Shown here one piece after another: positions 1 through 64,000 of a DNA stretch of 64,000 nt. Each line of letters opens with the position of its first letter. The first letter of the stretch is position 1. The notes beneath the pieces were generated by a model, which did not search any database, was not told the DNA's origin, and saw only the letters and a program-made list of their open reading frames with translations. Both the position numbers and the translations under genes were made by a program. This DNA comes from Pseudomonadota bacterium (GTDB lineage: Bacteria > Pseudomonadota > Gammaproteobacteria > Acidiferrobacterales > Acidiferrobacteraceae), in assembly GCA_021841585.1 (NCBI GenBank), contig JAKBUS010000005.1, forward strand, positions 1 through 64,000. Direction: 5' to 3'.

Positions 1-1572
1 GTAGTCAATCTGCTTGGATGAAATACCATAGGGCTTGAAGACGATGTCGAGGTCTATTTTTTGTTCTTTTGCCTGCGTTTGACTTCCTTTGTAGGGGGGG
101 TTTCCGCAGATGTACGTCTCACCGCCTTCGTTCTCAAAGTCAATCTCGGCTTGATCAAGAGGGGTCTGAAATAAATCATCAGAGACAACCTTGACACCGC
201 TCCCTGTAGGCGGGCAGATGCCGAGCCAATCCAGTTGCAGCGCATTGCCACAAGTAATCCAGTTCTGGGCGTCCAGCGGCAGGAATTCGGTAAGCGCGAG
301 CCTCTGGCCTCGATAGAGCACATCACACTGGTACTCCGCAATGACGAGCGCCAGGCGGGCAATCTCGGCTGCGAAATCGCGCAACTCAATTCCGCGGAAG
401 TTGGTGAGCGGGATCGTTGTGCGCAGATCGGGTTCACCACGGCGCCGGTTGATCTCCGCCTCAATGGCACGCATCTCTTTGTAGGCAATTACGAGGAAGT
501 TGCCCGATCCGCAGGCGGGGTCAAATACACGGATTTTCGCCATGCGTTTGCGCAAGTTAAGCAACTGGCGTGGGTTGTTTCCCGCCGCCGCGAGTTGCGC
601 GCGCAGGTCGTCAAGAAAGAGCGGGTTCAGAACCTTCAGGATATTGGGGACGCTGGTGTAGTGCATACCCAGGGCGTCGCGCTCGTTCTCATCCGCCACG
701 GCCTGAATCATCGAGCCGAAGATGTCGGGATTGATCCGCGCCCAGTTGAGTTGTTGGCCGGCGTGCAGCAAGTAGACGCGGGCCATTCGCGAGAAGCGGG
801 GTACGTCGGTGTTGCCGGAAAACAGCCCCCCGTTGACGTAGGGGAATTCCGTGGTCCAGCGGGGTAGTCCTACAGACATCCGCTCGGCATGTTTGATGTT
901 CATTGCCCGAAACAATGTGCCAAGCACTTCGTGGGTGTTGCTGCCATCACGCTCGGCCATCTGCTCAATAGTGCGGGTAAACAGCTTGCCGCCCGGGAAG
1001 ATATCCGTATCCTCCGCAAAGAAGCAGAAGATGAGGCGTGCCATGAAGTGATTCATATCGTGACGACGCGCTTCGGTCGCCCACTCGGGGTTATCCTTCA
1101 GCAACTCCACATAGAGCTTATTGAGCCGCCCGGTCGCCCGCACATCGATCGGGTTGTCCTTGATCTCCTTGACGGTAGAAATGCCGGCTAGCGGCAGGAA
1201 GAAGCCGAGGTACTGGGGGAAATCGGGATAGGCCGACGCGATGGTTTCGCCGCTGGTGAGGTCCTCTGCCTCCAATGTCTGGCCATCGGTGGCCAAGATG
1301 AACTTGGCCTTAGCGGAGATAGTCTTGGGACTCGCGCGCAGGGCCTTTAACGTGGCGTTTACGGTGCCTGCTTCACAGGTCGCCAGATGGATGTTGTTGC
1401 GTTGGAGCACGCCGCTTGCCACGTCAGAGGCGTTGGTTTCCCCCTTACGCAATCGGGTGATGGTGGTTTCCTTATTGCCGAAGGCCTTTAGAAAGGCGAA
1501 CGGGAACTCCTCCCTGTCAAAAGGCTGAAGCGCCAACTCGGATAGTGCCGCTTCAATTTCTACGCTATTCAT
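1..1572 (-). CDS. MmeI/type IIL-like class I SAM-dependent DNA methyltransferase, N-terminal part (continues past window start)
   Basis: My translation from ATG at 1572 is open to position 1: MNSVEIEAALSELALQPFDREEFPFAFLKAFGNK...HDMNHFMARLIFCFFAEDTDIF...FPYVNGGLF...GMHYTSVPNILKVLNPLFLDDL...VFDPACGSGNFLVIAYKEM...YICGNPPYKGS. Motif I (DPACGSGNF) and motif IV (NPPY) are present. Not listed in the ORF track. Confidence 0.88.
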   Translation of the reverse strand, partial: MNSVEIEAALSELALQPFDREEFPFAFLKAFGNKETTITRLRKGETNASDVASGVLQRNNIHLATCEAGTVNATLKALRASPKTISAKAKFILATDGQTLEAEDLTSGETIASAYPDFPQYLGFFLPLAGISTVKEIKDNPIDVRATGRLNKLYVELLKDNPEWATEARRHDMNHFMARLIFCFFAEDTDIFPGGKLFTRTIEQMAERDGSNTHEVLGTLFRAMNIKHAERMSVGLPRWTTEFPYVNGGLFSGNTDVPRFSRMARVYLLHAGQQLNWARINPDIFGSMIQAVADENERDALGMHYTSVPNILKVLNPLFLDDLRAQLAAAGNNPRQLLNLRKRMAKIRVFDPACGSGNFLVIAYKEMRAIEAEINRRRGEPDLRTTIPLTNFRGIELRDFAAEIARLALVIAEYQCDVLYRGQRLALTEFLPLDAQNWITCGNALQLDWLGICPPTGSGVKVVSDDLFQTPLDQAEIDFENEGGETYICGNPPYKGSQTQAKEQKIDLDIVFKPYGISSKQIDY

Positions 1573-1664
1573 GGCGCATCTGGCCTATTGTGTGGCACGG
1601 CCCCGCGTCGGCGCGCCTGGATATTCTCTGCAAGGGAGTATACAAGGTTCATTGGCGGCCGCTG

Positions 1665-2651
1665 CTATTTTATGCGTTTCGCCAGATCCGCAGCGCGGAG
1701 ATGCGTGTATCGTTTAAGCATCTGCAGGGTCTTATGGCCAGTGATGCTGGCGACTTCCATGGGATTGAAGCCCTGCTCGAAAAACCGGCTAGTCGCCTCA
1801 TGGCGCAGATCGTGGAAGGTCAGGCCTTCGATGCCGGCGGCCTTGCAGACCCGCTCGAAGGCCTGCGAGATCGAATCGGGACGCATGCCCCACACCCGGC
1901 CATCCAGGCGCCTGGGCAGCGCATCCAGGACCGCGAGTGCGGCTGTGGATAGCGGCACTTGGCGCGGCGTGCCGTTTTTGGTTTCGGGTATTAGCAACAC
2001 CCGATCTTTTCGATCGAGGTGCTCCCAGCGCATCGCGGCGATCTCCCCGCGGCGCATGGCGGTCTCGATAGCCCAGGTGATGAGGGGGCCGATCTCGCCG
2101 CCGTAGGCGTGAGCGGCGGCCAGGAGGCGGGCTTGCTCGTCGTCGATGAGGCGGCGGTCGCGGCCGGCAGGCAGTCGGGGTTTGCGGACCATCTCCACGG
2201 GGTTTGCGAGCGACGCCATGCCCCATTCCGCGCGGGCGACATTGAAGAGGTGGGAGAGGAGGGCGAGATCCAGGCGGACGGTGTTCGGTCCGGCTCCTTC
2301 CGCCTGCCGCTGTTGCATAAAGGCCGCGATGTCCTTGCCCTGGATGCTCGCCATCGAGCGCCGGGCCAGGGTGCGGGCCTGGAGCCCTTTCACGCGGCGA
2401 CCTTCCCGGTCGGCATTCTTCTTGCTCGGCACGATTTCGCGCTGGTAGCGGGCCAGAGCCTCGCGCAAGGTGGTGTTTTCGGCCTCGGCCCGCGACACGA
2501 ACACCCCGCGGTCCATCTCGCCCTCGACTTGCCGCGCCCAAGCCTCAGCCTGGGCCTTAGTGTCACAGGTTTGGGTCAGCACACCGTATCCCTTCCGCTT
2601 CACGATGGCACGCCAGGACCCCGACCGCTTCTGAAAACACGCCATGGCCAC
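1665..2651 (-). CDS. Tyrosine recombinase / phage-type integrase
   Basis: 328 aa with R (AMRRGEI), K (TKNG), HxxR (HDLRH), H (GHKTLQM) and Y (KRYTHL) motifs; lies immediately downstream of the tRNA-Asn 3' end. Confidence 0.93.
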   Translation of the reverse strand: MAMACFQKRSGSWRAIVKRKGYGVLTQTCDTKAQAEAWARQVEGEMDRGVFVSRAEAENTTLREALARYQREIVPSKKNADREGRRVKGLQARTLARRSMASIQGKDIAAFMQQRQAEGAGPNTVRLDLALLSHLFNVARAEWGMASLANPVEMVRKPRLPAGRDRRLIDDEQARLLAAAHAYGGEIGPLITWAIETAMRRGEIAAMRWEHLDRKDRVLLIPETKNGTPRQVPLSTAALAVLDALPRRLDGRVWGMRPDSISQAFERVCKAAGIEGLTFHDLRHEATSRFFEQGFNPMEVASITGHKTLQMLKRYTHLRAADLAKRIK

Positions 2652-2732
2652 CCCCCTTGGTATCTTCGGCTACCACCAGGTTACCAAACTCGGGGGCATT
2701 AAGGGGGGGATTATCGTAAGTCGTTGATTTGT

Positions 2733-2808
2733 TGGCTCCCCGGGAAGGACTTGAACCTCCGACCCGGTGATTAACAGTCACCTGCTCTACCGACTGAGCT
2801 ACCGGGGA
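2733..2808 (-). tRNA. tRNA-Asn(GTT)
   Basis: TCCCCGGTAGCTCAGTCGGTAGAGCAGGTGACTGTTAATCACC...GGTTCAAGTCC...CCGGGGAGCCA; cloverleaf arms pair, anticodon GTT, CCA encoded. Confidence 0.95.
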
Positions 2809-2878
2809 ACGCAAGGCCCGCTATGCTACGAAGGCCGGGTCCCGACGTCAAGGACCCAGCCCATATTTATGGTCGATT

Positions 2879-4099
2879 TTATGGTCGATCGCCGTGCGCC
2901 CAGGCCCTTTCTTGGGGTTCCAGGAACCGTCGCAGGCGCGTAACGGCCTCCCTCAGGGTCTGATCGCTCGTCGCGTAGGAGAAGCGCAGATGGCCCGGGG
3001 ATCCGAACGCCGAGCCCGGAACCGCGGCAATGCCGGTCTTTTCAAGGAGCACCTCGGCGAAGGCCTGGTCATCCGGAAGACCCAGGGCCTTCAGGGCCTC
3101 GCCGACCTCGGGAAAGAGGTAGAAGGTGCCGTCGGCGCGCCGGCACTGGAAGCCGGGCAGCGTTGTAAGCTGCGCATGCAGCCAGTCATGGCGGGCCTTG
3201 AACGCCTCGCGCATGGGGGTGACCAGGGTGGTCCCGCTGCGTAGGGCCGCCTCCGCCGCCACCTGCGAGATGGACGTCGGGTTCGAGGTGCTCTGCGACT
3301 GGACCTTGGCCATGGCCTTGATGAGTTCGACGGGGCCGGCCGCATAGCCGATGCGCCAGCCGGTCATCGCGTAGGCCTTGGAGACCCCGTTCAGGACGAT
3401 GGTACGGTCCAGCAGGTCCGGGCAGACGTTGGCGATATTGGTAAACGGCTCGCCGCCCCAGGCGATGTGCTCGTACATGTCGTCGCTTGCGATCAGGACA
3501 TGGGGATAGCGGCGCAGCACCTCGCCCAAGGCGGCGAGCTCCGCGCGGGTATAGACGGCGCCGGTCGGGTTCGAGGGGCTGTTCAACACAAACAGCTTGG
3601 TCTTATAGGCCAGCGCCGCATCCAGGGCCTCGGGGGTGATCTTGAAGCCCTGCTTGAGCGTGGTCGGGATGATGACCGGCGAGGCATCGGCCATGAGGAC
3701 GATGTCGGCGTATGAAACCCAGTAGGGGGCGGGGATGACGACCTCGTCCCCGGCATCGAGCAGCGCCTGGGCGAGATTGTAGAAACTTTGCTTGCCACCC
3801 ACCGACACCAGGATCTGGGACGTGGTAAAATGCAAGTTATTTTCGCGGGCGAACTTGTCGGCTACCGCCGCTTTCAGTTCCGGTGTGCCGTCGACCGCGG
3901 TGTATTTGGTGAAGCCGGCGCGGATGGCGCGGATTGCCGCCTCTTTTATGAGGTCTGGGGTATCGAAATCCGGTTCGCCGGCACCTAAGTCTAGGATATC
4001 CCGCCCCTCGGCCTTTAGGGTCTTGGCGCGAGCGGTGACGGCAAGCGTCGGTGAGGGCTTGATTCGGCCTACGCGGGCCGATAGTGTCAGTTTGAACAA
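2879..4099 (-). CDS. aspC: Pyridoxal-phosphate aspartate aminotransferase (class I)
   Basis: [42 protein letters not shown]...[11 protein letters not shown]...[16 protein letters not shown]; start codon (TTG near 4099) uncertain. Confidence 0.9.
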
Positions 4100-4149
4100 G
4101 CGGGAACCTTTTCGGGCGTCTACTCGCGCGTATATTACCCTGGATATCG

Positions 4150-6183
4150 ATGCAACCAAAGCGGCACGCAGAGCATTTCGAGATTGCCAGCCATTATGCC
4201 CCCGCCGGGGATCAGCCCGGGGCCATCAAGGCGTTGGTCGAGGGCTTGCGGGCGGGGCTCGCCTTCCAGACCCTGCTTGGGGTCACAGGCTCCGGGAAGA
4301 CCTTTACCGTCGCCAATGTCATTGCCGAGCTCCAGCGCCCGGCCCTGATCCTGGCGCCCAACAAGACACTCGCGGCCCAGCTGTACTCGGAGATGCGCGA
4401 CTTCTTTCCCGACAACGCCGTCGAATATTTTGTCTCCTACTACGACTACTATCAGCCCGAGGCCTACGTCCCGGCCTCCGATACCTTTATCGAAAAGGAC
4501 GCCGCGATCAACGAGCATATCGAGCAGATGCGGCTTTCGGCCACCAAGGCGCTCCTGGAGCGGCCGGATGCCATCATCGTCGGTACCGTATCAGCGATCT
4601 ACGGCTTGGGGGACCCCGGCGCCTATCACGCCATGATCCTGCATCTCAAGAAGGGCGCGACTTTCGATCAGCGCGCGATCCTAAAGCGCCTGTCGGAGAT
4701 GCAGTACACGCGCAACGATATGGAGTTAAAGCGCGGCACCTTCCGGGTCCATGGCGACGTCATCGACATCTTCCCCGCCGAGTCCGAGCAGTTCGCGATC
4801 CGGGTCGGGCTGTTCGATGAGACGATCGAAGACCTCATGGAGTTCGACCCCCTCACCGGCGATATCGTAAGCCGGCTCGGGCGCGCGACCGTCTACCCCA
4901 AGTCTCATTACGTCACCCCCCGGGATACGATCACGGGGGCCGTCGACCTGATCCGCGAGGAACTGCGCGCCCGCCTCGAGGAGCTGAATGCCGCGAGCAA
5001 GCTCGTCGAGGCCCAGCGGCTCGCCGAGCGCACGCGCTTTGATCTCGAGATGATGAAGGAGCTCGGCTACTGCTCGGGGATCGAGAACTATTCCCGCTAC
5101 CTGTCCGGGCGTGAGGCCGGGCAGCCGCCCCCGACCCTCATCGACTATCTGCCCAAGAACGCGCTGCTTATCATAGACGAGAGCCATGTGACCATGCCTC
5201 AGCTCGGCGGCATGTACCGCGGCGACCGCTCGCGCAAGGAGACGCTCGTCGAGTATGGCTTCCGGCTGCCGTCGGCGCTCGATAACAGGCCGCTCAAGAT
5301 AGAGGAGTTCGAGGCCTTGATGCCCCAGACGATCTTCGTCTCGGCTACCCCAGGGCCCTATGAGGCGGCGCGCGCCTCGACTGTGATCGAGCAGGTGGTA
5401 CGGCCGACCGGGCTTGTCGATCCCGAGGTCGAGGTGCGTCCGGTCGGCCGCCAGGTCGACGACCTCCTGGCCGAGGTGCGGCTGCGCGCCGAGCGTGACG
5501 AGCGGGTGCTCGTGACCACCCTGACAAAGCGCATGGCCGAGGATCTCACCGAATACTTTCATGAGCACGGCGTGCGCGTGCGCTACCTGCATTCGGATAT
5601 CGATACCGTCGAGCGCGTCGAGATCATACGAGACCTGCGCGCCGGGGCCTTCGATGTCCTGGTCGGCATCAATCTGCTGCGCGAGGGACTCGACATCCCG
5701 GAGGTGTCGCTGGTGGCGATACTGGATGCCGACAAGGAGGGCTTCCTGCGCTCCACGCGGTCTTTGATCCAGACCATAGGGCGGGCGGCGCGCAACCTGC
5801 ACGGGCGCGCGATCCTCTATGCCGACACCGTGACCGATTCCATGCGCGCGGCGATCGATGAGACCGACCGCCGGCGTGTAAAGCAGCAGCGTTTCAACCA
5901 GGATCACGGCATCACCCCCCAGGGGGTGGTGAAGGCGGTGAAGGAACTGATCGATGGGGTGCCCGGGCGGGCGGTGCCTGGCTCGGCGCGTGGCCGCGCC
6001 GAGCAGGCCGAGGCCCTGTCGCCCGAGGCCTTGGGCAAGCTTTTGAAAAAGCTGGAAAAGGATATGTATCGTCACGCCCAAAGCCTAGAATTCGAGCAGG
6101 CCGGGAAGTTGCGTGACCGCATCCAGGCGCTGCGTCGTAGTGCCCTGAAACCAGGCTCCGCGGACCGCTTGATCGATGCGTGA
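4150..6183 (+). CDS. uvrB: Excinuclease ABC subunit B
   Basis: 677 aa; [62 protein letters not shown]. Confidence 0.98.
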
Positions 6184-6242
6184 GAAGGCGGCGCGCAACG
6201 GTTGTTCACGCCTGCTTGACTATGGTAAGGTTCGCAACCCGA

Positions 6243-6317
6243 AGGCGCGTAGCTCAGTGGTAGAGCACTACCTTGACATGGTAGTGGTCGGTGGTTCGAT
6301 CCCACTCGCGCCTACCA
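6243..6317 (+). tRNA. tRNA-Val(GAC)
   Basis: AGGCGCGTAGCTCAGTGGTAGAGCACTACCTTGACATGGTAGTGG...CGCGCCTACCA; anticodon GAC. Confidence 0.95.
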
Positions 6318-6372
6318 ATTTCCCTATTGAAACGTCGGCGTCAGGCCGGCAGACGAGAAGCCGCTAACGCCC

Positions 6373-8292
6373 ATGCCTGTTATCACCCTCCCCGACGGAA
6401 GTGCGCGGACTTACGGTGCGCCGGTGACCGTGGGCCAGGTGGCCGCCGATATCGGCGCCGGGCTTGCGCGCGCGGCCGTGGCCGGACGGGTCGACGGTAG
6501 GCTCGTCGATACCTCGTTTCAGATCACCAACGACGCGCGGCTTGCGATCGTGACCGACAAGGACCCGGAAGGGCTGGAGGTCCTGCGTCATTCGACCGCG
6601 CACCTGCTGGCGCACGCCGTGAAGAGCCTGTATCCCGAGGCCCAAGTCACCATAGGGCCCGTGATCAACGACGGGTTTTATTACGACTTCGCCTACGCGC
6701 CGGGTTTCGGTCCCGAGGACCTCGAGCGCATCGAGGACAAGATGCGCGTCTTGGCGCGCGCGGATATCCCGGTGGCGCGCGAGGTCGTGGACCGTGATCG
6801 GGCGATTACGTTCTTCGAGGGCATGGGCGAGGCCTACAAGGCCGAGATCATCCGCGACATCCCCGGCGACGAATCGATCTCGCTCTATCGTCAGGGTGAC
6901 TTCATCGATCTGTGCCGTGGCCCGCATGTCCCGTCCACGGGCAAGCTCAAGCATTTCAAGCTCATGAGCCTGGCCGGCGCCTACTGGCGCGGGGATTCGC
7001 GCAATCCCATGCTGCAGCGGGTGTACGGGACGGCGTTCGCCACGCGCGAGGCCCTGGAGGAGTATCTCCATCGCCTAGAGGAGGCCGAGCGCCGTGACCA
7101 TCGCCGCATCGGCCGCGCCCTGGATCTCTTCCACATCCAGGAAGAGGCCCCGGGGATGATCTTCTGGCATGACCGGGGGCTGCGCGTCTATCAGGCCATC
7201 GAGCAATATATAAGGGGCCTTTTGCGCGCCCACGGCTACCAGGAGGTGCGCACCCCGCTCATCATGGACAAGAGCCTTTGGGAGCGTTCCGGTCACTGGG
7301 ATAAATTCGCCGACGGCATGTTCACGACCTCGTCGGAGAAGCGCGAGTACGCAGTCAAGCCCATGAATTGCCCGGGGCACGTCCAGATCTTCAATCAGGG
7401 CCTGAAGAGTTATCGTGATCTGCCGTTGCGGCTCGCGGAGTTCGGCTCCTGTCACCGCAACGAGCCGTCCGGGACCCTGCATGGGCTCCTGCGGCTGCGC
7501 AACTTCGTGCAGGACGACGCGCATATTTTTTGCGCCGAGGCCGACATCCAGCCCGAGGTGAGCGCGTTCATCGATCTCCTCTACCGGGTGTATGCTGATT
7601 TCGGCTTTAGCGAGGTGCTGGTCAAGCTCTCGACCCGGCCGGAGCAGCGGGTTGGCGCCGATGAGTTGTGGGACAAGGCCGAGGCGGCCCTGGAGCAGGC
7701 CTTGAGCGCCAAGGGCCTAGCCTTCGAGTTGCAGCCCGGCGAGGGGGCCTTCTATGGTCCGAAGATCGAGTTCGCCCTGAAGGATAGCTTAGCGCGGGTA
7801 TGGCAATGCGGGACCATTCAGGTCGATTTCGCCATGCCCCGGCGCCTGGGGGCGAGTTTCGTGACCGCCGAGGGCCAAAAGGCCGTGCCGGTCATGCTGC
7901 ACCGCGCCATCCTGGGCTCGCTCGAGCGGTTCATCGGGATCTTGATCGAAGAGCACGCCGGGGCGCTGCCCTTGTGGCTTTCTCCGGTGCAGGCGGTGAT
8001 ACTACCCATTGCGGATCGCCATGCGCCGGTGGCGCAGCGGGTGGCAGATGAGCTGCGCGCGGCCGGCTGGCGCGTCGAGTCGGACTTGAGAAACGAAAAG
8101 ATAGGCTTTAAAATCCGTGAACATACCCTGCAAAAGGTCCCGTATTTGCTTGTCGTGGGTGACCGCGAGGCCGAGCAGGGGACGGTATCGGTGAGAACTC
8201 GCGAAGGCGCGGACCTTGGCGGGATGACTGTGGAGACCCTGACCGCGCACGTCGGCGCGGGCTTGGTCGGTCCGGGACGTGTGGAGGAGTAG
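6373..8292 (+). CDS. thrS: Threonyl-tRNA synthetase
   Basis: 639 aa; TGS domain, [42 protein letters not shown]. Confidence 0.98.
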
Positions 8293-8811
8293 ATTATCGC
8301 TTCGGAACGTGAGACGCGGCTCAATGGGCAGATTACGGCCCCGCGTATAAGGTTGATTGGCGCTGATGGATCGCAGGTCGGCATCGTCGCGAACGCAGAT
8401 GCCCAGAGGGCGGCCGAGCAGGCGGGACTGGATCTCGTGGAGATATCGCCCAATGTGTCGCCTCCGGTCTGCCGGATCATGGATTACGGCAAGTTCCAGT
8501 ACGAGGAAAGCAAGCGCCGTCACGTTGCCAAGAAGAAGCAGAAGCAGATTCAGATCAAGGAGGTGAAATTCCGCCCCGGGACTGACATAGGCGACTACGA
8601 CGTCAAGGTGCGCAATCTGATCCGCTTCCTTGAAAATGGCGATAAGGCCAAGATCACGCTACGGTTTCGTGGACGTGAGATGGCCCATCAAGACCTCGGC
8701 ATGGAGCTCTTGAAGCGGGTCGAAGGGGATTTGTCGCAGTATGGGACCGTCGAGCAGCGTCCACGGCTCGAGGGTCGACAGATGGTGATGGTCGTCAACC
8801 CCAAGAAGTAG
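8293..8811 (+). CDS. infC: Translation initiation factor IF-3 with non-canonical ATT/ATC start
   Basis: Frame extends upstream of the track's start: [32 protein letters not shown]...; ATT ATC directly follows the thrS stop, GGAGG just upstream. Confidence 0.93.
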
Positions 8812-8850
8812 GGGCGACGGCCGTGGCCGGTAGGCGGTGGTAACGACCGA

Positions 8851-8885
8851 CTCAAGCCAGGAAGAAGGCCGCAAGGCTGCTTGAG
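8851..8885 (+). promoter_or_regulatory. Candidate leader hairpin upstream of rpmI-rplT
   Basis: CTCAAGC (8851-8857) pairs with GCTTGAG (8879-8885) in the infC-rpmI intergenic region. Confidence 0.3.
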
Positions 8886-8922
8886 CGGGACAATGACAAG
8901 AGCGCGCAGCGCAGAGGACGAT

Positions 8923-9117
8923 ATGCCGAAGTTGAAAACGAACCGTGGGGCCGCGAAGCGCTTCAAGAAGGGCGCGGGTGGCTTCAAGTGCCGCCATTCC
9001 CATCTGCGCCACATTTTGACCACGAAGAGCACGAAGCGTAAGCGCCATTTGCGCGCCGACCGTCTGGTTCATCCCTCGGATGTGGCGGGTGTCACCCGCA
9101 TGCTTCCCTACGCCTAA
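8923..9117 (+). CDS. rpmI: 50S ribosomal protein L35
   Basis: [44 protein letters not shown]. Confidence 0.97.
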
Positions 9118-9129
9118 GGAGGGCTACTC

Positions 9130-9492
9130 ATGCCACGCGTCAAACGCGGAGTTACTGCCCGGGCCCGCCACAAGAAGGTCACGGCGCTCGCCAAGGGTTA
9201 TCGGGGTGCACGCAAGAACGTCTTTCGCGTTGCCAAGCAGGCGGTAGCTAAGGCCGGCCAATATGCCTATCGCGACCGCCGCGATCGCAAGCGCCAGTTC
9301 CGGGCGCTGTGGATCGTGCGTATCAATGCCGCCGCCCGTGAATGTGGCCTGAGCTATAGTCGTCTCATGGATGGGCTGCGCAAGGCCTCGATCGTCATCG
9401 ATCGCAAGGTGCTGGCCGACATCGCGGTCGCCGACAAGGCGGCGTTCGCAGCGCTCGCCGAGAAGGCCAAAGCGACGCTATCCGTCGCTTAA
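9130..9492 (+). CDS. rplT: 50S ribosomal protein L20
   Basis: [39 protein letters not shown]. Confidence 0.98.
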
Positions 9493-9510
9493 AGGCCGCA
9501 TCTTCGGGAC

Positions 9511-10545
9511 ATGGGCGAGCCGTTCGCAGAAAGGCTTGAGCGGCTCGCGCGCGAGGCAGACGGCGAGCTTGCCGCTACCTCCGATCTCGCCGCCCTCGAG
9601 GCATGGCGGGTGCGGTTCCTTGGCAAGAGCGGCCGGCTTACCGAGGAATTGAAGCGCATAGGGACGCTCGGCGTCGAGGAGCGTCCGCACGCCGGGCAGC
9701 TCGTCAATCAGATCAAGGGGCGTCTCGAGGCGGCGCAGGGCCGGCGGCGCGAGGCCTTGGCCGCGCGCGCTGAAGAGGCGCGGCTGGTCGCCGAGGCGGT
9801 TGACGTGACCCTCCCCGGGCGCGGTCGAGGACTGGGCGGCCTGCATCCGCTCACGCAAGCCTTGCGGCGCATCGAGGACGTGTTCGCGGCCCTGGGCTTT
9901 GACTGGGCCGAGGGGCCCGAGGTCGAGGACGAGTTCCATAATTTCGAGGCCCTCAATATCCCCGCTCATCACCCGGCGCGGGCCATGCATGACACCTTTT
10001 ATCTCGCCTCGGGCGGGCTGTTGCGCACACACACCTCCACGGTACAGATCCGCTTCATGGAGAGCCACGCGCCGCCGTTTCGGATCATAGCCCCGGGACG
10101 CGTGTACCGCGCCGATGCCCTGGACCCCACCCATAGCCCGGTCTTTCATCAGGTCGAGGGTCTGGTGGTGGCCGAGGGCATCCACATGGGGCACCTGAAG
10201 GCGACCCTGAAAGAATTCCTGGAGCGCTTTTTTGAGCGTTCGCTTGCCATGCGCCTGCGGCCGTCCTATTTCCCGTTCACGGAACCGTCGGCGGAGGTGG
10301 ACATCGGTTGTTTGCTGTGCGGCGGCACCGGCTGCCGGGTGTGCAAGGGCACCGGCTATATCGAGGTCTTAGGTTGCGGGCTCGTGCATCCGGGGGTACT
10401 GGAGCGCATCGGCATCGATGCCGAGCGCTATACCGGCTTTGCCTTTGGCATGGGGGTCGAGCGGCTTTTGATGTTGAAGGATGGGGTGCCGGACGTCCGG
10501 CTCTTTTACGAGAACGATCTGCGTTTCCTAAGGAGCCTGCGGTAG
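9511..10545 (+). CDS. pheS: Phenylalanyl-tRNA synthetase alpha subunit
   Basis: 344 aa; [40 protein letters not shown]. Confidence 0.98.
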
Positions 10546-10548
10546 GCC

Positions 10549-12921
10549 GTGCGCATCGCAAAACAGTGGCTTTCAGATTGGCTCGATACGCGCCTGCCCT
10601 TCGAGGACTTGGCGGCGGTGTTGACGCGCGGCGGTTTCGAGGTCGAGGGCGCCGGGACCACAGGGCCTGCGTTGCCCGGGGTGGTGGTGGGGCGCATCGC
10701 TGCGATCACGGCCCACCCGCACGCCGAGCGGCTGCGCGTCTGCGAGGTCGATTGCGGCGAGCGAGGCATGCGCACGGTGGTATGCGGCGCGGCCAATGCC
10801 AGGGTGGGGCTGAAGGCGCCGCTTGCGCTGCCTGGGGCGGTACTCGGGGGACGCGTCATCGCCGAGGCCGATCTGCGCGGCGTGCCTTCACAGGGCATGC
10901 TGTGCTCGGGGGCAGAGCTTGGGCTTACCGCCACCGAGGGCCTATGGGAGCTGCCAGACGATGCCCCGCCCGGCGTGGCGCTTGCCGAGTATTTCCGGTT
11001 CACCGATCCCTATCTGGACGTGGCCGTGACCCCCAACCGCGGCGATTGCCTGAGCGTGAAGGGCATGGCGCGCGAGATCGCGGCGCTGACCGGCGGGCGT
11101 TTTCGTGCCCCGCGGCCGCGAGGCTTGAAGGTGGGCGGCATCACCCCGCGTGTATCGGTCGAGGACAAGTCCGGCTGCCCGCGCTACTGTGCGCGCCTCA
11201 TAAGCGACATCGCGCCCGGCAAAAGCAGCCCGGGGTGGCTCGTCGAGCGCCTGCGCGTGTGCGGGGCGGCGGCACGCCACCCGGTGGTGGACGTCACCAA
11301 CTACATTCTTTTCGACCTCGGCCAACCCCTGCACGCCTTCGATGCCGCGCTCGTGCGCGGCGCCCTGGTGGTGCGTGGCGCGCGCCGGGGCGAGGAAATC
11401 GCGCTACTCGATGGCTCGACGCGCAGGCTCGAGGCCAATGATCTCATTATCGCCGACGACGAGGGCCCACTGGCAATCGCCGGGGTCATGGGTGGCATGC
11501 GCGCGGCGGTAGGGCCCGCGACCCGGAGCGTGCTGCTGGAGGCGGCGTATTTTCGTCCCGACACGCTCTCGCGCACGGCCCGGCGTCTGGGGCTTGCCAC
11601 CGAGGCGGCGTTGCGTTTCGAGCGCGGCGTGGATCCCGAATTGTGCGTACTCGCCCTTGAGCGCGCTACGGCCTTGATCATGAAGATCACGGGCGGCGGC
11701 GTGGCAAGCCCGGCGGTCGATCACGGCGTCCCGGAGCTGTGGCCGCGCGCGGAGCCGATCCGTCTGCGTCTGGGGCGCATCCACCGGCTTTTGGGGGTGG
11801 GCGTGCCGCGCGCGCAGGTGGCGCGCCTCCTGAAGGGGCTCGGCATGACCGTTACGGCCTCGCACGGCGACCTGCTCGTGACCGCGCCCCGGTTCCGCTT
11901 CGATATCCGCGCCGAGGTCGATCTCGTGGAGGAGATCGCGCGGCTCCTCGGATACGACGACATCCCGGCCGTCTGGCTCCCGCAGGCCCCGGTATCGGCA
12001 CGGCCGCGCGCCCTGGGCCTGCGCCGCGCCGCCGATCTGCTCGTGGACCGCGACTACCACGAGGCCATGACCTTCAGTCTCGTGGACCCGGAGGAGCAGG
12101 CGCGTCTCGGGGTCCCCGCGCAGACCTTGCTGCGCAACCCCTTGGCGGCCCCCTGGTCGGCGTTGCGCGCAAGCCTGATCCCAGGGCTTTTGACCGCGGC
12201 CCTCCACAACCGCAGGCGCCAGCAGGGGCGCGTACGCCTGTTCGAGGTCGGGACCTGTTTTCGGGCCGCTTCAGGCCCCGGGGGGGTGGTGGCGGAGGAG
12301 CCGCGCCTTTCGGGCGTGGTCCTGGGGCCGGCGTTGCCGGAACAGTGGGGGGCGCCGGCGCGAGCCGTGGACTTCTTCGATGTGAAGGGCGATGTCGAGG
12401 CGTTGTGCGCGCTCGCCGGCCAGCCACTGCTGACGGTAACCCCCGACGGCGCCCCGCCGTTTCTGCAGAAGGGGCTCGCCGCGGCCCTCAGCCTGCGCGG
12501 CGAGACCATCGGATTCATGGGGGCGCTGGCCCCCGCGCATCGCGAGCGGCTCGGCTTCGAGGAGCCGGTGTTTATGTTCGAGATCCAGGCATCGCTCTTT
12601 GCCGAGCCGCCGGCCGCGCGCGCCCAGGAGCCCCCGCGTTTCCCGTCGGTGCGCCGTGACCTTGCGGTGGTTGTGGACGCCGCCGTGCCCGCCGGGGCGG
12701 TCCTTGAGACCGTTCGTCTGAATGCCGGGCCGCTTTTGCGGGGGCTGGTGTTATTTGATGTGTATCAGGGCGAAGGCCTTGATTTAGGAAAGAAAAGCCT
12801 GGCCATGGGCTTGACCTTGCAAGACTTCTCGCGCACTCTTACTGATGAGGTGGTCGACGGCCTTGTGGCACAGGTCCTGGCGGCCCTGAAGGCGGCCCAC
12901 GGGGCCGACCTCCGACAATAA
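10549..12921 (+). CDS. pheT: Phenylalanyl-tRNA synthetase beta subunit (GTG start)
   Basis: 790 aa; VTPNRGDCLSVKGMAREIAALTG, C-terminal FDX-ACB domain. Confidence 0.98.
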   Translation: MRIAKQWLSDWLDTRLPFEDLAAVLTRGGFEVEGAGTTGPALPGVVVGRIAAITAHPHAERLRVCEVDCGERGMRTVVCGAANARVGLKAPLALPGAVLGGRVIAEADLRGVPSQGMLCSGAELGLTATEGLWELPDDAPPGVALAEYFRFTDPYLDVAVTPNRGDCLSVKGMAREIAALTGGRFRAPRPRGLKVGGITPRVSVEDKSGCPRYCARLISDIAPGKSSPGWLVERLRVCGAAARHPVVDVTNYILFDLGQPLHAFDAALVRGALVVRGARRGEEIALLDGSTRRLEANDLIIADDEGPLAIAGVMGGMRAAVGPATRSVLLEAAYFRPDTLSRTARRLGLATEAALRFERGVDPELCVLALERATALIMKITGGGVASPAVDHGVPELWPRAEPIRLRLGRIHRLLGVGVPRAQVARLLKGLGMTVTASHGDLLVTAPRFRFDIRAEVDLVEEIARLLGYDDIPAVWLPQAPVSARPRALGLRRAADLLVDRDYHEAMTFSLVDPEEQARLGVPAQTLLRNPLAAPWSALRASLIPGLLTAALHNRRRQQGRVRLFEVGTCFRAASGPGGVVAEEPRLSGVVLGPALPEQWGAPARAVDFFDVKGDVEALCALAGQPLLTVTPDGAPPFLQKGLAAALSLRGETIGFMGALAPAHRERLGFEEPVFMFEIQASLFAEPPAARAQEPPRFPSVRRDLAVVVDAAVPAGAVLETVRLNAGPLLRGLVLFDVYQGEGLDLGKKSLAMGLTLQDFSRTLTDEVVDGLVAQVLAALKAAHGADLRQ

Positions 12922-12951
12922 CAAAAAGCGGTCACGTCAAGGGATGGAACC

Positions 12952-13251
12952 ATGGCACTGACGAAGGCGGACCTCGCTGAGGCGCTGTTCCGGGAGCTTG
13001 GACTGAATAAGCGCGAGGCCAAGGACTTTGTCGAACTCTTCTTCGAGAAGATCTGCGAGACCCTGGGCCAAGGCGAGACCGTCAAGCTGTCGGGTTTCGG
13101 CAATTTCGATATCCGCCGCAAGGGCAGGCGGCCGGGACGCAATCCCAAGACCGGCGAGGAGATCCCGATCGCCGAACGGCGCGTCGTAACCTTCCGCGCC
13201 AGCCACAAACTGAAGGAGCGGGTCGACGGCCATGCTCGATCCGGGGGATAA
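12952..13251 (+). CDS. ihfA: Integration host factor alpha subunit
   Basis: [34 protein letters not shown]...[16 protein letters not shown]; follows pheT. Confidence 0.96.
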
Positions 13252-13600
13252 TAGCGAGCTTCCCCCCATCCCGGGGAAGCGGTATTTCACTATCAGCGAG
13301 GTCAGCGATCTCTGTCGCGTCAAGCCGCATGTGCTGCGCTACTGGGAGCAGGAGTTTCCAAAGCTGCGGTCGGTCAAGCGGCGCGGCAACCGCCGCTATT
13401 ATCAGCACCATGATGTCTGCCTGATCCGCGAGATCCGGCATCTCCTCTACATCGAGGGCTTCACCATCAGCGGCGCGCGTAACCGTTTGATGCATGACGG
13501 TGAACCGCCCGCCGAGGTCCGTGCCCAGGCTTTGGCCCTGCTCGCCGAAGGGCTCGAGGAGGTGCGTCGGCTTTTGACATCCGATGCCGGTCCTTCCTAG
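13232..13600 (+). CDS. MerR family transcriptional regulator
   Basis: [43 protein letters not shown]; overlaps the ihfA 3' end. Confidence 0.92.
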
Positions 13601-13620
13601 AATGGTCGTGGAGGCGACGC

Positions 13621-14484
13621 ATGTCCCGATATCGTGAGATTGTTACTGCGGCCGTCGTGGCCGACCACATCGATGACCCGTCCTGGGTCATTCTCGACTG
13701 CCGATTCACCCTGAGCGACCCCGAGGATGGTGCCGCGGCCTATGCCGAAGGGCATCTGCCGGGGGCCCGTTACGCCGACCTCGAACGTCATTTGTCCGCG
13801 CCCCGTGACGGCCGATCGGGCCGCCACCCCTTGCCGCAGCCGGCGGCGTTCGCCGAGGCCTTGCGGGCCTGGGGGGTGGGCCCCCAAACGCAGGTCGTGG
13901 CTTACGACGAGGGGAGTTCCGTCTACGCCAGTCGCTTATGGTGGCTCATGCGCGGCTGGTGGGGGCACGAGGCCGTGGCGGTCCTCGATGGGGGGCTTGA
14001 GGCGTGGATGGCCGCGGGGCAGCAGCTTAAGCCCGAGGTACCGAAGGTCTCTCCGGCCCCGGCCTATGCGCGGCCTGCGACTGCCGAGGGGCGCTGGCTC
14101 GATACCAGCGCCGTCGAGGCGGTCGTCAGTGGCGCCGATGGACGTCTGCTGGTCGATGCCCGCGGCGTGCCGCGCTTTAGGGGCGCGGTCGAACCGGTCG
14201 ATTCGGTGGCCGGACACATCCCCGGGGCGCGCAATCGCCCGTTTGAGGGCAATCTACGCCGCGACCACACCTTTCGGCCGCCGGAGGAACTGCGCGCGGA
14301 GTTTCTGGCATTGCTCGACGGGCGTCCCGCCAGCGATATCGTGCATTACTGCGGGTCGGGGGTGTCGGCCTGTCACAATATCCTGGCCATGGCGTTGGCG
14401 GGCTTCGGGGTCACGACCCTGTATCCGGGGTCGTGGAGCGCGTGGGTGAGTGATACGCGCCGTCCAGTGGCGACCGGGGACTGA
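13621..14484 (+). CDS. Rhodanese-type sulfurtransferase (two domains)
   Basis: WVILDCRFTLSDPEDGAAAYAEGHLPGARYADLERHLS...VHYCGSGVSACHN. Confidence 0.92.
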   Translation: MSRYREIVTAAVVADHIDDPSWVILDCRFTLSDPEDGAAAYAEGHLPGARYADLERHLSAPRDGRSGRHPLPQPAAFAEALRAWGVGPQTQVVAYDEGSSVYASRLWWLMRGWWGHEAVAVLDGGLEAWMAAGQQLKPEVPKVSPAPAYARPATAEGRWLDTSAVEAVVSGADGRLLVDARGVPRFRGAVEPVDSVAGHIPGARNRPFEGNLRRDHTFRPPEELRAEFLALLDGRPASDIVHYCGSGVSACHNILAMALAGFGVTTLYPGSWSAWVSDTRRPVATGD

Positions 14485-14578
14485 TCGGTAAGGATTGGCT
14501 CGATACGAACAAGGGGGTCCGGGTGGGCGGCGCGCCGGCGCCAGCGCCTTTAAGGGCCCCGTCAAGCGGGGGATGGCC

Positions 14579-15202
14579 ATGAAGCTCTATGATCTCGAAC
14601 GGTCCGGGAATTGTTACAAGATTCGCCTGCTGTTGGCCTTTCTTGGGCAGGCCTATGAACGAGTACCTGTGGCTTTAGACGAGGGCGCGCAACGTGCCTC
14701 CACGTTTCTGCGCTTGAACCCCCGCGGCCAGATACCGGTGCTGGTGACCGATGAGGGCACGGCCATCTGGGATTCCACCGCCATCCTCGTCTATCTCGCG
14801 CGGCGTTATGGTAGGGAGCAGTGGCTTCCGGGGGATCCGCTTGGCATGGCGCGCGTCATGCAGTGGCTGGCGCTCGAGCAAAACGAGGGGCGCTACGGGA
14901 CGGCGCGGGCGCGCGTGATCGGTCTGGGCCTCAAAGGCGCCCTGGGTCAGACCGGGAGCCTGGAGGAGTCGCGGCGCTTGGCCGAGATCGCGTTCGCGAC
15001 CCTCGAGGAGCGTCTCGCCCATCACGCGTGGCTGGCCGCCGATCACCCGACGATCGCCGATATCGCCTGCTATCCCTACACCACACTCTATCCCGAAAGC
15101 GGCTTTACGCTTGACGGCTATCCTGCGATCCATGCGTGGTTTGCACGTCTCGAGGCATGGCCTGGCTACGTCCCCGTACCGCGCCGGCCGGCGGTCAAAT
15201 AG
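14579..15202 (+). CDS. Glutathione S-transferase family protein
   Basis: MKLYDLERSGNCYKIRLLLAFLGQAYERVPVAL...LNPRGQIPVLVTDEGTAIWDSTAILVYLA. Confidence 0.92.
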   Translation: MKLYDLERSGNCYKIRLLLAFLGQAYERVPVALDEGAQRASTFLRLNPRGQIPVLVTDEGTAIWDSTAILVYLARRYGREQWLPGDPLGMARVMQWLALEQNEGRYGTARARVIGLGLKGALGQTGSLEESRRLAEIAFATLEERLAHHAWLAADHPTIADIACYPYTTLYPESGFTLDGYPAIHAWFARLEAWPGYVPVPRRPAVK

Positions 15203-15314
15203 AGGCGGCCATAATATCCATATCAGAAACCCGTTTTCGCGGGCTGGTGTTTTTCAGGACACCTAGTTCGTGGATTGGTGCCCAAGGGGTCCGCCAGCCG
15301 TCCCACGCGCTCCT

Positions 15315-15836
15315 TTAGGGGGCGCCCGGTGGGGGTCGTCTTGTGGGCGCGGGCTCGTGGGGTGGTCTAGGGGGGTTTGGCAACAGTCCTGTGGCAACGA
15401 GCTGCTCCTCCGAGATCGACCAAGTTGCGAGCATCGCCACGGTGGCATTCAGGATCCGTGCGTCGACATAGGCGCGATGCGCGTGGTAATGGGCCACGTC
15501 GCGGCGTAGGGTCCGTATGCGCCTGAGAAGTTGAGGCAGGGTCAGGACAAGCCGTCCCGGGAGCAGGAGGTAGCCCGCCCCCTCGGTCACAAGCCGCGTG
15601 GGCATGCGTAAGGATGCCGTCAGGTGCCATAGCGCAATGGCCCCGAGAACGACAAGGCCGATCTCGCCTGCGACCATGACGCCTTCCCGCAGCCAGAAGC
15701 GATGGCGCCATTCGCGGGTGCCGGGGAAATGGGCGGCGACGGTGGCGCGGCAGCGGTAAAACTGATAGCGGATGTAGCGGGTGCCGGCATCGGGGCGGCG
15801 CATGTTATGGCCTCCGCCCCGTGCCGTTTCTATCAA
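15315..15836 (-). CDS. Hypothetical protein with possible transmembrane helix
   Basis: GVMVAGEIGLVVLGAIALWHLTASL hydrophobic stretch; directly follows amtB on the same strand. Confidence 0.5.
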   Translation of the reverse strand: MIETARGGGHNMRRPDAGTRYIRYQFYRCRATVAAHFPGTREWRHRFWLREGVMVAGEIGLVVLGAIALWHLTASLRMPTRLVTEGAGYLLLPGRLVLTLPQLLRRIRTLRRDVAHYHAHRAYVDARILNATVAMLATWSISEEQLVATGLLPNPPRPPHEPAPTRRPPPGAP

Positions 15837-17173
15837 TCCCCGAGTACGGGTCTGCGCTCGCCGTCTCCTTGGAGCGCATAGGCCTCCTCGCCGTGCGCTG
15901 CGTCATCGCCGATCAGCAGGTCCTCGTCACTCATCCGTAGCGGTATGAAAAAACTGATGACCTTCAGGATGATGACTGTGCCTACTATGTTCCAGGCGAT
16001 AATGAAGCCCGCCCCGATCAATTGCAGCACCACTTGGTGGAAGTCGCCATAGGCCCAACCTGTGTAGCTAACCCCCGGCGCCGCCTTACCGGTGCCAACC
16101 CATTCGAGCATCCGCGGATCGGCAAGTATCCCGGTCAGTATCCCACCTAGGAGACCGGCCACCGCATGCGTATGAAACACGCCGAGCGTGTCGTCGACCT
16201 TGCGCATGAAGGCCTTCTTCCCGAGCCAGTTCATGCTGATCCACGGGATGATGCCGGCGCACACGCCGATGATGATTGCCCCCCAGCCGTTCACATAGCC
16301 GGCCGCCGGGGTGATCGCCACGAGCCCGGAGATCATGCCATTGACTGCGCCCAGGACCGACGGCTTTTTGAAGAACGTGGTATCGAAGATCGTCCAGGTC
16401 AGCAGTGCCACGGCGGTCGCGATATTGGTGTTCAGGATCGCGGCGGCGGCATCGGCATTGGCAAAGTAGGGGTCGCCGCCGTTGAAGCCATCCCAGCCAA
16501 GCCACAGGATGCCGGCACCGGCCAAGGTCACGAGCACGCTGTTGGGTAGGAACGATTCCCGGTCACGCTGTAGGCGCGGGCCGATCATGGCGGCGGCCGT
16601 GAATCCCGAGACGCCGGCGGCCAGATGGATGACATAGCCGCCGGAGAAGTCGGCAACACCGAGGGTACCGAGCCAGCCCCCGCCCCATAGGCTAAAGGCG
16701 CCTACCGTATAGACGACCGTGAGCCATATCGGCACAAACACCATCCAGGCGCGGAAGTTCATGCGCCCGAGCAGAGATCCGGCGAGAATGATCAAGGTGA
16801 TGGCGGCGAACACGAACTGGAAAAAGACCATGGTCGCCATCGGAAAGGCGAGCCCCGGCATGCCGGATGCCGCCGCCGGTATCGTCGCGCGGCCCTCTTC
16901 AAGGACCGACGAGATGATAGGCCCGGGGTGACCGAGGAAGGTCGTAAGTTCGGGGCCGAAACTCATGTTGTAGGCCCATAGCACCCAGGCGACGAGTACG
17001 GCCGCGAACGCATACAGCGCCATGAACGCAGAGTTGACCGCCCATTTCTTTTTGACGATCCCGCCATAAAGAATGACAAGGCCCGGGACACTTTGAAGAC
17101 CGACAATAGTTGCGGCGGTCAATTGCCACGCATTGTCGCCGGCATTCAGCCAGCTCGGTGCAGGTATCAGCAT
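15833..17173 (-). CDS. amtB: Ammonium transporter
   Basis: MLIPAPSWLNAGDNAWQLTAATIVGLQSVPGLVILYGGIVKKKWAVNS...; ATG at 17173 preceded by GGGGGAATT. Confidence 0.95.
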   Translation of the reverse strand: MLIPAPSWLNAGDNAWQLTAATIVGLQSVPGLVILYGGIVKKKWAVNSAFMALYAFAAVLVAWVLWAYNMSFGPELTTFLGHPGPIISSVLEEGRATIPAAASGMPGLAFPMATMVFFQFVFAAITLIILAGSLLGRMNFRAWMVFVPIWLTVVYTVGAFSLWGGGWLGTLGVADFSGGYVIHLAAGVSGFTAAAMIGPRLQRDRESFLPNSVLVTLAGAGILWLGWDGFNGGDPYFANADAAAAILNTNIATAVALLTWTIFDTTFFKKPSVLGAVNGMISGLVAITPAAGYVNGWGAIIIGVCAGIIPWISMNWLGKKAFMRKVDDTLGVFHTHAVAGLLGGILTGILADPRMLEWVGTGKAAPGVSYTGWAYGDFHQVVLQLIGAGFIIAWNIVGTVIILKVISFFIPLRMSDEDLLIGDDAAHGEEAYALQGDGERRPVLGD

Positions 17174-17207
17174 AATTCCCCCAATTTGTGAATGGCGACC
17201 GGACCAA

Positions 17208-17223
17208 GGCAAGATCCGTGCCT
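17208..17223 (-). promoter_or_regulatory. Sigma54 (RpoN) -24/-12 promoter for amtB
   Basis: Minus strand AGGCACGGATCTTGCC: GG-N10-GC against consensus TGGCACG-N4-TTGC; about 35 nt upstream of the ATG. Confidence 0.75.
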
Positions 17224-17242
17224 ACGGCCACGCGTGTTTGTG

Positions 17243-17259
17243 TGACCATCAAAGGGTGG
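17243..17259. promoter_or_regulatory. Possible NtrC-like enhancer site upstream of amtB
   Basis: Minus strand CCACCCTTTGATGGTCA; matches CACC and TGGT cores of GCACCA-N5-TGGTGC, outer bases diverge. Confidence 0.35.
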
Positions 17260-17433
17260 GCTTATGCTGAGTTTGCAGGGGAAAACTCCAGGGGCCTGTC
17301 CGCTACGCGCCCCGCTATGGGGCATAGAGTCGTGGCTGTCGCCCGCTTTCGGGGCATGGTCCGCGTCGGTCGATGCCTGCGCCAGAGGCTGCAGGGCAGG
17401 CTTGTCGCCGGCGCGCTGCTCTTCTACGATACC

Positions 17434-18439
17434 GAGGGCAGGGTTTTCGTGACGGGTGGCACGGGTTATATCGGTTCGCACACGGCCGAGGGCCTCATGG
17501 AAGCTGGTCATGAGGTGGTTTTATAGGACAACCTGTCGAACAGCCGGGCAGCGGTGGTAGCGCGTATCGGCGAGATCACCGGGAGGCGCCCGGCATTCGT
17601 GCCGGGTGATGTGCGTGATGCCGCGGCCCTCGATCGGCTCTTGGGCGAGCAGGCCTTCGACGCGGTCATTCACTTCGCGGGCCTGAAGGCGGTCGGGGAA
17701 TCGGTGCAAAAACCGCTCCTCTATTATGAAAACAATGTCCAGGGGACGATCACGCTTCTGCGCGCCCTGGATCGGGCCGGCGTGCGGACCTTTGTATTCT
17801 CGTCGTCGGCCACGGTCTATGGCGATCCAGCGCAAGTCCCTATCCGCGAGGACTCCCCGCGCTCTGCCACCAATGCCTACGGGCGCTCGAAGATCATGAT
17901 CGAGGACGTGCTCGCCGACCTTGCGGCCATCGATTCGCGATGGCGCATCGCGCGCCTGCGTTATTTCAATCCGGTCGGGGCTCACGAGAGCGGGCTTTTG
18001 GGTGAGGACCCAGAGGGCATCCCCAACAACCTCATGCCTTATATCGGCCAGGTCGCGGTCGGCCGCCGGGCGGCGTTACGCGTCTTCGGGGCTGACTACG
18101 AGACCCCGGATGGCACCGGGGTGCGCGATTACATTCATGTCGTGGATCTGGCCTTCGGGCACGTTGCAGCCCTGCGCTACCTGCACGCCCATGCGGGGAT
18201 GCTGACCGTGAATCTCGGCACCGGCCGCGGTTATTCGGTGCTCGAGATGGTGCAGGCCTTCGGGCGGTCGATTCCCTACGAGGTCGTAGCGCGCCTACAC
18301 GGGGGATGTGGCGCAATGCTACGCCGATCCGTCGGCCGCTCACGAGCTTCTCCAATGGCGCGCCACTTACGACCTCGACGCCATGTGTCGGGATGCTTGG
18401 CGCTGGCAGAGACAAAACCCGGAAGGTTACGAGGGCTGA
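17434..18439 (+). pseudogene. galE: UDP-glucose 4-epimerase, inactivated
   Basis: RVFVTGGTGYIGSHTAEGLMEAGHEVVL-TAG-DNLSNSRAAVVARIGEI...; no ATG at the expected start, in-frame TAG at 17524-17526, and a +1 shift near 18300 after which the GalE C-terminus ([45 protein letters not shown]) continues in another frame. Confidence 0.88.
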
Positions 18440-18526
18440 TGGGCACCGGCCGCGAAAGCGCGACCGGTCCACCGCAGATCGTGTCGTGTTCAAGACGATT
18501 GGCGCGCGCCACTTTTTGAGGCTAGG

Positions 18527-21500
18527 TCATGGGGCATCCTTGATGCCGCAAGAGGGGTCGTGGTCGTCGTCGCGTCGACCAAAGGAGGAGGCCGCCATGC
18601 GCAGGTCTTCGACTTGGTAGGGCTTATTGATGCAACCGCAAAAACCATAGGCCTTGAAATTCGCCATGATGGGGTCGTTGGAGTAGCCGCTCGAGACGAT
18701 GGCGCGGACCGCCGGATCGATGGCCAGCAGCGCTTGCATCGCCTCGTGGCCGCCCATACCGCCGGGGACGGTAAGATCGAGGACCACGCCATCATAGGGG
18801 CGCCCTTCTGCCTGTGCTGCGCGATATCGCTCTATGGCCTGCTGTCCGTCTGCCACCGCCTCGACTTGGTACCCGAAGCTCGCCAAGGCCTTATGGGCAA
18901 ATCGCCGGATCACCGGTTCATCGTCCATAAAAAGGATCCTCCCGGTACCTTGAGGCGGTGTCCAGCCCTTGTCGGGTGGGGCCCCCACTTTTTTTTCGGA
19001 GGCGGGCAGGTACAAGCAAAAGGTGGCGCCTTGACCAGGTTCAGATTGGACTGTCATATGGCCGCGGTGTTTTTTGATAATCGCGTACGATATTGCAAGG
19101 CCAAGCCCCGTGCCTTTCGTTTTGGTAGTAAAGAAGGGGTCGAATATTTTGTCTAAGTGGGCCTTGATTATGCCCTCGCCCTCGTCTCTTATCGTCGTCC
19201 GTGCATAGTTTCCGATCAGGGATAGTCCGTTATCGTGGCCGAGGGTCACGTTCTCCGCGACTACGTGAATGGCCCCGCCTTGCGGCATTGCCTGTTGCGC
19301 GTTCAGGATAAGATTGTTGATAACCTGGCTCAATTGGCCTTCATCGGCCTCCACCGGCCATAGATCCCCTGCAATCGAGGAAAGAATTTTCGTATTCGAG
19401 CCGCGCACGGCGAAGGCCAGCCATTCTTTCAATACGCGGCCAAGCGAGACGGTCTTTTGGATCGGCACACCGCCATGCGCAAAAATCAGTAGCTGTTGAG
19501 CAAGATCCCGGGCGCGCAGGCCGGCCCCCTCGGCAGCCATCAAGCTCTTAAACAACTCGCTGCTAGGATCCAGTGAGAGGCGCGCAAGGCCGATATTGCC
19601 GATGATTGCTGTCAAAATATTATTAAAATCATGGGCAATGCCACCGGCCAGGATGCCGACGGTTTCCAGTTTGCTAGATTTCGATAGATCTGTATCGAGC
19701 TGTTCACGCTCTGTCACATCGATGCACGAGCCAATATATCCTGTGAGGCGACCTTCCCACATGAGCGGGATACCGACGTCAAGAATGAGGCGATACACAC
19801 CATCGTGCCGGCGCAAACTATATTTTAACTCGAACCGTTTTGTGCCTGCGAACGCCAGCGCGTAGCGTTCGAAGCAGTGCGCGCGATCGTCAGGGTGAAT
19901 TGCCGCTCGCCAATGGTCATCATGCGCTTGATCGGCGCCCTCACCAAAAAATGTCTGCCAGCCGGAATTGACATAGGTGACCTGGGTGTCGGGATTGCGC
20001 ATCCAGATCATGACGGGGACGTTATCGGCGATGGCGTGGAAGCGGGCCTCGCTCGCCCGCAACGCTTCGTTCGCCCTCGCACGCTGCGTCACGTCGCGGA
20101 TATTGCATTGGATGACCCGTTTTCCGTCTTCCTCGTAGAGATTGGCGACAATCTCGATGATGTGCTGGTGGCCGTCCTTGACTTTCAGCGGTACGTTGTC
20201 GAAGCGGGCGTAACCCATAGTGCGGAGCTGCGTGAGCAGCGCCTCGCGGGACGCGGAGTCGGCAAACAGGTCGATATGCGGGAGTGCGCGACCCACAAGC
20301 TCGGCATGCGTATAGCCCCATAACTGCATTATATAGGGGTTAGCATCGGCGATGCGCCCGCTGTCGGCATCAAGGATCAATATGCCATCCTGCGCCGCCT
20401 CGAACAGGCGCCGATAGCGGACCTCCGAACGCCGTATTGTCTCGCGCGATGCAAGCTGTTCCGTGACATCCTCGATAGACAGCACGATCATGTCCGTGGC
20501 GCCTGGGGCTTCTTCCAGGCGCCGGGCGTTTAGACGCATGGTTCGCCGCCCCAGGGTCGGAAAGGCATGGGTCACCTCGTAATCCTCCAGAAAACGGTCG
20601 CGGGGCAGAATTTCTTGGAGCAGGGTATGCAAGTCGGCGATATCCCATGCGCCGTTACTCAATTCCCAGATCGAGCACCCTTCGACCGTACTTGCGGACA
20701 ACCGGAAGGTCTTGTAGAAGGCGTCGTTGGCGGCGCGTACATGGAGTGTGCCGTCCAGCGTCAGGAGCGGCACGCGCGCCGTGCGCAGCATGGCATTGGC
20801 ATACATCAGTGCCCGCTCCGCTTCCAGCGTGCTACGCTTCAGGGCGTCTATGTTCACGAGCACCATGACCGCGCCATCGATTCGCCGGTCGAACGTCAGA
20901 TAGGGCTGAAGGCGCAAGAGGTGCCAGCAGCCACTGCGATCCCGAACCTCGCATTCATGGGCGGTGACGGTATCGATCACGAGAGTGGCGAGGCGCGTGA
21001 GGTCCTGGCAGTCGAGTTGATGGGGAATGCCGGCAATCGACTGGCCGATGTCGGTGGCGCTGAGATTGAAAAGTTGTGCGGCGAGTGGCGTAAAGCTGCG
21101 TATGCGCAGGTCGCGGGCCAGCACCAGTATGGGAAGATGGACGCTCAACTGAAGGTTGCTCAAGTCGTCATTTAAGCGGCCTAATTCCGCGTTGCGATGG
21201 GCCAACTCCGTGTTGATAGTGATTAACTCTTCGTTGGCCGAGTCGACCTCTTCCTGGGAGGTCTCGAGCTGCTCATTGGTGCTTTGCAGTTCCTCGTTTG
21301 CCGACTGCGTCTCCTCGTTGCTCGCCTGGAGTTCCTCATTGGCGGCCTCATATTGTTCCTGGAGGGCCTCCATATAGTCGCGTAGCTCGGCCAGTTCACG
21401 CTCGCTGCGTAGGGCGCGCCGCAGCGCGGCCTTGGGATCTCCGGGCGTAGGACCTTGTTGTGTCTCGAGGGCGGCCGCGCTCTTCCGGCGGGATGGCCCG

Positions 21501-23521
21501 AGTGGTTCAAAGAGGATCAGATAGTGGCGTTCCTTGAGGTTTTTTAACGGGATGACCTCGATCGTGATGCCCGGCACGCCTAGCCCGTCGGCGTGTGTCG
21601 GCAAGTGGCGCTTACGGACCACGCCCTCGCTCTTCGTGGCCTTTGCGAGGGCCGCGCGCAACGGCATCCGTATATCCGCGTGGGCCATCTGCAGCACGTT
21701 AAAGTTGGCCTTGTGGCTCGGGGGTTCGAGGTAGGGGCTGGTCGAACCGCGAAACTGGAGGATGTCGCCGTCGGCGTTGACCAGTACGCCCGGTGGCGCA
21801 AAGCGCTTGACCGTGACCCGATCGGCCTCGCGTTGGGCGTTGAGCCCGGACGGCGCGCTCGTCCGGGGGGCGGTGGTGCTGGGCGTGGGCCCCGGGGCGA
21901 ATCGCCGGGACGGCGTCACCGGAAGAACCAGTCGGGATCCGGCGCTGGACTTTTTGGTGTAGATCTTGCGTTTCTTGTCGAGTGCCTGGAACAGCTCCGT
22001 GGCCGTCCCCACCGATTCGGATGTCCCGAGGAGCAGAAAGCCCTCAGGCTTGAGAGCGTAATGGATGGTCGTCAATAGGGGTTTCTGGATCGCGGGCTCC
22101 AGGTAAATGAGCATATTGCGACAGCTGATAAAGTTCATGCGCGCAAACGGCGGGTCGCTCAAAAGGTTGTGGCGCGCAAATACGATTTGTGAGCGCAGCT
22201 CTTTGCTGATGCGATAGCTCCCGTCCTCTTCCACAAAGAAGCGCCGCCGTCGTTCGAGCCCGACCTCCTGCATGAGGCTCTCCGGATAAAGCCCGGCCCG
22301 CGCCGTGTCGACGCGGCCCGCGCTGAAGTCGGTGGCAAAGATCTGCAGTTCGCGCGCAGCGCCCCCGGCTTGTTCGCTGAATTCGGTGATAGCCATGGCC
22401 AGTGAGTAGGCCTCCTGGCCGGTGGAGCAGGCCGGCACCCAGATGCGCAACGGGTCTTTGCGCCCAAAGGCGAAAAGCGCCGGAAAAACCATCTGTTTCA
22501 AGGTCTCGAAGACCTCGGGGTCGCGGAAAAAACGTGTGACACCGATCAGCATGTCGCCCGTGAGCCGCTCAATCTCCTGAGCATCCTCGCGCAGCAGTCG
22601 TGCATAGTCGGTCGTTTGGGTGATGCCGTGTAAGGCCATGCGTCGGCTGATGCGGCGCTCTATGGTGACGGATTTGTAGAGCGAAAAATCGATGCCTGAG
22701 TGCTTGCGAACGAGACCATAGACGGCACCGGCGTCTTGAGCCTCGAAAGAGTTAGTGTGCGTCTTTACGGCCTTGCGCAGGGTTTTAGGGGCGGGGATAA
22801 GCGCTTGCGCTGAAGACTCGGGACGGGCGGGATCAATAGACGGCGCCGTGCCCGGCCTGTCTTGTGCGACATAGGGATGGCTTGCGATGCGCGCCAGTTC
22901 TTCGGCGATCGCCTTCGGGGCGAGCACGAGATCTACGCAGCCTGCTGCGATCGCGCTTCGCGGCATGGAGCGATAGGCGGCGGAATGGTCCTGCGCAAGC
23001 GTGATGCCGCCTTGGGTCTTGATGGCCTCTAGTCCGATGGTCCCGTCGGAGGCGTTGCCGGAAAGGATGATGCCTATGGCGCGTTCCCGGCCATCGTGCG
23101 CCAAGGACTCGAAGAAGATGTCAATGGTACGCGCCGCCCCCGGCGTGGAGTCACGCGGCTGCACCATCAACAGGCCCCGCGCGATCCGCAGGCAGGTGTT
23201 GGGGGTGATGACGTAGACGTGATTGGGCAAGACGCGTTGTCTATGCGTAGCCTCATGGACCGGCATGGCGGTCTTGGCTGATAGCAAATGGGCCAATACG
23301 CTGGGGTGCGCGGGGGCCAGGTGTTGTATGAGCACAAAGCCCATGCCGGTGTCCGCCGGAAGGCAGGAGAAAAGCTGGGTGACCGCCTCGATGCCGCCGG
23401 CTGAGGCTCCTATACCCACGATCGGAAAGCGCAAACCGATACGGAGTGCAGAAGAAATCTTTGAAAAAGTTTTCGGGGTTGCCACAATCGACTCTCCTGA
23501 CTGCATGGCGTTCTGACGCAC
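18527..23521 (-). CDS. CheB-CheR-PAS-histidine kinase-REC multidomain protein
   Basis: 1664 aa; Che[26 protein letters not shown]; Che[14 protein letters not shown]; coiled coil [24 protein letters not shown]; several [21 protein letters not shown]-terminal receiver [15 protein letters not shown]. Confidence 0.95.
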
Positions 23522-24071
23522 GCGGAAATGGATGAGCCATCAGGCCAGACGATTCTGAAGTATCCGAGAACGAGGCCTTGCACTGATATTTGAGGCCTGA
23601 GGCGCCAGAATATCCTAATTGTGTCTCCGCGAACAGGAAAACCTGCTGGGCGCAAGATTTTCCGGTCTCGTCCATCGGATATCCTTTCCGACATAATCAC
23701 TGCGCCATGGTTTCACAGACACCAAAAGTTCACGGGTAATTCCATTATCCGAATTACTTTACCGGACCGATCATCGAGTCGATATCGTGAGGAGGGTCGG
23801 ATAAGCGATTATTTTCCGGGTGCTTTACTGATGGTTGTCGCGAAGGCGCGCAGACCAACCCCCTGTCCCGCCCTCTACTACGCTCCCATTGTGTCCGTCG
23901 CTCGCGCTGTAATCACCCCTTGTCATTATCTGCGGACAAACGGTCTGTAAATAGACACACACGGAAGAATGCTACGGCTAGGTTTTGTGTTTTTTCATGC
24001 GTGGTCTTGCCGGCAAGTCCGGGATGTCGGATCAATGGACCGTACGCAGCGGGTAGCGCTGACTCGTGCCG

Positions 24072-25253
24072 TCAGGTACAAGCGGGCGCTATAAATTCAA
24101 ATGGGGTCTCAAAAGGACGCAAGGCGTCCAACAAGGTGCGGGATTGGATATCATAAAGGCAGTCGGCATGACCGCTGTTGCCGCAGCCATCGAGTTCACA
24201 GGGTTGGCAGGGGCGGTTTCCGGTGATGAGCGATAGCCGCGTCTGCCATGGGCTAAAGCGATGGTGATCGCCGGGTCCGAAGCACACGATCACGGGCAGC
24301 CCCATGGCCGCGGCGATATGCATGGGACCGGAATCGGCACCGACGAAAACGCGCGCGGCCGACGCCAGGGCGGCAAGCTCGGTGAGCGTAAGGGCGCCGG
24401 CAAGGTCGATGATACCATCGCCGCGGCCATGGGCGAGCGCGTGGGCAAAGGTCTGCTGCCAGGCCTCATGGCCGCTCGTTATGACCACCGTAAGGCTCTG
24501 GGCTTCGCAGTGGTCGAGAAAGTCACGACACAAGGCCGCCGGCAGGGTGCGGCCGCGTTGTCCGGCGAGCGGCGCAAACAGCACGAAGCCTTGCGGCGGG
24601 ATGTGGTGCAAGGCGAGCAGCGCGTCGATGCGGGCGCGTGCCACCGCCCCGGGTTCGATCGTGGCGCGACGCGCCGTGGCGGCGGGCTTTAGACCCAGGC
24701 GGCGCAAGAGATCGAGATGCAGCTCGGCGACATGCCGGCGGTTCGGATCGGGGGGTCGGGGCAGGGTATGGGTGAACAGTCGTCGCCACATGAAGCGCTT
24801 GAGCGGGGAGCCATGCGTGACCTCCGACGCGCCGACCGCGTAGGGGATGCGCAGGAGGGCTTTGAGTGCAGGCCCCCATGAGCCATCGGTCGTGTGCGGA
24901 GATTGTATGAGCAGGTCATAGCGATGCGCGCGCAGGGCGCGGATCAAGGCCCAGCGCGGCCTAAGGGTACGCCACAGGCCCTTTCGGCGCCAGCCTCGAT
25001 CGATGGTATGGACGGCGGCGATCGCCGGGTTATGCCTAAAGAGTTCGGCTAGTGGTTGATGTACCAAGATATCGATCCGTATGCCCGGGATCATGTCTTG
25101 GAGCGCGGTGACGAGCACCGATGAGAGCACGGCATCGCCAAGCAGTTGCGGCATGATGATGAGCACCCGCTGCAGGCGCGATGCGGCCACGGCATCGGAC
25201 GGCGTGCGGTGGGGGCGGGTCTGCGCCCAAGACGGGTTCGGCGTGTCCGCCAT
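24072..25253 (-). CDS. Glycosyltransferase family 9 (heptosyltransferase-like)
   Basis: RVLIIMPQLLGDAVLSSVLVTALQDMIPGIRIDILVHQPLAELF...VFVGADSGPMHIAAAMGLPVIVCFGPGDHHRFSPW. Confidence 0.88.
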   Translation of the reverse strand: MADTPNPSWAQTRPHRTPSDAVAASRLQRVLIIMPQLLGDAVLSSVLVTALQDMIPGIRIDILVHQPLAELFRHNPAIAAVHTIDRGWRRKGLWRTLRPRWALIRALRAHRYDLLIQSPHTTDGSWGPALKALLRIPYAVGASEVTHGSPLKRFMWRRLFTHTLPRPPDPNRRHVAELHLDLLRRLGLKPAATARRATIEPGAVARARIDALLALHHIPPQGFVLFAPLAGQRGRTLPAALCRDFLDHCEAQSLTVVITSGHEAWQQTFAHALAHGRGDGIIDLAGALTLTELAALASAARVFVGADSGPMHIAAAMGLPVIVCFGPGDHHRFSPWQTRLSLITGNRPCQPCELDGCGNSGHADCLYDIQSRTLLDALRPFETPFEFIAPACT

Positions 25254-26533
25254 CAGCCCCCCTCGGACAGGGCCTGGCCGCCTTTCGGCGCGTGCTTGAG
25301 CGAGATGAGTCGGGGAGGGTTCGCGGGGCTACAGATCGGGCCGGGAACGGGGTGCGCGGGCATGGGGTTGCGGCGCTCGGGCTTATGCGCGGGCCCGTGC
25401 GGATCGGGGATGCAGGCCTCGGCGTGGCGCAGGGCCGCATGCCAGTAGTCGAGGAACGACTCTTCGCCGGCCCGCGCGGTACACACCGGAACGGTGCAAT
25501 CGCTCCAGTCAAGCGCCACATCGAAGCGCCCGGCCAGTGACGCGGTAAGACTGCGGCGGCCGACCTCGGTCGATAGCGCCTCGATCGGCATCACGATGTC
25601 GGCGTGGCGTTGCGACAAAGCGGTGCCAAGCGCGAACACCGCGGCAAACGCGCGCATCGCGAGGTCCGGGTCACGGATCGCCAGACGCTCGGCCTCGCGT
25701 TGTGCTGCTCCCGCATCGCTCAGCCGCGGGACGGGATCGAGATCGAGGGTCGCGAGATAATCGGCGATCCACGGATCGCGCCGGCTCGTCAGCAGGATGA
25801 TGAGCGGGCGCGTCACGAAATAGAGGTCACCCAAGGTCTGGCTACGGCCGTATGCCGAGCGCCATAGGCCCAAGCCGTCACGGGTCAGGGCGATGTGGAC
25901 ACCGGGCATGTGCCGCCTAAACCACGCTACGCGCCCCGTCGACCGGCAGAAACCGAACACCGCGCGGCGCCCGGCGGCGTGCGCGTGTGCGACGAGGCTA
26001 TTCAGATAAGCCTGTTGTTGCGGCAAGGGTTCGTCGTTCACAAAGTAATAGGTATAGGGCAGGGCGTGTTCGAAGCCGCGCACGCCGCCGCCGGGCGCGA
26101 GCAGCGGCTCAAACTCATGGTAATAGGGGGCGTCGAGTGGCGGATGGCCGGATGGCCAAGAGGTGGCGGTGGCGCTGGCCACGGCCGCCTGCGTCACGGT
26201 CTCGAGGGCCTCGTGAAAGGGTTCGTAGAAGGCGAGGTACTGAGGGCATGACCGAAATTTGTTCCAGACATAAGTCGATCCGGCGCGCCACGGGGCATGG
26301 ATCCAGATAGGGCCCGTGCGTGCATCGTGCACGGGGCGACCGGTCGTTGCCGGCGTCATGGGGTTTCGGCGGCGCGTCTCCAGCCACGCGATCTCCTGGG
26401 TCAAGGCCAGCTGCCGGCGGCCGAGCAGGCCTAGCTTGTATTTCATGCGCCGCGAACGCACATGCAGATCGGCAAGGCGCAGTGCCAAGGCCACCCGTCG
26501 GCGGATTCGTGACAGCCACTTCATCCCCATCAC
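25253..26533 (-). CDS. Sulfotransferase-like protein
   Basis: IWIHAPWRAGSTYVWNKFRSCPQYLAFYEPFHE resembles a sulfotransferase 5'-phosphosulfate-binding loop; stop and GT9 start overlap (TGATG). Confidence 0.55.
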   Translation of the reverse strand: MMGMKWLSRIRRRVALALRLADLHVRSRRMKYKLGLLGRRQLALTQEIAWLETRRRNPMTPATTGRPVHDARTGPIWIHAPWRAGSTYVWNKFRSCPQYLAFYEPFHEALETVTQAAVASATATSWPSGHPPLDAPYYHEFEPLLAPGGGVRGFEHALPYTYYFVNDEPLPQQQAYLNSLVAHAHAAGRRAVFGFCRSTGRVAWFRRHMPGVHIALTRDGLGLWRSAYGRSQTLGDLYFVTRPLIILLTSRRDPWIADYLATLDLDPVPRLSDAGAAQREAERLAIRDPDLAMRAFAAVFALGTALSQRHADIVMPIEALSTEVGRRSLTASLAGRFDVALDWSDCTVPVCTARAGEESFLDYWHAALRHAEACIPDPHGPAHKPERRNPMPAHPVPGPICSPANPPRLISLKHAPKGGQALSEGG

Positions 26534-26799
26534 GATCCGTCGGCCATGCCGGCGGTTTTGTCGGGAAATAGGTAAGCGGCCGCGTGTATAAGGTTCTCGG
26601 TATCCATGTCCATGCTATCGTAGGCGCCGCCGTGAGGGTCGGTTGTTACCATTTGTGACGCTCGCGGCTGATTAAGTTCCACGGGGGAATCCCATTGGGG
26701 CGCTTTGCGGCGATCTGGAGACCGATTAGACTAGCGCGTCTCGCGGCCCAAGCGGGCACGCTTAATTAATAAGAAAATACTATCAAAGGAGATGATGAT

Positions 26800-27312
26800 A
26801 TGAAAAACCGTTTCGTAGTGGCAAGTCTCGTGGCCCTGTGCGCATTTCCGGCCGCGAGCTTCGCGCGCGTCTGGTTGGGCGGCGATGTGGGTGTGACCGG
26901 TGGCGCGCTCGCCGGCACCTCGCCGATCGGCATATATGGCGGGCTTTCGACGCGGTCTTTTCCGGTTGGCCTCGAGCTTGGCTATCAGTTCTTGAGCGCG
27001 AATCCCGCTCATCTCGGGATGTTCACCGCCAGCGCCTTGTACCGTACCTCGCTCCCGCGTGTTCGGGGCCTGCACTTCCTGGCACGCCTGGGTCTCGCCG
27101 ACATTCGCGGCGAGCAAAACCCCCCGAACGCCACCTTCGTCCGCAACAGCCTGCGGCCGATCATCGGGGCCGGCGTCAGCTATCGCGTCATGCGCCGCTG
27201 GGATGTGCGCGGGGAATATGATGTCATCATCGATCCGCGCACGCTTGGTGGGCCGGCCCAGAACGCCGACGAATTGCTGGTGGGCATGACCTACCAGTTC
27301 GCCGCGCACTAA
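26800..27312 (+). CDS. Small outer-membrane beta-barrel-like protein
   Basis: Signal peptide MKNRFVVASLVALCAFPAASFA, amphipathic strand pattern, C-terminal aromatic strand (VGMTYQF); RBS AAAGGAGATGATGAT. Confidence 0.65.
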   Translation: MKNRFVVASLVALCAFPAASFARVWLGGDVGVTGGALAGTSPIGIYGGLSTRSFPVGLELGYQFLSANPAHLGMFTASALYRTSLPRVRGLHFLARLGLADIRGEQNPPNATFVRNSLRPIIGAGVSYRVMRRWDVRGEYDVIIDPRTLGGPAQNADELLVGMTYQFAAH

Positions 27313-27391
27313 AGTATGCGCCACGGGGGCGCGGTGCGCGTCCCCGCGGTGTCCGGCGCGCCGTTCTTTAAAGGCCCTGTGGTCACCGGGG

Positions 27392-28177
27392 TCAGATCAG
27401 ATACTTGATACCGACCGCCGTGAGCAGCGCGAGTGTGGCACGCAGGAACGTGCGCTGGTTGATGCGCATGTGCAGGTGGTTGCCGAGATAAAGTCCGAGG
27501 GCGGCAGCCGGCGCCATGGCGGCAAAGACGACCGTGAGCGGCCAGGTGAGCAGTCCGAAGGCTATATAGAGTCCGCCACGCACGATGTTGTCGGTGAGCG
27601 CAATGGCCTGAAACGTGGCACGGAAGGCGCGCTTGTCGAGATGGCGCATTTGCAGGTAGGCCACGAGCGGTGGACCTCCGCCCCCATAGAGGCTACCGAC
27701 TATGCCCCCGAACACCCCGAGCGGGAGGGCCCAGGCGCGCGCGATGCGTGGCATGCGTTCCGGCTTGGCGACGATCGCGTAGACGACATAGGCAAGAATG
27801 AAGATCCCCAAAAACAGCGTGAGCTTTTGTGCGTGGGTATGGGCGAGAATGAGCGCCCCGATGGCAAGACCCACGAGCGAGCCGGGGACGAGCCATGTGA
27901 GCTCTCGCCACTGCATTTTTCGGAAGTCGTAGGCACCGAGCAGTATCGATCCCAAAAGGTCGAGCAGTAGCACGACCGGGACCACCTCCTTCACAGGGAA
28001 GCTCAAAGACAATAACGCCACAGAGATGAGGCCGGACCCAAAGCCTATGGTCGCGCGCACATAGAAGGCGGCAAACACCACAAGCTCTAGAAAGGCGAAC
28101 AGCTCCGGCTTTTGCGTAAGTTGGGTAATCGTGAGATGGGTCATCATGACCTGCGGCACTCCAGGGCCGGGCACCAT
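27392..28177 (-). CDS. TauE/SafE family transporter
   Basis: ELVVFAAFYVRATIGFGSGLISVALLSLSFPVKEVVPVVLLLDLLGS...GGIVGSLYGGGGPPLVAYLQMR. Confidence 0.85.
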   Translation of the reverse strand: MVPGPGVPQVMMTHLTITQLTQKPELFAFLELVVFAAFYVRATIGFGSGLISVALLSLSFPVKEVVPVVLLLDLLGSILLGAYDFRKMQWRELTWLVPGSLVGLAIGALILAHTHAQKLTLFLGIFILAYVVYAIVAKPERMPRIARAWALPLGVFGGIVGSLYGGGGPPLVAYLQMRHLDKRAFRATFQAIALTDNIVRGGLYIAFGLLTWPLTVVFAAMAPAAALGLYLGNHLHMRINQRTFLRATLALLTAVGIKYLI

Positions 28178-28659
28178 AGGATTCGGCGGCCCTTGCGGCG
28201 GTTTGGGTCAATAATCCCACCTCCCCGGATACTGGCTGATCATAGGGGAATGATGGGTGCGATCCGGATGGGACTGTCCCGGCAAACGCGTGCACCGCGC
28301 GCCTGATGTTCGGTGGCGCGTCGGTCGTGGCCGTCAGCGCGAACACGCCTCCGAGCGGCCGATGAATTCCGCCGGCATGGTAGTGCATGTCGGGAATGGG
28401 AATCAATGCCTATAGGCTGGTCCGGCCACGGGCTTGTGGCGGCTGACTCGGTTATACTCTAAAGAAAAAAATCGGGGGGTAAGGAACCGCATGTGCGGTC
28501 CTGTCTTGGCATCGTGGGGCGCTTGTGGCCCGGTCGCTGGTCGTGCGCGATTATCGGCTGCGGGCCGGGCCGGACCCCAGGTGGGTGCGTGGGATCCATG
28601 GCCAGCGTGGGGCCTACGGTCCGTGAGCGCCCCGGCGTCGTTCGTGAACGCCATGTCTT

Positions 28660-31269
28660 ATGAGTGACGGCACTGGGCGATCACGACGGTGGTGGGCAGT
28701 GGCGTTTGCCGGTCTCGCCCTGCTCTCGACCCTGGCGGCGGCCGGCTACGCGATCAGCTCCTGGACGGGGGCGCAGCGCGATGCCTCCCGCAGCCTTTTG
28801 AGGGCGACACGCCTTTTGGCGACGACGGTGCGCTGGCGCCTGCGAGACGACCATGCGGCCCTGGCGTCCCTGGGGCGGGCCATCGCCCATCTGCCGCGGC
28901 TGGGTCGCAGCGGGGGTTATCTGCGGATCGGGCGCCTGGGCCGGCGGTTTATGGCGCATCACCCGACGATCATGGCCTGGGCGGTGCTAGGCCCCCATGG
29001 ATCGGTGTGGTGGCGCGCCCCGGCCGGCGCGTCCCCGATTCCCGGGAGGAGGGATGCCAGTCGCTGGGCGCGTGGCCAGCCGGCCGGCGCCTTCCGGGTG
29101 GGGCGGTCGCGCGCGGGCCGGGGCGTACCGTTGTGGCTCACGGGGCGCGCACGCCATCACGTGCCATTTCTGATCTGGGCCTTGTGGTCACCGGGGCTGG
29201 GCGGGATGGTTCGCGCCCCCACCGCGGCCGGCCTTTCCTGGGGCCGGGGTCCGGTCATCGCCATGGGTCCGTCGGCGCCGGTGCCGTCGGCGGCCGTGCG
29301 CCTGCCCATCGCCGGCCATCGGCCGGCCGGCCGTCTGACCGTGGACCTCGGCGCGCGCGCGGCCCCCTGGTTCGGCGCCTATCGGTGGGTGCCCGGCTAC
29401 TCCTTTGCGGTCTTTGCCCTACGGCCACGGGCCGCGGTGTATGCGCGTGCCCGCGAGGCCGTCCATGTGGCCGCGCTCTGGCTTGGCGTCGTGTTGGCGG
29501 CGCTCGCGATCGTGTACCGGGCCGTGGTGCGCGGCGAGATGCGGATGGTTCGCGAACGGATGGCCGTGGAAAGACGATGGCCGGAGGCCAAGACCGAGAT
29601 CGAGGGGATCGTGCAGTCGCTCGCCGAGGCGGTGTTCGCCACCGACTGCGAGGGCCGCATCGAATACCTGAATCGCGCCGCCGAAAAGCTCACCGGCTGG
29701 ACGCGCTCGGTGGTACAGGGGCGCGTGCTGTGCGATGTCCTGCCCTGCCTCGATGAATACCGGGGCAACGCGTTCGATCCGGTGGCCGAGTGCCTGGCCG
29801 GGCAGGCGGTTGTGTCCGGCGAGGCGCTGGTGTTTCATCGCGACGGCCATGGCTTGGCCGTGGAGTATGATGCGGCCCCGCGTTATGGTCCTAGCGGCCG
29901 TCTAACGGGCGCGGTCTTGTCGCTGCGGGATGCCGCGAACAAGCGCGTGCTGACCGAGCGCCTGGCCCATCAGGCCACGCACGACCCGTTGACCGAGCTC
30001 GGCAACCGCATCCTGTTCCATGAGCGCCTCGAGCGGGCCGTGGCCGAGGCGCGGGCGGCCGGCGGGGCGGTCGCCTTGCTGTTTCTGGATGTGGACGAGT
30101 TCAAGCGCGTGAACGATACGCTGGGTCATAGTACCGGCGACCGTGTCCTGGTGCTCATAGCGGAACGCCTGCGGCGCGTGGTGCGCACCACCGACACCCT
30201 GGCGCGTCTCGGGGGAGACGAGTTTGCGGTGGTCCTGCCGGGCTTGCGCACTGGCCAGGATGCCCTGCCCGTGGTCCACAAGATCATGGCGGCGTTTCGC
30301 GAGCCGCTGGCGGTGGCCTTGGGCGAGGTCGTGCTCGGGATCAGCATTGGTATCGCCGTCTACCCGCATGACAGCAGCGACAGCCGGGCGCTCGTGCGCG
30401 CCGCCGACGCCGCCATGTACGAGGCCAAGGCCGCGGGCAAAAACGCCTACCGTTTCTTCGCAAGCGGCGACACCGGTCGGCCATTTGGCGATCCCCTGAC
30501 GCTGGCCGCGGACCTGCGCCAGGCCTTGGAGCGCGATGAATTTTCGCTTGTCTACCAGCCGCAGGTGCGGACCGCGAACCGGCAACTGGTGGTCATGGAG
30601 GCGCTGCTGCGATGGACGCACCCGACCGAGGGGGTCAAATACCCCGGGGAGTTCCTGGGGGCCCTGGAGGAGGCCGGACTCATGATCGAGCTCGGCACGT
30701 GGGTGCTGCAATCGGCCTGCCGCCAGAACCGGCGGTGGCGGGATTTGGGGCTGGGGGCCTTTCCGGTGGCCGTCAACATGTCTGGCGACCAGTGCGCGCA
30801 CGAGGGTCTGGCCGAGATGATCGACGCGGTCCTGCAGGAATGCGGCCTGCGGCCCGACGATCTCGTCTTGGAGCTTTCCGAGGAACTGCTCGTCGATGCC
30901 AAGGACCCGCTGGCCGAGCGGCTGCAGCGGCTGCGGGAGCAGGGCGTGCGGCTCGTCGTGCAGAATTTCGGGGGGGCGTCCTCGACCCTCGGCACGCTGC
31001 GGCGGCTGCGGGTCGAGGCCCTCAAGATCGAGGCGGCGCTCATAGCCGGGATCGGCGATGAGTATAACGACGGGGTGGTGGTGGCCATCATCGCGCTCGC
31101 GCGGGCGCTCAACCTGAAGGTGATCGCGGGCGGCGTCGAGAGCGCCGCCCAGTATCGCTTTCTGAGAGAGGCCGCCTGTGATGCCGTGCAGGGGCATTAT
31201 GTCGCCGCCCCCCTCGATGTCGAGGCCGCGACCGCCTATTTGCGCGCCCACGAGGGCGCGAGAGGTTGA
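28660..31269 (+). CDS. Membrane PAS-GGDEF-EAL protein
   Basis: N-terminal TM and periplasmic region; PAS; RTTDTLARLGGDEFAVVLP; EALLRW; NFGGASSTL in place of DDFG. Confidence 0.93.
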   Translation: MSDGTGRSRRWWAVAFAGLALLSTLAAAGYAISSWTGAQRDASRSLLRATRLLATTVRWRLRDDHAALASLGRAIAHLPRLGRSGGYLRIGRLGRRFMAHHPTIMAWAVLGPHGSVWWRAPAGASPIPGRRDASRWARGQPAGAFRVGRSRAGRGVPLWLTGRARHHVPFLIWALWSPGLGGMVRAPTAAGLSWGRGPVIAMGPSAPVPSAAVRLPIAGHRPAGRLTVDLGARAAPWFGAYRWVPGYSFAVFALRPRAAVYARAREAVHVAALWLGVVLAALAIVYRAVVRGEMRMVRERMAVERRWPEAKTEIEGIVQSLAEAVFATDCEGRIEYLNRAAEKLTGWTRSVVQGRVLCDVLPCLDEYRGNAFDPVAECLAGQAVVSGEALVFHRDGHGLAVEYDAAPRYGPSGRLTGAVLSLRDAANKRVLTERLAHQATHDPLTELGNRILFHERLERAVAEARAAGGAVALLFLDVDEFKRVNDTLGHSTGDRVLVLIAERLRRVVRTTDTLARLGGDEFAVVLPGLRTGQDALPVVHKIMAAFREPLAVALGEVVLGISIGIAVYPHDSSDSRALVRAADAAMYEAKAAGKNAYRFFASGDTGRPFGDPLTLAADLRQALERDEFSLVYQPQVRTANRQLVVMEALLRWTHPTEGVKYPGEFLGALEEAGLMIELGTWVLQSACRQNRRWRDLGLGAFPVAVNMSGDQCAHEGLAEMIDAVLQECGLRPDDLVLELSEELLVDAKDPLAERLQRLREQGVRLVVQNFGGASSTLGTLRRLRVEALKIEAALIAGIGDEYNDGVVVAIIALARALNLKVIAGGVESAAQYRFLREAACDAVQGHYVAAPLDVEAATAYLRAHEGARG

Positions 31270-31292
31270 ATTTCTTGCTGCACGCCCCCAAT
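31265..31292 (+). promoter_or_regulatory. Sigma32 (RpoH)-like heat-shock promoter of htpG
   Basis: GTTGAAT-N13-CCCCCAAT against consensus CTTGAAA-N11-15-CCCCATNT, 45-75 nt upstream of the htpG ATG at 31339. Confidence 0.6.
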
Positions 31293-31338
31293 GAGCGGGC
31301 TGGTATTCCGGAACCGCAGCAAGAGGTTACAAGTGGCC

Positions 31339-33210
31339 ATGACGACGACCGAAAAACAGACCCTGGGCTTTCAGACCGAGGTGCGCCAGCTCCTCGACCT
31401 CATGATCCATTCGCTATACAGCGACAAGGATATATTCCTGCGCGAGTTGATCTCGAACGCCTCCGACGCTGTCGACAAGCTGCGCTTCGAGGCGCTGCGC
31501 GATGAAGCGCTTTATGAGGGCGATTCCGATCTCAAGATCCGCGTACAGGTCGACAAGGACGCGCGCACCATAACCATCGCCGACAACGGCATCGGCATGA
31601 CGCGCGACGAGGTCATCGAGAACATCGGCACGATCGCAAGTTCCGGCACCAAGCGGTTTTTCGAGAGACTGACCGGTGATGAGGCCAAGGACGCGCGCCT
31701 CATCGGACAGTTCGGCGTGGGTTTCTACTCGGCATTCATGGTCGCCGACCGGGTGACGCTGCTGACGCGCCGCGCGGGCGCCGCGAGCGCCGATGGCGTG
31801 GCGTGGGAATCCGCGGGCACGGGCGAGTATACGGTGGAGACCGTGGAGCGTCCGGAGCGCGGCACCGCGGTGGTGCTGCACTTGCGCGAGGGGGAGGACG
31901 AATTTCTCGACGATCACCGCCTGAAGGCGATCATACGACGCTACTCGGACCATATTACCCTGCCCATCGTCATGGCCGATGGCGAAGGCGCGCCAGAGAC
32001 CGTCAATAAGGCCGCGGCGCTGTGGGCGCGGCCGCGCCAGGACATCACCGAGCTCGAATACGACGAATTCTACAAGCACGTGGCGCATGACTTCGAGGCG
32101 CCCCTCGCGCACATCCACAGCCGCGTGGAGGGCAAGCAGGAGTATACGGCCTTGCTGTTCGTGCCGCGCCGCGCGCCCTTCGATCTGTTCGACCGTGACC
32201 GCCGCTATGGCGTGAAGCTCTATGTGCGGCGCGTATTCATCATGGACGACGCCGAGCAGCTGCTGCCGAACTACCTGCGCTTCGTGCGCGGCGTCATCGA
32301 TGCCGCCGACCTGCCCTTGAACGTGTCGCGCGAGATCCTGCAAAAGAGCCGCGACATCGACACCATACGCAGCGGCGCCACGCGCAAGGTCCTCGATCTC
32401 CTGGCCGAGCTCGCCGAGAAGGAGCCGGAGAAGTACCGGACCTTCTGGGCGGAGTTCGGGGTGGTACTGAAGGAGGGCGTGGTCGAGGATGCCGGCAATC
32501 GCGAGCGCATCGCCAAGCTCCTGCGCTTTCAGACCACCGCCGAGGCCGGCGACGGGGTATCGCTCGCCGACTATGTGGCGCGCATGGTCGAGGGCCAGGA
32601 CAAGATCTATTACGTGACCGCGGAAAGCGCGGCCGCCGCCCGCCACAGCCCGCACCTCGAGATCTTCCGCCGCAAGGGAATCGAGGTGCTGCTGTTGACC
32701 GATCGCATCGACGAGTGGCTCGTGACCCATCTGTCGGAGTTTGAGGGCCGCGCCCTGCGATCGGTGGCGAAGGGCGATCTCGACCTGAAGGGGGTCGGTC
32801 GGGACGAAGACGAGCCTAAGGTTTCGGAGGCCGAGGAACCGGAATGGAAGGCGTTCACCGAGCGCATGGCCAAGGTCTTAGGTGACAAGGTAAAGGAGGT
32901 GCGCGTCAGCCGCAGGCTCACGGAATCCCCGGCTTGCCTCGTGGCCGGCGAGCACGACCTTGGCATCCACCTCGAGCGGCTGTTGAAGGCCGCCGGGCAA
33001 AATGCCCCGGCCAGCCGTCCGGTGTTCGAAATCAATCCCGGCCACCCGCTGGTCACGCGGTTGCGCAGTGAGTCCTCGGACGAGCGCTTCGCCGATTGGA
33101 CCACCTTGCTGTTCGATCAGGCGATCCTTGCCGAGGGCGGGGCGCTGGAGGACGGGGCGGACTTCGTGCATCGCCTGAACGGTTTGTTATTGGGTCTCCA
33201 GGGCGCATAA
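31339..33210 (+). CDS. htpG: Molecular chaperone HtpG (Hsp90)
   Basis: [44 protein letters not shown]; upstream track start at 31291 overlaps the -10 element. Confidence 0.97.
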
Positions 33211-33297
33211 TCGAGGCGGCAACGATAAGAACCCCGGGCGGGCGTGGACCGTCGCCGCGGGGCGGGGTGGCGATGATCGGGAGACAGGTTCTGTAGC

Positions 33298-34185
33298 GTG
33301 AGCACACTGTATGAATCGGCATTGTCCTTGCCGCTTTTGCATCGCGGCAAGGTCCGGGACTTGTATGATGCGGGTCCTGAACACCTCCTGGTCGTGACCA
33401 CCGATCGCCTGTCGGCCTTCGATTGTGTGCTGCCCGATCCGATCCCCGGCAAGGGCCGTATCCTGAACGCCCTGTCGGGATTTTGGTTCGCGCGCACCCA
33501 GGGGATCGTTCCCAATCATCTCTCTGACCGACCGCTGGCGTCGGTATTGCCGGACGCCCGGGAGCGTGCCCTGGTGGAGGACCGGGCGATGGTGGTGCGG
33601 CGGCTGAAGCCGCTGCCGATCGAGGCCATCGTGCGCGGCTATCTCGCCGGCTCCGGCTGGAAGGAATACCGACGGACCGGGACCGTGTGCGGCGTCGCGT
33701 TGCCGCCCGGCCTGCGCGAGGCTGAGCGCCTGCCGCGACCCTTGTTCACGCCCTCGACCAAGGCCGCGGCCGGTGCCCACGACGAGAATATCGATTACGC
33801 CCAGGCCGAGACCTTGCTCGGCCCAAGGCTTGCGCGCGCGGTGCGCGACGCGAGCCTTAAGCTTTATGCCGAGGCCGCGGCGTTCGCCGCCACGCGCGGC
33901 ATCATCATCGCCGACACCAAGTTCGAGTTTGCGGTCGATGAGCACGATCGGCTGGTGCTGATCGATGAGGTCCTGACCCCCGATTCGTCGCGTTTCTGGC
34001 CGCAGGCCTCGTATCAGCCCGGGACCAGCCCGCAAAGCTACGACAAGCAATACGTGCGGGACTACCTGGAGACCCTGGCGTGGGACAAGCGTCCGCCGGC
34101 CCCCCGCCTGCCGGCGGAGGTCGTGGCACAGACCGTGGCGCGTTACGAGGAGGCGTTGCGGGTGTTGACGGCGGCGGCCGCTTAG
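33298..34185 (+). CDS. purC: Phosphoribosylaminoimidazole-succinocarboxamide synthase
   Basis: [28 protein letters not shown]...[13 protein letters not shown]. Confidence 0.96.
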
Positions 34186-34243
34186 GGCCTGGCCGAGACT
34201 GGCCGCCCCTACGCGCTTTGTGCTAACGTGGCAGCCGGGGCCT

Positions 34244-34328
<85 letters not shown>

Positions 34329-34457
34329 AAGTTCCTGAAGATATGACCCACAGGAGGACGCGGCCGGCTTCGTCTTGGCCGTTTACGGGTAAGCCGGTAT
34401 GATCAAGCCCAGAGCGGGTTTCCCTTATATGACTCCAATCTTTCGTGAGAAGGCGGT

Positions 34458-35750
34458 ATGCAGGTATCCATAGAAGCAACAGGCGGACTTAGCCGGCGGA
34501 TGACGGTGGCGGTTCCCGCCGAGCAGTTCGAACGTGAGTTTACGGAACGCCTGAAGCGGTTATCGCGTACCGCGCGGCTTGCGGGATTCCGTCCGGGGCG
34601 CGCCCCGCTGAAGATCGTGGAGGCCCAGTATGGCGGCAAGCTCCTCGACGAGGTCGCTCAGGACCTCATGCGCGACAGCTTCTATGAGGCCTTGAACCGC
34701 GAGGGATTGAAGGCCGCGGGCGGCCCGATGATAGAGCCCAAGGCGCTTATTCGCGGCCAGGACATGCAATATGTCGCGGTATTCGAAGTCTACCCGGAGG
34801 TCCCGCGGCTCGACCTGAAGGGCGTTGCGGTCGAGCGCCCGGGCTGCGAGATCACAGACGACGATGTTTTGCGCACCATCGAGGTGATGCGTAAGCAGCG
34901 TCAGACTTTTCGCGCGGTCGACCGGGCCGCGGCCGACGGCGATCGCCTGACCATCGATTTCGTGGGGACGCTGGACGGTGAGGAATTCCCCGGCGGGCGT
35001 GCCGAGGGCCATACCCTGATCCTCGGGGCCGGGAATCTACTGCCTGATTTCGAGGCGGGCCTCAAGGGCGCGAGCACCGGTGCCGTGATCGACATCCCGG
35101 TGGCGTTCCCGGCGGAGTATGGGGCGCCGACCCTGGCGGGCAAGACCGCGCAGTTTCACGTGACCGTGGGCGAGGTTGGCGAGCCCGTGCTCCCGGCCTT
35201 GGACGAGGCCTTTGCCGTATCCCTCGGGGTCACCGAGGGTGGGGTCGAGGGGTTACGTAACGAGGTCCGGCAGAATCTCGCGCGCGAGGCCGACCGGCGG
35301 ATTCGCGAGCGCACCAAGGGCGAGGTGTTCCGGCGCCTGCGGGAAGTCAATCCCATGGATCTTCCGAAGGTGCTGGTCGACAACGAGGCGATGCGGCTGC
35401 GTGACGCGGCGCATAGCGAGCTTACGCGCCAGGGCGTGCGCGCCGAGGCGTTGCCGGCCGATGCCGGCGCGTTTCGTGAGCGTGCCGCGGAGCGCGTAGC
35501 GCTCGGTATCATTCTTTCCGAGCTGATAAGCGCGCGCGATCTCAAGGCCGATCCCGCGAAGGTGCGCGCGCGCATCGAGGAAATGGCGGCGGACTACGAC
35601 GACCCGGCACGCTTCGTCGAGTGGTATTACGGCGATCGCGGGCGGCTCGCGGAGGCCGAATCCCTGGTCCTGGAAGATCTGGCCGTGGAACAGTTATTGG
35701 CCGAGGCGCAGGTGGCCGACAAGGCCCTGCGTTTCGAGGAGTTGACCTGA
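34458..35750 (+). CDS. tig: Trigger factor
   Basis: [59 protein letters not shown]. Confidence 0.97.
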
Positions 35751-35769
35751 AAACAACCGGGAGCGATCC

Positions 35770-36393
35770 ATGATGAAAACTGAATTCGCTGCCGAATTCG
35801 CGCCGCGGGCACAGCTTGTGCCGATGGTGGTCGAGACGACCGGCCGCGGCGAGCGCGCCTACGACATTTATTCGCGCATGCTGAAGGAGCGCCTGATCTT
35901 CCTTGTGGGTCCGGTCGAGGACCACATGGCGAATCTGGTGGTGGCGCAGCTTTTGTTCCTGGAGTCGGAGAATCCCGACAAGGACATTCACGTCTATATC
36001 AACTCGCCGGGCGGCGCCGTGACTGCGGGGCTTGCCATCTACGATACCATGCAATTCATAAAGCCCGACGTCAGCACCGTGTGTATCGGCCAGGCGGCGA
36101 GCATGGGCGCGCTGTTGCTCGCGGGCGGCACCAAGGGCAAGCGTCATGCCCTGCCGCACGCGCGCATGATGGTTCATCAGCCCTCCGGAGGGTTTCAGGG
36201 GCAGGCGACGGACATCGACATCCATGCCCGCGAGATCCTGCGGGTGCGAGAACGATTGAATGGTATTTTGGTCAAACATACGGGACAGGAACTCAAGCGG
36301 ATTGAGCAGGACACTGAGCGCGACAACTTCATGGATGGCGGCGAGGCCGTGGCGTACGGTCTGATTGACTCGGTGATCGACAAGCGTAAATAG
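35770..36393 (+). CDS. clpP: ATP-dependent Clp protease proteolytic subunit
   Basis: [45 protein letters not shown]. Confidence 0.98.
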
Positions 36394-36481
36394 GGGGATA
36401 TGCTAGACTGGGATATAAAGCGCGAGGCCTGCATGCGCCGAGGCGTATGCGTCCGGCGGTTCCCTTGAGCGAGGTTGAGCG

Positions 36482-37774
36482 ATGGCAGACGACAAGCATG
36501 ATGGCAAGGGTGACAAGCTCCTTTATTGCTCTTTCTGCGGCAAGAGCCAGCACGAGGTGCGCAAGCTGATTGCCGGTCCCTCGGTATTCGTATGTGACGA
36601 ATGCGTGGAGCTGTGCAACGACATCATCCGCGAAGAGGTGCAGGACGAGGCCGACATCGGGCTCGCCCGCAACAAGTTCCCAAAGCCGCGCGAGATCAAA
36701 CAGATTCTCGATGAGTACGTGATCGGGCAGGCGACCGCCAAGAAGGTGCTGTCGGTGGCCGTCTACAATCACTACAAGCGTATCGAGCATCAGGAGAAGA
36801 TCGGTGACGTCGAGCTGTCGAAGAGCAATATTCTGCTCATAGGGCCGACGGGATCGGGCAAGACCCTGCTTGCCGAGACCCTCGCGCGTCTTTTGAATGT
36901 GCCGTTTACCATCGCCGATGCAACGACGTTGACCGAGGCCGGTTACGTTGGCGAGGACGTCGAGAACATCATTCAAAAGCTTCTTCAGAAGTGTGACTAT
37001 GATGTCGAGAAGGCGCAGACCGGAATCGTCTACATAGACGAGATCGACAAGATCTCGCGCAAGTCCGACAATCCATCGATCACCCGCGACGTGTCGGGCG
37101 AAGGCGTGCAGCAGGCGTTGTTGAAGCTGATCGAGGGAACGGTGGCCTCGGTACCGCCGCAAGGTGGCCGCAAGCACCCGCAGCAGGAATTCCTGCAGGT
37201 TGACACCCGCAACATATTGTTCATCTGCGGGGGCGCGTTCTCGGGACTCGAGAAGATCATTCAAGACCGTTCCGAGAAGAGCGGCATAGGCTTCAATGCC
37301 GAGATCAAGAGCCGCGTAGTCAACAAGCGCGCAAGCGATGTATTTCGCGGCGTCGAGCCCGAGGATCTGATCAAGTTCGGGCTCATACCGGAATTTGTCG
37401 GACGCCTGCCCGTGGTGGCGGTCCTGGACGAGCTCGATGAGGCCGCGCTCATTCAGATATTGACGGAACCCAAGAACGCGCTGATCAAGCAGTACCAAAA
37501 GCTTCTGAAATTCGAGGGCGTGGATCTTGAAGTGCGCGACGATGCGCTGGTCAAGGTGGCCCATCGCGCCATGGAACGCAAGACCGGCGCGCGGGGCCTG
37601 AGGTCCATCCTCGAGAATGTGCTGCTTGAGATCATGTTCGATTTGCCGTCCCTGGAGAACGTGAAGAAGGTCGTGATCGACGAGGGCGTCATCGCGGATA
37701 CGAGCAAGCCGCTGCTTATCTACGCCGATCATGAAGAGCCGGCGACCCCGAAACGGGCGTCGACTCGTCCCTGA
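36482..37774 (+). CDS. clpX: ATP-dependent Clp protease ATP-binding subunit ClpX
   Basis: [21 protein letters not shown] zinc finger; [21 protein letters not shown]. Confidence 0.98.
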
Positions 37775-37824
37775 CCCGACTCCGCTTTGCAGGCGCGCGG
37801 CCCGGCTAAGCGGCTGCCGCCGGG

Positions 37825-37855
37825 CTTGATTTCAGGCAGGCCCGGGCCCACTTAT
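37825..37855 (+). promoter_or_regulatory. Possible sigma32-like promoter upstream of lon
   Basis: CTTGATT...CCCACTTAT, about 15 nt apart; partial consensus match. Confidence 0.3.
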
Positions 37856-37863
37856 TCAAGCAC

Positions 37864-37886
37864 GCCCCCGGGCCGTTTCCGGGGGC
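37864..37886 (+). other. Strong hairpin in lon 5' region
   Basis: GCCCCCGG-GCCGTTT-CCGGGGGC; no U-tract. Confidence 0.4.
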
Positions 37887-37922
37887 CCTTCCACTTCGGC
37901 GCGCAACGTCGCGAGGGCAGCT

Positions 37923-40340
37923 ATGACTGAAGAAACGCATTTGTCGCAAGCGCCGGACTCCGCCGCCATCCCGGTGTTGCCATTGCGGGACGTGGTCGTG
38001 TTTCCGCACATGGTGATACCGCTGTTCGTGGGCCGCAAAAAGTCCATCAAGGCCCTCGAGCTGGCCATGGAGGGCGGCAAGCAGATCATGCTGGTGGCGC
38101 AAAAGAGCGCCTCCGACGACGATCCGGCGCCCGGCGCTATCCATACCATCGGCACCGTGGCCAATATTCTTCAGCTGCTGAAGCTGCCGGATGGCACCGT
38201 GAAGGTGCTCGTCGAGGGCGAGCAGCGCGCGGAGGTGACGCGCTTTGTGGAGACTGGCGAGGCGTTTTCCGCCGAGGTGCGCAGACTTGCGAGCGAGGAC
38301 CTGAACGACAAGGAGGGCGAGGCCCTCATGCGTTCGGTGCTAAACGAGTTTGATCAGTATGTGAAGCTCAACATGAAGATCCCGCCGGAGATCCTGACCT
38401 CGCTTGCGGGGATCGATGATCCGGGGCGCCTTGCCGATACCGTCACGGCCCACCTGAGCCTGAAGATCGAGGAAAAGCAGCAAATCCTGGAGATGCTGGA
38501 CGTGCGCGGCCGGCTTGAGCACATCCTCGGGGTGATGGAGTCGGAGATCGACCTCCTGCAGGTGGAGAAGCGCATCCGTGGCCGGGTCAAGCGGCAGATG
38601 GAGAAGAGCCAGCGTGAGTACTATCTGAATGAGCAGATGAAGGCCATCCAGAAGGAGCTAGGCGACCTCGAGGACAACCCGAGCGAGGCCGAGGAGCTCG
38701 CGCAGAAGATCAAGAGCGCGGGCATGCCCAAGGAGGCCCGCGAGAAGGCGCAGGCCGAGCTGAACAAGCTGAAGATGATGTCACCGATGGCCGCCGAGGC
38801 CACGGTCGTGCGCAACTATATCGACTGGCTGCTCGCAGTGCCGTGGAAGAAGCACAGCAAGATCCGCAAGGACCTGGCTGAGGCCGAGAGCATACTCGAG
38901 GCCGATCATTACGGCCTTGAGAAGGTCAAGGAACGGATCATCGAGTATCTCGCGGTCCAGCAGCGGGTGAATAAGCTTAAAGGCCCGATCCTGTGTCTCG
39001 TGGGGCCGCCGGGCGTCGGCAAGACCTCGCTTGGGCAGTCGATTGCGCGCGCCACCAATCGCAAATTTATCCGCATGTCTCTTGGCGGGGTGCGTGACGA
39101 GGCCGAGATCCGCGGTCACCGCAGGACCTATATCGGGTCTTTGCCGGGAAAGATCATCCAGAACATGGCCAAGGCCAAGACCCGCAATCCGCTGTTCATG
39201 CTAGACGAGGTCGACAAGATGGCCATGGACTTCCGGGGCGATCCGTCATCGGCGCTCCTGGAGGTGCTCGACCCGGAACAGAACCACGCCTTCAATGATC
39301 ATTACCTCGAGGTCGACTATGACCTGTCGGATGTCATGTTCGTGGCGACTTCCAACAGCCTGAACATTCCCGGGCCCTTGCTTGACCGCATGGAGGTCAT
39401 CCGTCTGTCGGGCTACACGGAAGACGAGAAGATCAACATTGCGATGCGCTATTTGGTTGAAAAGCAAAAGCAAAACAATGGGCTGAAAACCGGCGAGCTG
39501 CAGCTGTCGGAGTCCGCGGTGCGTGACATCGTGCGGTATTACACGCGCGAGGCTGGGGTGCGCAGTCTCGAGCGCGAGATCGCCAAGATCTCGCGTAAGG
39601 TGGCGCGCGAGCTTTTGCTGAACAAGAAGCGCGAACATATTGCGGTGAACGCCAAGAACCTCGACAAATATCTCGGCGTGCGGCATTTCCGCTACGGTAT
39701 GGCCGAGCAGAGCAATCAGATCGGTCAGGTCACGGGCCTTGCCTGGACGGAGGTCGGCGGCGAGCTCCTCACCATCGAAAGCGCACTGTTGCCCGGCAAG
39801 GGCAAGCTTACCATCACCGGCAAGCTCGGCGATGTCATGCAGGAGTCAATCCAGGCGGCCATGAGCGTCGTGCGCTCGCGTGCCTTGTCGCTGGGCATCC
39901 CCGAGGATTTCTACCAGAAGCACGATTTTCACCTGCACGTGCCGGAAGGGGCGACACCCAAGGATGGACCGAGCGCGGGGATCGGGATGTGTACGGCCAT
40001 GGTCTCGGTGCTGACCGGCATCCCGGTGCGGGCCGATGTCGCCATGACCGGCGAGATCACGCTGCGCGGCGAGGTTTTGCCGATAGGTGGTCTGAAGGAA
40101 AAGCTGCTGGCGGCGCATCGGGGTGGCATCAAGACCGTGATCATTCCCGAGGAGAATCGCAAGGATCTGGTCGAACTCCCTAAAAATATACAGGAATCAC
40201 TAGATATTAAGCCCCTGCGCTGGATCGATCAGGTTTTGCAGGTGGCGCTGGAACGCATGCCAAAGCCCCTTGCGGACACCCCGGAGGGTGGCAAGCCGCC
40301 CGATGTCGAGGCCGACACGAAGGCCATACGCACGCACTGA
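37923..40340 (+). CDS. lon: ATP-dependent protease La
   Basis: 805 aa; [34 protein letters not shown] catalytic Ser motif. Confidence 0.98.
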
Positions 40341-40351
40341 TGCAAGCCAAG

Positions 40352-40370
40352 GCGCGGCTTAAGGCCGCGC
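40352..40370 (+). terminator. Hairpin after lon
   Basis: GCGCGGC-TTAAG-GCCGCGC followed by GGGCGGGGCGTTTTC. Confidence 0.4.
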
Positions 40371-40404
40371 GGGCGGGGCGTTTTCGATGGCCGTCGGGCT
40401 TTCC

Positions 40405-40434
40405 TTGACAGCGGCACGGGCCCGCTTGTATAAG
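40405..40434 (+). promoter_or_regulatory. Sigma70 promoter of hupB
   Basis: TTGACA-N18-TATAAG. Confidence 0.65.
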
Positions 40435-40498
40435 ACGAGACTGATTGCGACGCCGGCGCCGAGACCGGCATTTGGGACCACTAGCTAGGGAGCACCAG

Positions 40499-40771
40499 GT
40501 GAATAAATCCGAACTGATCGAGAAAGTGGCCGAGCAGGCCGATCTCAACAAGGCCTCGGCCGCGCGTGCGGTTGATGCCGTGTTCGACGCCATTACGCAG
40601 GGTCTGCGCAATGGCGAAACCGTCAATTTGGTGGGCTTCGGCACATTCTCGGTGGGTGAGCGCGCAGCACGTAGCGGTCGTAATCCGAGGACCGGGGAGA
40701 CGATCGATATTGCAGCGTCACGAAATCCGCGTTTCAAGGCGGGAAAGGGCCTGAAGGACGCTGTCAATTAG
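40499..40771 (+). CDS. hupB: DNA-binding protein HU (GTG start)
   Basis: [52 protein letters not shown]; follows lon. Confidence 0.96.
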
Positions 40772-40810
40772 GTTTCCCCTGTGATGGTGGCGGGGTGTCC
40801 GCCGTCTTCC

Positions 40811-40886
40811 GGGTGCTTAGCTCAGTTGGTAGAGCGTCGCCCTTACAAGGCGAATGTCGGGGGTTCGAATCCCTCAGCACCCACCA
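40811..40886 (+). tRNA. tRNA-Val(TAC)
   Basis: GGGTGCTTAGCTCAGTTGGTAGAGCGTCGCCCTTACAAGGCGAATGTCGGGGGTTCGAATCCCTCAGCACCCACCA. Confidence 0.95.
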
Positions 40887-41259
40887 GTTGCCGCCAAGGA
40901 AAACAAAGAGTCAGATAATTCGTCTGCGGGGCGCTCCCGGGGCTTGGGGCTCTCAGTGAGACGAACTTCGTGGCGGCCATGATAGAGCGGCCGGGCGAAT
41001 GGCAGCAGTAGGCCAGGCCGATCAGGGTCCGGCGTGGTCATCCCAGCCAAATGGCGACCTTCGACGCCAAGGAGTAGGCGAGGCAGGATCGAGCCGGAAG
41101 AAAAAATGGGCGTGCTTGGGCGGGCGCACTATCACCGTGGATGCTTTGAACGAAAAATACCGCACCTTGCGCGTTTTTGGGGAAAAGGATTCTTTCAAAT
41201 GGCGCGTGTTTTGCCCGTGGTTCATCCGCCACCTGGGTCGCAAGTAGTCCCTGTCGTCA

Positions 41260-41667
41260 CTACTTACTCGGTTCTGCATACAGTTGACCAGAAAGCACCA
41301 TTTGGATGGCGATCAGGGGATTGACGCCTTGGTTGGCCGTGGTCGGCAGGTAGCGGGAGGTGCGGCAGTAAGCTTGCGGCTATTCGGCCTTGCGGAAACG
41401 GCCCGGGACCTTTTGTTTGGCCTTGCTCATGCGCGGGCTCCGGTCGGCGCCGTTATTGGTGAATAAGACGTCCGAGTCGCACGCAAACAACCGCATGGCG
41501 CCCTCGTGTTTCTTTAATCGCTCGCAGAGATTATGGGCGTGGGCCACGCCCTCCACAAAAAAGGGGTTGTGCACGGCCCACAATGTTGAACTTGGCGATG
41601 CGGCCGCGTTGGCCGTTGGACCGCGCCGGGCGCACAGTGAGCGGTTGCCGCTGGCGCTTGGAGACAT
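41260..41667 (-). pseudogene. IS66-type transposase C-terminal remnant
   Basis: HNLCERLKKHEGAMRLFACDSDVLFTNNGADRSPRMSKAKQKVPGRFRKAE-stop-PQAYCRTSRYLPTTANQGVNPLIAIQMVLSGQLYAEPSK; matches the IS66 C-terminal pattern (FTNNxAERDxRMxKVKQKxSGxFR...AYCRISSYLxTxANQG) with an internal stop; 5' part unalignable by eye. Confidence 0.75.
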
Positions 41668-42347
41668 GGGTACAGGTGTTCGGCAGCAGGCGCTTTATGT
41701 TGGCACCCAGACATAGCCCCGCCTCGACGATGAAGACGGGCTCGGTGAGGAGGTGCGCGATTGCCGATTCTGGCGCATGGGCCCTCAGTGATCACGATCC
41801 ATGAGAATGGGCGATCACGAGAGGCCAGAAAACGCATTGGTACGGACCCCGCGCTAGTTCATCACCTAGAACTCCACGCCCTGCCAGTCGAGCAACGGCT
41901 CGTTATACAACCCAAGGGGTGGCCGGAGAGGATCACGGGACGCCGGCTGGTCTTCAGCGCGCGATGATCGGCCCCTTCGCGCTCCTAGCGATTGCGCCGC
42001 CCAGACGTGCGCGTGGCGTGCCGGTAGGGCGTCTGTATCGCCTTATGGCACATCGCATGTGTCGCTACAGTGACTCCCGAGCGCACCGGATCGTTCGCGA
42101 TCTGACCGACAGGCCTTTGCTCCTCATGCGGTCATCGCCAAGGTCGAATTCGTGTCCGCTTTCAGCGCGCCGACGTACCCAGCGTGCTTGCCTCCAGCCT
42201 TGTCAAGACTTTGTCCTAACCTGGCAAAGAGGTGCGCGGGCCCTGGCGGTCGGCGAATAATCACGAGCGACCTTAGGCGAACGCCATGTCCCAAAAGCCC
42301 GGGCTAGACAATACTAATGTTTCGGGTTAAGAAGGGGGCATAGACCA

Positions 42348-42377
42348 TTGACGAAATTTCATTAAACAGCTTATAAG
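42348..42377 (+). promoter_or_regulatory. Sigma70-type promoter 7 nt from the start of the second MltD-like gene
   Basis: TTGACG-N18-TATAAG; -10 ends at 42377, GTG start at 42385. Confidence 0.55.
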
Positions 42378-42384
42378 ATGGATT

Positions 42385-44604
42385 GTGATTAGACCCCAAT
42401 CCCATAGAAGTCGTTGGCGTGCGTGCACCGCCCGTCTAACCTTAGGCGCGCTGTTTGCGGGCCTTTCTGGTTGCGCATCTCTGTCCGGCTTTGGTGCCGG
42501 CTCAGGTGGTGTATTTGGACATCAATCCGCTCGGTTATCGGTAGCGGATCGTGCCGCCCGTGTTGTTACGGTGAGTCATAAAAACACGGACCGGCATCCC
42601 CCTGGGTCCAGTGGGGGCGTTGCCGCACGCAAAATGGATAAGACCATGGCTGCCCGCCGGGCCATCACCGGTCAGAAGTATACCAACCTCTGGGACCGCA
42701 TCCGCGCGGGTTTCCGGTTGCCACCCATGCGGGGTCCGCTAGTCACCCAGTACGAGGAGTGGTTTGAACACAATCCCCGATATGTAGAAGGCATGTTAGA
42801 GCGGGCGAATTTATATTTGTATCAAATTGTGCAAGCCGTACAGAAGCGGCATATGCCCATGGAGATAGCTCTTTTGCCGGCTATTGAAAGCGGCTATTCA
42901 CCCAATGCCTATTCTTCTGCGGGGGCCATAGGGTTATGGCAAATCGAGCCCTCAACCGGAGGGTTGTGGGGCCTTAAGGATAATTGGTGGTACAGCGGGG
43001 CGCGCGATGTTGTTGCCTCTACCAATGCCGCACTCGATTACCTGCAGGCCCTGCACAATCAGTTCCACAGCTGGAACCTTGCCCTGGCCGCCTATAATTG
43101 TGGAGCCGGCATGGTGCAGTGGGCGATCGATAATAACAAGGCCAAAGGTCTCGGCACTCATTATCGGGAACTGCGCCTACCGCTCCAAACCGAACATTAC
43201 GTCCCGAAGCTGATGGCCTTCGTGAATATCGTGCGCGATCCCGCGAAGTTTGGTTTACGGCTTCGCGATATCCCAAATAGCCCCTACTTCGTCCGTGTGA
43301 ATACGGGCGGCCAAATCAGTTTAAGCGTGGTTGCGCGTCTTGCTGATATGTCACTCAATCAATTGGCCGCCATAAACCCGGGACTTAAGCATTGGGCAAC
43401 TGCGCCCAATGGACCCTATACCGTTCTTGTTCCTGTGGCCACAAAAGCGGCTTTATTGGAAGGCTTGAGTCAGCTACCTCCGCAGGATCGGATGCAGTGG
43501 GCGCGTCATATTGTGATACCAGGCAACACCATTAGCGGTATCGCGCAAGAATATGGGGTTAGCGTCCACGCAATCATGACAACAAACCATCTCCACGGTA
43601 GCTTTCTCCGTGTTGGGCAGCGACTCCTTATTCCTGTCGCGGGCCGTAGACTCGTAGTTCCAGCACAGGGGGGGGTGTACACCGTGGCCCCGGGCGACAC
43701 CTTAAGTGGCATCGCCCAACAGTATGGGGTGCCCATCACGACGCTGATGGCGGTGAATAATTTGAGGGGCCCGTACCTGCAGGTAGGGGAGGTGCTGCGT
43801 ATTCCTTCAGGGGGTGAGGGTTCCCCCGCTCAACCGCCTACCCCAACGCCGGCCGCCGCTCCTGTTCCGGTTGCCGCTCCCGTTTTGGCCGTCAACACCA
43901 TGACGGCGGCTAGCACCGTCACCGTCACGGTGGCCCCGGGCGACACCTTAAGTGGCATCGCCCAACAGTATGGGGTGCCCATCACGACGCTGATGGCGGT
44001 GAATAATTTGAGGGGCCCGTACCTGGAGGCGGGGGAGGTGCTGCGTATCCCGGTCTCCAGCGACGCTTGTACGGTGGCCCCGGGCGACACCTTAAGTGGC
44101 ATCGCCCAACAGTATGGGGTGCCCATCACGACGCTGATGGCGGTGAATAATTTGAGGGGCCCGTACCTGCAGGTAGGGGAGGTGCTGCGTATTCCTTCAG
44201 GGGGTGAGGGTTCCCCCGCTCAACCGCCTACCCCAACGCCGGCCGCCGCTCCTGTTCCGGTTGCCGCTCCCGTTTTGGCCGTCAACACCATGACGGCGGC
44301 TAGCACCGTCACCGTCACGGTGGCCCCGGGCGACACCTTAAGTGGCATCGCCCAACAGTATGGGGTGCCCATCACGACGCTGATGGCGGTGAATAATTTG
44401 AGGGGCCCGTACCTGGAGGCGGGGGAGGTGCTGCGTATCCCGGTCTCCAGCGACGCTTGTACGGTGGCCCCGGGCGACACCTTAAGTGGCATCGCCCAAC
44501 AGTATGGGGTGCCCATCACGACGCTGATGGCGGTGAATAATTTGAGGGGCCCGTACCTGCAGGTAGGGGAGGTGCTGCGTATTCCGGTTGCTAGCAATGC
44601 ATGA
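42385..44604 (+). CDS. MltD-like lytic transglycosylase lipoprotein with six LysM modules
   Basis: Lipobox GALFAGLSGC; SLT core ALLPAIESGYSPNAYSSAGAIGLWQIEPSTGGLWGL; repeated VAPGDTLSGIAQQYGVPITTLMAVNNLRGPYL. Confidence 0.93.
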   Translation: MIRPQSHRSRWRACTARLTLGALFAGLSGCASLSGFGAGSGGVFGHQSARLSVADRAARVVTVSHKNTDRHPPGSSGGVAARKMDKTMAARRAITGQKYTNLWDRIRAGFRLPPMRGPLVTQYEEWFEHNPRYVEGMLERANLYLYQIVQAVQKRHMPMEIALLPAIESGYSPNAYSSAGAIGLWQIEPSTGGLWGLKDNWWYSGARDVVASTNAALDYLQALHNQFHSWNLALAAYNCGAGMVQWAIDNNKAKGLGTHYRELRLPLQTEHYVPKLMAFVNIVRDPAKFGLRLRDIPNSPYFVRVNTGGQISLSVVARLADMSLNQLAAINPGLKHWATAPNGPYTVLVPVATKAALLEGLSQLPPQDRMQWARHIVIPGNTISGIAQEYGVSVHAIMTTNHLHGSFLRVGQRLLIPVAGRRLVVPAQGGVYTVAPGDTLSGIAQQYGVPITTLMAVNNLRGPYLQVGEVLRIPSGGEGSPAQPPTPTPAAAPVPVAAPVLAVNTMTAASTVTVTVAPGDTLSGIAQQYGVPITTLMAVNNLRGPYLEAGEVLRIPVSSDACTVAPGDTLSGIAQQYGVPITTLMAVNNLRGPYLQVGEVLRIPSGGEGSPAQPPTPTPAAAPVPVAAPVLAVNTMTAASTVTVTVAPGDTLSGIAQQYGVPITTLMAVNNLRGPYLEAGEVLRIPVSSDACTVAPGDTLSGIAQQYGVPITTLMAVNNLRGPYLQVGEVLRIPVASNA
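43684..44585 (+). repeat. 390-bp tandem repeat, about 2.3 copies, encoding LysM pairs
   Basis: Copies at 43684-44073 and 44074-44463 look identical by eye; partial copy 44464-44585. A 96-bp LysM core recurs five times (starts 43684, 43930, 44074, 44320, 44464). Confidence 0.93.
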
Positions 44605-45386
44605 GTTTTGTCGGCCGTTCGGGATTATTTTGGCGACACCCTCAATCCGCTAAAGCGGGTAAGCTTTTTGCCAAGTGACAGGGTCCGTGGGTATGCTCCA
44701 AGGGGCTTGCACACACATCCTGCGGCGTTTGATTCCTTGCCTTGGGACAGACGGCCCCGTCCGAATCACCCCCAGACGGCGGCCGATGTCTGGGCGCCCA
44801 CTCCGCCGGAGACATTCCAGGTGGAGGCGTGATGTGTTGGGGAAGCGGCACCTCTTGCCCGAATGCCCGCCGCTGCATATTTAGCGCGCCTGCGCGATCC
44901 CTGTGATCTTCAAATTTGCAGGGCGGGCATCGCCCGTTGTGCCCTGTGGTGACACCCGAGGCGTTGCCCTGCCCAGGATATTATCGGGGTTGCCGACGCA
45001 TGGCGCCTCGATGGCCGGCGCCTTACCGAAGTCGATGGCCTGCCGAGTCCCCTTGTCGTGTGGGCCCCGGGGCGCCGGCGAGCGATTTCCCCTCGGGCCC
45101 GTTGTGACCACGGGTCGGCTTGCGTCAGCGCGCCGCCCCTGTGCCGATGCCGGCCGGGCCGCGCGGGATCGGTTAGGCGTCGCCAGCGCACAAGGATTGC
45201 CAGCAGGTCGCGAGGCATGTTCTAATAGATAGGATCAGCTGAAGGGCCTGAGCGATGCCCATCGCTGGTGGCGATGGCCACCAGGGACGCAGTTGAATCG
45301 ATGCGAAGGCGTAGTCGATAAGCGGGCAGCCCGGTGCGAACGGATACCGGGATCGCGAATCGATCATGTCGGCACCATGTACGTTG

Positions 45387-45463
45387 GGAGTGGTAGTTCA
45401 GTTGGTTAGAATACCGGCCTGTCACGCCGGGGGTCGCGGGTTCGAGTCCCGTCCACTCCGCCA
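45387..45463 (+). tRNA. tRNA-Asp(GTC)
   Basis: GGAGTGGTAGTTCAGTTGGTTAGAATACCGGCCTGTCACGCCGGGGGTCGCGGGTTCGAGTCCCGTCCACTCCGCCA. Confidence 0.96.
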
Positions 45464-45952
45464 ATTTCATTAATCGACAGCCGCCTCGGCCGATCGCGCA
45501 GGCGGCCCCCCCCCCCGCAAGACCGGAAAGCCCCGTTGAGCGTCCTTAACCGTCCGCAGGGCCGCGACCAATGAGCGCGTCACCCACGCCAATGCCGGAT
45601 GGCGAGCGTCCGGGCATTGCGGTCGCAACATCATCTCCGCCTCAGGCGCAAACCCCATTCGCTCCCATGGCGGTCACACCGAAAGAGCGCTTCGGTTGCC
45701 CGTAGAGACCTGCATCAGTACAATCGCCGGAACCCGTCGGCGCCCCGTCAAGCGATCCGCACGGATCGCGGGGGGTGCGCCGGGTAAGGCGATGGGCCCG
45801 CGAGCGGGCTATCCCGGGCCGCTTGCGCCCCGATCCGATGGATCGCGCGAGGCGGCCACACAAGAGGCACTCATGGATGGGCCGACCACGGTTGCCTTCC
45901 GTGGCGCCGCCGCCCTGAAGGGGACCTTTAATATGAGGCCTGTCTTAATTCT

Positions 45953-47869
45953 ATGTTGAATGCGCTTCGAGAAAAGACCCAGGGATTGATGGGGGCTGCG
46001 CTGCTCGTGATCCTGGTGGTGCCGTTCGTGTTGTGGGGGGTCAGTTCCTATTTCGGGGGCCCGTCGAAGGTCTATGTGGCCCGCGGACATGGTCTGCGCA
46101 TCACCCAGGAAGAGTTTGGCCGCGCGCTGGCACAGCAGCGCGTCGCCCTGGAGCATGCCTTCGGCAAGAATCTCAACCCGGCGCTGCTTTCGAGTGGCAA
46201 ATTCAAGAGGGCCGTGCTCCGTGGTCTCATCAATAAGACCCTGCTGATCCATTCGGCAGTGAAGGCTGGCTATGTCGTCAACCGCGACGAGCTCGCCTAC
46301 GAGATCCGCCACATCCCGGCGTTTCGCGTCAAGGGCCATTTCAGTCCAACGCGCTATCGCGAACTGCTCGCCGCCCAGGGGCTCACGGTGCCCGGTTTCG
46401 AGCGCCGCGTGCGCGATCTCACGCTCCTAAACCAGATCAAGGCCGGCCTACTGGCGAGCGCCTTCGTGCCGCAGCAGGTGATAGCGCACGCCGCGCGTCT
46501 TTTCGGGCAGAAGCGGGCGTTTTCCTATGTGGTGTTGTCGCCGCGGCAGTTCATGCCGACGGGGCCCATCCCCGGCACGCTCGTCAAGCAATACTATGCC
46601 AAGCACCAGCAGGCCTTCCGCCTGCCGCAACAGGTCCGCATCGCCTATGTCGTCTTGTCGCCGCATGCCGTCATGCGGGCCATGAAGGATCGGAAGGTGA
46701 GCATGGCGGCCTTGCAGAGGGCCTACCAGGCGCATATCGCGCAGTTCACGCGTCCCGAACAGAGACTCGTGCGCCACATCATGATTGCCTTGCCGCCGCA
46801 TCCGACGGCCCAGGCCATAGCCTCGGCCAAGGCGCGGCTTTCGGCGCTGCGCGCGCAGATTCAGCACGGCGCGTCGTTCGCGGCGCTCGCGCGACGCTAT
46901 TCCCAGGACCCGGCATCGGCCGCCGACGGCGGCAGCCTCGGCTTTGTGACCAAGGCGGACCTGTCAAAGCCCGTGGGGCAGGCGGCGTTTGCGCTGCCGC
47001 TCCACAAGGTGAGCGCGCCCGTGGTCGGTCACTCCGGGGTGCATCTCCTGGAGGTGAGCGCCATCCGTCCGGCGAGCGTCGTACCGTTCGCAAAGGTGCG
47101 CGCGACGCTTACGCGCATGGTGCTAAAGAAGCGCGCCCGCCGGCGCATGTATCACCTGTCCGAGCGGCTGCGTAACGCCGCCTACGAGCATCCCCGAGGC
47201 CTCGCCAAAGTGGCGCGCGAGCTTAATATCAAGGTGCGTGAGAGTGGTTGGTTCACGCGCGCGGGAGGGGTGGGCGTGGGCGCCTTGCCGCAGGTGGTGA
47301 AGGCGGTGTTCGCGCCCAAGGTCCTCGCTGGCCGCCGCAACACCCATGCCATCGCGGTCGGGGCGGATGCCCTGGTGGTTGCGCATGTGGTGGCGCGCAA
47401 GCCCGCGCGCTTTAAGCCCTTGGCCGTGGCGCGGCCGGCCGTGGTGCGCGCCATTCGCGCCGCCGATGCCCGCCGCCGCGTGAGGGCCAAGGAGGCCCTG
47501 CTTGTGAAGGAGCTGCGCAAGGGGGCGTCGCTCAAGACATTGGCCCTGCAGATGCATCTCACGCTCGAGAGACCGGCGGCCGCGGAGGCCGTGACACCCG
47601 GTCTTGCGCCAGCGCTTCTGAAGGCGGTGTTTGCCACGCCGGTATCGGCCGCCGCACATCCGGCACCGGGGAGCGCGCATCTCGGCCATGGTCGGCGCGC
47701 GGTGTTTGTGGTCCAGAAGGTGCTTCCAGGGGCCGTGCACCCGGGCAGCGCACGCTACATCAAGCTCGAGCGCTCACTGATCAGCGATAGCGGGGTGGAG
47801 TCTTATCTCGCCTATATGAACAGTCTGCGCGCGCGCGCCCATATCCATATCAACGCGTCGGCGCTGTAA
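45953..47869 (+). CDS. ppiD: SurA N-terminal / parvulin peptidyl-prolyl isomerase
   Basis: MLNALREKTQGLMGAALLVILVVPFVLWGVSSYFGG...VRHIMIALPPH...ARRYSQDPASAADGGSLGFV. Confidence 0.92.
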   Translation: MLNALREKTQGLMGAALLVILVVPFVLWGVSSYFGGPSKVYVARGHGLRITQEEFGRALAQQRVALEHAFGKNLNPALLSSGKFKRAVLRGLINKTLLIHSAVKAGYVVNRDELAYEIRHIPAFRVKGHFSPTRYRELLAAQGLTVPGFERRVRDLTLLNQIKAGLLASAFVPQQVIAHAARLFGQKRAFSYVVLSPRQFMPTGPIPGTLVKQYYAKHQQAFRLPQQVRIAYVVLSPHAVMRAMKDRKVSMAALQRAYQAHIAQFTRPEQRLVRHIMIALPPHPTAQAIASAKARLSALRAQIQHGASFAALARRYSQDPASAADGGSLGFVTKADLSKPVGQAAFALPLHKVSAPVVGHSGVHLLEVSAIRPASVVPFAKVRATLTRMVLKKRARRRMYHLSERLRNAAYEHPRGLAKVARELNIKVRESGWFTRAGGVGVGALPQVVKAVFAPKVLAGRRNTHAIAVGADALVVAHVVARKPARFKPLAVARPAVVRAIRAADARRRVRAKEALLVKELRKGASLKTLALQMHLTLERPAAAEAVTPGLAPALLKAVFATPVSAAAHPAPGSAHLGHGRRAVFVVQKVLPGAVHPGSARYIKLERSLISDSGVESYLAYMNSLRARAHIHINASAL

Positions 47870-47885
47870 CGCCATCGGGGGCGTG

Positions 47886-47905
47886 GCACGGCCGCATGGC
47901 CGTGC
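47886..47905. terminator. Perfect 8-bp hairpin between convergent ppiD and fabI
   Basis: GCACGGCC-GCAT-GGCCGTGC; no clear U-tract. Confidence 0.4.
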
Positions 47906-47925
47906 TACGGGACGGGCCTTGAGTC

Positions 47926-48717
47926 TTAGCCCTCCCCCTCGCCCATGCCGATCATGTGGTAGCCGGAGTCCACATAGATGATCTCGCCCGTGATGCCGGA
48001 GGCGAGGTCCGAGGACAAGAAGGCGGCCGCTTGGCCGACCTCCTCTATGGTCACGCCGCGACGCAAGGGGGCGTTGCGCTCGTAGTAGTCGAGCATCTTC
48101 CGAAAATCACTGATGCCAGCCGCCGCCAGGGTCTTTATCGGGCCGGCCGATATCCCGTTGACGCGCACCCCGTGCGGCCCGAGGCTCTGGGCCATATAAC
48201 GGACATTGGCCTCGAGACTTGCCTTGGCGAGCCCCATGACATTGTAGTGCGGCACGACGCGCATGGCGCCGAGATAAGACAGCGTAAGGAGCGAGCCCTT
48301 GCGCGGGATGAGGGCCTCGCGCGCACCCTTGGCGAGCGCCGCGAAACTATAGGAGCTGATGTTGTGGGCCTCGAGGAAGCCCTCGCGGGTCACGGCATCC
48401 AGGTAATCGCCTTCGAGCTGTTCGCGCGGCGCGTAGGCCACGGAATGGATGACGGAGTCGAACCCCTCGGGCCAGGCTTTGCGCAGCTCCTTGAACACGG
48501 CGTCGATGTCTTCATCGCGACCGACGTCGCAGGGCAACACGATGCGGCTTTCGGTGAGCGCCGCTAACCCCTCGACACGGCCCTGCACCTTATCGTTTTG
48601 ATAGGTGTAGGCGATCTCGGCACCCTGCGCGTGCATGGCCTGGGCGATCCCCCAGGCGATCGACCGCTCATTTAGTGCGCCAACGACGAGGGCACGTTTA
48701 CCCGCCAAGAATCCCAT
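47926..48717 (-). CDS. fabI: Enoyl-[acyl-carrier-protein] reductase (NADH)
   Basis: [42 protein letters not shown]. Confidence 0.96.
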
Positions 48718-48970
48718 GAAGTGATCTCCATTGCATTTGAATCGAGTCCCCGGCCGAAAGGCGGAGGGCTTTATGAGGTTTCGATCCGCGTCACCCGCGC
48801 GCGGCGGGCATAAACGGCGGCCAGATCATTCCCGATAGGGCCTAGGCCTTGTGCCATCGGCGACGTTCTGTGCGAACCGCAGTCTAGCGCCATTTCGTGC
48901 GCGACTAAAGCTGCGCAATGGGTCCCGCCGCCCCCCGGCGGTCAGGGGGCCGCCAAAGAGGGAGCGGGAT

Positions 48971-50467
48971 TTACTCGGTGACGCGCGTTTTGGCTATCGC
49001 CGACGGGACCATGGCCGGTGACGCCCAGATCAGGATGCGTTGTCCGAGGCGCAGGACGTCATGCGCATTCAGCACGTTCCAGCGCTCGAGCTGCGTCACG
49101 TAGACGCGATAGCGCTCTGCGATACTCCACAAGGTATCGCCTGGCCGCACGCGGTGGATGATCTTGACGCGCCGCGTAGCGGTACGCGCCAGGGCCACTT
49201 CCGTGCGCGCCGCGTGATGGCGGGACACCACGAGACGCCGCCCGGCCATGGGGATCAGAATGCTTTGCCCGACATGGAGGAGGTTGCCGTAGAGATGGTT
49301 GGTGGAACGGATCGAGGCTATGCTCACGCCATATTCGCGGGCGATCCCATAGAGCGTATCTCCCGGCACCACGCGGTGACGCGCCCACTGCATGCGGTCC
49401 TGGGGCGGCAGCTGGCTCAGGCCCTCGATGAGCGCGGCCTTGGTGGCCACCGGCACGAGGATGGTGTGCGGGCCGTTGGGCGCGGTCGCCCATTGCGTGA
49501 AGCCGGGGTTTATGGCGTAGAGCTGCTTGAGCGACATATTGGCGAGCCGCGCGATCACGCTGAGATCGACCTGCGAGCCGGTATTGACGCGCACGAAATA
49601 GGGACTGTTGGGGATGGCGCGCAGCGTCAGGCCGTATTTCGCGGGATCCCGCACGATATTCACGAACGCCATGAGCTTAGGCACATAGTGCTCGGTCTGC
49701 AGCGGCAGTCTGAGATCGCGGTAATGAGTGCCGAGCCCGAGGGCCTGGTTGTGGGCGATAGCGGCCTCGACCGTGCCTTGGCCGGCGTTGTAGGCGGCCA
49801 AGGCGAGATTCCAGCTATGAAATTGGTTGTGAAGTGATTGGAGGAAGTCGAGGGCGGCGTTGGTGGAGGCGATGATGTCGCGCTCGCCGTTGTACCACCA
49901 GTTGTTCTTGAGGCCCCAGAGCCGCCCGGTGGACGGCTCGAACTGCCAGAGGCCAATGGCCGCGGATCGCGAATAGGCGTCGGGCGAATAGCCGCTCTCG
50001 ATGGCCGGCAGCAAGGCGATCTCCATCGGCATATTGCGCTTGCTGACGTCCTCCACGATCTGGTAGAGGTATAAATTGGCGCGCTGCAGCATGTTTTCCA
50101 CATACTGGGGGTTGTTCGCGAACCACTGTTCGTAGCGCGCAACCCGCGGCCCTTCCATGTGCGGCAGCCGAAATCCGGCGCGAATGCGGCTCCAAAGGTT
50201 TGAATATTTTATGTCGCTCGCGTCAACCGCGTGGCCGGTCCGGGTGTGATCGATCGCCGGCACTGGGCACTCGCCAACCTTGACTACCGCCGGCGCCCGT
50301 GCCGCCGCCTTGTGCGAAAGCTTGGTCTTGATGGCGTTCGGGTTGGGAGGCGATGTGGCTCCCGGCGAGCCAGGTCGCGACATAGGTGTCATGGCGCAAC
50401 CTGCGAGACCGGTAAGCAGGACGCCGAGGCCCGCGTAGCGAAGGGTTTTAGTGGGAGCGGTTGCCAT
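48971..50467 (-). CDS. mltD: Membrane-bound lytic murein transglycosylase D with two LysM modules
   Basis: Lipobox VLLTGLAGC; SLT core; HRVVPGDTLYGIAREYGV and HRVRPGDTLWSIAERYRV; next to gloB. Confidence 0.94.
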   Translation of the reverse strand: MATAPTKTLRYAGLGVLLTGLAGCAMTPMSRPGSPGATSPPNPNAIKTKLSHKAAARAPAVVKVGECPVPAIDHTRTGHAVDASDIKYSNLWSRIRAGFRLPHMEGPRVARYEQWFANNPQYVENMLQRANLYLYQIVEDVSKRNMPMEIALLPAIESGYSPDAYSRSAAIGLWQFEPSTGRLWGLKNNWWYNGERDIIASTNAALDFLQSLHNQFHSWNLALAAYNAGQGTVEAAIAHNQALGLGTHYRDLRLPLQTEHYVPKLMAFVNIVRDPAKYGLTLRAIPNSPYFVRVNTGSQVDLSVIARLANMSLKQLYAINPGFTQWATAPNGPHTILVPVATKAALIEGLSQLPPQDRMQWARHRVVPGDTLYGIAREYGVSIASIRSTNHLYGNLLHVGQSILIPMAGRRLVVSRHHAARTEVALARTATRRVKIIHRVRPGDTLWSIAERYRVYVTQLERWNVLNAHDVLRLGQRILIWASPAMVPSAIAKTRVTE

Positions 50468-50529
50468 TTAATAACGCCGTGATCATAAGGCCGAACTATA
50501 GGTTCTGGCAGCCTCTGCGTCAACGATAC

Positions 50530-51303
50530 TTATCCTTTAAAACCATCCTTCCAGCGCCGTAGTGTAGCGAATACGGCCGCGTCCGTATCGGACTTTAGGG
50601 GCTCGGTCGCGCCGGCGGCTCGGCGGATGGCGGGTTGGGAGGTGCGCAGGAAGGGGTTGATACTCCGTTCGTCGGAGATTGTGCTAGGGATCGTCGGCTG
50701 GTTCGCGGCGCGCAGACGACGCGCGCGGCGTTCGAAGGCGAGGATAGTGTCGTTGTCGGGCTCCACGGCGCGCGCGAATGCAAGATTGGCGAGCGTGTAT
50801 TCGTGGCCACAGTAGACGCGCGTGTCCGCAGGCAGGGCCGCGAGGCGCGCAAGCGAGGCATGCATCTGAAAGGCCGTGCCCTCGAAGAGCCGCCCGCAGC
50901 CCGCGACAAACAGTGTGTCTCCGGAAAACAGGCGGCCGGCCCCGACGTAGGCCACATGTCCGCGCGTGTGCCCAGGCACCGCCAGCACGCGGTAATGGCC
51001 GCCCGCCTCGGAGCCGACGATGTCGCCATCGGCGACCGGATGGGTGACCGCGGGGATGGATTCGGCGGCCGGTCCGTATACGGGGATGGTATAGTGTCGC
51101 GCCAGCGCCGCGGCCCCGCCCACGTGGTCGCCATGGTGGTGGGTGCACAGCACATACGCAGGCGACAGCCCGCGCGCCGTGAGCGCCGCTATGACGGGAT
51201 CGGCGTCCCCGGGATCCACGATCGCGACAAGGCCGGGTTCCGGTCCGGGGGCAAGCCAGATATAGTTATCACGAAAGGCGTGGACTGCTATGACCTCGTC
51301 CAT
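50530..51303 (-). CDS. gloB: Hydroxyacylglutathione hydrolase (glyoxalase II)
   Basis: MDEVIAVHAFRDNYIWL...CTHHHGDHVGG. Confidence 0.96.
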   Translation of the reverse strand: MDEVIAVHAFRDNYIWLAPGPEPGLVAIVDPGDADPVIAALTARGLSPAYVLCTHHHGDHVGGAAALARHYTIPVYGPAAESIPAVTHPVADGDIVGSEAGGHYRVLAVPGHTRGHVAYVGAGRLFSGDTLFVAGCGRLFEGTAFQMHASLARLAALPADTRVYCGHEYTLANLAFARAVEPDNDTILAFERRARRLRAANQPTIPSTISDERSINPFLRTSQPAIRRAAGATEPLKSDTDAAVFATLRRWKDGFKG

Positions 51304-51325
51304 GCCCGCAGTGTGAGGGCAAGCC

Positions 51326-52078
51326 ATGAGGGAGTCAACGGACGAAGGCGCGGAGGCGCGCATCGAGCGCCTGCGGGCGTGGTTCGAGGGGCCGCTTGGC
51401 GAATCCCTGCAGGCCATCGAGGGGCACAGGCTACGCGAGATCCTGCCGGCCTTGCCAGGGACTTTCGCGATTCAATGCGGGTGGCTCGGGCGCCGCGACC
51501 TGCTGGAGTCGAGCCCCACGGCCGTCCATCTGCTGGTCGATCCGGAGCCCGCGGCGCATGGGCGGCAATGGGTGGCGGGGCGCGCCGAGGCGCTGCCCTT
51601 TGACAGCAAGTCGGTGCAGGTGGTGGTGTTGCCGCACTCCCTGGACCTATCGGAGGCGCCGCATCAGTTGTTGCGCGAGGCCCATAGGGTGCTCGTGCCG
51701 GAGGGCCATATCGTGATCCTCGGTTTCAATGCCGCAAGCCTCTGGAGGATCCCTTGTCTTTTGCGGCGGCGCGCGCATCGCGCCCCCTGGTGCGGGGATT
51801 GGATAGGTGTGCGCCGGCTGCGCGATTGGTTATCCTTGCTGGATTGTGAGCTGACACACGGGGCCATGCTGTATTACCGGCCGCCGCTCGAACGCCAGGG
51901 CTGGATGGATCGGCTGTTCTTCCTCGAGCGCATGGGGGATCGCTGGTGGCCGCTTGGGGGCGCTGTATATGTGCTCGTGGCCAAAAAGCGGGTGGCGGGG
52001 ATCACGCCCATCCGGCCGGCCCTGCGCCGCGCGCGCATGCGCCGAATGTCGCAACCCGCGGGGGCCCGTTATGGCTAA
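51326..52078 (+). CDS. SAM-dependent methyltransferase
   Basis: [51 protein letters not shown]; divergent from gloB, upstream of rnhA. Confidence 0.85.
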
Positions 52079-52535
52079 TAAGGTGGTGATCCATACCGAT
52101 GGGGCATGCCGCGGCAATCCCGGACCCGGGGGTTGGGGCGCCATTCTCGAGGCCGGTGGGCGCGAGCGGACTTTGAGTGGCGCGGAGGCGGCGACCACCA
52201 ACAATCGCATGGAGTTGCAGGCGGCGATTGCGGCATTGCAGGCCTTGAATCGCGCCTGCGATGTCGAGCTCGTGACCGACTCGCAGTATGTGCGCCGGGG
52301 CATTACCGAGTGGCTTGCGCAATGGAAGCGGCGCGGGTGGTTGACGGCTGGGCGGCGTCCGGTGGCAAATGCCGATCTATGGCGCGAGCTGGATGCCGCA
52401 GCCAGCCGCCATACCGTGCATTGGCGGTGGGTCAAGGGTCATTCCGGCCACCCGGGGAACGAGCGCGCGGACCGTCTCGCCAACGACGCCATCGACCGTC
52501 TGCTCGCGGGTGGCGTCAAGGAGAGGAAGGCATGA
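52071..52535 (+). CDS. rnhA: Ribonuclease HI
   Basis: [30 protein letters not shown]...[11 protein letters not shown]...[14 protein letters not shown]. Confidence 0.97.
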
Positions 52536-53251
52536 TACGGCAGATCGTACTAGATACGGAAACCACCGGCCTTGAGCCCTCCGAGGGGCACCGCATCATC
52601 GAGGTGGGGGCGATCGAGCTTATGAACCGGCGCCTCACCGGCAGGCGTTTTCACCAATACTTGAATCCTGATCGCGAGATCGACGCGGCGGCGATCGAGA
52701 TCCACGGCATTACCAACGCCATGCTCGCGGACAAGCCGCACTTCGCGGACGTGGCGGCGGAGTTCCTCGAGTTCATCGAGGGTGCCGAGCTTTTGATCCA
52801 CAACGCCCCGTTCGACGTGGGCTTCCTGAACGCCGAGCTCAGCCGCGCGATCAACGGGGGCTGCGTCTTGCCGGTGACCGCGATCGAGGACTGCTGCACG
52901 GTCGAGGACACCCTGAAGCTCGCGCGCACCCTGCATCCGGGCCAGAAAAACAACCTGGATGCCTTGTGCCGACGCTACAATATCGACAATAGCCAGCGCG
53001 TCGTGCATGGCGCGTTGCTCGATGCCGAGATCCTGGCCGACGTCTATCTGGCCATGACCGGCGGCCAGACGGCGTTGTTCGACGAAGACGCCACCGCAGT
53101 CGAGGTGGTCGCGGGGGACGGCTTTTCCTGCGAGGGCGGCGCGCCGCTCGTGATCGCGCCGTCGGCCGAGGAACTGGCCGCCCACGAGGCCTATCTGGAG
53201 ATGCTCGACAAAAAGAGCGGCGGCCGCTGTCTCTGGCGCTTGCTCGGCTAG
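52532..53251 (+). CDS. dnaQ: DNA polymerase III epsilon subunit
   Basis: [37 protein letters not shown]; 4-bp overlap with rnhA. Confidence 0.97.
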
Positions 53252-54429
53252 GCTGCGGGGTGGGCGGCCGGCCGGCCGCCTGCAGAGAGCGCGAAGACCA
53301 CCGCACCCAAGGCCAGCAGCCCGGCCAGCGTCAAAAACGCCAGGCGGTAGCCGCCGACGCCGATCAGTATGCCGGTGAGCACGGGCCCGGTGGCCTGACC
53401 GATATCCATGATCGTGCGCAGGACACCCATGCTGGCGCCGAAGCCCCCGGAACGCGCGCGGTCGGCGACCAGCGCCCCGGTGGCGGCGGTGGTGGCCGCG
53501 AACCCGGCGCCAAAGGCGGCGTTGATGGCAAGCAGCGCCGGAAAGCGGGCGGTAAACGGCAGTGCCGCCACCGCCAGCATGTCGACCGTAAGGCCGGTCA
53601 GAATGAGGGCGCGGCGCCCGAAGCGGTCGGACAGGGCGCCGAGCCGGGGTTTGAACAAGACCACGATGCCAAGTTGCGTCCCGAGCAGCACGCCTATGGT
53701 CCATGCCGGCCATCCGCGGTGGGCGGCGTAGATGGCGAGAAACGCCTCGACGGATCCGAACACCAGGTATTGCAGGGCCTCGACGAGACTCGTGGTGAGC
53801 ACCACGCGGTCGGCAAGTACCGCGGCGGCGTGCGTCCTGCTGCTTGCGGCAGGCCCAGGGCTTGCGACCGGTTCGGCGGGGTGATCCGTGGTGACGCGCA
53901 GACCCAAGGCGAGCGCCAGGACACCCGCTACGGCGCAGCCGATATAGACCCCCGGGAAGCCGGAGGCGGAGATCAGGGCGCCGCCCAAAAACGGCGCGAG
54001 CGAGCGTCCGACGGTGCTCACCGCGCTATACACGCCCAGGGCGTGCCCGCGGCTCTGCGGGTAGCGCGCGACGATCTCGGCGCCCACGACGGTACCAAAG
54101 ATGGCGGTCGCGAAGCCGTGATAGAAGCGTACGATCGCGAGTTCGCCGATGGTGCGCACGAGCAGGTACAAAAAGGGCGCAGTGGCGAACACGAACAGGG
54201 CAGCGACGAGCAGCGGTCGCGCGCCCAGGCGGTCGCGCAACAGTCCCGCCGGCAGACTTATGAGGATGCCCGGCACGGTCGAGGCCATGACCGCCCAACC
54301 GATGAGTGATGGGGGCGCGCCCAAGGCGCGCGCAAAGAGCGGCAAGGCCGGGGTCTTGGCCATCGTGGAACTCAAAAGCGCGAATGCCCCGGTGAGCGCG
54401 ATGGCGGTCAGAAACGAAAGTCGGCGCAC
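53248..54429 (-). CDS. MFS transporter
   Basis: 12-TM-like profile; IGWAVMASTVPGILISLPAGLLRDRLGARPLL. Confidence 0.88.
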   Translation of the reverse strand: MRRLSFLTAIALTGAFALLSSTMAKTPALPLFARALGAPPSLIGWAVMASTVPGILISLPAGLLRDRLGARPLLVAALFVFATAPFLYLLVRTIGELAIVRFYHGFATAIFGTVVGAEIVARYPQSRGHALGVYSAVSTVGRSLAPFLGGALISASGFPGVYIGCAVAGVLALALGLRVTTDHPAEPVASPGPAASSRTHAAAVLADRVVLTTSLVEALQYLVFGSVEAFLAIYAAHRGWPAWTIGVLLGTQLGIVVLFKPRLGALSDRFGRRALILTGLTVDMLAVAALPFTARFPALLAINAAFGAGFAATTAATGALVADRARSGGFGASMGVLRTIMDIGQATGPVLTGILIGVGGYRLAFLTLAGLLALGAVVFALSAGGRPAAHPAA

Positions 54430-54623
54430 GCGGAGGGCTCAGGCGGTTTGCGAAGGCATGAGAAGGGTGCAACCTCGGTGACGGCAAAGACCCCGGAGGA
54501 TAGCGCGAAATGGCGTATCAAAGGAACCCAGCGCCGCGGGCCGCAAGGGCCATGACGCGCATCATGGCCAGTCAGGGGATTTCGGCGATGGCCGGTGCCG
54601 ATGCGTGACCGAAGGCGGCGGCG

Positions 54624-55511
54624 ATGATCGTGGCCGAGACGCGCGCGTATGTGCGGCTCGCCGACGGCCGGGTTCTGGCCTATGCCGACACCGGGCCGTC
54701 CGCGGGCGTGCCGGTCGTCTACTGTCACGGGTTTCCGAGTTCCTCGCGCGAGGTCGGCCTGCTCGCGCCCGTGGTAGGCGAGTCGGGCGTGCGCCTCATC
54801 GCGCCGGATCGCCCCGGCTATGGGGAATCGAGCCCGCAGGCCGGCCGTAGCCTGGGCGGCTTTGCAGACGACGTCGCGGCCCTGCTTGATCACTTGGGCA
54901 TCGCGAAGGCCGCCGTCATCGGTGTGTCCGGCGGCGGCCCTTATGCCTTGTCGCTGCTGGCCCGCCTGCCCGGGCGCCTCGGTCCGGGGGCGCTGGTAGC
55001 AGGCCTCGGTCCGCCGTCGGCACAGGCCCGTGCCCGCGCGGATTTTTTTCCGATGGCGCGTTGGGCGCTGCATTTAATCGACATGGTGCCGGCCTTGGCG
55101 CCGCTTGTGGCGCGCCCCGCGGTGCGCGCCCTGCGCCTTCGTGGGCGGTTGCGGCTCAATATGCGTCTCACCGCCCCAGCCGATCGCGAGGTGCTGGCGG
55201 ACCCCGCAGTCTTGGATATCCTTGTGGGCGCGCAGCGCGCGGGGCTTGCGCAAGGGGGGTACGCGGCGGTGCAGGACCTGCTCCTCTACGTGCGGCCGTG
55301 GGACATCGCGCTTACGGAGGTTACCGCGCCGTGTACGCTCTGGCATGGGACCGCCGATCGCATCGTGCCGCCGGTGATGGCGACGGCGCTCGCCGGGATG
55401 CTGCCGGCCGCGCGCCTGCGGCTCATTCAAGACGAAGGCCATTATTCGCTGCCGATCCGCTACCGCGCCACCATCCTGCGCGAACTTATCGCGAGTGCAC
55501 GCGGGTCTTGA
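54624..55511 (+). CDS. Alpha/beta hydrolase
   Basis: VVYCHGFPSSSREVGLLAP...VIGVSGGGPYALSLLARLPGR nucleophile elbow GVSGG. Confidence 0.88.
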   Translation: MIVAETRAYVRLADGRVLAYADTGPSAGVPVVYCHGFPSSSREVGLLAPVVGESGVRLIAPDRPGYGESSPQAGRSLGGFADDVAALLDHLGIAKAAVIGVSGGGPYALSLLARLPGRLGPGALVAGLGPPSAQARARADFFPMARWALHLIDMVPALAPLVARPAVRALRLRGRLRLNMRLTAPADREVLADPAVLDILVGAQRAGLAQGGYAAVQDLLLYVRPWDIALTEVTAPCTLWHGTADRIVPPVMATALAGMLPAARLRLIQDEGHYSLPIRYRATILRELIASARGS

Positions 55512-57270
55512 ACCAGTGGTCCGCCGACCGCGCATCGAGTTCGGGGGCGAAGATCAGCCCCTGCCCATAGCGGCAGCCGAGCCGCTCGGCGGCCTTTTGG
55601 CGGGTGAGATCGTCGATCGCGTCGGCGTACAGGGCAAGCCCCAGGGCGTTGATGCCGGCCGACAAAGCGCCAAGCAGGCGGGCGTCGGTCTGGTCGCGCG
55701 CGGGGCGGCACTTGACGCCATATACGCAGGCGGCGCTGATGTGGGCAAGCCCGGCGCGGGTCCCCGGGAAATGATCCACAAGGAGATGAAACCCCTGGCC
55801 GAGGGCTGTGACCAGCCGCTGGGCGGCGGGTGCGTGCGCCGCGAGGGCGCTATCGGGCAACTCCAGGATGACCGGCGTAGGCGCGTTGCCATAGACCTCC
55901 GCGCGCCACTGCGCAAGCCGCGCGGGGAGCCTCGGATCGTAGAGATCGGGGGCCTGGAGGTTGATGTGCAAAGGCGCGGGCGGCGACCCGCGCGCCATCC
56001 AGTCGTGCCGGATCTGCGTGAGCAACCGTTCCAGGAGGCGCTCGCGCAGGCCTCTTTGGGTAAGATTGGCGATCGCCTCTTCGCGCATGACCGTCCCGTT
56101 GGGCTGGCGCCAGCGCAGGCGGGCCTCGAGTCCGACCATCCGTCCGTTGCCATCGACGATCGGCTGATAGTTCGGCCGCCAGAGATCCTGCGCGAGGGCC
56201 TGCTCGATATCGCGGTAGCGCTGCATGCCGGCATCGACGGGCGCGACCTGCGCGGGCGCGAAGTAATGGTAGCGGCCGCCCCCGGCGCGTTTGGCCTCAT
56301 ACATGGCCTGGTCGGCATGTTGGAGCAGGACGTTCGGTGAATGGTCGTCGAAGGGGTAGACCGTAAGGCCCATGCTGATCGTGACGGCGAGTGTGCGCCC
56401 CTGAAACTGAATTGGTTGGAGGATCGCCCGCAGGGTGCGTTCGAGCAGGCCCTCGACTTGTCCGAGGTGGCTCACGTCCTCCATGATGATCACAAACTCA
56501 TCTCCGCCGTAGCGGCTCACGGTGTCGGCCAGGCGCACGGAACTCGCGAGCCGGTCGGCGACGGTCGTGAGCAGGTGATCGCCGGCCTCGTGCCCGAGCT
56601 CGTCATTGACCCCCTTGAAGCCGTCGATATCGAGCAGGGCGATGGCCAGCAGGTGGTCGTTGCGCATCGCTCGCCGCCTTGCATGGGTGAGGCGGTCCAT
56701 GAGTACGCCGCGGTTGGGCAGGCCGGTGAGCGGGTCGTGGCGCGCATCGCGGACGAGCGCCGCCTCGAGCGCCGATCGATAGCAGGCATGGCCCACGAAC
56801 GCCGCGAACGCCTCCACCAACCGGCGTTTGCGCGGCCCCGGGGCGCGCGCCGGACGCGTTGGCCAGCCCAGCACCAAAGCCCCCTCGACACGGCCGGCGA
56901 CACGCATCGGCACCAGGAGATGGGCGTGGATACCGAGCGCCGCGAGCTCAGGCGCGGCGAGCGGCCCCTGGACGGTGTCGGCGACATATAAGGTCTCGCC
57001 GGTGGCGAGCACGGGGCCGACCGCGGTCGGGTGGTCGGCGATGCGTAAGGGGATCAGGTCGCTGCATTCATCATCGGCGGCCAAGGCGCACAAGAATTGA
57101 TAGCGCAGGTGCTGGCCGTGGCGGCGTATCAGGCCGGTGTAGTGGGCGTCGACCACCAGCGCCGCGGCGCGCGCGGCGTTCGAGAAGAACCGGTCGAACT
57201 CCAATGTGGCCGCGAGCTCGTGGAAAAGCTGTTCGGGGAGCGGCGACGAGGAGTGTTTGCGTGTGGCCAT
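55486..57270 (-). CDS. GAF-GGDEF protein with degenerate EAL domain
   Basis: RLADTVSRYGGDEFVIIMED; LEARLRW in place of EALLRW, VDHFPG in place of DDFG. Confidence 0.9.
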   Translation of the reverse strand: MATRKHSSSPLPEQLFHELAATLEFDRFFSNAARAAALVVDAHYTGLIRRHGQHLRYQFLCALAADDECSDLIPLRIADHPTAVGPVLATGETLYVADTVQGPLAAPELAALGIHAHLLVPMRVAGRVEGALVLGWPTRPARAPGPRKRRLVEAFAAFVGHACYRSALEAALVRDARHDPLTGLPNRGVLMDRLTHARRRAMRNDHLLAIALLDIDGFKGVNDELGHEAGDHLLTTVADRLASSVRLADTVSRYGGDEFVIIMEDVSHLGQVEGLLERTLRAILQPIQFQGRTLAVTISMGLTVYPFDDHSPNVLLQHADQAMYEAKRAGGGRYHYFAPAQVAPVDAGMQRYRDIEQALAQDLWRPNYQPIVDGNGRMVGLEARLRWRQPNGTVMREEAIANLTQRGLRERLLERLLTQIRHDWMARGSPPAPLHINLQAPDLYDPRLPARLAQWRAEVYGNAPTPVILELPDSALAAHAPAAQRLVTALGQGFHLLVDHFPGTRAGLAHISAACVYGVKCRPARDQTDARLLGALSAGINALGLALYADAIDDLTRQKAAERLGCRYGQGLIFAPELDARSADHWFKTRVHSR

Positions 57271-57437
57271 GACGCTCTCGATGATCTGCGGAACACGTCT
57301 TAGGGGTAGCCATCGGCGATACGTGCCAGACCTCCCGCCAAGGACGGCTTGGCGAGATCATAAACCGATCGGTCGCCGTATGGGGAAGGCGCGTGGCCGA
57401 ACGGGATATGGGAGGCGACGTACGGGGCCGGTGCGTG

Positions 57438-57815
57438 TTATGCCAATACCGCGAGCAGGGCGGCGAGGAAGTCCGGCCGTTCCGCGAGCGCCGGCTCGCA
57501 CACGATGAAAAGATCCGGGTAGCGGCGGCGCGCATGGGCAAGGAGATCGGGCAGATCGCGCTCGAGGTGGCGTCCGTGACTGAGAAAGAGCGGCGTCACG
57601 CGGATGCGGCGGCACCCGCGCTGGTAGAGCTCATGGAGTGCGCCAGGGACGTCCGGGAGGCATTTCTCCAGATAAGACAGGACCACCGGGGACGCGGGGT
57701 GGCGCGCGGCGAGACGGCGCGAGAGCTCCTCGAAGGGCGCGCGCCAGCGGCCATCCGTCGAGCCGTGGGCGACCAGGAGATGGCCTGCGCCGTCGCTCAT
57801 GACGCCGCGCAGCAC
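57438..57815 (-). CDS. cbiX: CbiX/SirB-like sirohydrochlorin chelatase
   Basis: HLLVAHGSTDGRWRAPFEELSRRLAARHPASPVVLSYLE...RIRVTPLFLSHGRHLERDLP. Confidence 0.85.
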   Translation of the reverse strand: MLRGVMSDGAGHLLVAHGSTDGRWRAPFEELSRRLAARHPASPVVLSYLEKCLPDVPGALHELYQRGCRRIRVTPLFLSHGRHLERDLPDLLAHARRRYPDLFIVCEPALAERPDFLAALLAVLA

Positions 57816-58576
57816 ACGCCGCGCGCGGTTGGTGCCGGGGCAAATGCCAGCGTGTCGCGTAGCGCCACGACATCGCCTATGACGATGATCGCCGGGCTTT
57901 TGATCTCAGCGTGGCCGCAGGCACCCACGAACTCCGCCAAGGGCGCGGCGACCTCGCGCTGGTTTATGGTCGCCCATTCCACCGCCAGGGCCGGTGTCGA
58001 AGGCGAGCGGCCTGCGCGCAACAGTTCCGCGCACAGGATCGGCAGCGACTCCACGCCCATATATATGACCAAAGTGTCGGCGGCCCGCGCCACCGCCACC
58101 CAGTCGATGGCGTCGGTGCCGCGCGCCCGGCGGCCCGTGAGGAACAGCACCGATTGGCTCATGGCCCTGTAGGTCAGCGGGACCCCGGCGTAGGTGGCCG
58201 CCGCCGACCCGCTGGTCACCCCCGGCACCACCTCGTAGGGGATGCCCGCGGCGCGTAAAGCCATGCACTCCTCGCCGCCGCGCCCGAAGATGAACGGGTC
58301 ACCGCCCTTCAGGCGCGCGACGCGCAGGCCCGCGCGCCAGGCGCGTATCAGCTGTTCGTGGATTGCGAGCTGGGGGGTGGAGGCGCGTCCGCCGCGCTTG
58401 CCCACCGCCACCAGGCGCGCGCCGGGACGCGCGAGCGCGAGGACCCCGCGATCGATCAGGGCATCATGAAAGACGACATCGGCGGCCTGCAGGAGCCGCG
58501 CGGCCTTGCGCGTGATGAGTTCCGGGTCGCCGGGACCCGCGCCTATGAGCGCCACCGGCGGGCGCGTATTGGTCAA
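57797..58576 (-). CDS. cobA: Uroporphyrinogen-III C-methyltransferase (TTG start)
   Basis: VALIGAGPGDPELITRKAARLLQAADVVFHDALI...VARLKGGDPFIFGRGGEE...PYEVVPGVTSGSAAATYAGVPLTYR. Confidence 0.94.
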   Translation of the reverse strand: MTNTRPPVALIGAGPGDPELITRKAARLLQAADVVFHDALIDRGVLALARPGARLVAVGKRGGRASTPQLAIHEQLIRAWRAGLRVARLKGGDPFIFGRGGEECMALRAAGIPYEVVPGVTSGSAAATYAGVPLTYRAMSQSVLFLTGRRARGTDAIDWVAVARAADTLVIYMGVESLPILCAELLRAGRSPSTPALAVEWATINQREVAAPLAEFVGACGHAEIKSPAIIVIGDVVALRDTLAFAPAPTARGVCCAAS

Positions 58577-59643
58577 GAGCGCCTCCGGATGGGGCGCTGC
58601 GCCTGGTCGATGCGCGCGTAGGCCGTGGCGAGATCGGCCGCCGCGCCGCTCATGACCAGCAGACACGCGGCCTGGTCGCGGAGCGTGGCGGGTAGCGGGC
58701 GTTGTCCGGCCAGTACCTCCTCGATGAACTGGCAGGTCTTGGGGGCGCCATGATCCGCCGGGAGCTCCGGCAGTTCGGTAAGCGGGGTGCGATCTTCGGG
58801 AAACCACTCGCGCTCGTATCCGCCCTCGATCCCGATCAGCGCCGGGCGCCGCCGCGGATGGGCCACGGGCTCGCCCTCGGTGCCGCGCAGGACCAGCGCG
58901 GTGGCGCCGGCGGCCACGAAGAACGCGCGCATGCGCTCGAGGTACGGGGGGTGGGTGACCGCCGCGCACCGCACCGCCGGGCCCGCGAAGGGATTGAAGA
59001 GCTTGATCACGGTATGCACGCTCGAGCGCACGCCCAGTTGGCGGCGCAGGGACAGGATGGCGGCGAGATGCGGGTGGAGCACCTCAAGCGGGGCATAGGC
59101 GAGGTGGTGGCGCTCGAGCTGATCGTGCACGGCATGGCGGCTCGCCGCAGGCGCAAAACCGAGATCGGCGAGTATTTCACCACTGGTGGTGCGATCGCTC
59201 GGGTCGTGATCGACAAGCCGCAGATCGGCGTCGGCGGCCGTCCCGCCGTAGGTCCCATGGATCAGTACCGGCACCCCTTGGCGCGCGAGCAGCAGGGCGA
59301 GCAGCGGCAGCAGGTTGGCGTGGCGGCGTGCGCCGTTGTAGGACGGGAAGATCACCGGCCGCGGCGCGGTTGGCGTGGCAAGCGGTGTCAGGCTGTCTTC
59401 GGTCGCCGAGACAAAGCCCAGCAGCTCATCGACCGATTCCCCCTTGAACCGGAACGCCGTCCATAGTGCGCCTTGGACGAGCGCCGGCAGGTGCCCGCTC
59501 AGCCATTCGGCAAACAGCGCGTGCGCCGCCTCGCGGCTCAAGTCGGTGGCGTGGGTGTGGCCGCGCGCCACCGCGCTCAAGAGGCCGGGCAGGTCCTGTG
59601 CCGGGATCATGGCCGACATCCCCAAAGACCGGTCGAGGCTCAT
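58573..59643 (-). CDS. TrpD2/YbiB-like anthranilate phosphoribosyltransferase-family protein
   Basis: LWTAFRFKGESVDELLGFVSATEDSL...FPSYNGARRHANLLPLLALLLARQGVPVLIHG. Confidence 0.8.
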   Translation of the reverse strand: MSLDRSLGMSAMIPAQDLPGLLSAVARGHTHATDLSREAAHALFAEWLSGHLPALVQGALWTAFRFKGESVDELLGFVSATEDSLTPLATPTAPRPVIFPSYNGARRHANLLPLLALLLARQGVPVLIHGTYGGTAADADLRLVDHDPSDRTTSGEILADLGFAPAASRHAVHDQLERHHLAYAPLEVLHPHLAAILSLRRQLGVRSSVHTVIKLFNPFAGPAVRCAAVTHPPYLERMRAFFVAAGATALVLRGTEGEPVAHPRRRPALIGIEGGYEREWFPEDRTPLTELPELPADHGAPKTCQFIEEVLAGQRPLPATLRDQAACLLVMSGAAADLATAYARIDQAQRPIRRRS

Positions 59644-59969
59644 TCCGGCAACCTCACGAACACCCGCTCTCCTTCGAGGCGTACGGGCCAGGTGCGTACG
59701 CAGCCTACGTCGGGATCGCGCGCCTGGCCGTGCTTGAGATCGATGCGCCAGTTGTGCAGCGGGCAGTAGACGGTGTCCCCGGAGACCGTGCCCTCGGCCA
59801 ATGGGCCGCCCTTGTGCGGGCAGCGGTTGTCGAGCGCGTAGACCTCGTCACGCTCATTGCGCAACAATGCGATCTCGCCGCCTTCCGTGGCGACTACCCG
59901 CCCCCCGAGCGCGGGGATGTCGGCCAAGGTGGCGACCTCCTTCCATACGGTATTCTCGGGCACGCTCAT
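59640..59969 (-). CDS. nirD: Nitrite reductase small subunit (Rieske-type)
   Basis: MSVPENTVWKEVATLADIPALGG...NRCPHKGGPLAEGTVSGDTVYCPLHNWRIDL. Confidence 0.94.
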   Translation of the reverse strand: MSVPENTVWKEVATLADIPALGGRVVATEGGEIALLRNERDEVYALDNRCPHKGGPLAEGTVSGDTVYCPLHNWRIDLKHGQARDPDVGCVRTWPVRLEGERVFVRLPE

Positions 59970-62410
59970 ATCGTCATCTCCGCGACGCGCAAGGGTTGGG
60001 CATGGATCGTGATATGGCCGGACAGGGCCGCGGCCCACGGGTCCTCCTCGTGGCTCAGGGCATGACGCAATTCCGCCGCCAGCTGTTTGCGGCTCTCGCT
60101 GTTTTCGACGGTCATGGCCTTGATGTGGTCGAGTCCAACACGTTCGATCCAGGGCGCGGTACGTTCCAGATAATAGGCCTCCTTGCGATAGAGTTGCATA
60201 AAGGCCTCGGCGAGCTCAACGACCTCGTCTTCGCTCGCCACCTTGGAAAGCAGGTCGCCCGCGCGCAGCTTCATCCCGCCGTTGCCGCCGACATAGATCT
60301 CCCAGCCCGAATCCACGCCGATCACCCCGAAGTCCTTGATCGTGCTCTCCGCGCAATTGCGCGGACAGCCGGAGGCCGCAAGCTTGACCTTGTGTGGCGA
60401 CCACATGCGCTCCAGGCGCTTTTCGAGGGTGATGGCAAGGTGCGTGCTGTCTTGCGTCCCGAAGCGGCAGAATTCCGTGCCGACGCACGACTTGCAGGTG
60501 CGCAGCGCCTTGCCATAGGCATGCCCGGAGGGCATGCCGAGGTCGGCCCATATCGCCGGGAGATCCTGCTTTTTGACCCCAAGGAGATCGATGCGCTGAC
60601 CGCCCGTGATCTTGACCATGGGGACTTGATAACGCTCGGCCACCTCGGCGATGCGCTTGAGCTCCGCGGGCGTGGTCACGCCGCCGTACAGGCGCGGTAT
60701 GACCGAATACGTGGCGTCTTTCTGGATGTTGGCATGCACCCGCTCATTGACGAGGCGTGCCTGGGGGTCGTCGATGGCCTCCGCCGGCCACGCGCAACGC
60801 ACATAGTAGTTGACCGCCGGACGGCAGGTCGGGCAGCCGCCGGCGGCCTTCCATTCGAGGGTCGCGAACACCGCGCGCACGGACAAGAGCTTGCGTGTCA
60901 CGATGGCATCCCGGATCTCGTCATGCGTGAGATCCGTGCATGCGCACAGTGACCGTTTCCGCGCGGTGGCCTCATAGAGGCCGCCTAAAGTGCTGGCCAG
61001 GATCTGTTCCACGAGCCCCGTGCAGGATCCGCACGAGGCGCTGGCCTTGGTGCACCGGCGCACATCATCGACCGTGAACAGGCCCCGGGTGCGAATGGCG
61101 TGGACGATGGTGCCCTTGTTGATGCCATTGCAGCCACAAATCTCGGCGGCCTCGGGCATGTGGTCGATGGCCCGTCCGCCGCCGTGGCGGACATCGCCCG
61201 TGGTCTCGCCAAAGAGCAGATGATCGCGCAGCGCACTCACGTCCTGGCCCGTACGCAGCAGCTGAAACAGCCACGGCCCGAGCGCGGTGTCGCCATACAG
61301 GAGGATGCCGGCGAGCTTATGGTCGCGGATCACGACCTTCTTATAGACGCCCCCTGCCGCATCCAGCAAAGACACCTCCTCGCAGCCCGCGCCGCCTGTA
61401 AAGTCGCCGGCCGAGAACAGGCCGACGCCCGTCACTTTAAGCTTGGTGCTGGCAAGTGAGCCGGTATAGCGCAGACGCCCGTATTGGGCGAGGTGATTGG
61501 CGGCTACCTTGGCCTGTTCGAACAACGGCGCCACGAGCCCATAGGTCAGGCCCCGGTGCTGCACGCATTCGCCCACCGCGTAGATGCGCGGATCGAAGGT
61601 CTGGAGCGTGTCGTCGACTACGATGCCGCGGTCGCAATGGAGACCGGCCGCGCGCGCGAGCGCGGTGCGCGGCCGGATGCCGACGGCAAACACGACGAGA
61701 TCCGCGTCTAATGTGCGGCCGTCCTTCAAGCGCAGCCCCTGCACATGGCCGTCGCCGGTGATGGCCTCGGTTTCGGCGCCGAGACACAGGCATAGGCCGC
61801 GCGCGATAAGACTCCTTTGAAGGAGGTCTGCGCCCACCCGGTCCATCTGGCGGTCGAGCAGCCAGGGGTTGCGATGCACGACCGTGACCTTTGCGCCTTG
61901 CGTGAGCAGGCCGTAAGCGGCCTCGAGGCCGAGTAGGCCGCCACCTATGACGACCGCACGAGCGCCCGCCGGCAGGGCCTGCATGGCGCGCACATCTTCT
62001 ATGGTCCGATAGGTCATGACGCCATCGAGCTGCGCGCCCGAGATTGCCGGGACGTAAGGCGTGGAGCCGAGCGCCAGCAGCAAGCGGTCATAGCGCTCGA
62101 CCGTGCCGTCCGCGGCGTGCACGAGCCGGCGCGCGCGGTCGATGCGTGTCACCGCCTGCCCGGCATGGAGGGTGATCCCATGCGCGTGGTACCACGCCCG
62201 ATCGTTCAGGATGGTGTCCTCGAAGGCCATTTCGCGGGCCAGCACCGGTGACAACAGGATACGGTTGTAATTGGGGTGCGGCTCGTCCCCAAAGACGGTG
62301 ATGTCGTAGTGGCCGGGGGCCATGGCGAGCAATTCCTCGACGGCGCGCATCCCGGCCATGCCGTTGCCGACCATGACCAGGCGGGGCCTCCCGTAGACCG
62401 GGTTGTTCAT
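59966..62410 (-). CDS. nirB: Nitrite reductase large subunit
   Basis: MNNPVYGRPRLVMVGNGMAGMRAVEELLA...ICGCNGINKGTIVHAI...KLAASGCPRNCAESTIKDFGVIGVDSGWEIYVGGNGG. Confidence 0.97.
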   Translation of the reverse strand: MNNPVYGRPRLVMVGNGMAGMRAVEELLAMAPGHYDITVFGDEPHPNYNRILLSPVLAREMAFEDTILNDRAWYHAHGITLHAGQAVTRIDRARRLVHAADGTVERYDRLLLALGSTPYVPAISGAQLDGVMTYRTIEDVRAMQALPAGARAVVIGGGLLGLEAAYGLLTQGAKVTVVHRNPWLLDRQMDRVGADLLQRSLIARGLCLCLGAETEAITGDGHVQGLRLKDGRTLDADLVVFAVGIRPRTALARAAGLHCDRGIVVDDTLQTFDPRIYAVGECVQHRGLTYGLVAPLFEQAKVAANHLAQYGRLRYTGSLASTKLKVTGVGLFSAGDFTGGAGCEEVSLLDAAGGVYKKVVIRDHKLAGILLYGDTALGPWLFQLLRTGQDVSALRDHLLFGETTGDVRHGGGRAIDHMPEAAEICGCNGINKGTIVHAIRTRGLFTVDDVRRCTKASASCGSCTGLVEQILASTLGGLYEATARKRSLCACTDLTHDEIRDAIVTRKLLSVRAVFATLEWKAAGGCPTCRPAVNYYVRCAWPAEAIDDPQARLVNERVHANIQKDATYSVIPRLYGGVTTPAELKRIAEVAERYQVPMVKITGGQRIDLLGVKKQDLPAIWADLGMPSGHAYGKALRTCKSCVGTEFCRFGTQDSTHLAITLEKRLERMWSPHKVKLAASGCPRNCAESTIKDFGVIGVDSGWEIYVGGNGGMKLRAGDLLSKVASEDEVVELAEAFMQLYRKEAYYLERTAPWIERVGLDHIKAMTVENSESRKQLAAELRHALSHEEDPWAAALSGHITIHAQPLRVAEMTI

Positions 62411-62487
62411 GTATGACTCCTTGAGAGGATGGCGTCTGGACGGCGGCCTTGAGAGACCAACGCGGCCGTCTTCCCTGGGGTCCCTCG

Positions 62488-62504
62488 AGCAACCATTGTG
62501 CCAA
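62488..62504 (-). promoter_or_regulatory. Sigma54 (RpoN) promoter for nirB operon
   Basis: Minus strand TTGGCACAATGGTTGCT: TGGCAC-N5-TTGCT, GG-N10-GC; about 78 nt upstream of ATG 62410. Confidence 0.82.
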
Positions 62505-62663
62505 GGCATGAGGCGCATCCATGGCGCATGCCCTAAGGCGCGCGCGCACCAGCATGGGGAACGGCGGTCGACCACGCACCAATGCGGCCCGAAGGGCGCC
62601 CTTGATGCGCCCGCGACCAGGCCCCATATAACGACGCAGACAGTGGACCGGGGGACGGATGCG

Positions 62664-62834
62664 GTGAGAAATCTGAAACATACGCTCATGGCCGCGGGTG
62701 TGATCCTGCTGGTGGCATGGGCGGTGCTATTGGTGATGCATATCCTGTTCGCCCTGGTGTGGGTGTTCTTCTGGGTCGGGCTGGTCGGCATCCTCGTGGC
62801 GGTGGTGCTGCACGCCGTGGAGCGCCTTGTCTGA
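62664..62834 (+). CDS. Small hydrophobic membrane protein (GTG start)
   Basis: MRNLKHTLMAAGVILLVAWAVLLVMHILFALVWVFFWVGLVGILVAVVLHAVERLV. Confidence 0.5.
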   Translation: MRNLKHTLMAAGVILLVAWAVLLVMHILFALVWVFFWVGLVGILVAVVLHAVERLV

Positions 62835-62926
62835 CCCGGGCGCAAGTGATCCGAGCGCAAGTATGTTATGGTAGGGGTGTGAGCTCATGATACGTTTATG
62901 CCGTTTCCACGGTAAGGAGGGCCAGA

Positions 62927-63619
62927 ATGGCTGGTTCTAATTTGTTCCCGGATTCGCCATCCACGGGTTATCAGGGTGGTTACGCGGTCACCACCGTCAT
63001 CCACAGGACCTATCTGCTGCTGGCGGCAACGCTGCTTTTCAGCACATTTACGGCCGTAATCGGCATGCGCGCCCAGTTTGCCTATCAGCATCCGATCATG
63101 ATCATGATCGCGGCATTCGTGAGCCTGTTTGCCGTTCAATGGACGGGCGGGCGCAATAGCCCCATGGCAGTGCCATTGGTATTCGTATTCACGGGCCTCA
63201 TGGGACTCTCGCTCGGCCCCGTGATTGGCCTTTATCTGCGCATGCCGGACGGCCCGACCATCGTCGCCGAGGCCCTGCTCGGGACTGCCGTCATATTCGG
63301 GAGCCTGTCGCTCTACGCGCTCGTGTCGCGCCGCAATTTCAATTATCTCGGCGGCTTCCTCATGACCGGGCTTGTGATCGTGGTGCTCGCGTCGCTTGCC
63401 AATATGTTCTTCCATATGGCGGGCATGCAGCTGGTTATCGCCGGCATGGCCTTGCTCGTGTTTTCGGGGCTTGTGTTGTTCGACACGAGCCGCATGATCA
63501 ATGGCGGCGAGACCCGCCCGGTGATCATCGCCGTGGGCCTCTATCTGGACGTCCTGAACCTATTTATGGCGCTGCTCGAGATCCTGGGCGCCCTCCAAGG
63601 AGGAGGCCGCCGCAGGTAA
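62927..63619 (+). CDS. Bax inhibitor-1/YccA family membrane protein
   Basis: IHRTYLLLAATLLFSTFTAVIGM...7-TM profile; VLFDTSRMINGGETRPVIIAVGLYLDVLNLFMALLEIL. Confidence 0.93.
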   Translation: MAGSNLFPDSPSTGYQGGYAVTTVIHRTYLLLAATLLFSTFTAVIGMRAQFAYQHPIMIMIAAFVSLFAVQWTGGRNSPMAVPLVFVFTGLMGLSLGPVIGLYLRMPDGPTIVAEALLGTAVIFGSLSLYALVSRRNFNYLGGFLMTGLVIVVLASLANMFFHMAGMQLVIAGMALLVFSGLVLFDTSRMINGGETRPVIIAVGLYLDVLNLFMALLEILGALQGGGRRR

Positions 63620-63796
63620 GTTGTTGGCCGGAGCGGTCTTGCGCCGCCCCGGCACGCGCCCTGAGCGCGGACGGCAGGCCATTCCACCGATCATCTCGTA
63701 ACGGGCCGTCGCGTGCGCGCCCGGCGGGATCGGCGATTGCCCCGGACGGTGGGCGCCCGCCGATACCGATGGCCATCATGACGGAGGATTCAGGAT

Positions 63797-64000
63797 ATGG
63801 ATAAGCGCGGGATCGCACGGCGGGCGCGCCGAGGGCTTGCGGCGGCCGCCCTGATGTGGACGGGTGTCGGCTACGCGGCCTTGCCGCCGGTCCTTGCCCA
63901 GGCGGTGGCGCGCGGCGCGCATATCTTCAAGGACGACAGCTTCGGCAGCCATGTGAGGCCGGTGGCCAATGCCGCGAGCGCGTTCGCGGACATGGGGAGT
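63797..64000 (+). CDS. Exported protein, N-terminus only (runs off window end)
   Basis: MDKRGIARRARRGLAAAALMWTGVGYAALPPVLAQAVARGAHIFKDDSFGSHVRPVANAASAFADMGS...; open to window end, signal-peptide-like; absent from ORF track. Confidence 0.55.
   Translation, partial: MDKRGIARRARRGLAAAALMWTGVGYAALPPVLAQAVARGAHIFKDDSFGSHVRPVANAASAFADMGS

Follow-up and report, generated by a model that had tools for sequence, protein, structure and literature searches.

A probably acquired second MltD-like lytic transglycosylase with a recently expanded LysM array in an acid-mine Acidiferrobacter

A tandem array of apparently exact 390-bp repeats closes the coding region of a predicted cell-wall hydrolase in a 64-kb stretch of DNA (hereafter the window) from an acid-mine Acidiferrobacter, the genome of which amounts to 2.57 Mb in 124 contigs. 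The locus raises the question of how such an array arose, how far its unit count can be trusted, and whether it serves as a contingency locus for wall binding, as had been proposed in the initial annotation of the sequence.

The features of the locus are collected in Table 1. The view of the gene product as a cell-wall hydrolase was borne out by the combination of an MltD-like SLT domain with LysM modules, and the repeats were confirmed as LysM peptidoglycan-binding modules with PF01476 and with an HMM built from the LysM sequences of the family. Counting with the latter gave a total of six LysM in mltD1, i.e., LysM1 and five in the array. The nearest curated family is MltD, and the protein is labeled MltD-like because its NF008050 score of 400 bits lies under the NCBIfam equivalog cut-off of 508. 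Among solved structures the nearest chain is 8rhe, whose alignment covers residues 99-417 and takes in the IES motif with the catalytic Glu. In mltD1 the array stands where other MltD proteins carry their terminal LysM (RPGDTLWSIAQRYRVYVSQLERWN type), a module that mltD1 lacks, and the protein ends with the last LysM at RIPVASNA. A promoter-like TTGACG-N18-TATAAG was also observed at 42348-42377, a few bases before the GTG at 42385, leaving almost no leader; judging from the sequence, either a mis-assigned start codon or a nearly leaderless message may explain this.

Table 1. Coordinates of mltD1, its repeat array and the surrounding features in the window.
Feature	Position	Strand	Basis
mltD1, 739-aa MltD-like outer-membrane lipoprotein lytic transglycosylase (predicted), six LysM, putative GTG start	42385..44604	+	ORF; PF01464 SLT, PF01476 LysM
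Lipoprotein signal peptide (predicted), ending in lipobox LSGC (Cys30)	42385..42474	+	translation inspected by eye
SLT catalytic domain, PF01464, residues 150-254, E 3.3e-25	42832..43146	+	domain search
Predicted catalytic Glu168	GAA 42886-42888	+	IES motif aligned with solved homologue 8rhe
LysM1, conserved first LysM common to all MltD orthologues	43513..43650	+	family-built HMM, residues 377-422
Repeat unit 1 (390 bp): LysM A1, Pro/Ala linker, LysM B1	43684..44073	+	repeat comparison
Repeat unit 2 (390 bp): LysM A2, linker, LysM B2; base-for-base copy of unit 1	44074..44463	+	
Partial third copy (122 bp): core of LysM A3	44464..44585	+	
Pro/Ala/Thr-rich linker 1 (second copy 44206-44319)	43816..43929	+	LysM boundaries (HMM) and translation
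tRNA-Val(TAC), left border of insertion spot	40811..40886	+	
tRNA-Asp(GTC), right border of insertion spot	45387..45463	+	
mltD2, resident 498-aa MltD, two LysM, next to gloB	48971..50467	-	context gene, outside array

The array spans 43684-44585 and is perfectly periodic at 390 bp over 902 bp with 0 mismatches, comprising two full units plus a 122-bp part of a third. The base-for-base identity of the two units and the partial copy described in the initial annotation are thus present in the assembled sequence, as is the 96-bp LysM core reported to recur five times, which is exact at each of its starts (43684, 43930, 44074, 44320, and 44464). Read as LysM-coding units of 143 bp, the array holds five, which alternate between two types (A-B-A-B-A) at spacings of 246/144/246/144 bp, and the tail of LysM A3 past 44585 is nearer to type B than to type A. 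As the array is in frame at the 3' end of ORF 42385-44604, any change in copy number by 390-bp units would preserve the reading frame, as had been claimed. A chance repeat was excluded, since the array is the sole exact direct repeat of at least 18 bp within the 64-kb window and the longest such repeat in 20 randomized windows measured 19 bp. Furthermore, the 390-bp unit was not found elsewhere in the same genome, which rules out a recent copy of another genomic locus.

The borders of identity inform on the age of the array. The five cores show 0 differences over 96 bp, including all synonymous sites, while over the following 26 positions A and B show 4 differences, with more further on; at the 4/26 rate, the chance of 0 differences in 96 positions would be about 1e-7 by our own arithmetic, with a boundary chosen post hoc. 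This sharp edge indicates recent duplication or conversion, and the recent duplication or recombination suggested previously therefore fits the data. The last module, A3, is a mosaic of an A core and a B-like tail, as expected from unequal recombination.

In addition, LysM expansions were found in relatives of the host. The resident mltD of G013, G016, and G017 (loci L038, L036, and L039, respectively) encodes four LysM and that of G014, in which the gene is split, at least four, i.e., two and at least two extra modules, whereas all other orthologues counted, mltD2 included, have two. The repeat periods in these four genes are 183-189 bp, those of G013, G016, and G017 falling within 183-186 bp. 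Within the best 120 bp the copies are 100% identical in G017, 97% in G014, 95% in G013, and 84% in G016, with longest exact repeats of 121 bp in G017 and 114 bp in G014. At 84% copy identity, the G016 duplication would be an older one. The resident mltD of the four relatives thus acquired LysM repeats independently, near-identical in three of them, making array growth by intragenic duplication a recurrent process in the family.

Among the alternatives, the one that survives best is an assembly effect, according to which the true allele holds either a single unit (A-linker-B-A) or a number above two, and the pair of exact units stems from a walked graph loop; we regard this as a substantial possibility that nevertheless falls short of being probable. 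The host genome looks like a short-read MAG: no 16S gene was detected in its 124 contigs, and two contig ends, G000:C69 and C95 (L092, L093), one of them an end of the contig that carries the array, share a 126-bp overlap and then diverge as in short-read assembly, which suggests a strain mixture in a non-clonal sample. The k-mer sets of the one-unit (A-linker-B-A), two-unit, and three-unit alleles are the same at k = 55, 77, and 99, and even at k = 127 only 4 k-mers separate the one-unit from the two-unit allele, the three-unit allele adding none. The number of units was therefore chosen by the assembler, and a walk around a loop in its graph yields whole 390-bp units that are exactly identical. 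Consistent with such an effect, the resident mltD of G014 is split inside the homologous LysM array, between the end of G014:C42 (L048) and the start of G014:C1 (L047), which share a 187-bp stretch and belong to an assembly with short-read style contig names. On the other hand, the host contig crosses the array into unique flanks on both sides, and assemblers collapse repeats more often than they expand them. Moreover, even a one-unit allele would retain identical 122-bp A copies and a 96-bp core in common with B, so that the recent duplication stands at any unit number. With regard to the short-read assembly collapse that the initial annotation asked to check, the k-mer sets make the number of units and their whole-unit identity unreliable, while the 122-bp A copies and the 96-bp core hold, as these identities fit within single reads and are independent of the doubt about unit count.

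A point that the initial annotation missed is that mltD1 represents a second, probably acquired, mltD in an insertion spot flanked by tRNA genes. In every relative whose neighborhood was examined mltD occupies the gloB location, as mltD2 does in the host, with gloB, a methyltransferase, rnhA, and dnaQ as its neighbors. The gene mltD1 lies away from this context, 4.4 kb from mltD2, and is present only in the host (1/18 genomes of the family), having not been found in the other 17. The two proteins share 66-68% identity, and mltD2 carries the lipobox LAGC where mltD1 has LSGC. In the ML tree, mltD1 falls outside the genus clade that holds mltD2 (support 95/94) and its nearest sequence is that of G014, a member of another genus of the family, at 78% identity, a placement that is unsure given the long branch of 0.41. 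The part of mltD1 outside the array has a GC3 of 0.57 and a CAI-like value of 0.42, versus 0.77-0.85 and 0.61-0.73, respectively, in the neighboring genes and mltD2. The dN between mltD1 and mltD2 is 0.26 with dS saturated, indicating that mltD1 is under purifying selection. No closer relatives of mltD1 above the set limit were detected among 369 genomes of the class except for members of the order, and a scan of genome contigs retrieved no closer relative either; a donor was found in neither collection. Conflicting phylogeny, patchy occurrence, and aberrant composition, which are the marks of a xenolog, are all seen in mltD1, with the reservation that its placement is unsure from the long branch. 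Judging from these sequence features, mltD1 is probably an acquired xenolog from an unsampled relative.

The competing explanation for the second copy, which we consider unlikely although deserving of some weight, is duplication of mltD2 within the lineage followed by fast evolution and loss of the terminal LysM, with no transfer involved. The location of the two genes within 5 kb of each other and their membership in one family type at 66-68% identity would agree with it. Nevertheless, the tree puts mltD1 outside the genus clade, the sequence most identical to it comes from another genus, the composition of mltD1 is aberrant, and the same site in G004 and G008 bears no trace of it. A recent duplication of mltD2 within the genome is disfavored by both the tree and the composition.

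Acquisition of mltD1 would also agree with the nature of the site. The gap between tRNA-Val and tRNA-Asp (40887-45386) contains mltD1 alone, while the two tRNA genes are ~10-15 bp apart in most relatives and ~0.3 kb apart in G013 and G012. In G004 the gap measures 1.7 kb and contains an fdhD-like gene, and in G008 it measures 5.35 kb and contains an fdhD-like gene together with IS30-like and IS110-like transposases, all named from their translations. Since the contents of the gap differ among relatives, the spot is one that accepts insertions. Approximately 200 bp directly before tRNA-Asp are common to the host, G004, and G008 at 75% identity; a remnant of the fdhD-like insertion of the latter two was searched for in the host gap and was not found. 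A tRNA-using integrative element was rejected, as neither an integrase nor a duplicated tRNA stretch of at least 11 bp was found in the gap, a result that also weighs against the insertion of mltD1 proposed below. The only RNA elements detected there are the two tRNAs. A phage or defense origin of mltD1 was rejected as well, given that PADLOC gave no match to mltD1 or to the two small upstream ORFs tested and viral contigs gave no exact match to a 30-bp word of the array. Elsewhere in the window, an ORF at 1665-2651 (-) that is tyrosine recombinase-like, judged from its translation, adjoins tRNA-Asn (2733-2808) and could possibly mark an integrated element at the contig start.

Taken together, we favor, with moderate confidence, the view that mltD1 is an acquired second MltD-type enzyme whose array has grown stepwise by in-frame LysM duplication, strengthening or lengthening its anchoring to the wall. 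The gene would have come from an unsampled member or neighbor of the Acidiferrobacteraceae, with the tRNA-Val/tRNA-Asp gap as its site of insertion. The secreted protein is predicted to be lipid-anchored to the outer membrane via its N-terminus; by analogy with the family, its SLT domain would cleave glycan strands and its C-terminal LysM array would hold peptidoglycan. The first step of growth may have given the LysM pair A-linker-B, after which unequal recombination between near-identical modules would have inserted further complete 390-bp units in frame while keeping the cores identical. Related species have undergone intragenic LysM duplication of a similar kind, independently, in their resident mltD. 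Homologous recombination across identical stretches of up to 512 bp could in principle remove 390-bp units or restore them. As to function, the peptidoglycan affinity of LysM modules rises with their number (PMC4083421), and in Escherichia coli the suppression of endopeptidase loss by MltD depends on Glu125 and drops severely when the LysM domains are absent (PMC10931528). Judging from other LysM enzymes, additional modules would provide tighter or longer-reaching wall attachment, and in view of this literature a longer array most likely results in stronger or longer-reaching peptidoglycan anchoring of the outer-membrane lytic transglycosylase.

The contingency locus put forward in the initial annotation goes further, in that the 390-bp units would stay identical because rapid gain and loss of LysM is selected, yielding cells that differ in wall-binding strength. 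The prerequisite of long exact in-frame repeats is present, and known surface proteins with high-identity repeats do vary in repeat number among strains (PMC8201768). No variation in unit number was observed, however, the species being represented by one genome. Any recent duplication yields a similar pattern without selection for switching, and a change in LysM number tunes binding and provides no off-switch. The host is also a free-living acidophile, without the host immune pressure that is invoked for the known cases. We thus believe that a contingency role is quite improbable. A broader conjecture, to which we assign very little probability, is that a free-living Gram-negative acidophile uses a dedicated second MltD to tune how its outer membrane is anchored to the wall, LysM units being gained and lost by recombination; this would be a periplasmic counterpart of the Periscope Proteins, and the habit would recur across the Acidiferrobacteraceae.

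Most known high-identity domain arrays of bacterial envelope proteins belong to the surface proteins of pathogens. With LysM growth recurring in an outer-membrane lytic transglycosylase among environmental acidophiles, the question whether such arrays are favored by selection or simply accumulate can be put in a setting without a host. The case also cautions against taking the number of units, or their exact identity, at face value when such arrays come from short-read MAGs. Beyond the initial annotation, our analysis shows that mltD1 is a second and probably acquired copy, that it lies in an insertion spot, that array growth recurs in relatives, and that the assembly cannot count units.

With respect to known systems, mltD1 resembles MltD in its lipobox, its SLT domain with an aligned catalytic Glu, its C-terminal LysM, and the match to 8rhe over residues 99-417. 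It differs in having six LysM versus two in nearly all relatives, with the array replacing the usual terminal LysM, and in being a second copy outside the gloB context that scores under the NCBIfam equivalog cut-off. The LysM-expanded mltD genes of G013, G014, G016, and G017 similarly carry extra, mostly near-identical LysM after LysM1, but these are resident gloB-linked genes with single-LysM units of 183-189 bp and have kept the terminal LysM. Enterococcus faecalis AtlA and Lactococcus AcmA are also wall hydrolases with tandem LysM and low-complexity linkers, the binding of which rises with module number (PMC4083421). These are Gram-positive glucosaminidases, while mltD1 is predicted to be an outer-membrane lytic transglycosylase, and the LysM modules of AtlA are imperfect repeats (PMC10113225), unlike the exact units of mltD1. 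Finally, Periscope Proteins, the class that comes closest to mltD1, are built of tandem folded domains with high DNA identity that are substrates for homologous recombination, and their repeat number differs between strains (PMC8201768; PMC9704523), the variation being greatest where DNA identity is highest (PMC8201768). LysM arrays have been named among the Periscope-type repeats (PMC9704523; PMC8201768), and one of these two studies states that short reads cannot resolve such repeats (PMC8201768 or PMC9704523). The likeness lies in tandem domains that exceed 50 residues and are highly identical at the DNA level, the mltD1 unit being 130 aa long and the array 100% identical over 902 bp. In contrast, mltD1 is predicted to be periplasmic and N-terminally lipid-anchored, and its LysM modules with long flexible linkers would bind the wall and project no tip domain. 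Periscope Proteins show a stalk that links an N-terminal functional domain to a C-terminal LPXTG-type wall anchor, whereas mltD1 has no LPXTG, bears an N-terminal lipobox, and ends in LysM. Because it lacks the layout of an exposed stalk with a C-terminal anchor, and because the species is represented by a single genome, we do not file mltD1 as a Periscope Protein; the description that suits it best is that of a cell-wall hydrolase with multiple LysM whose array expanded recently.
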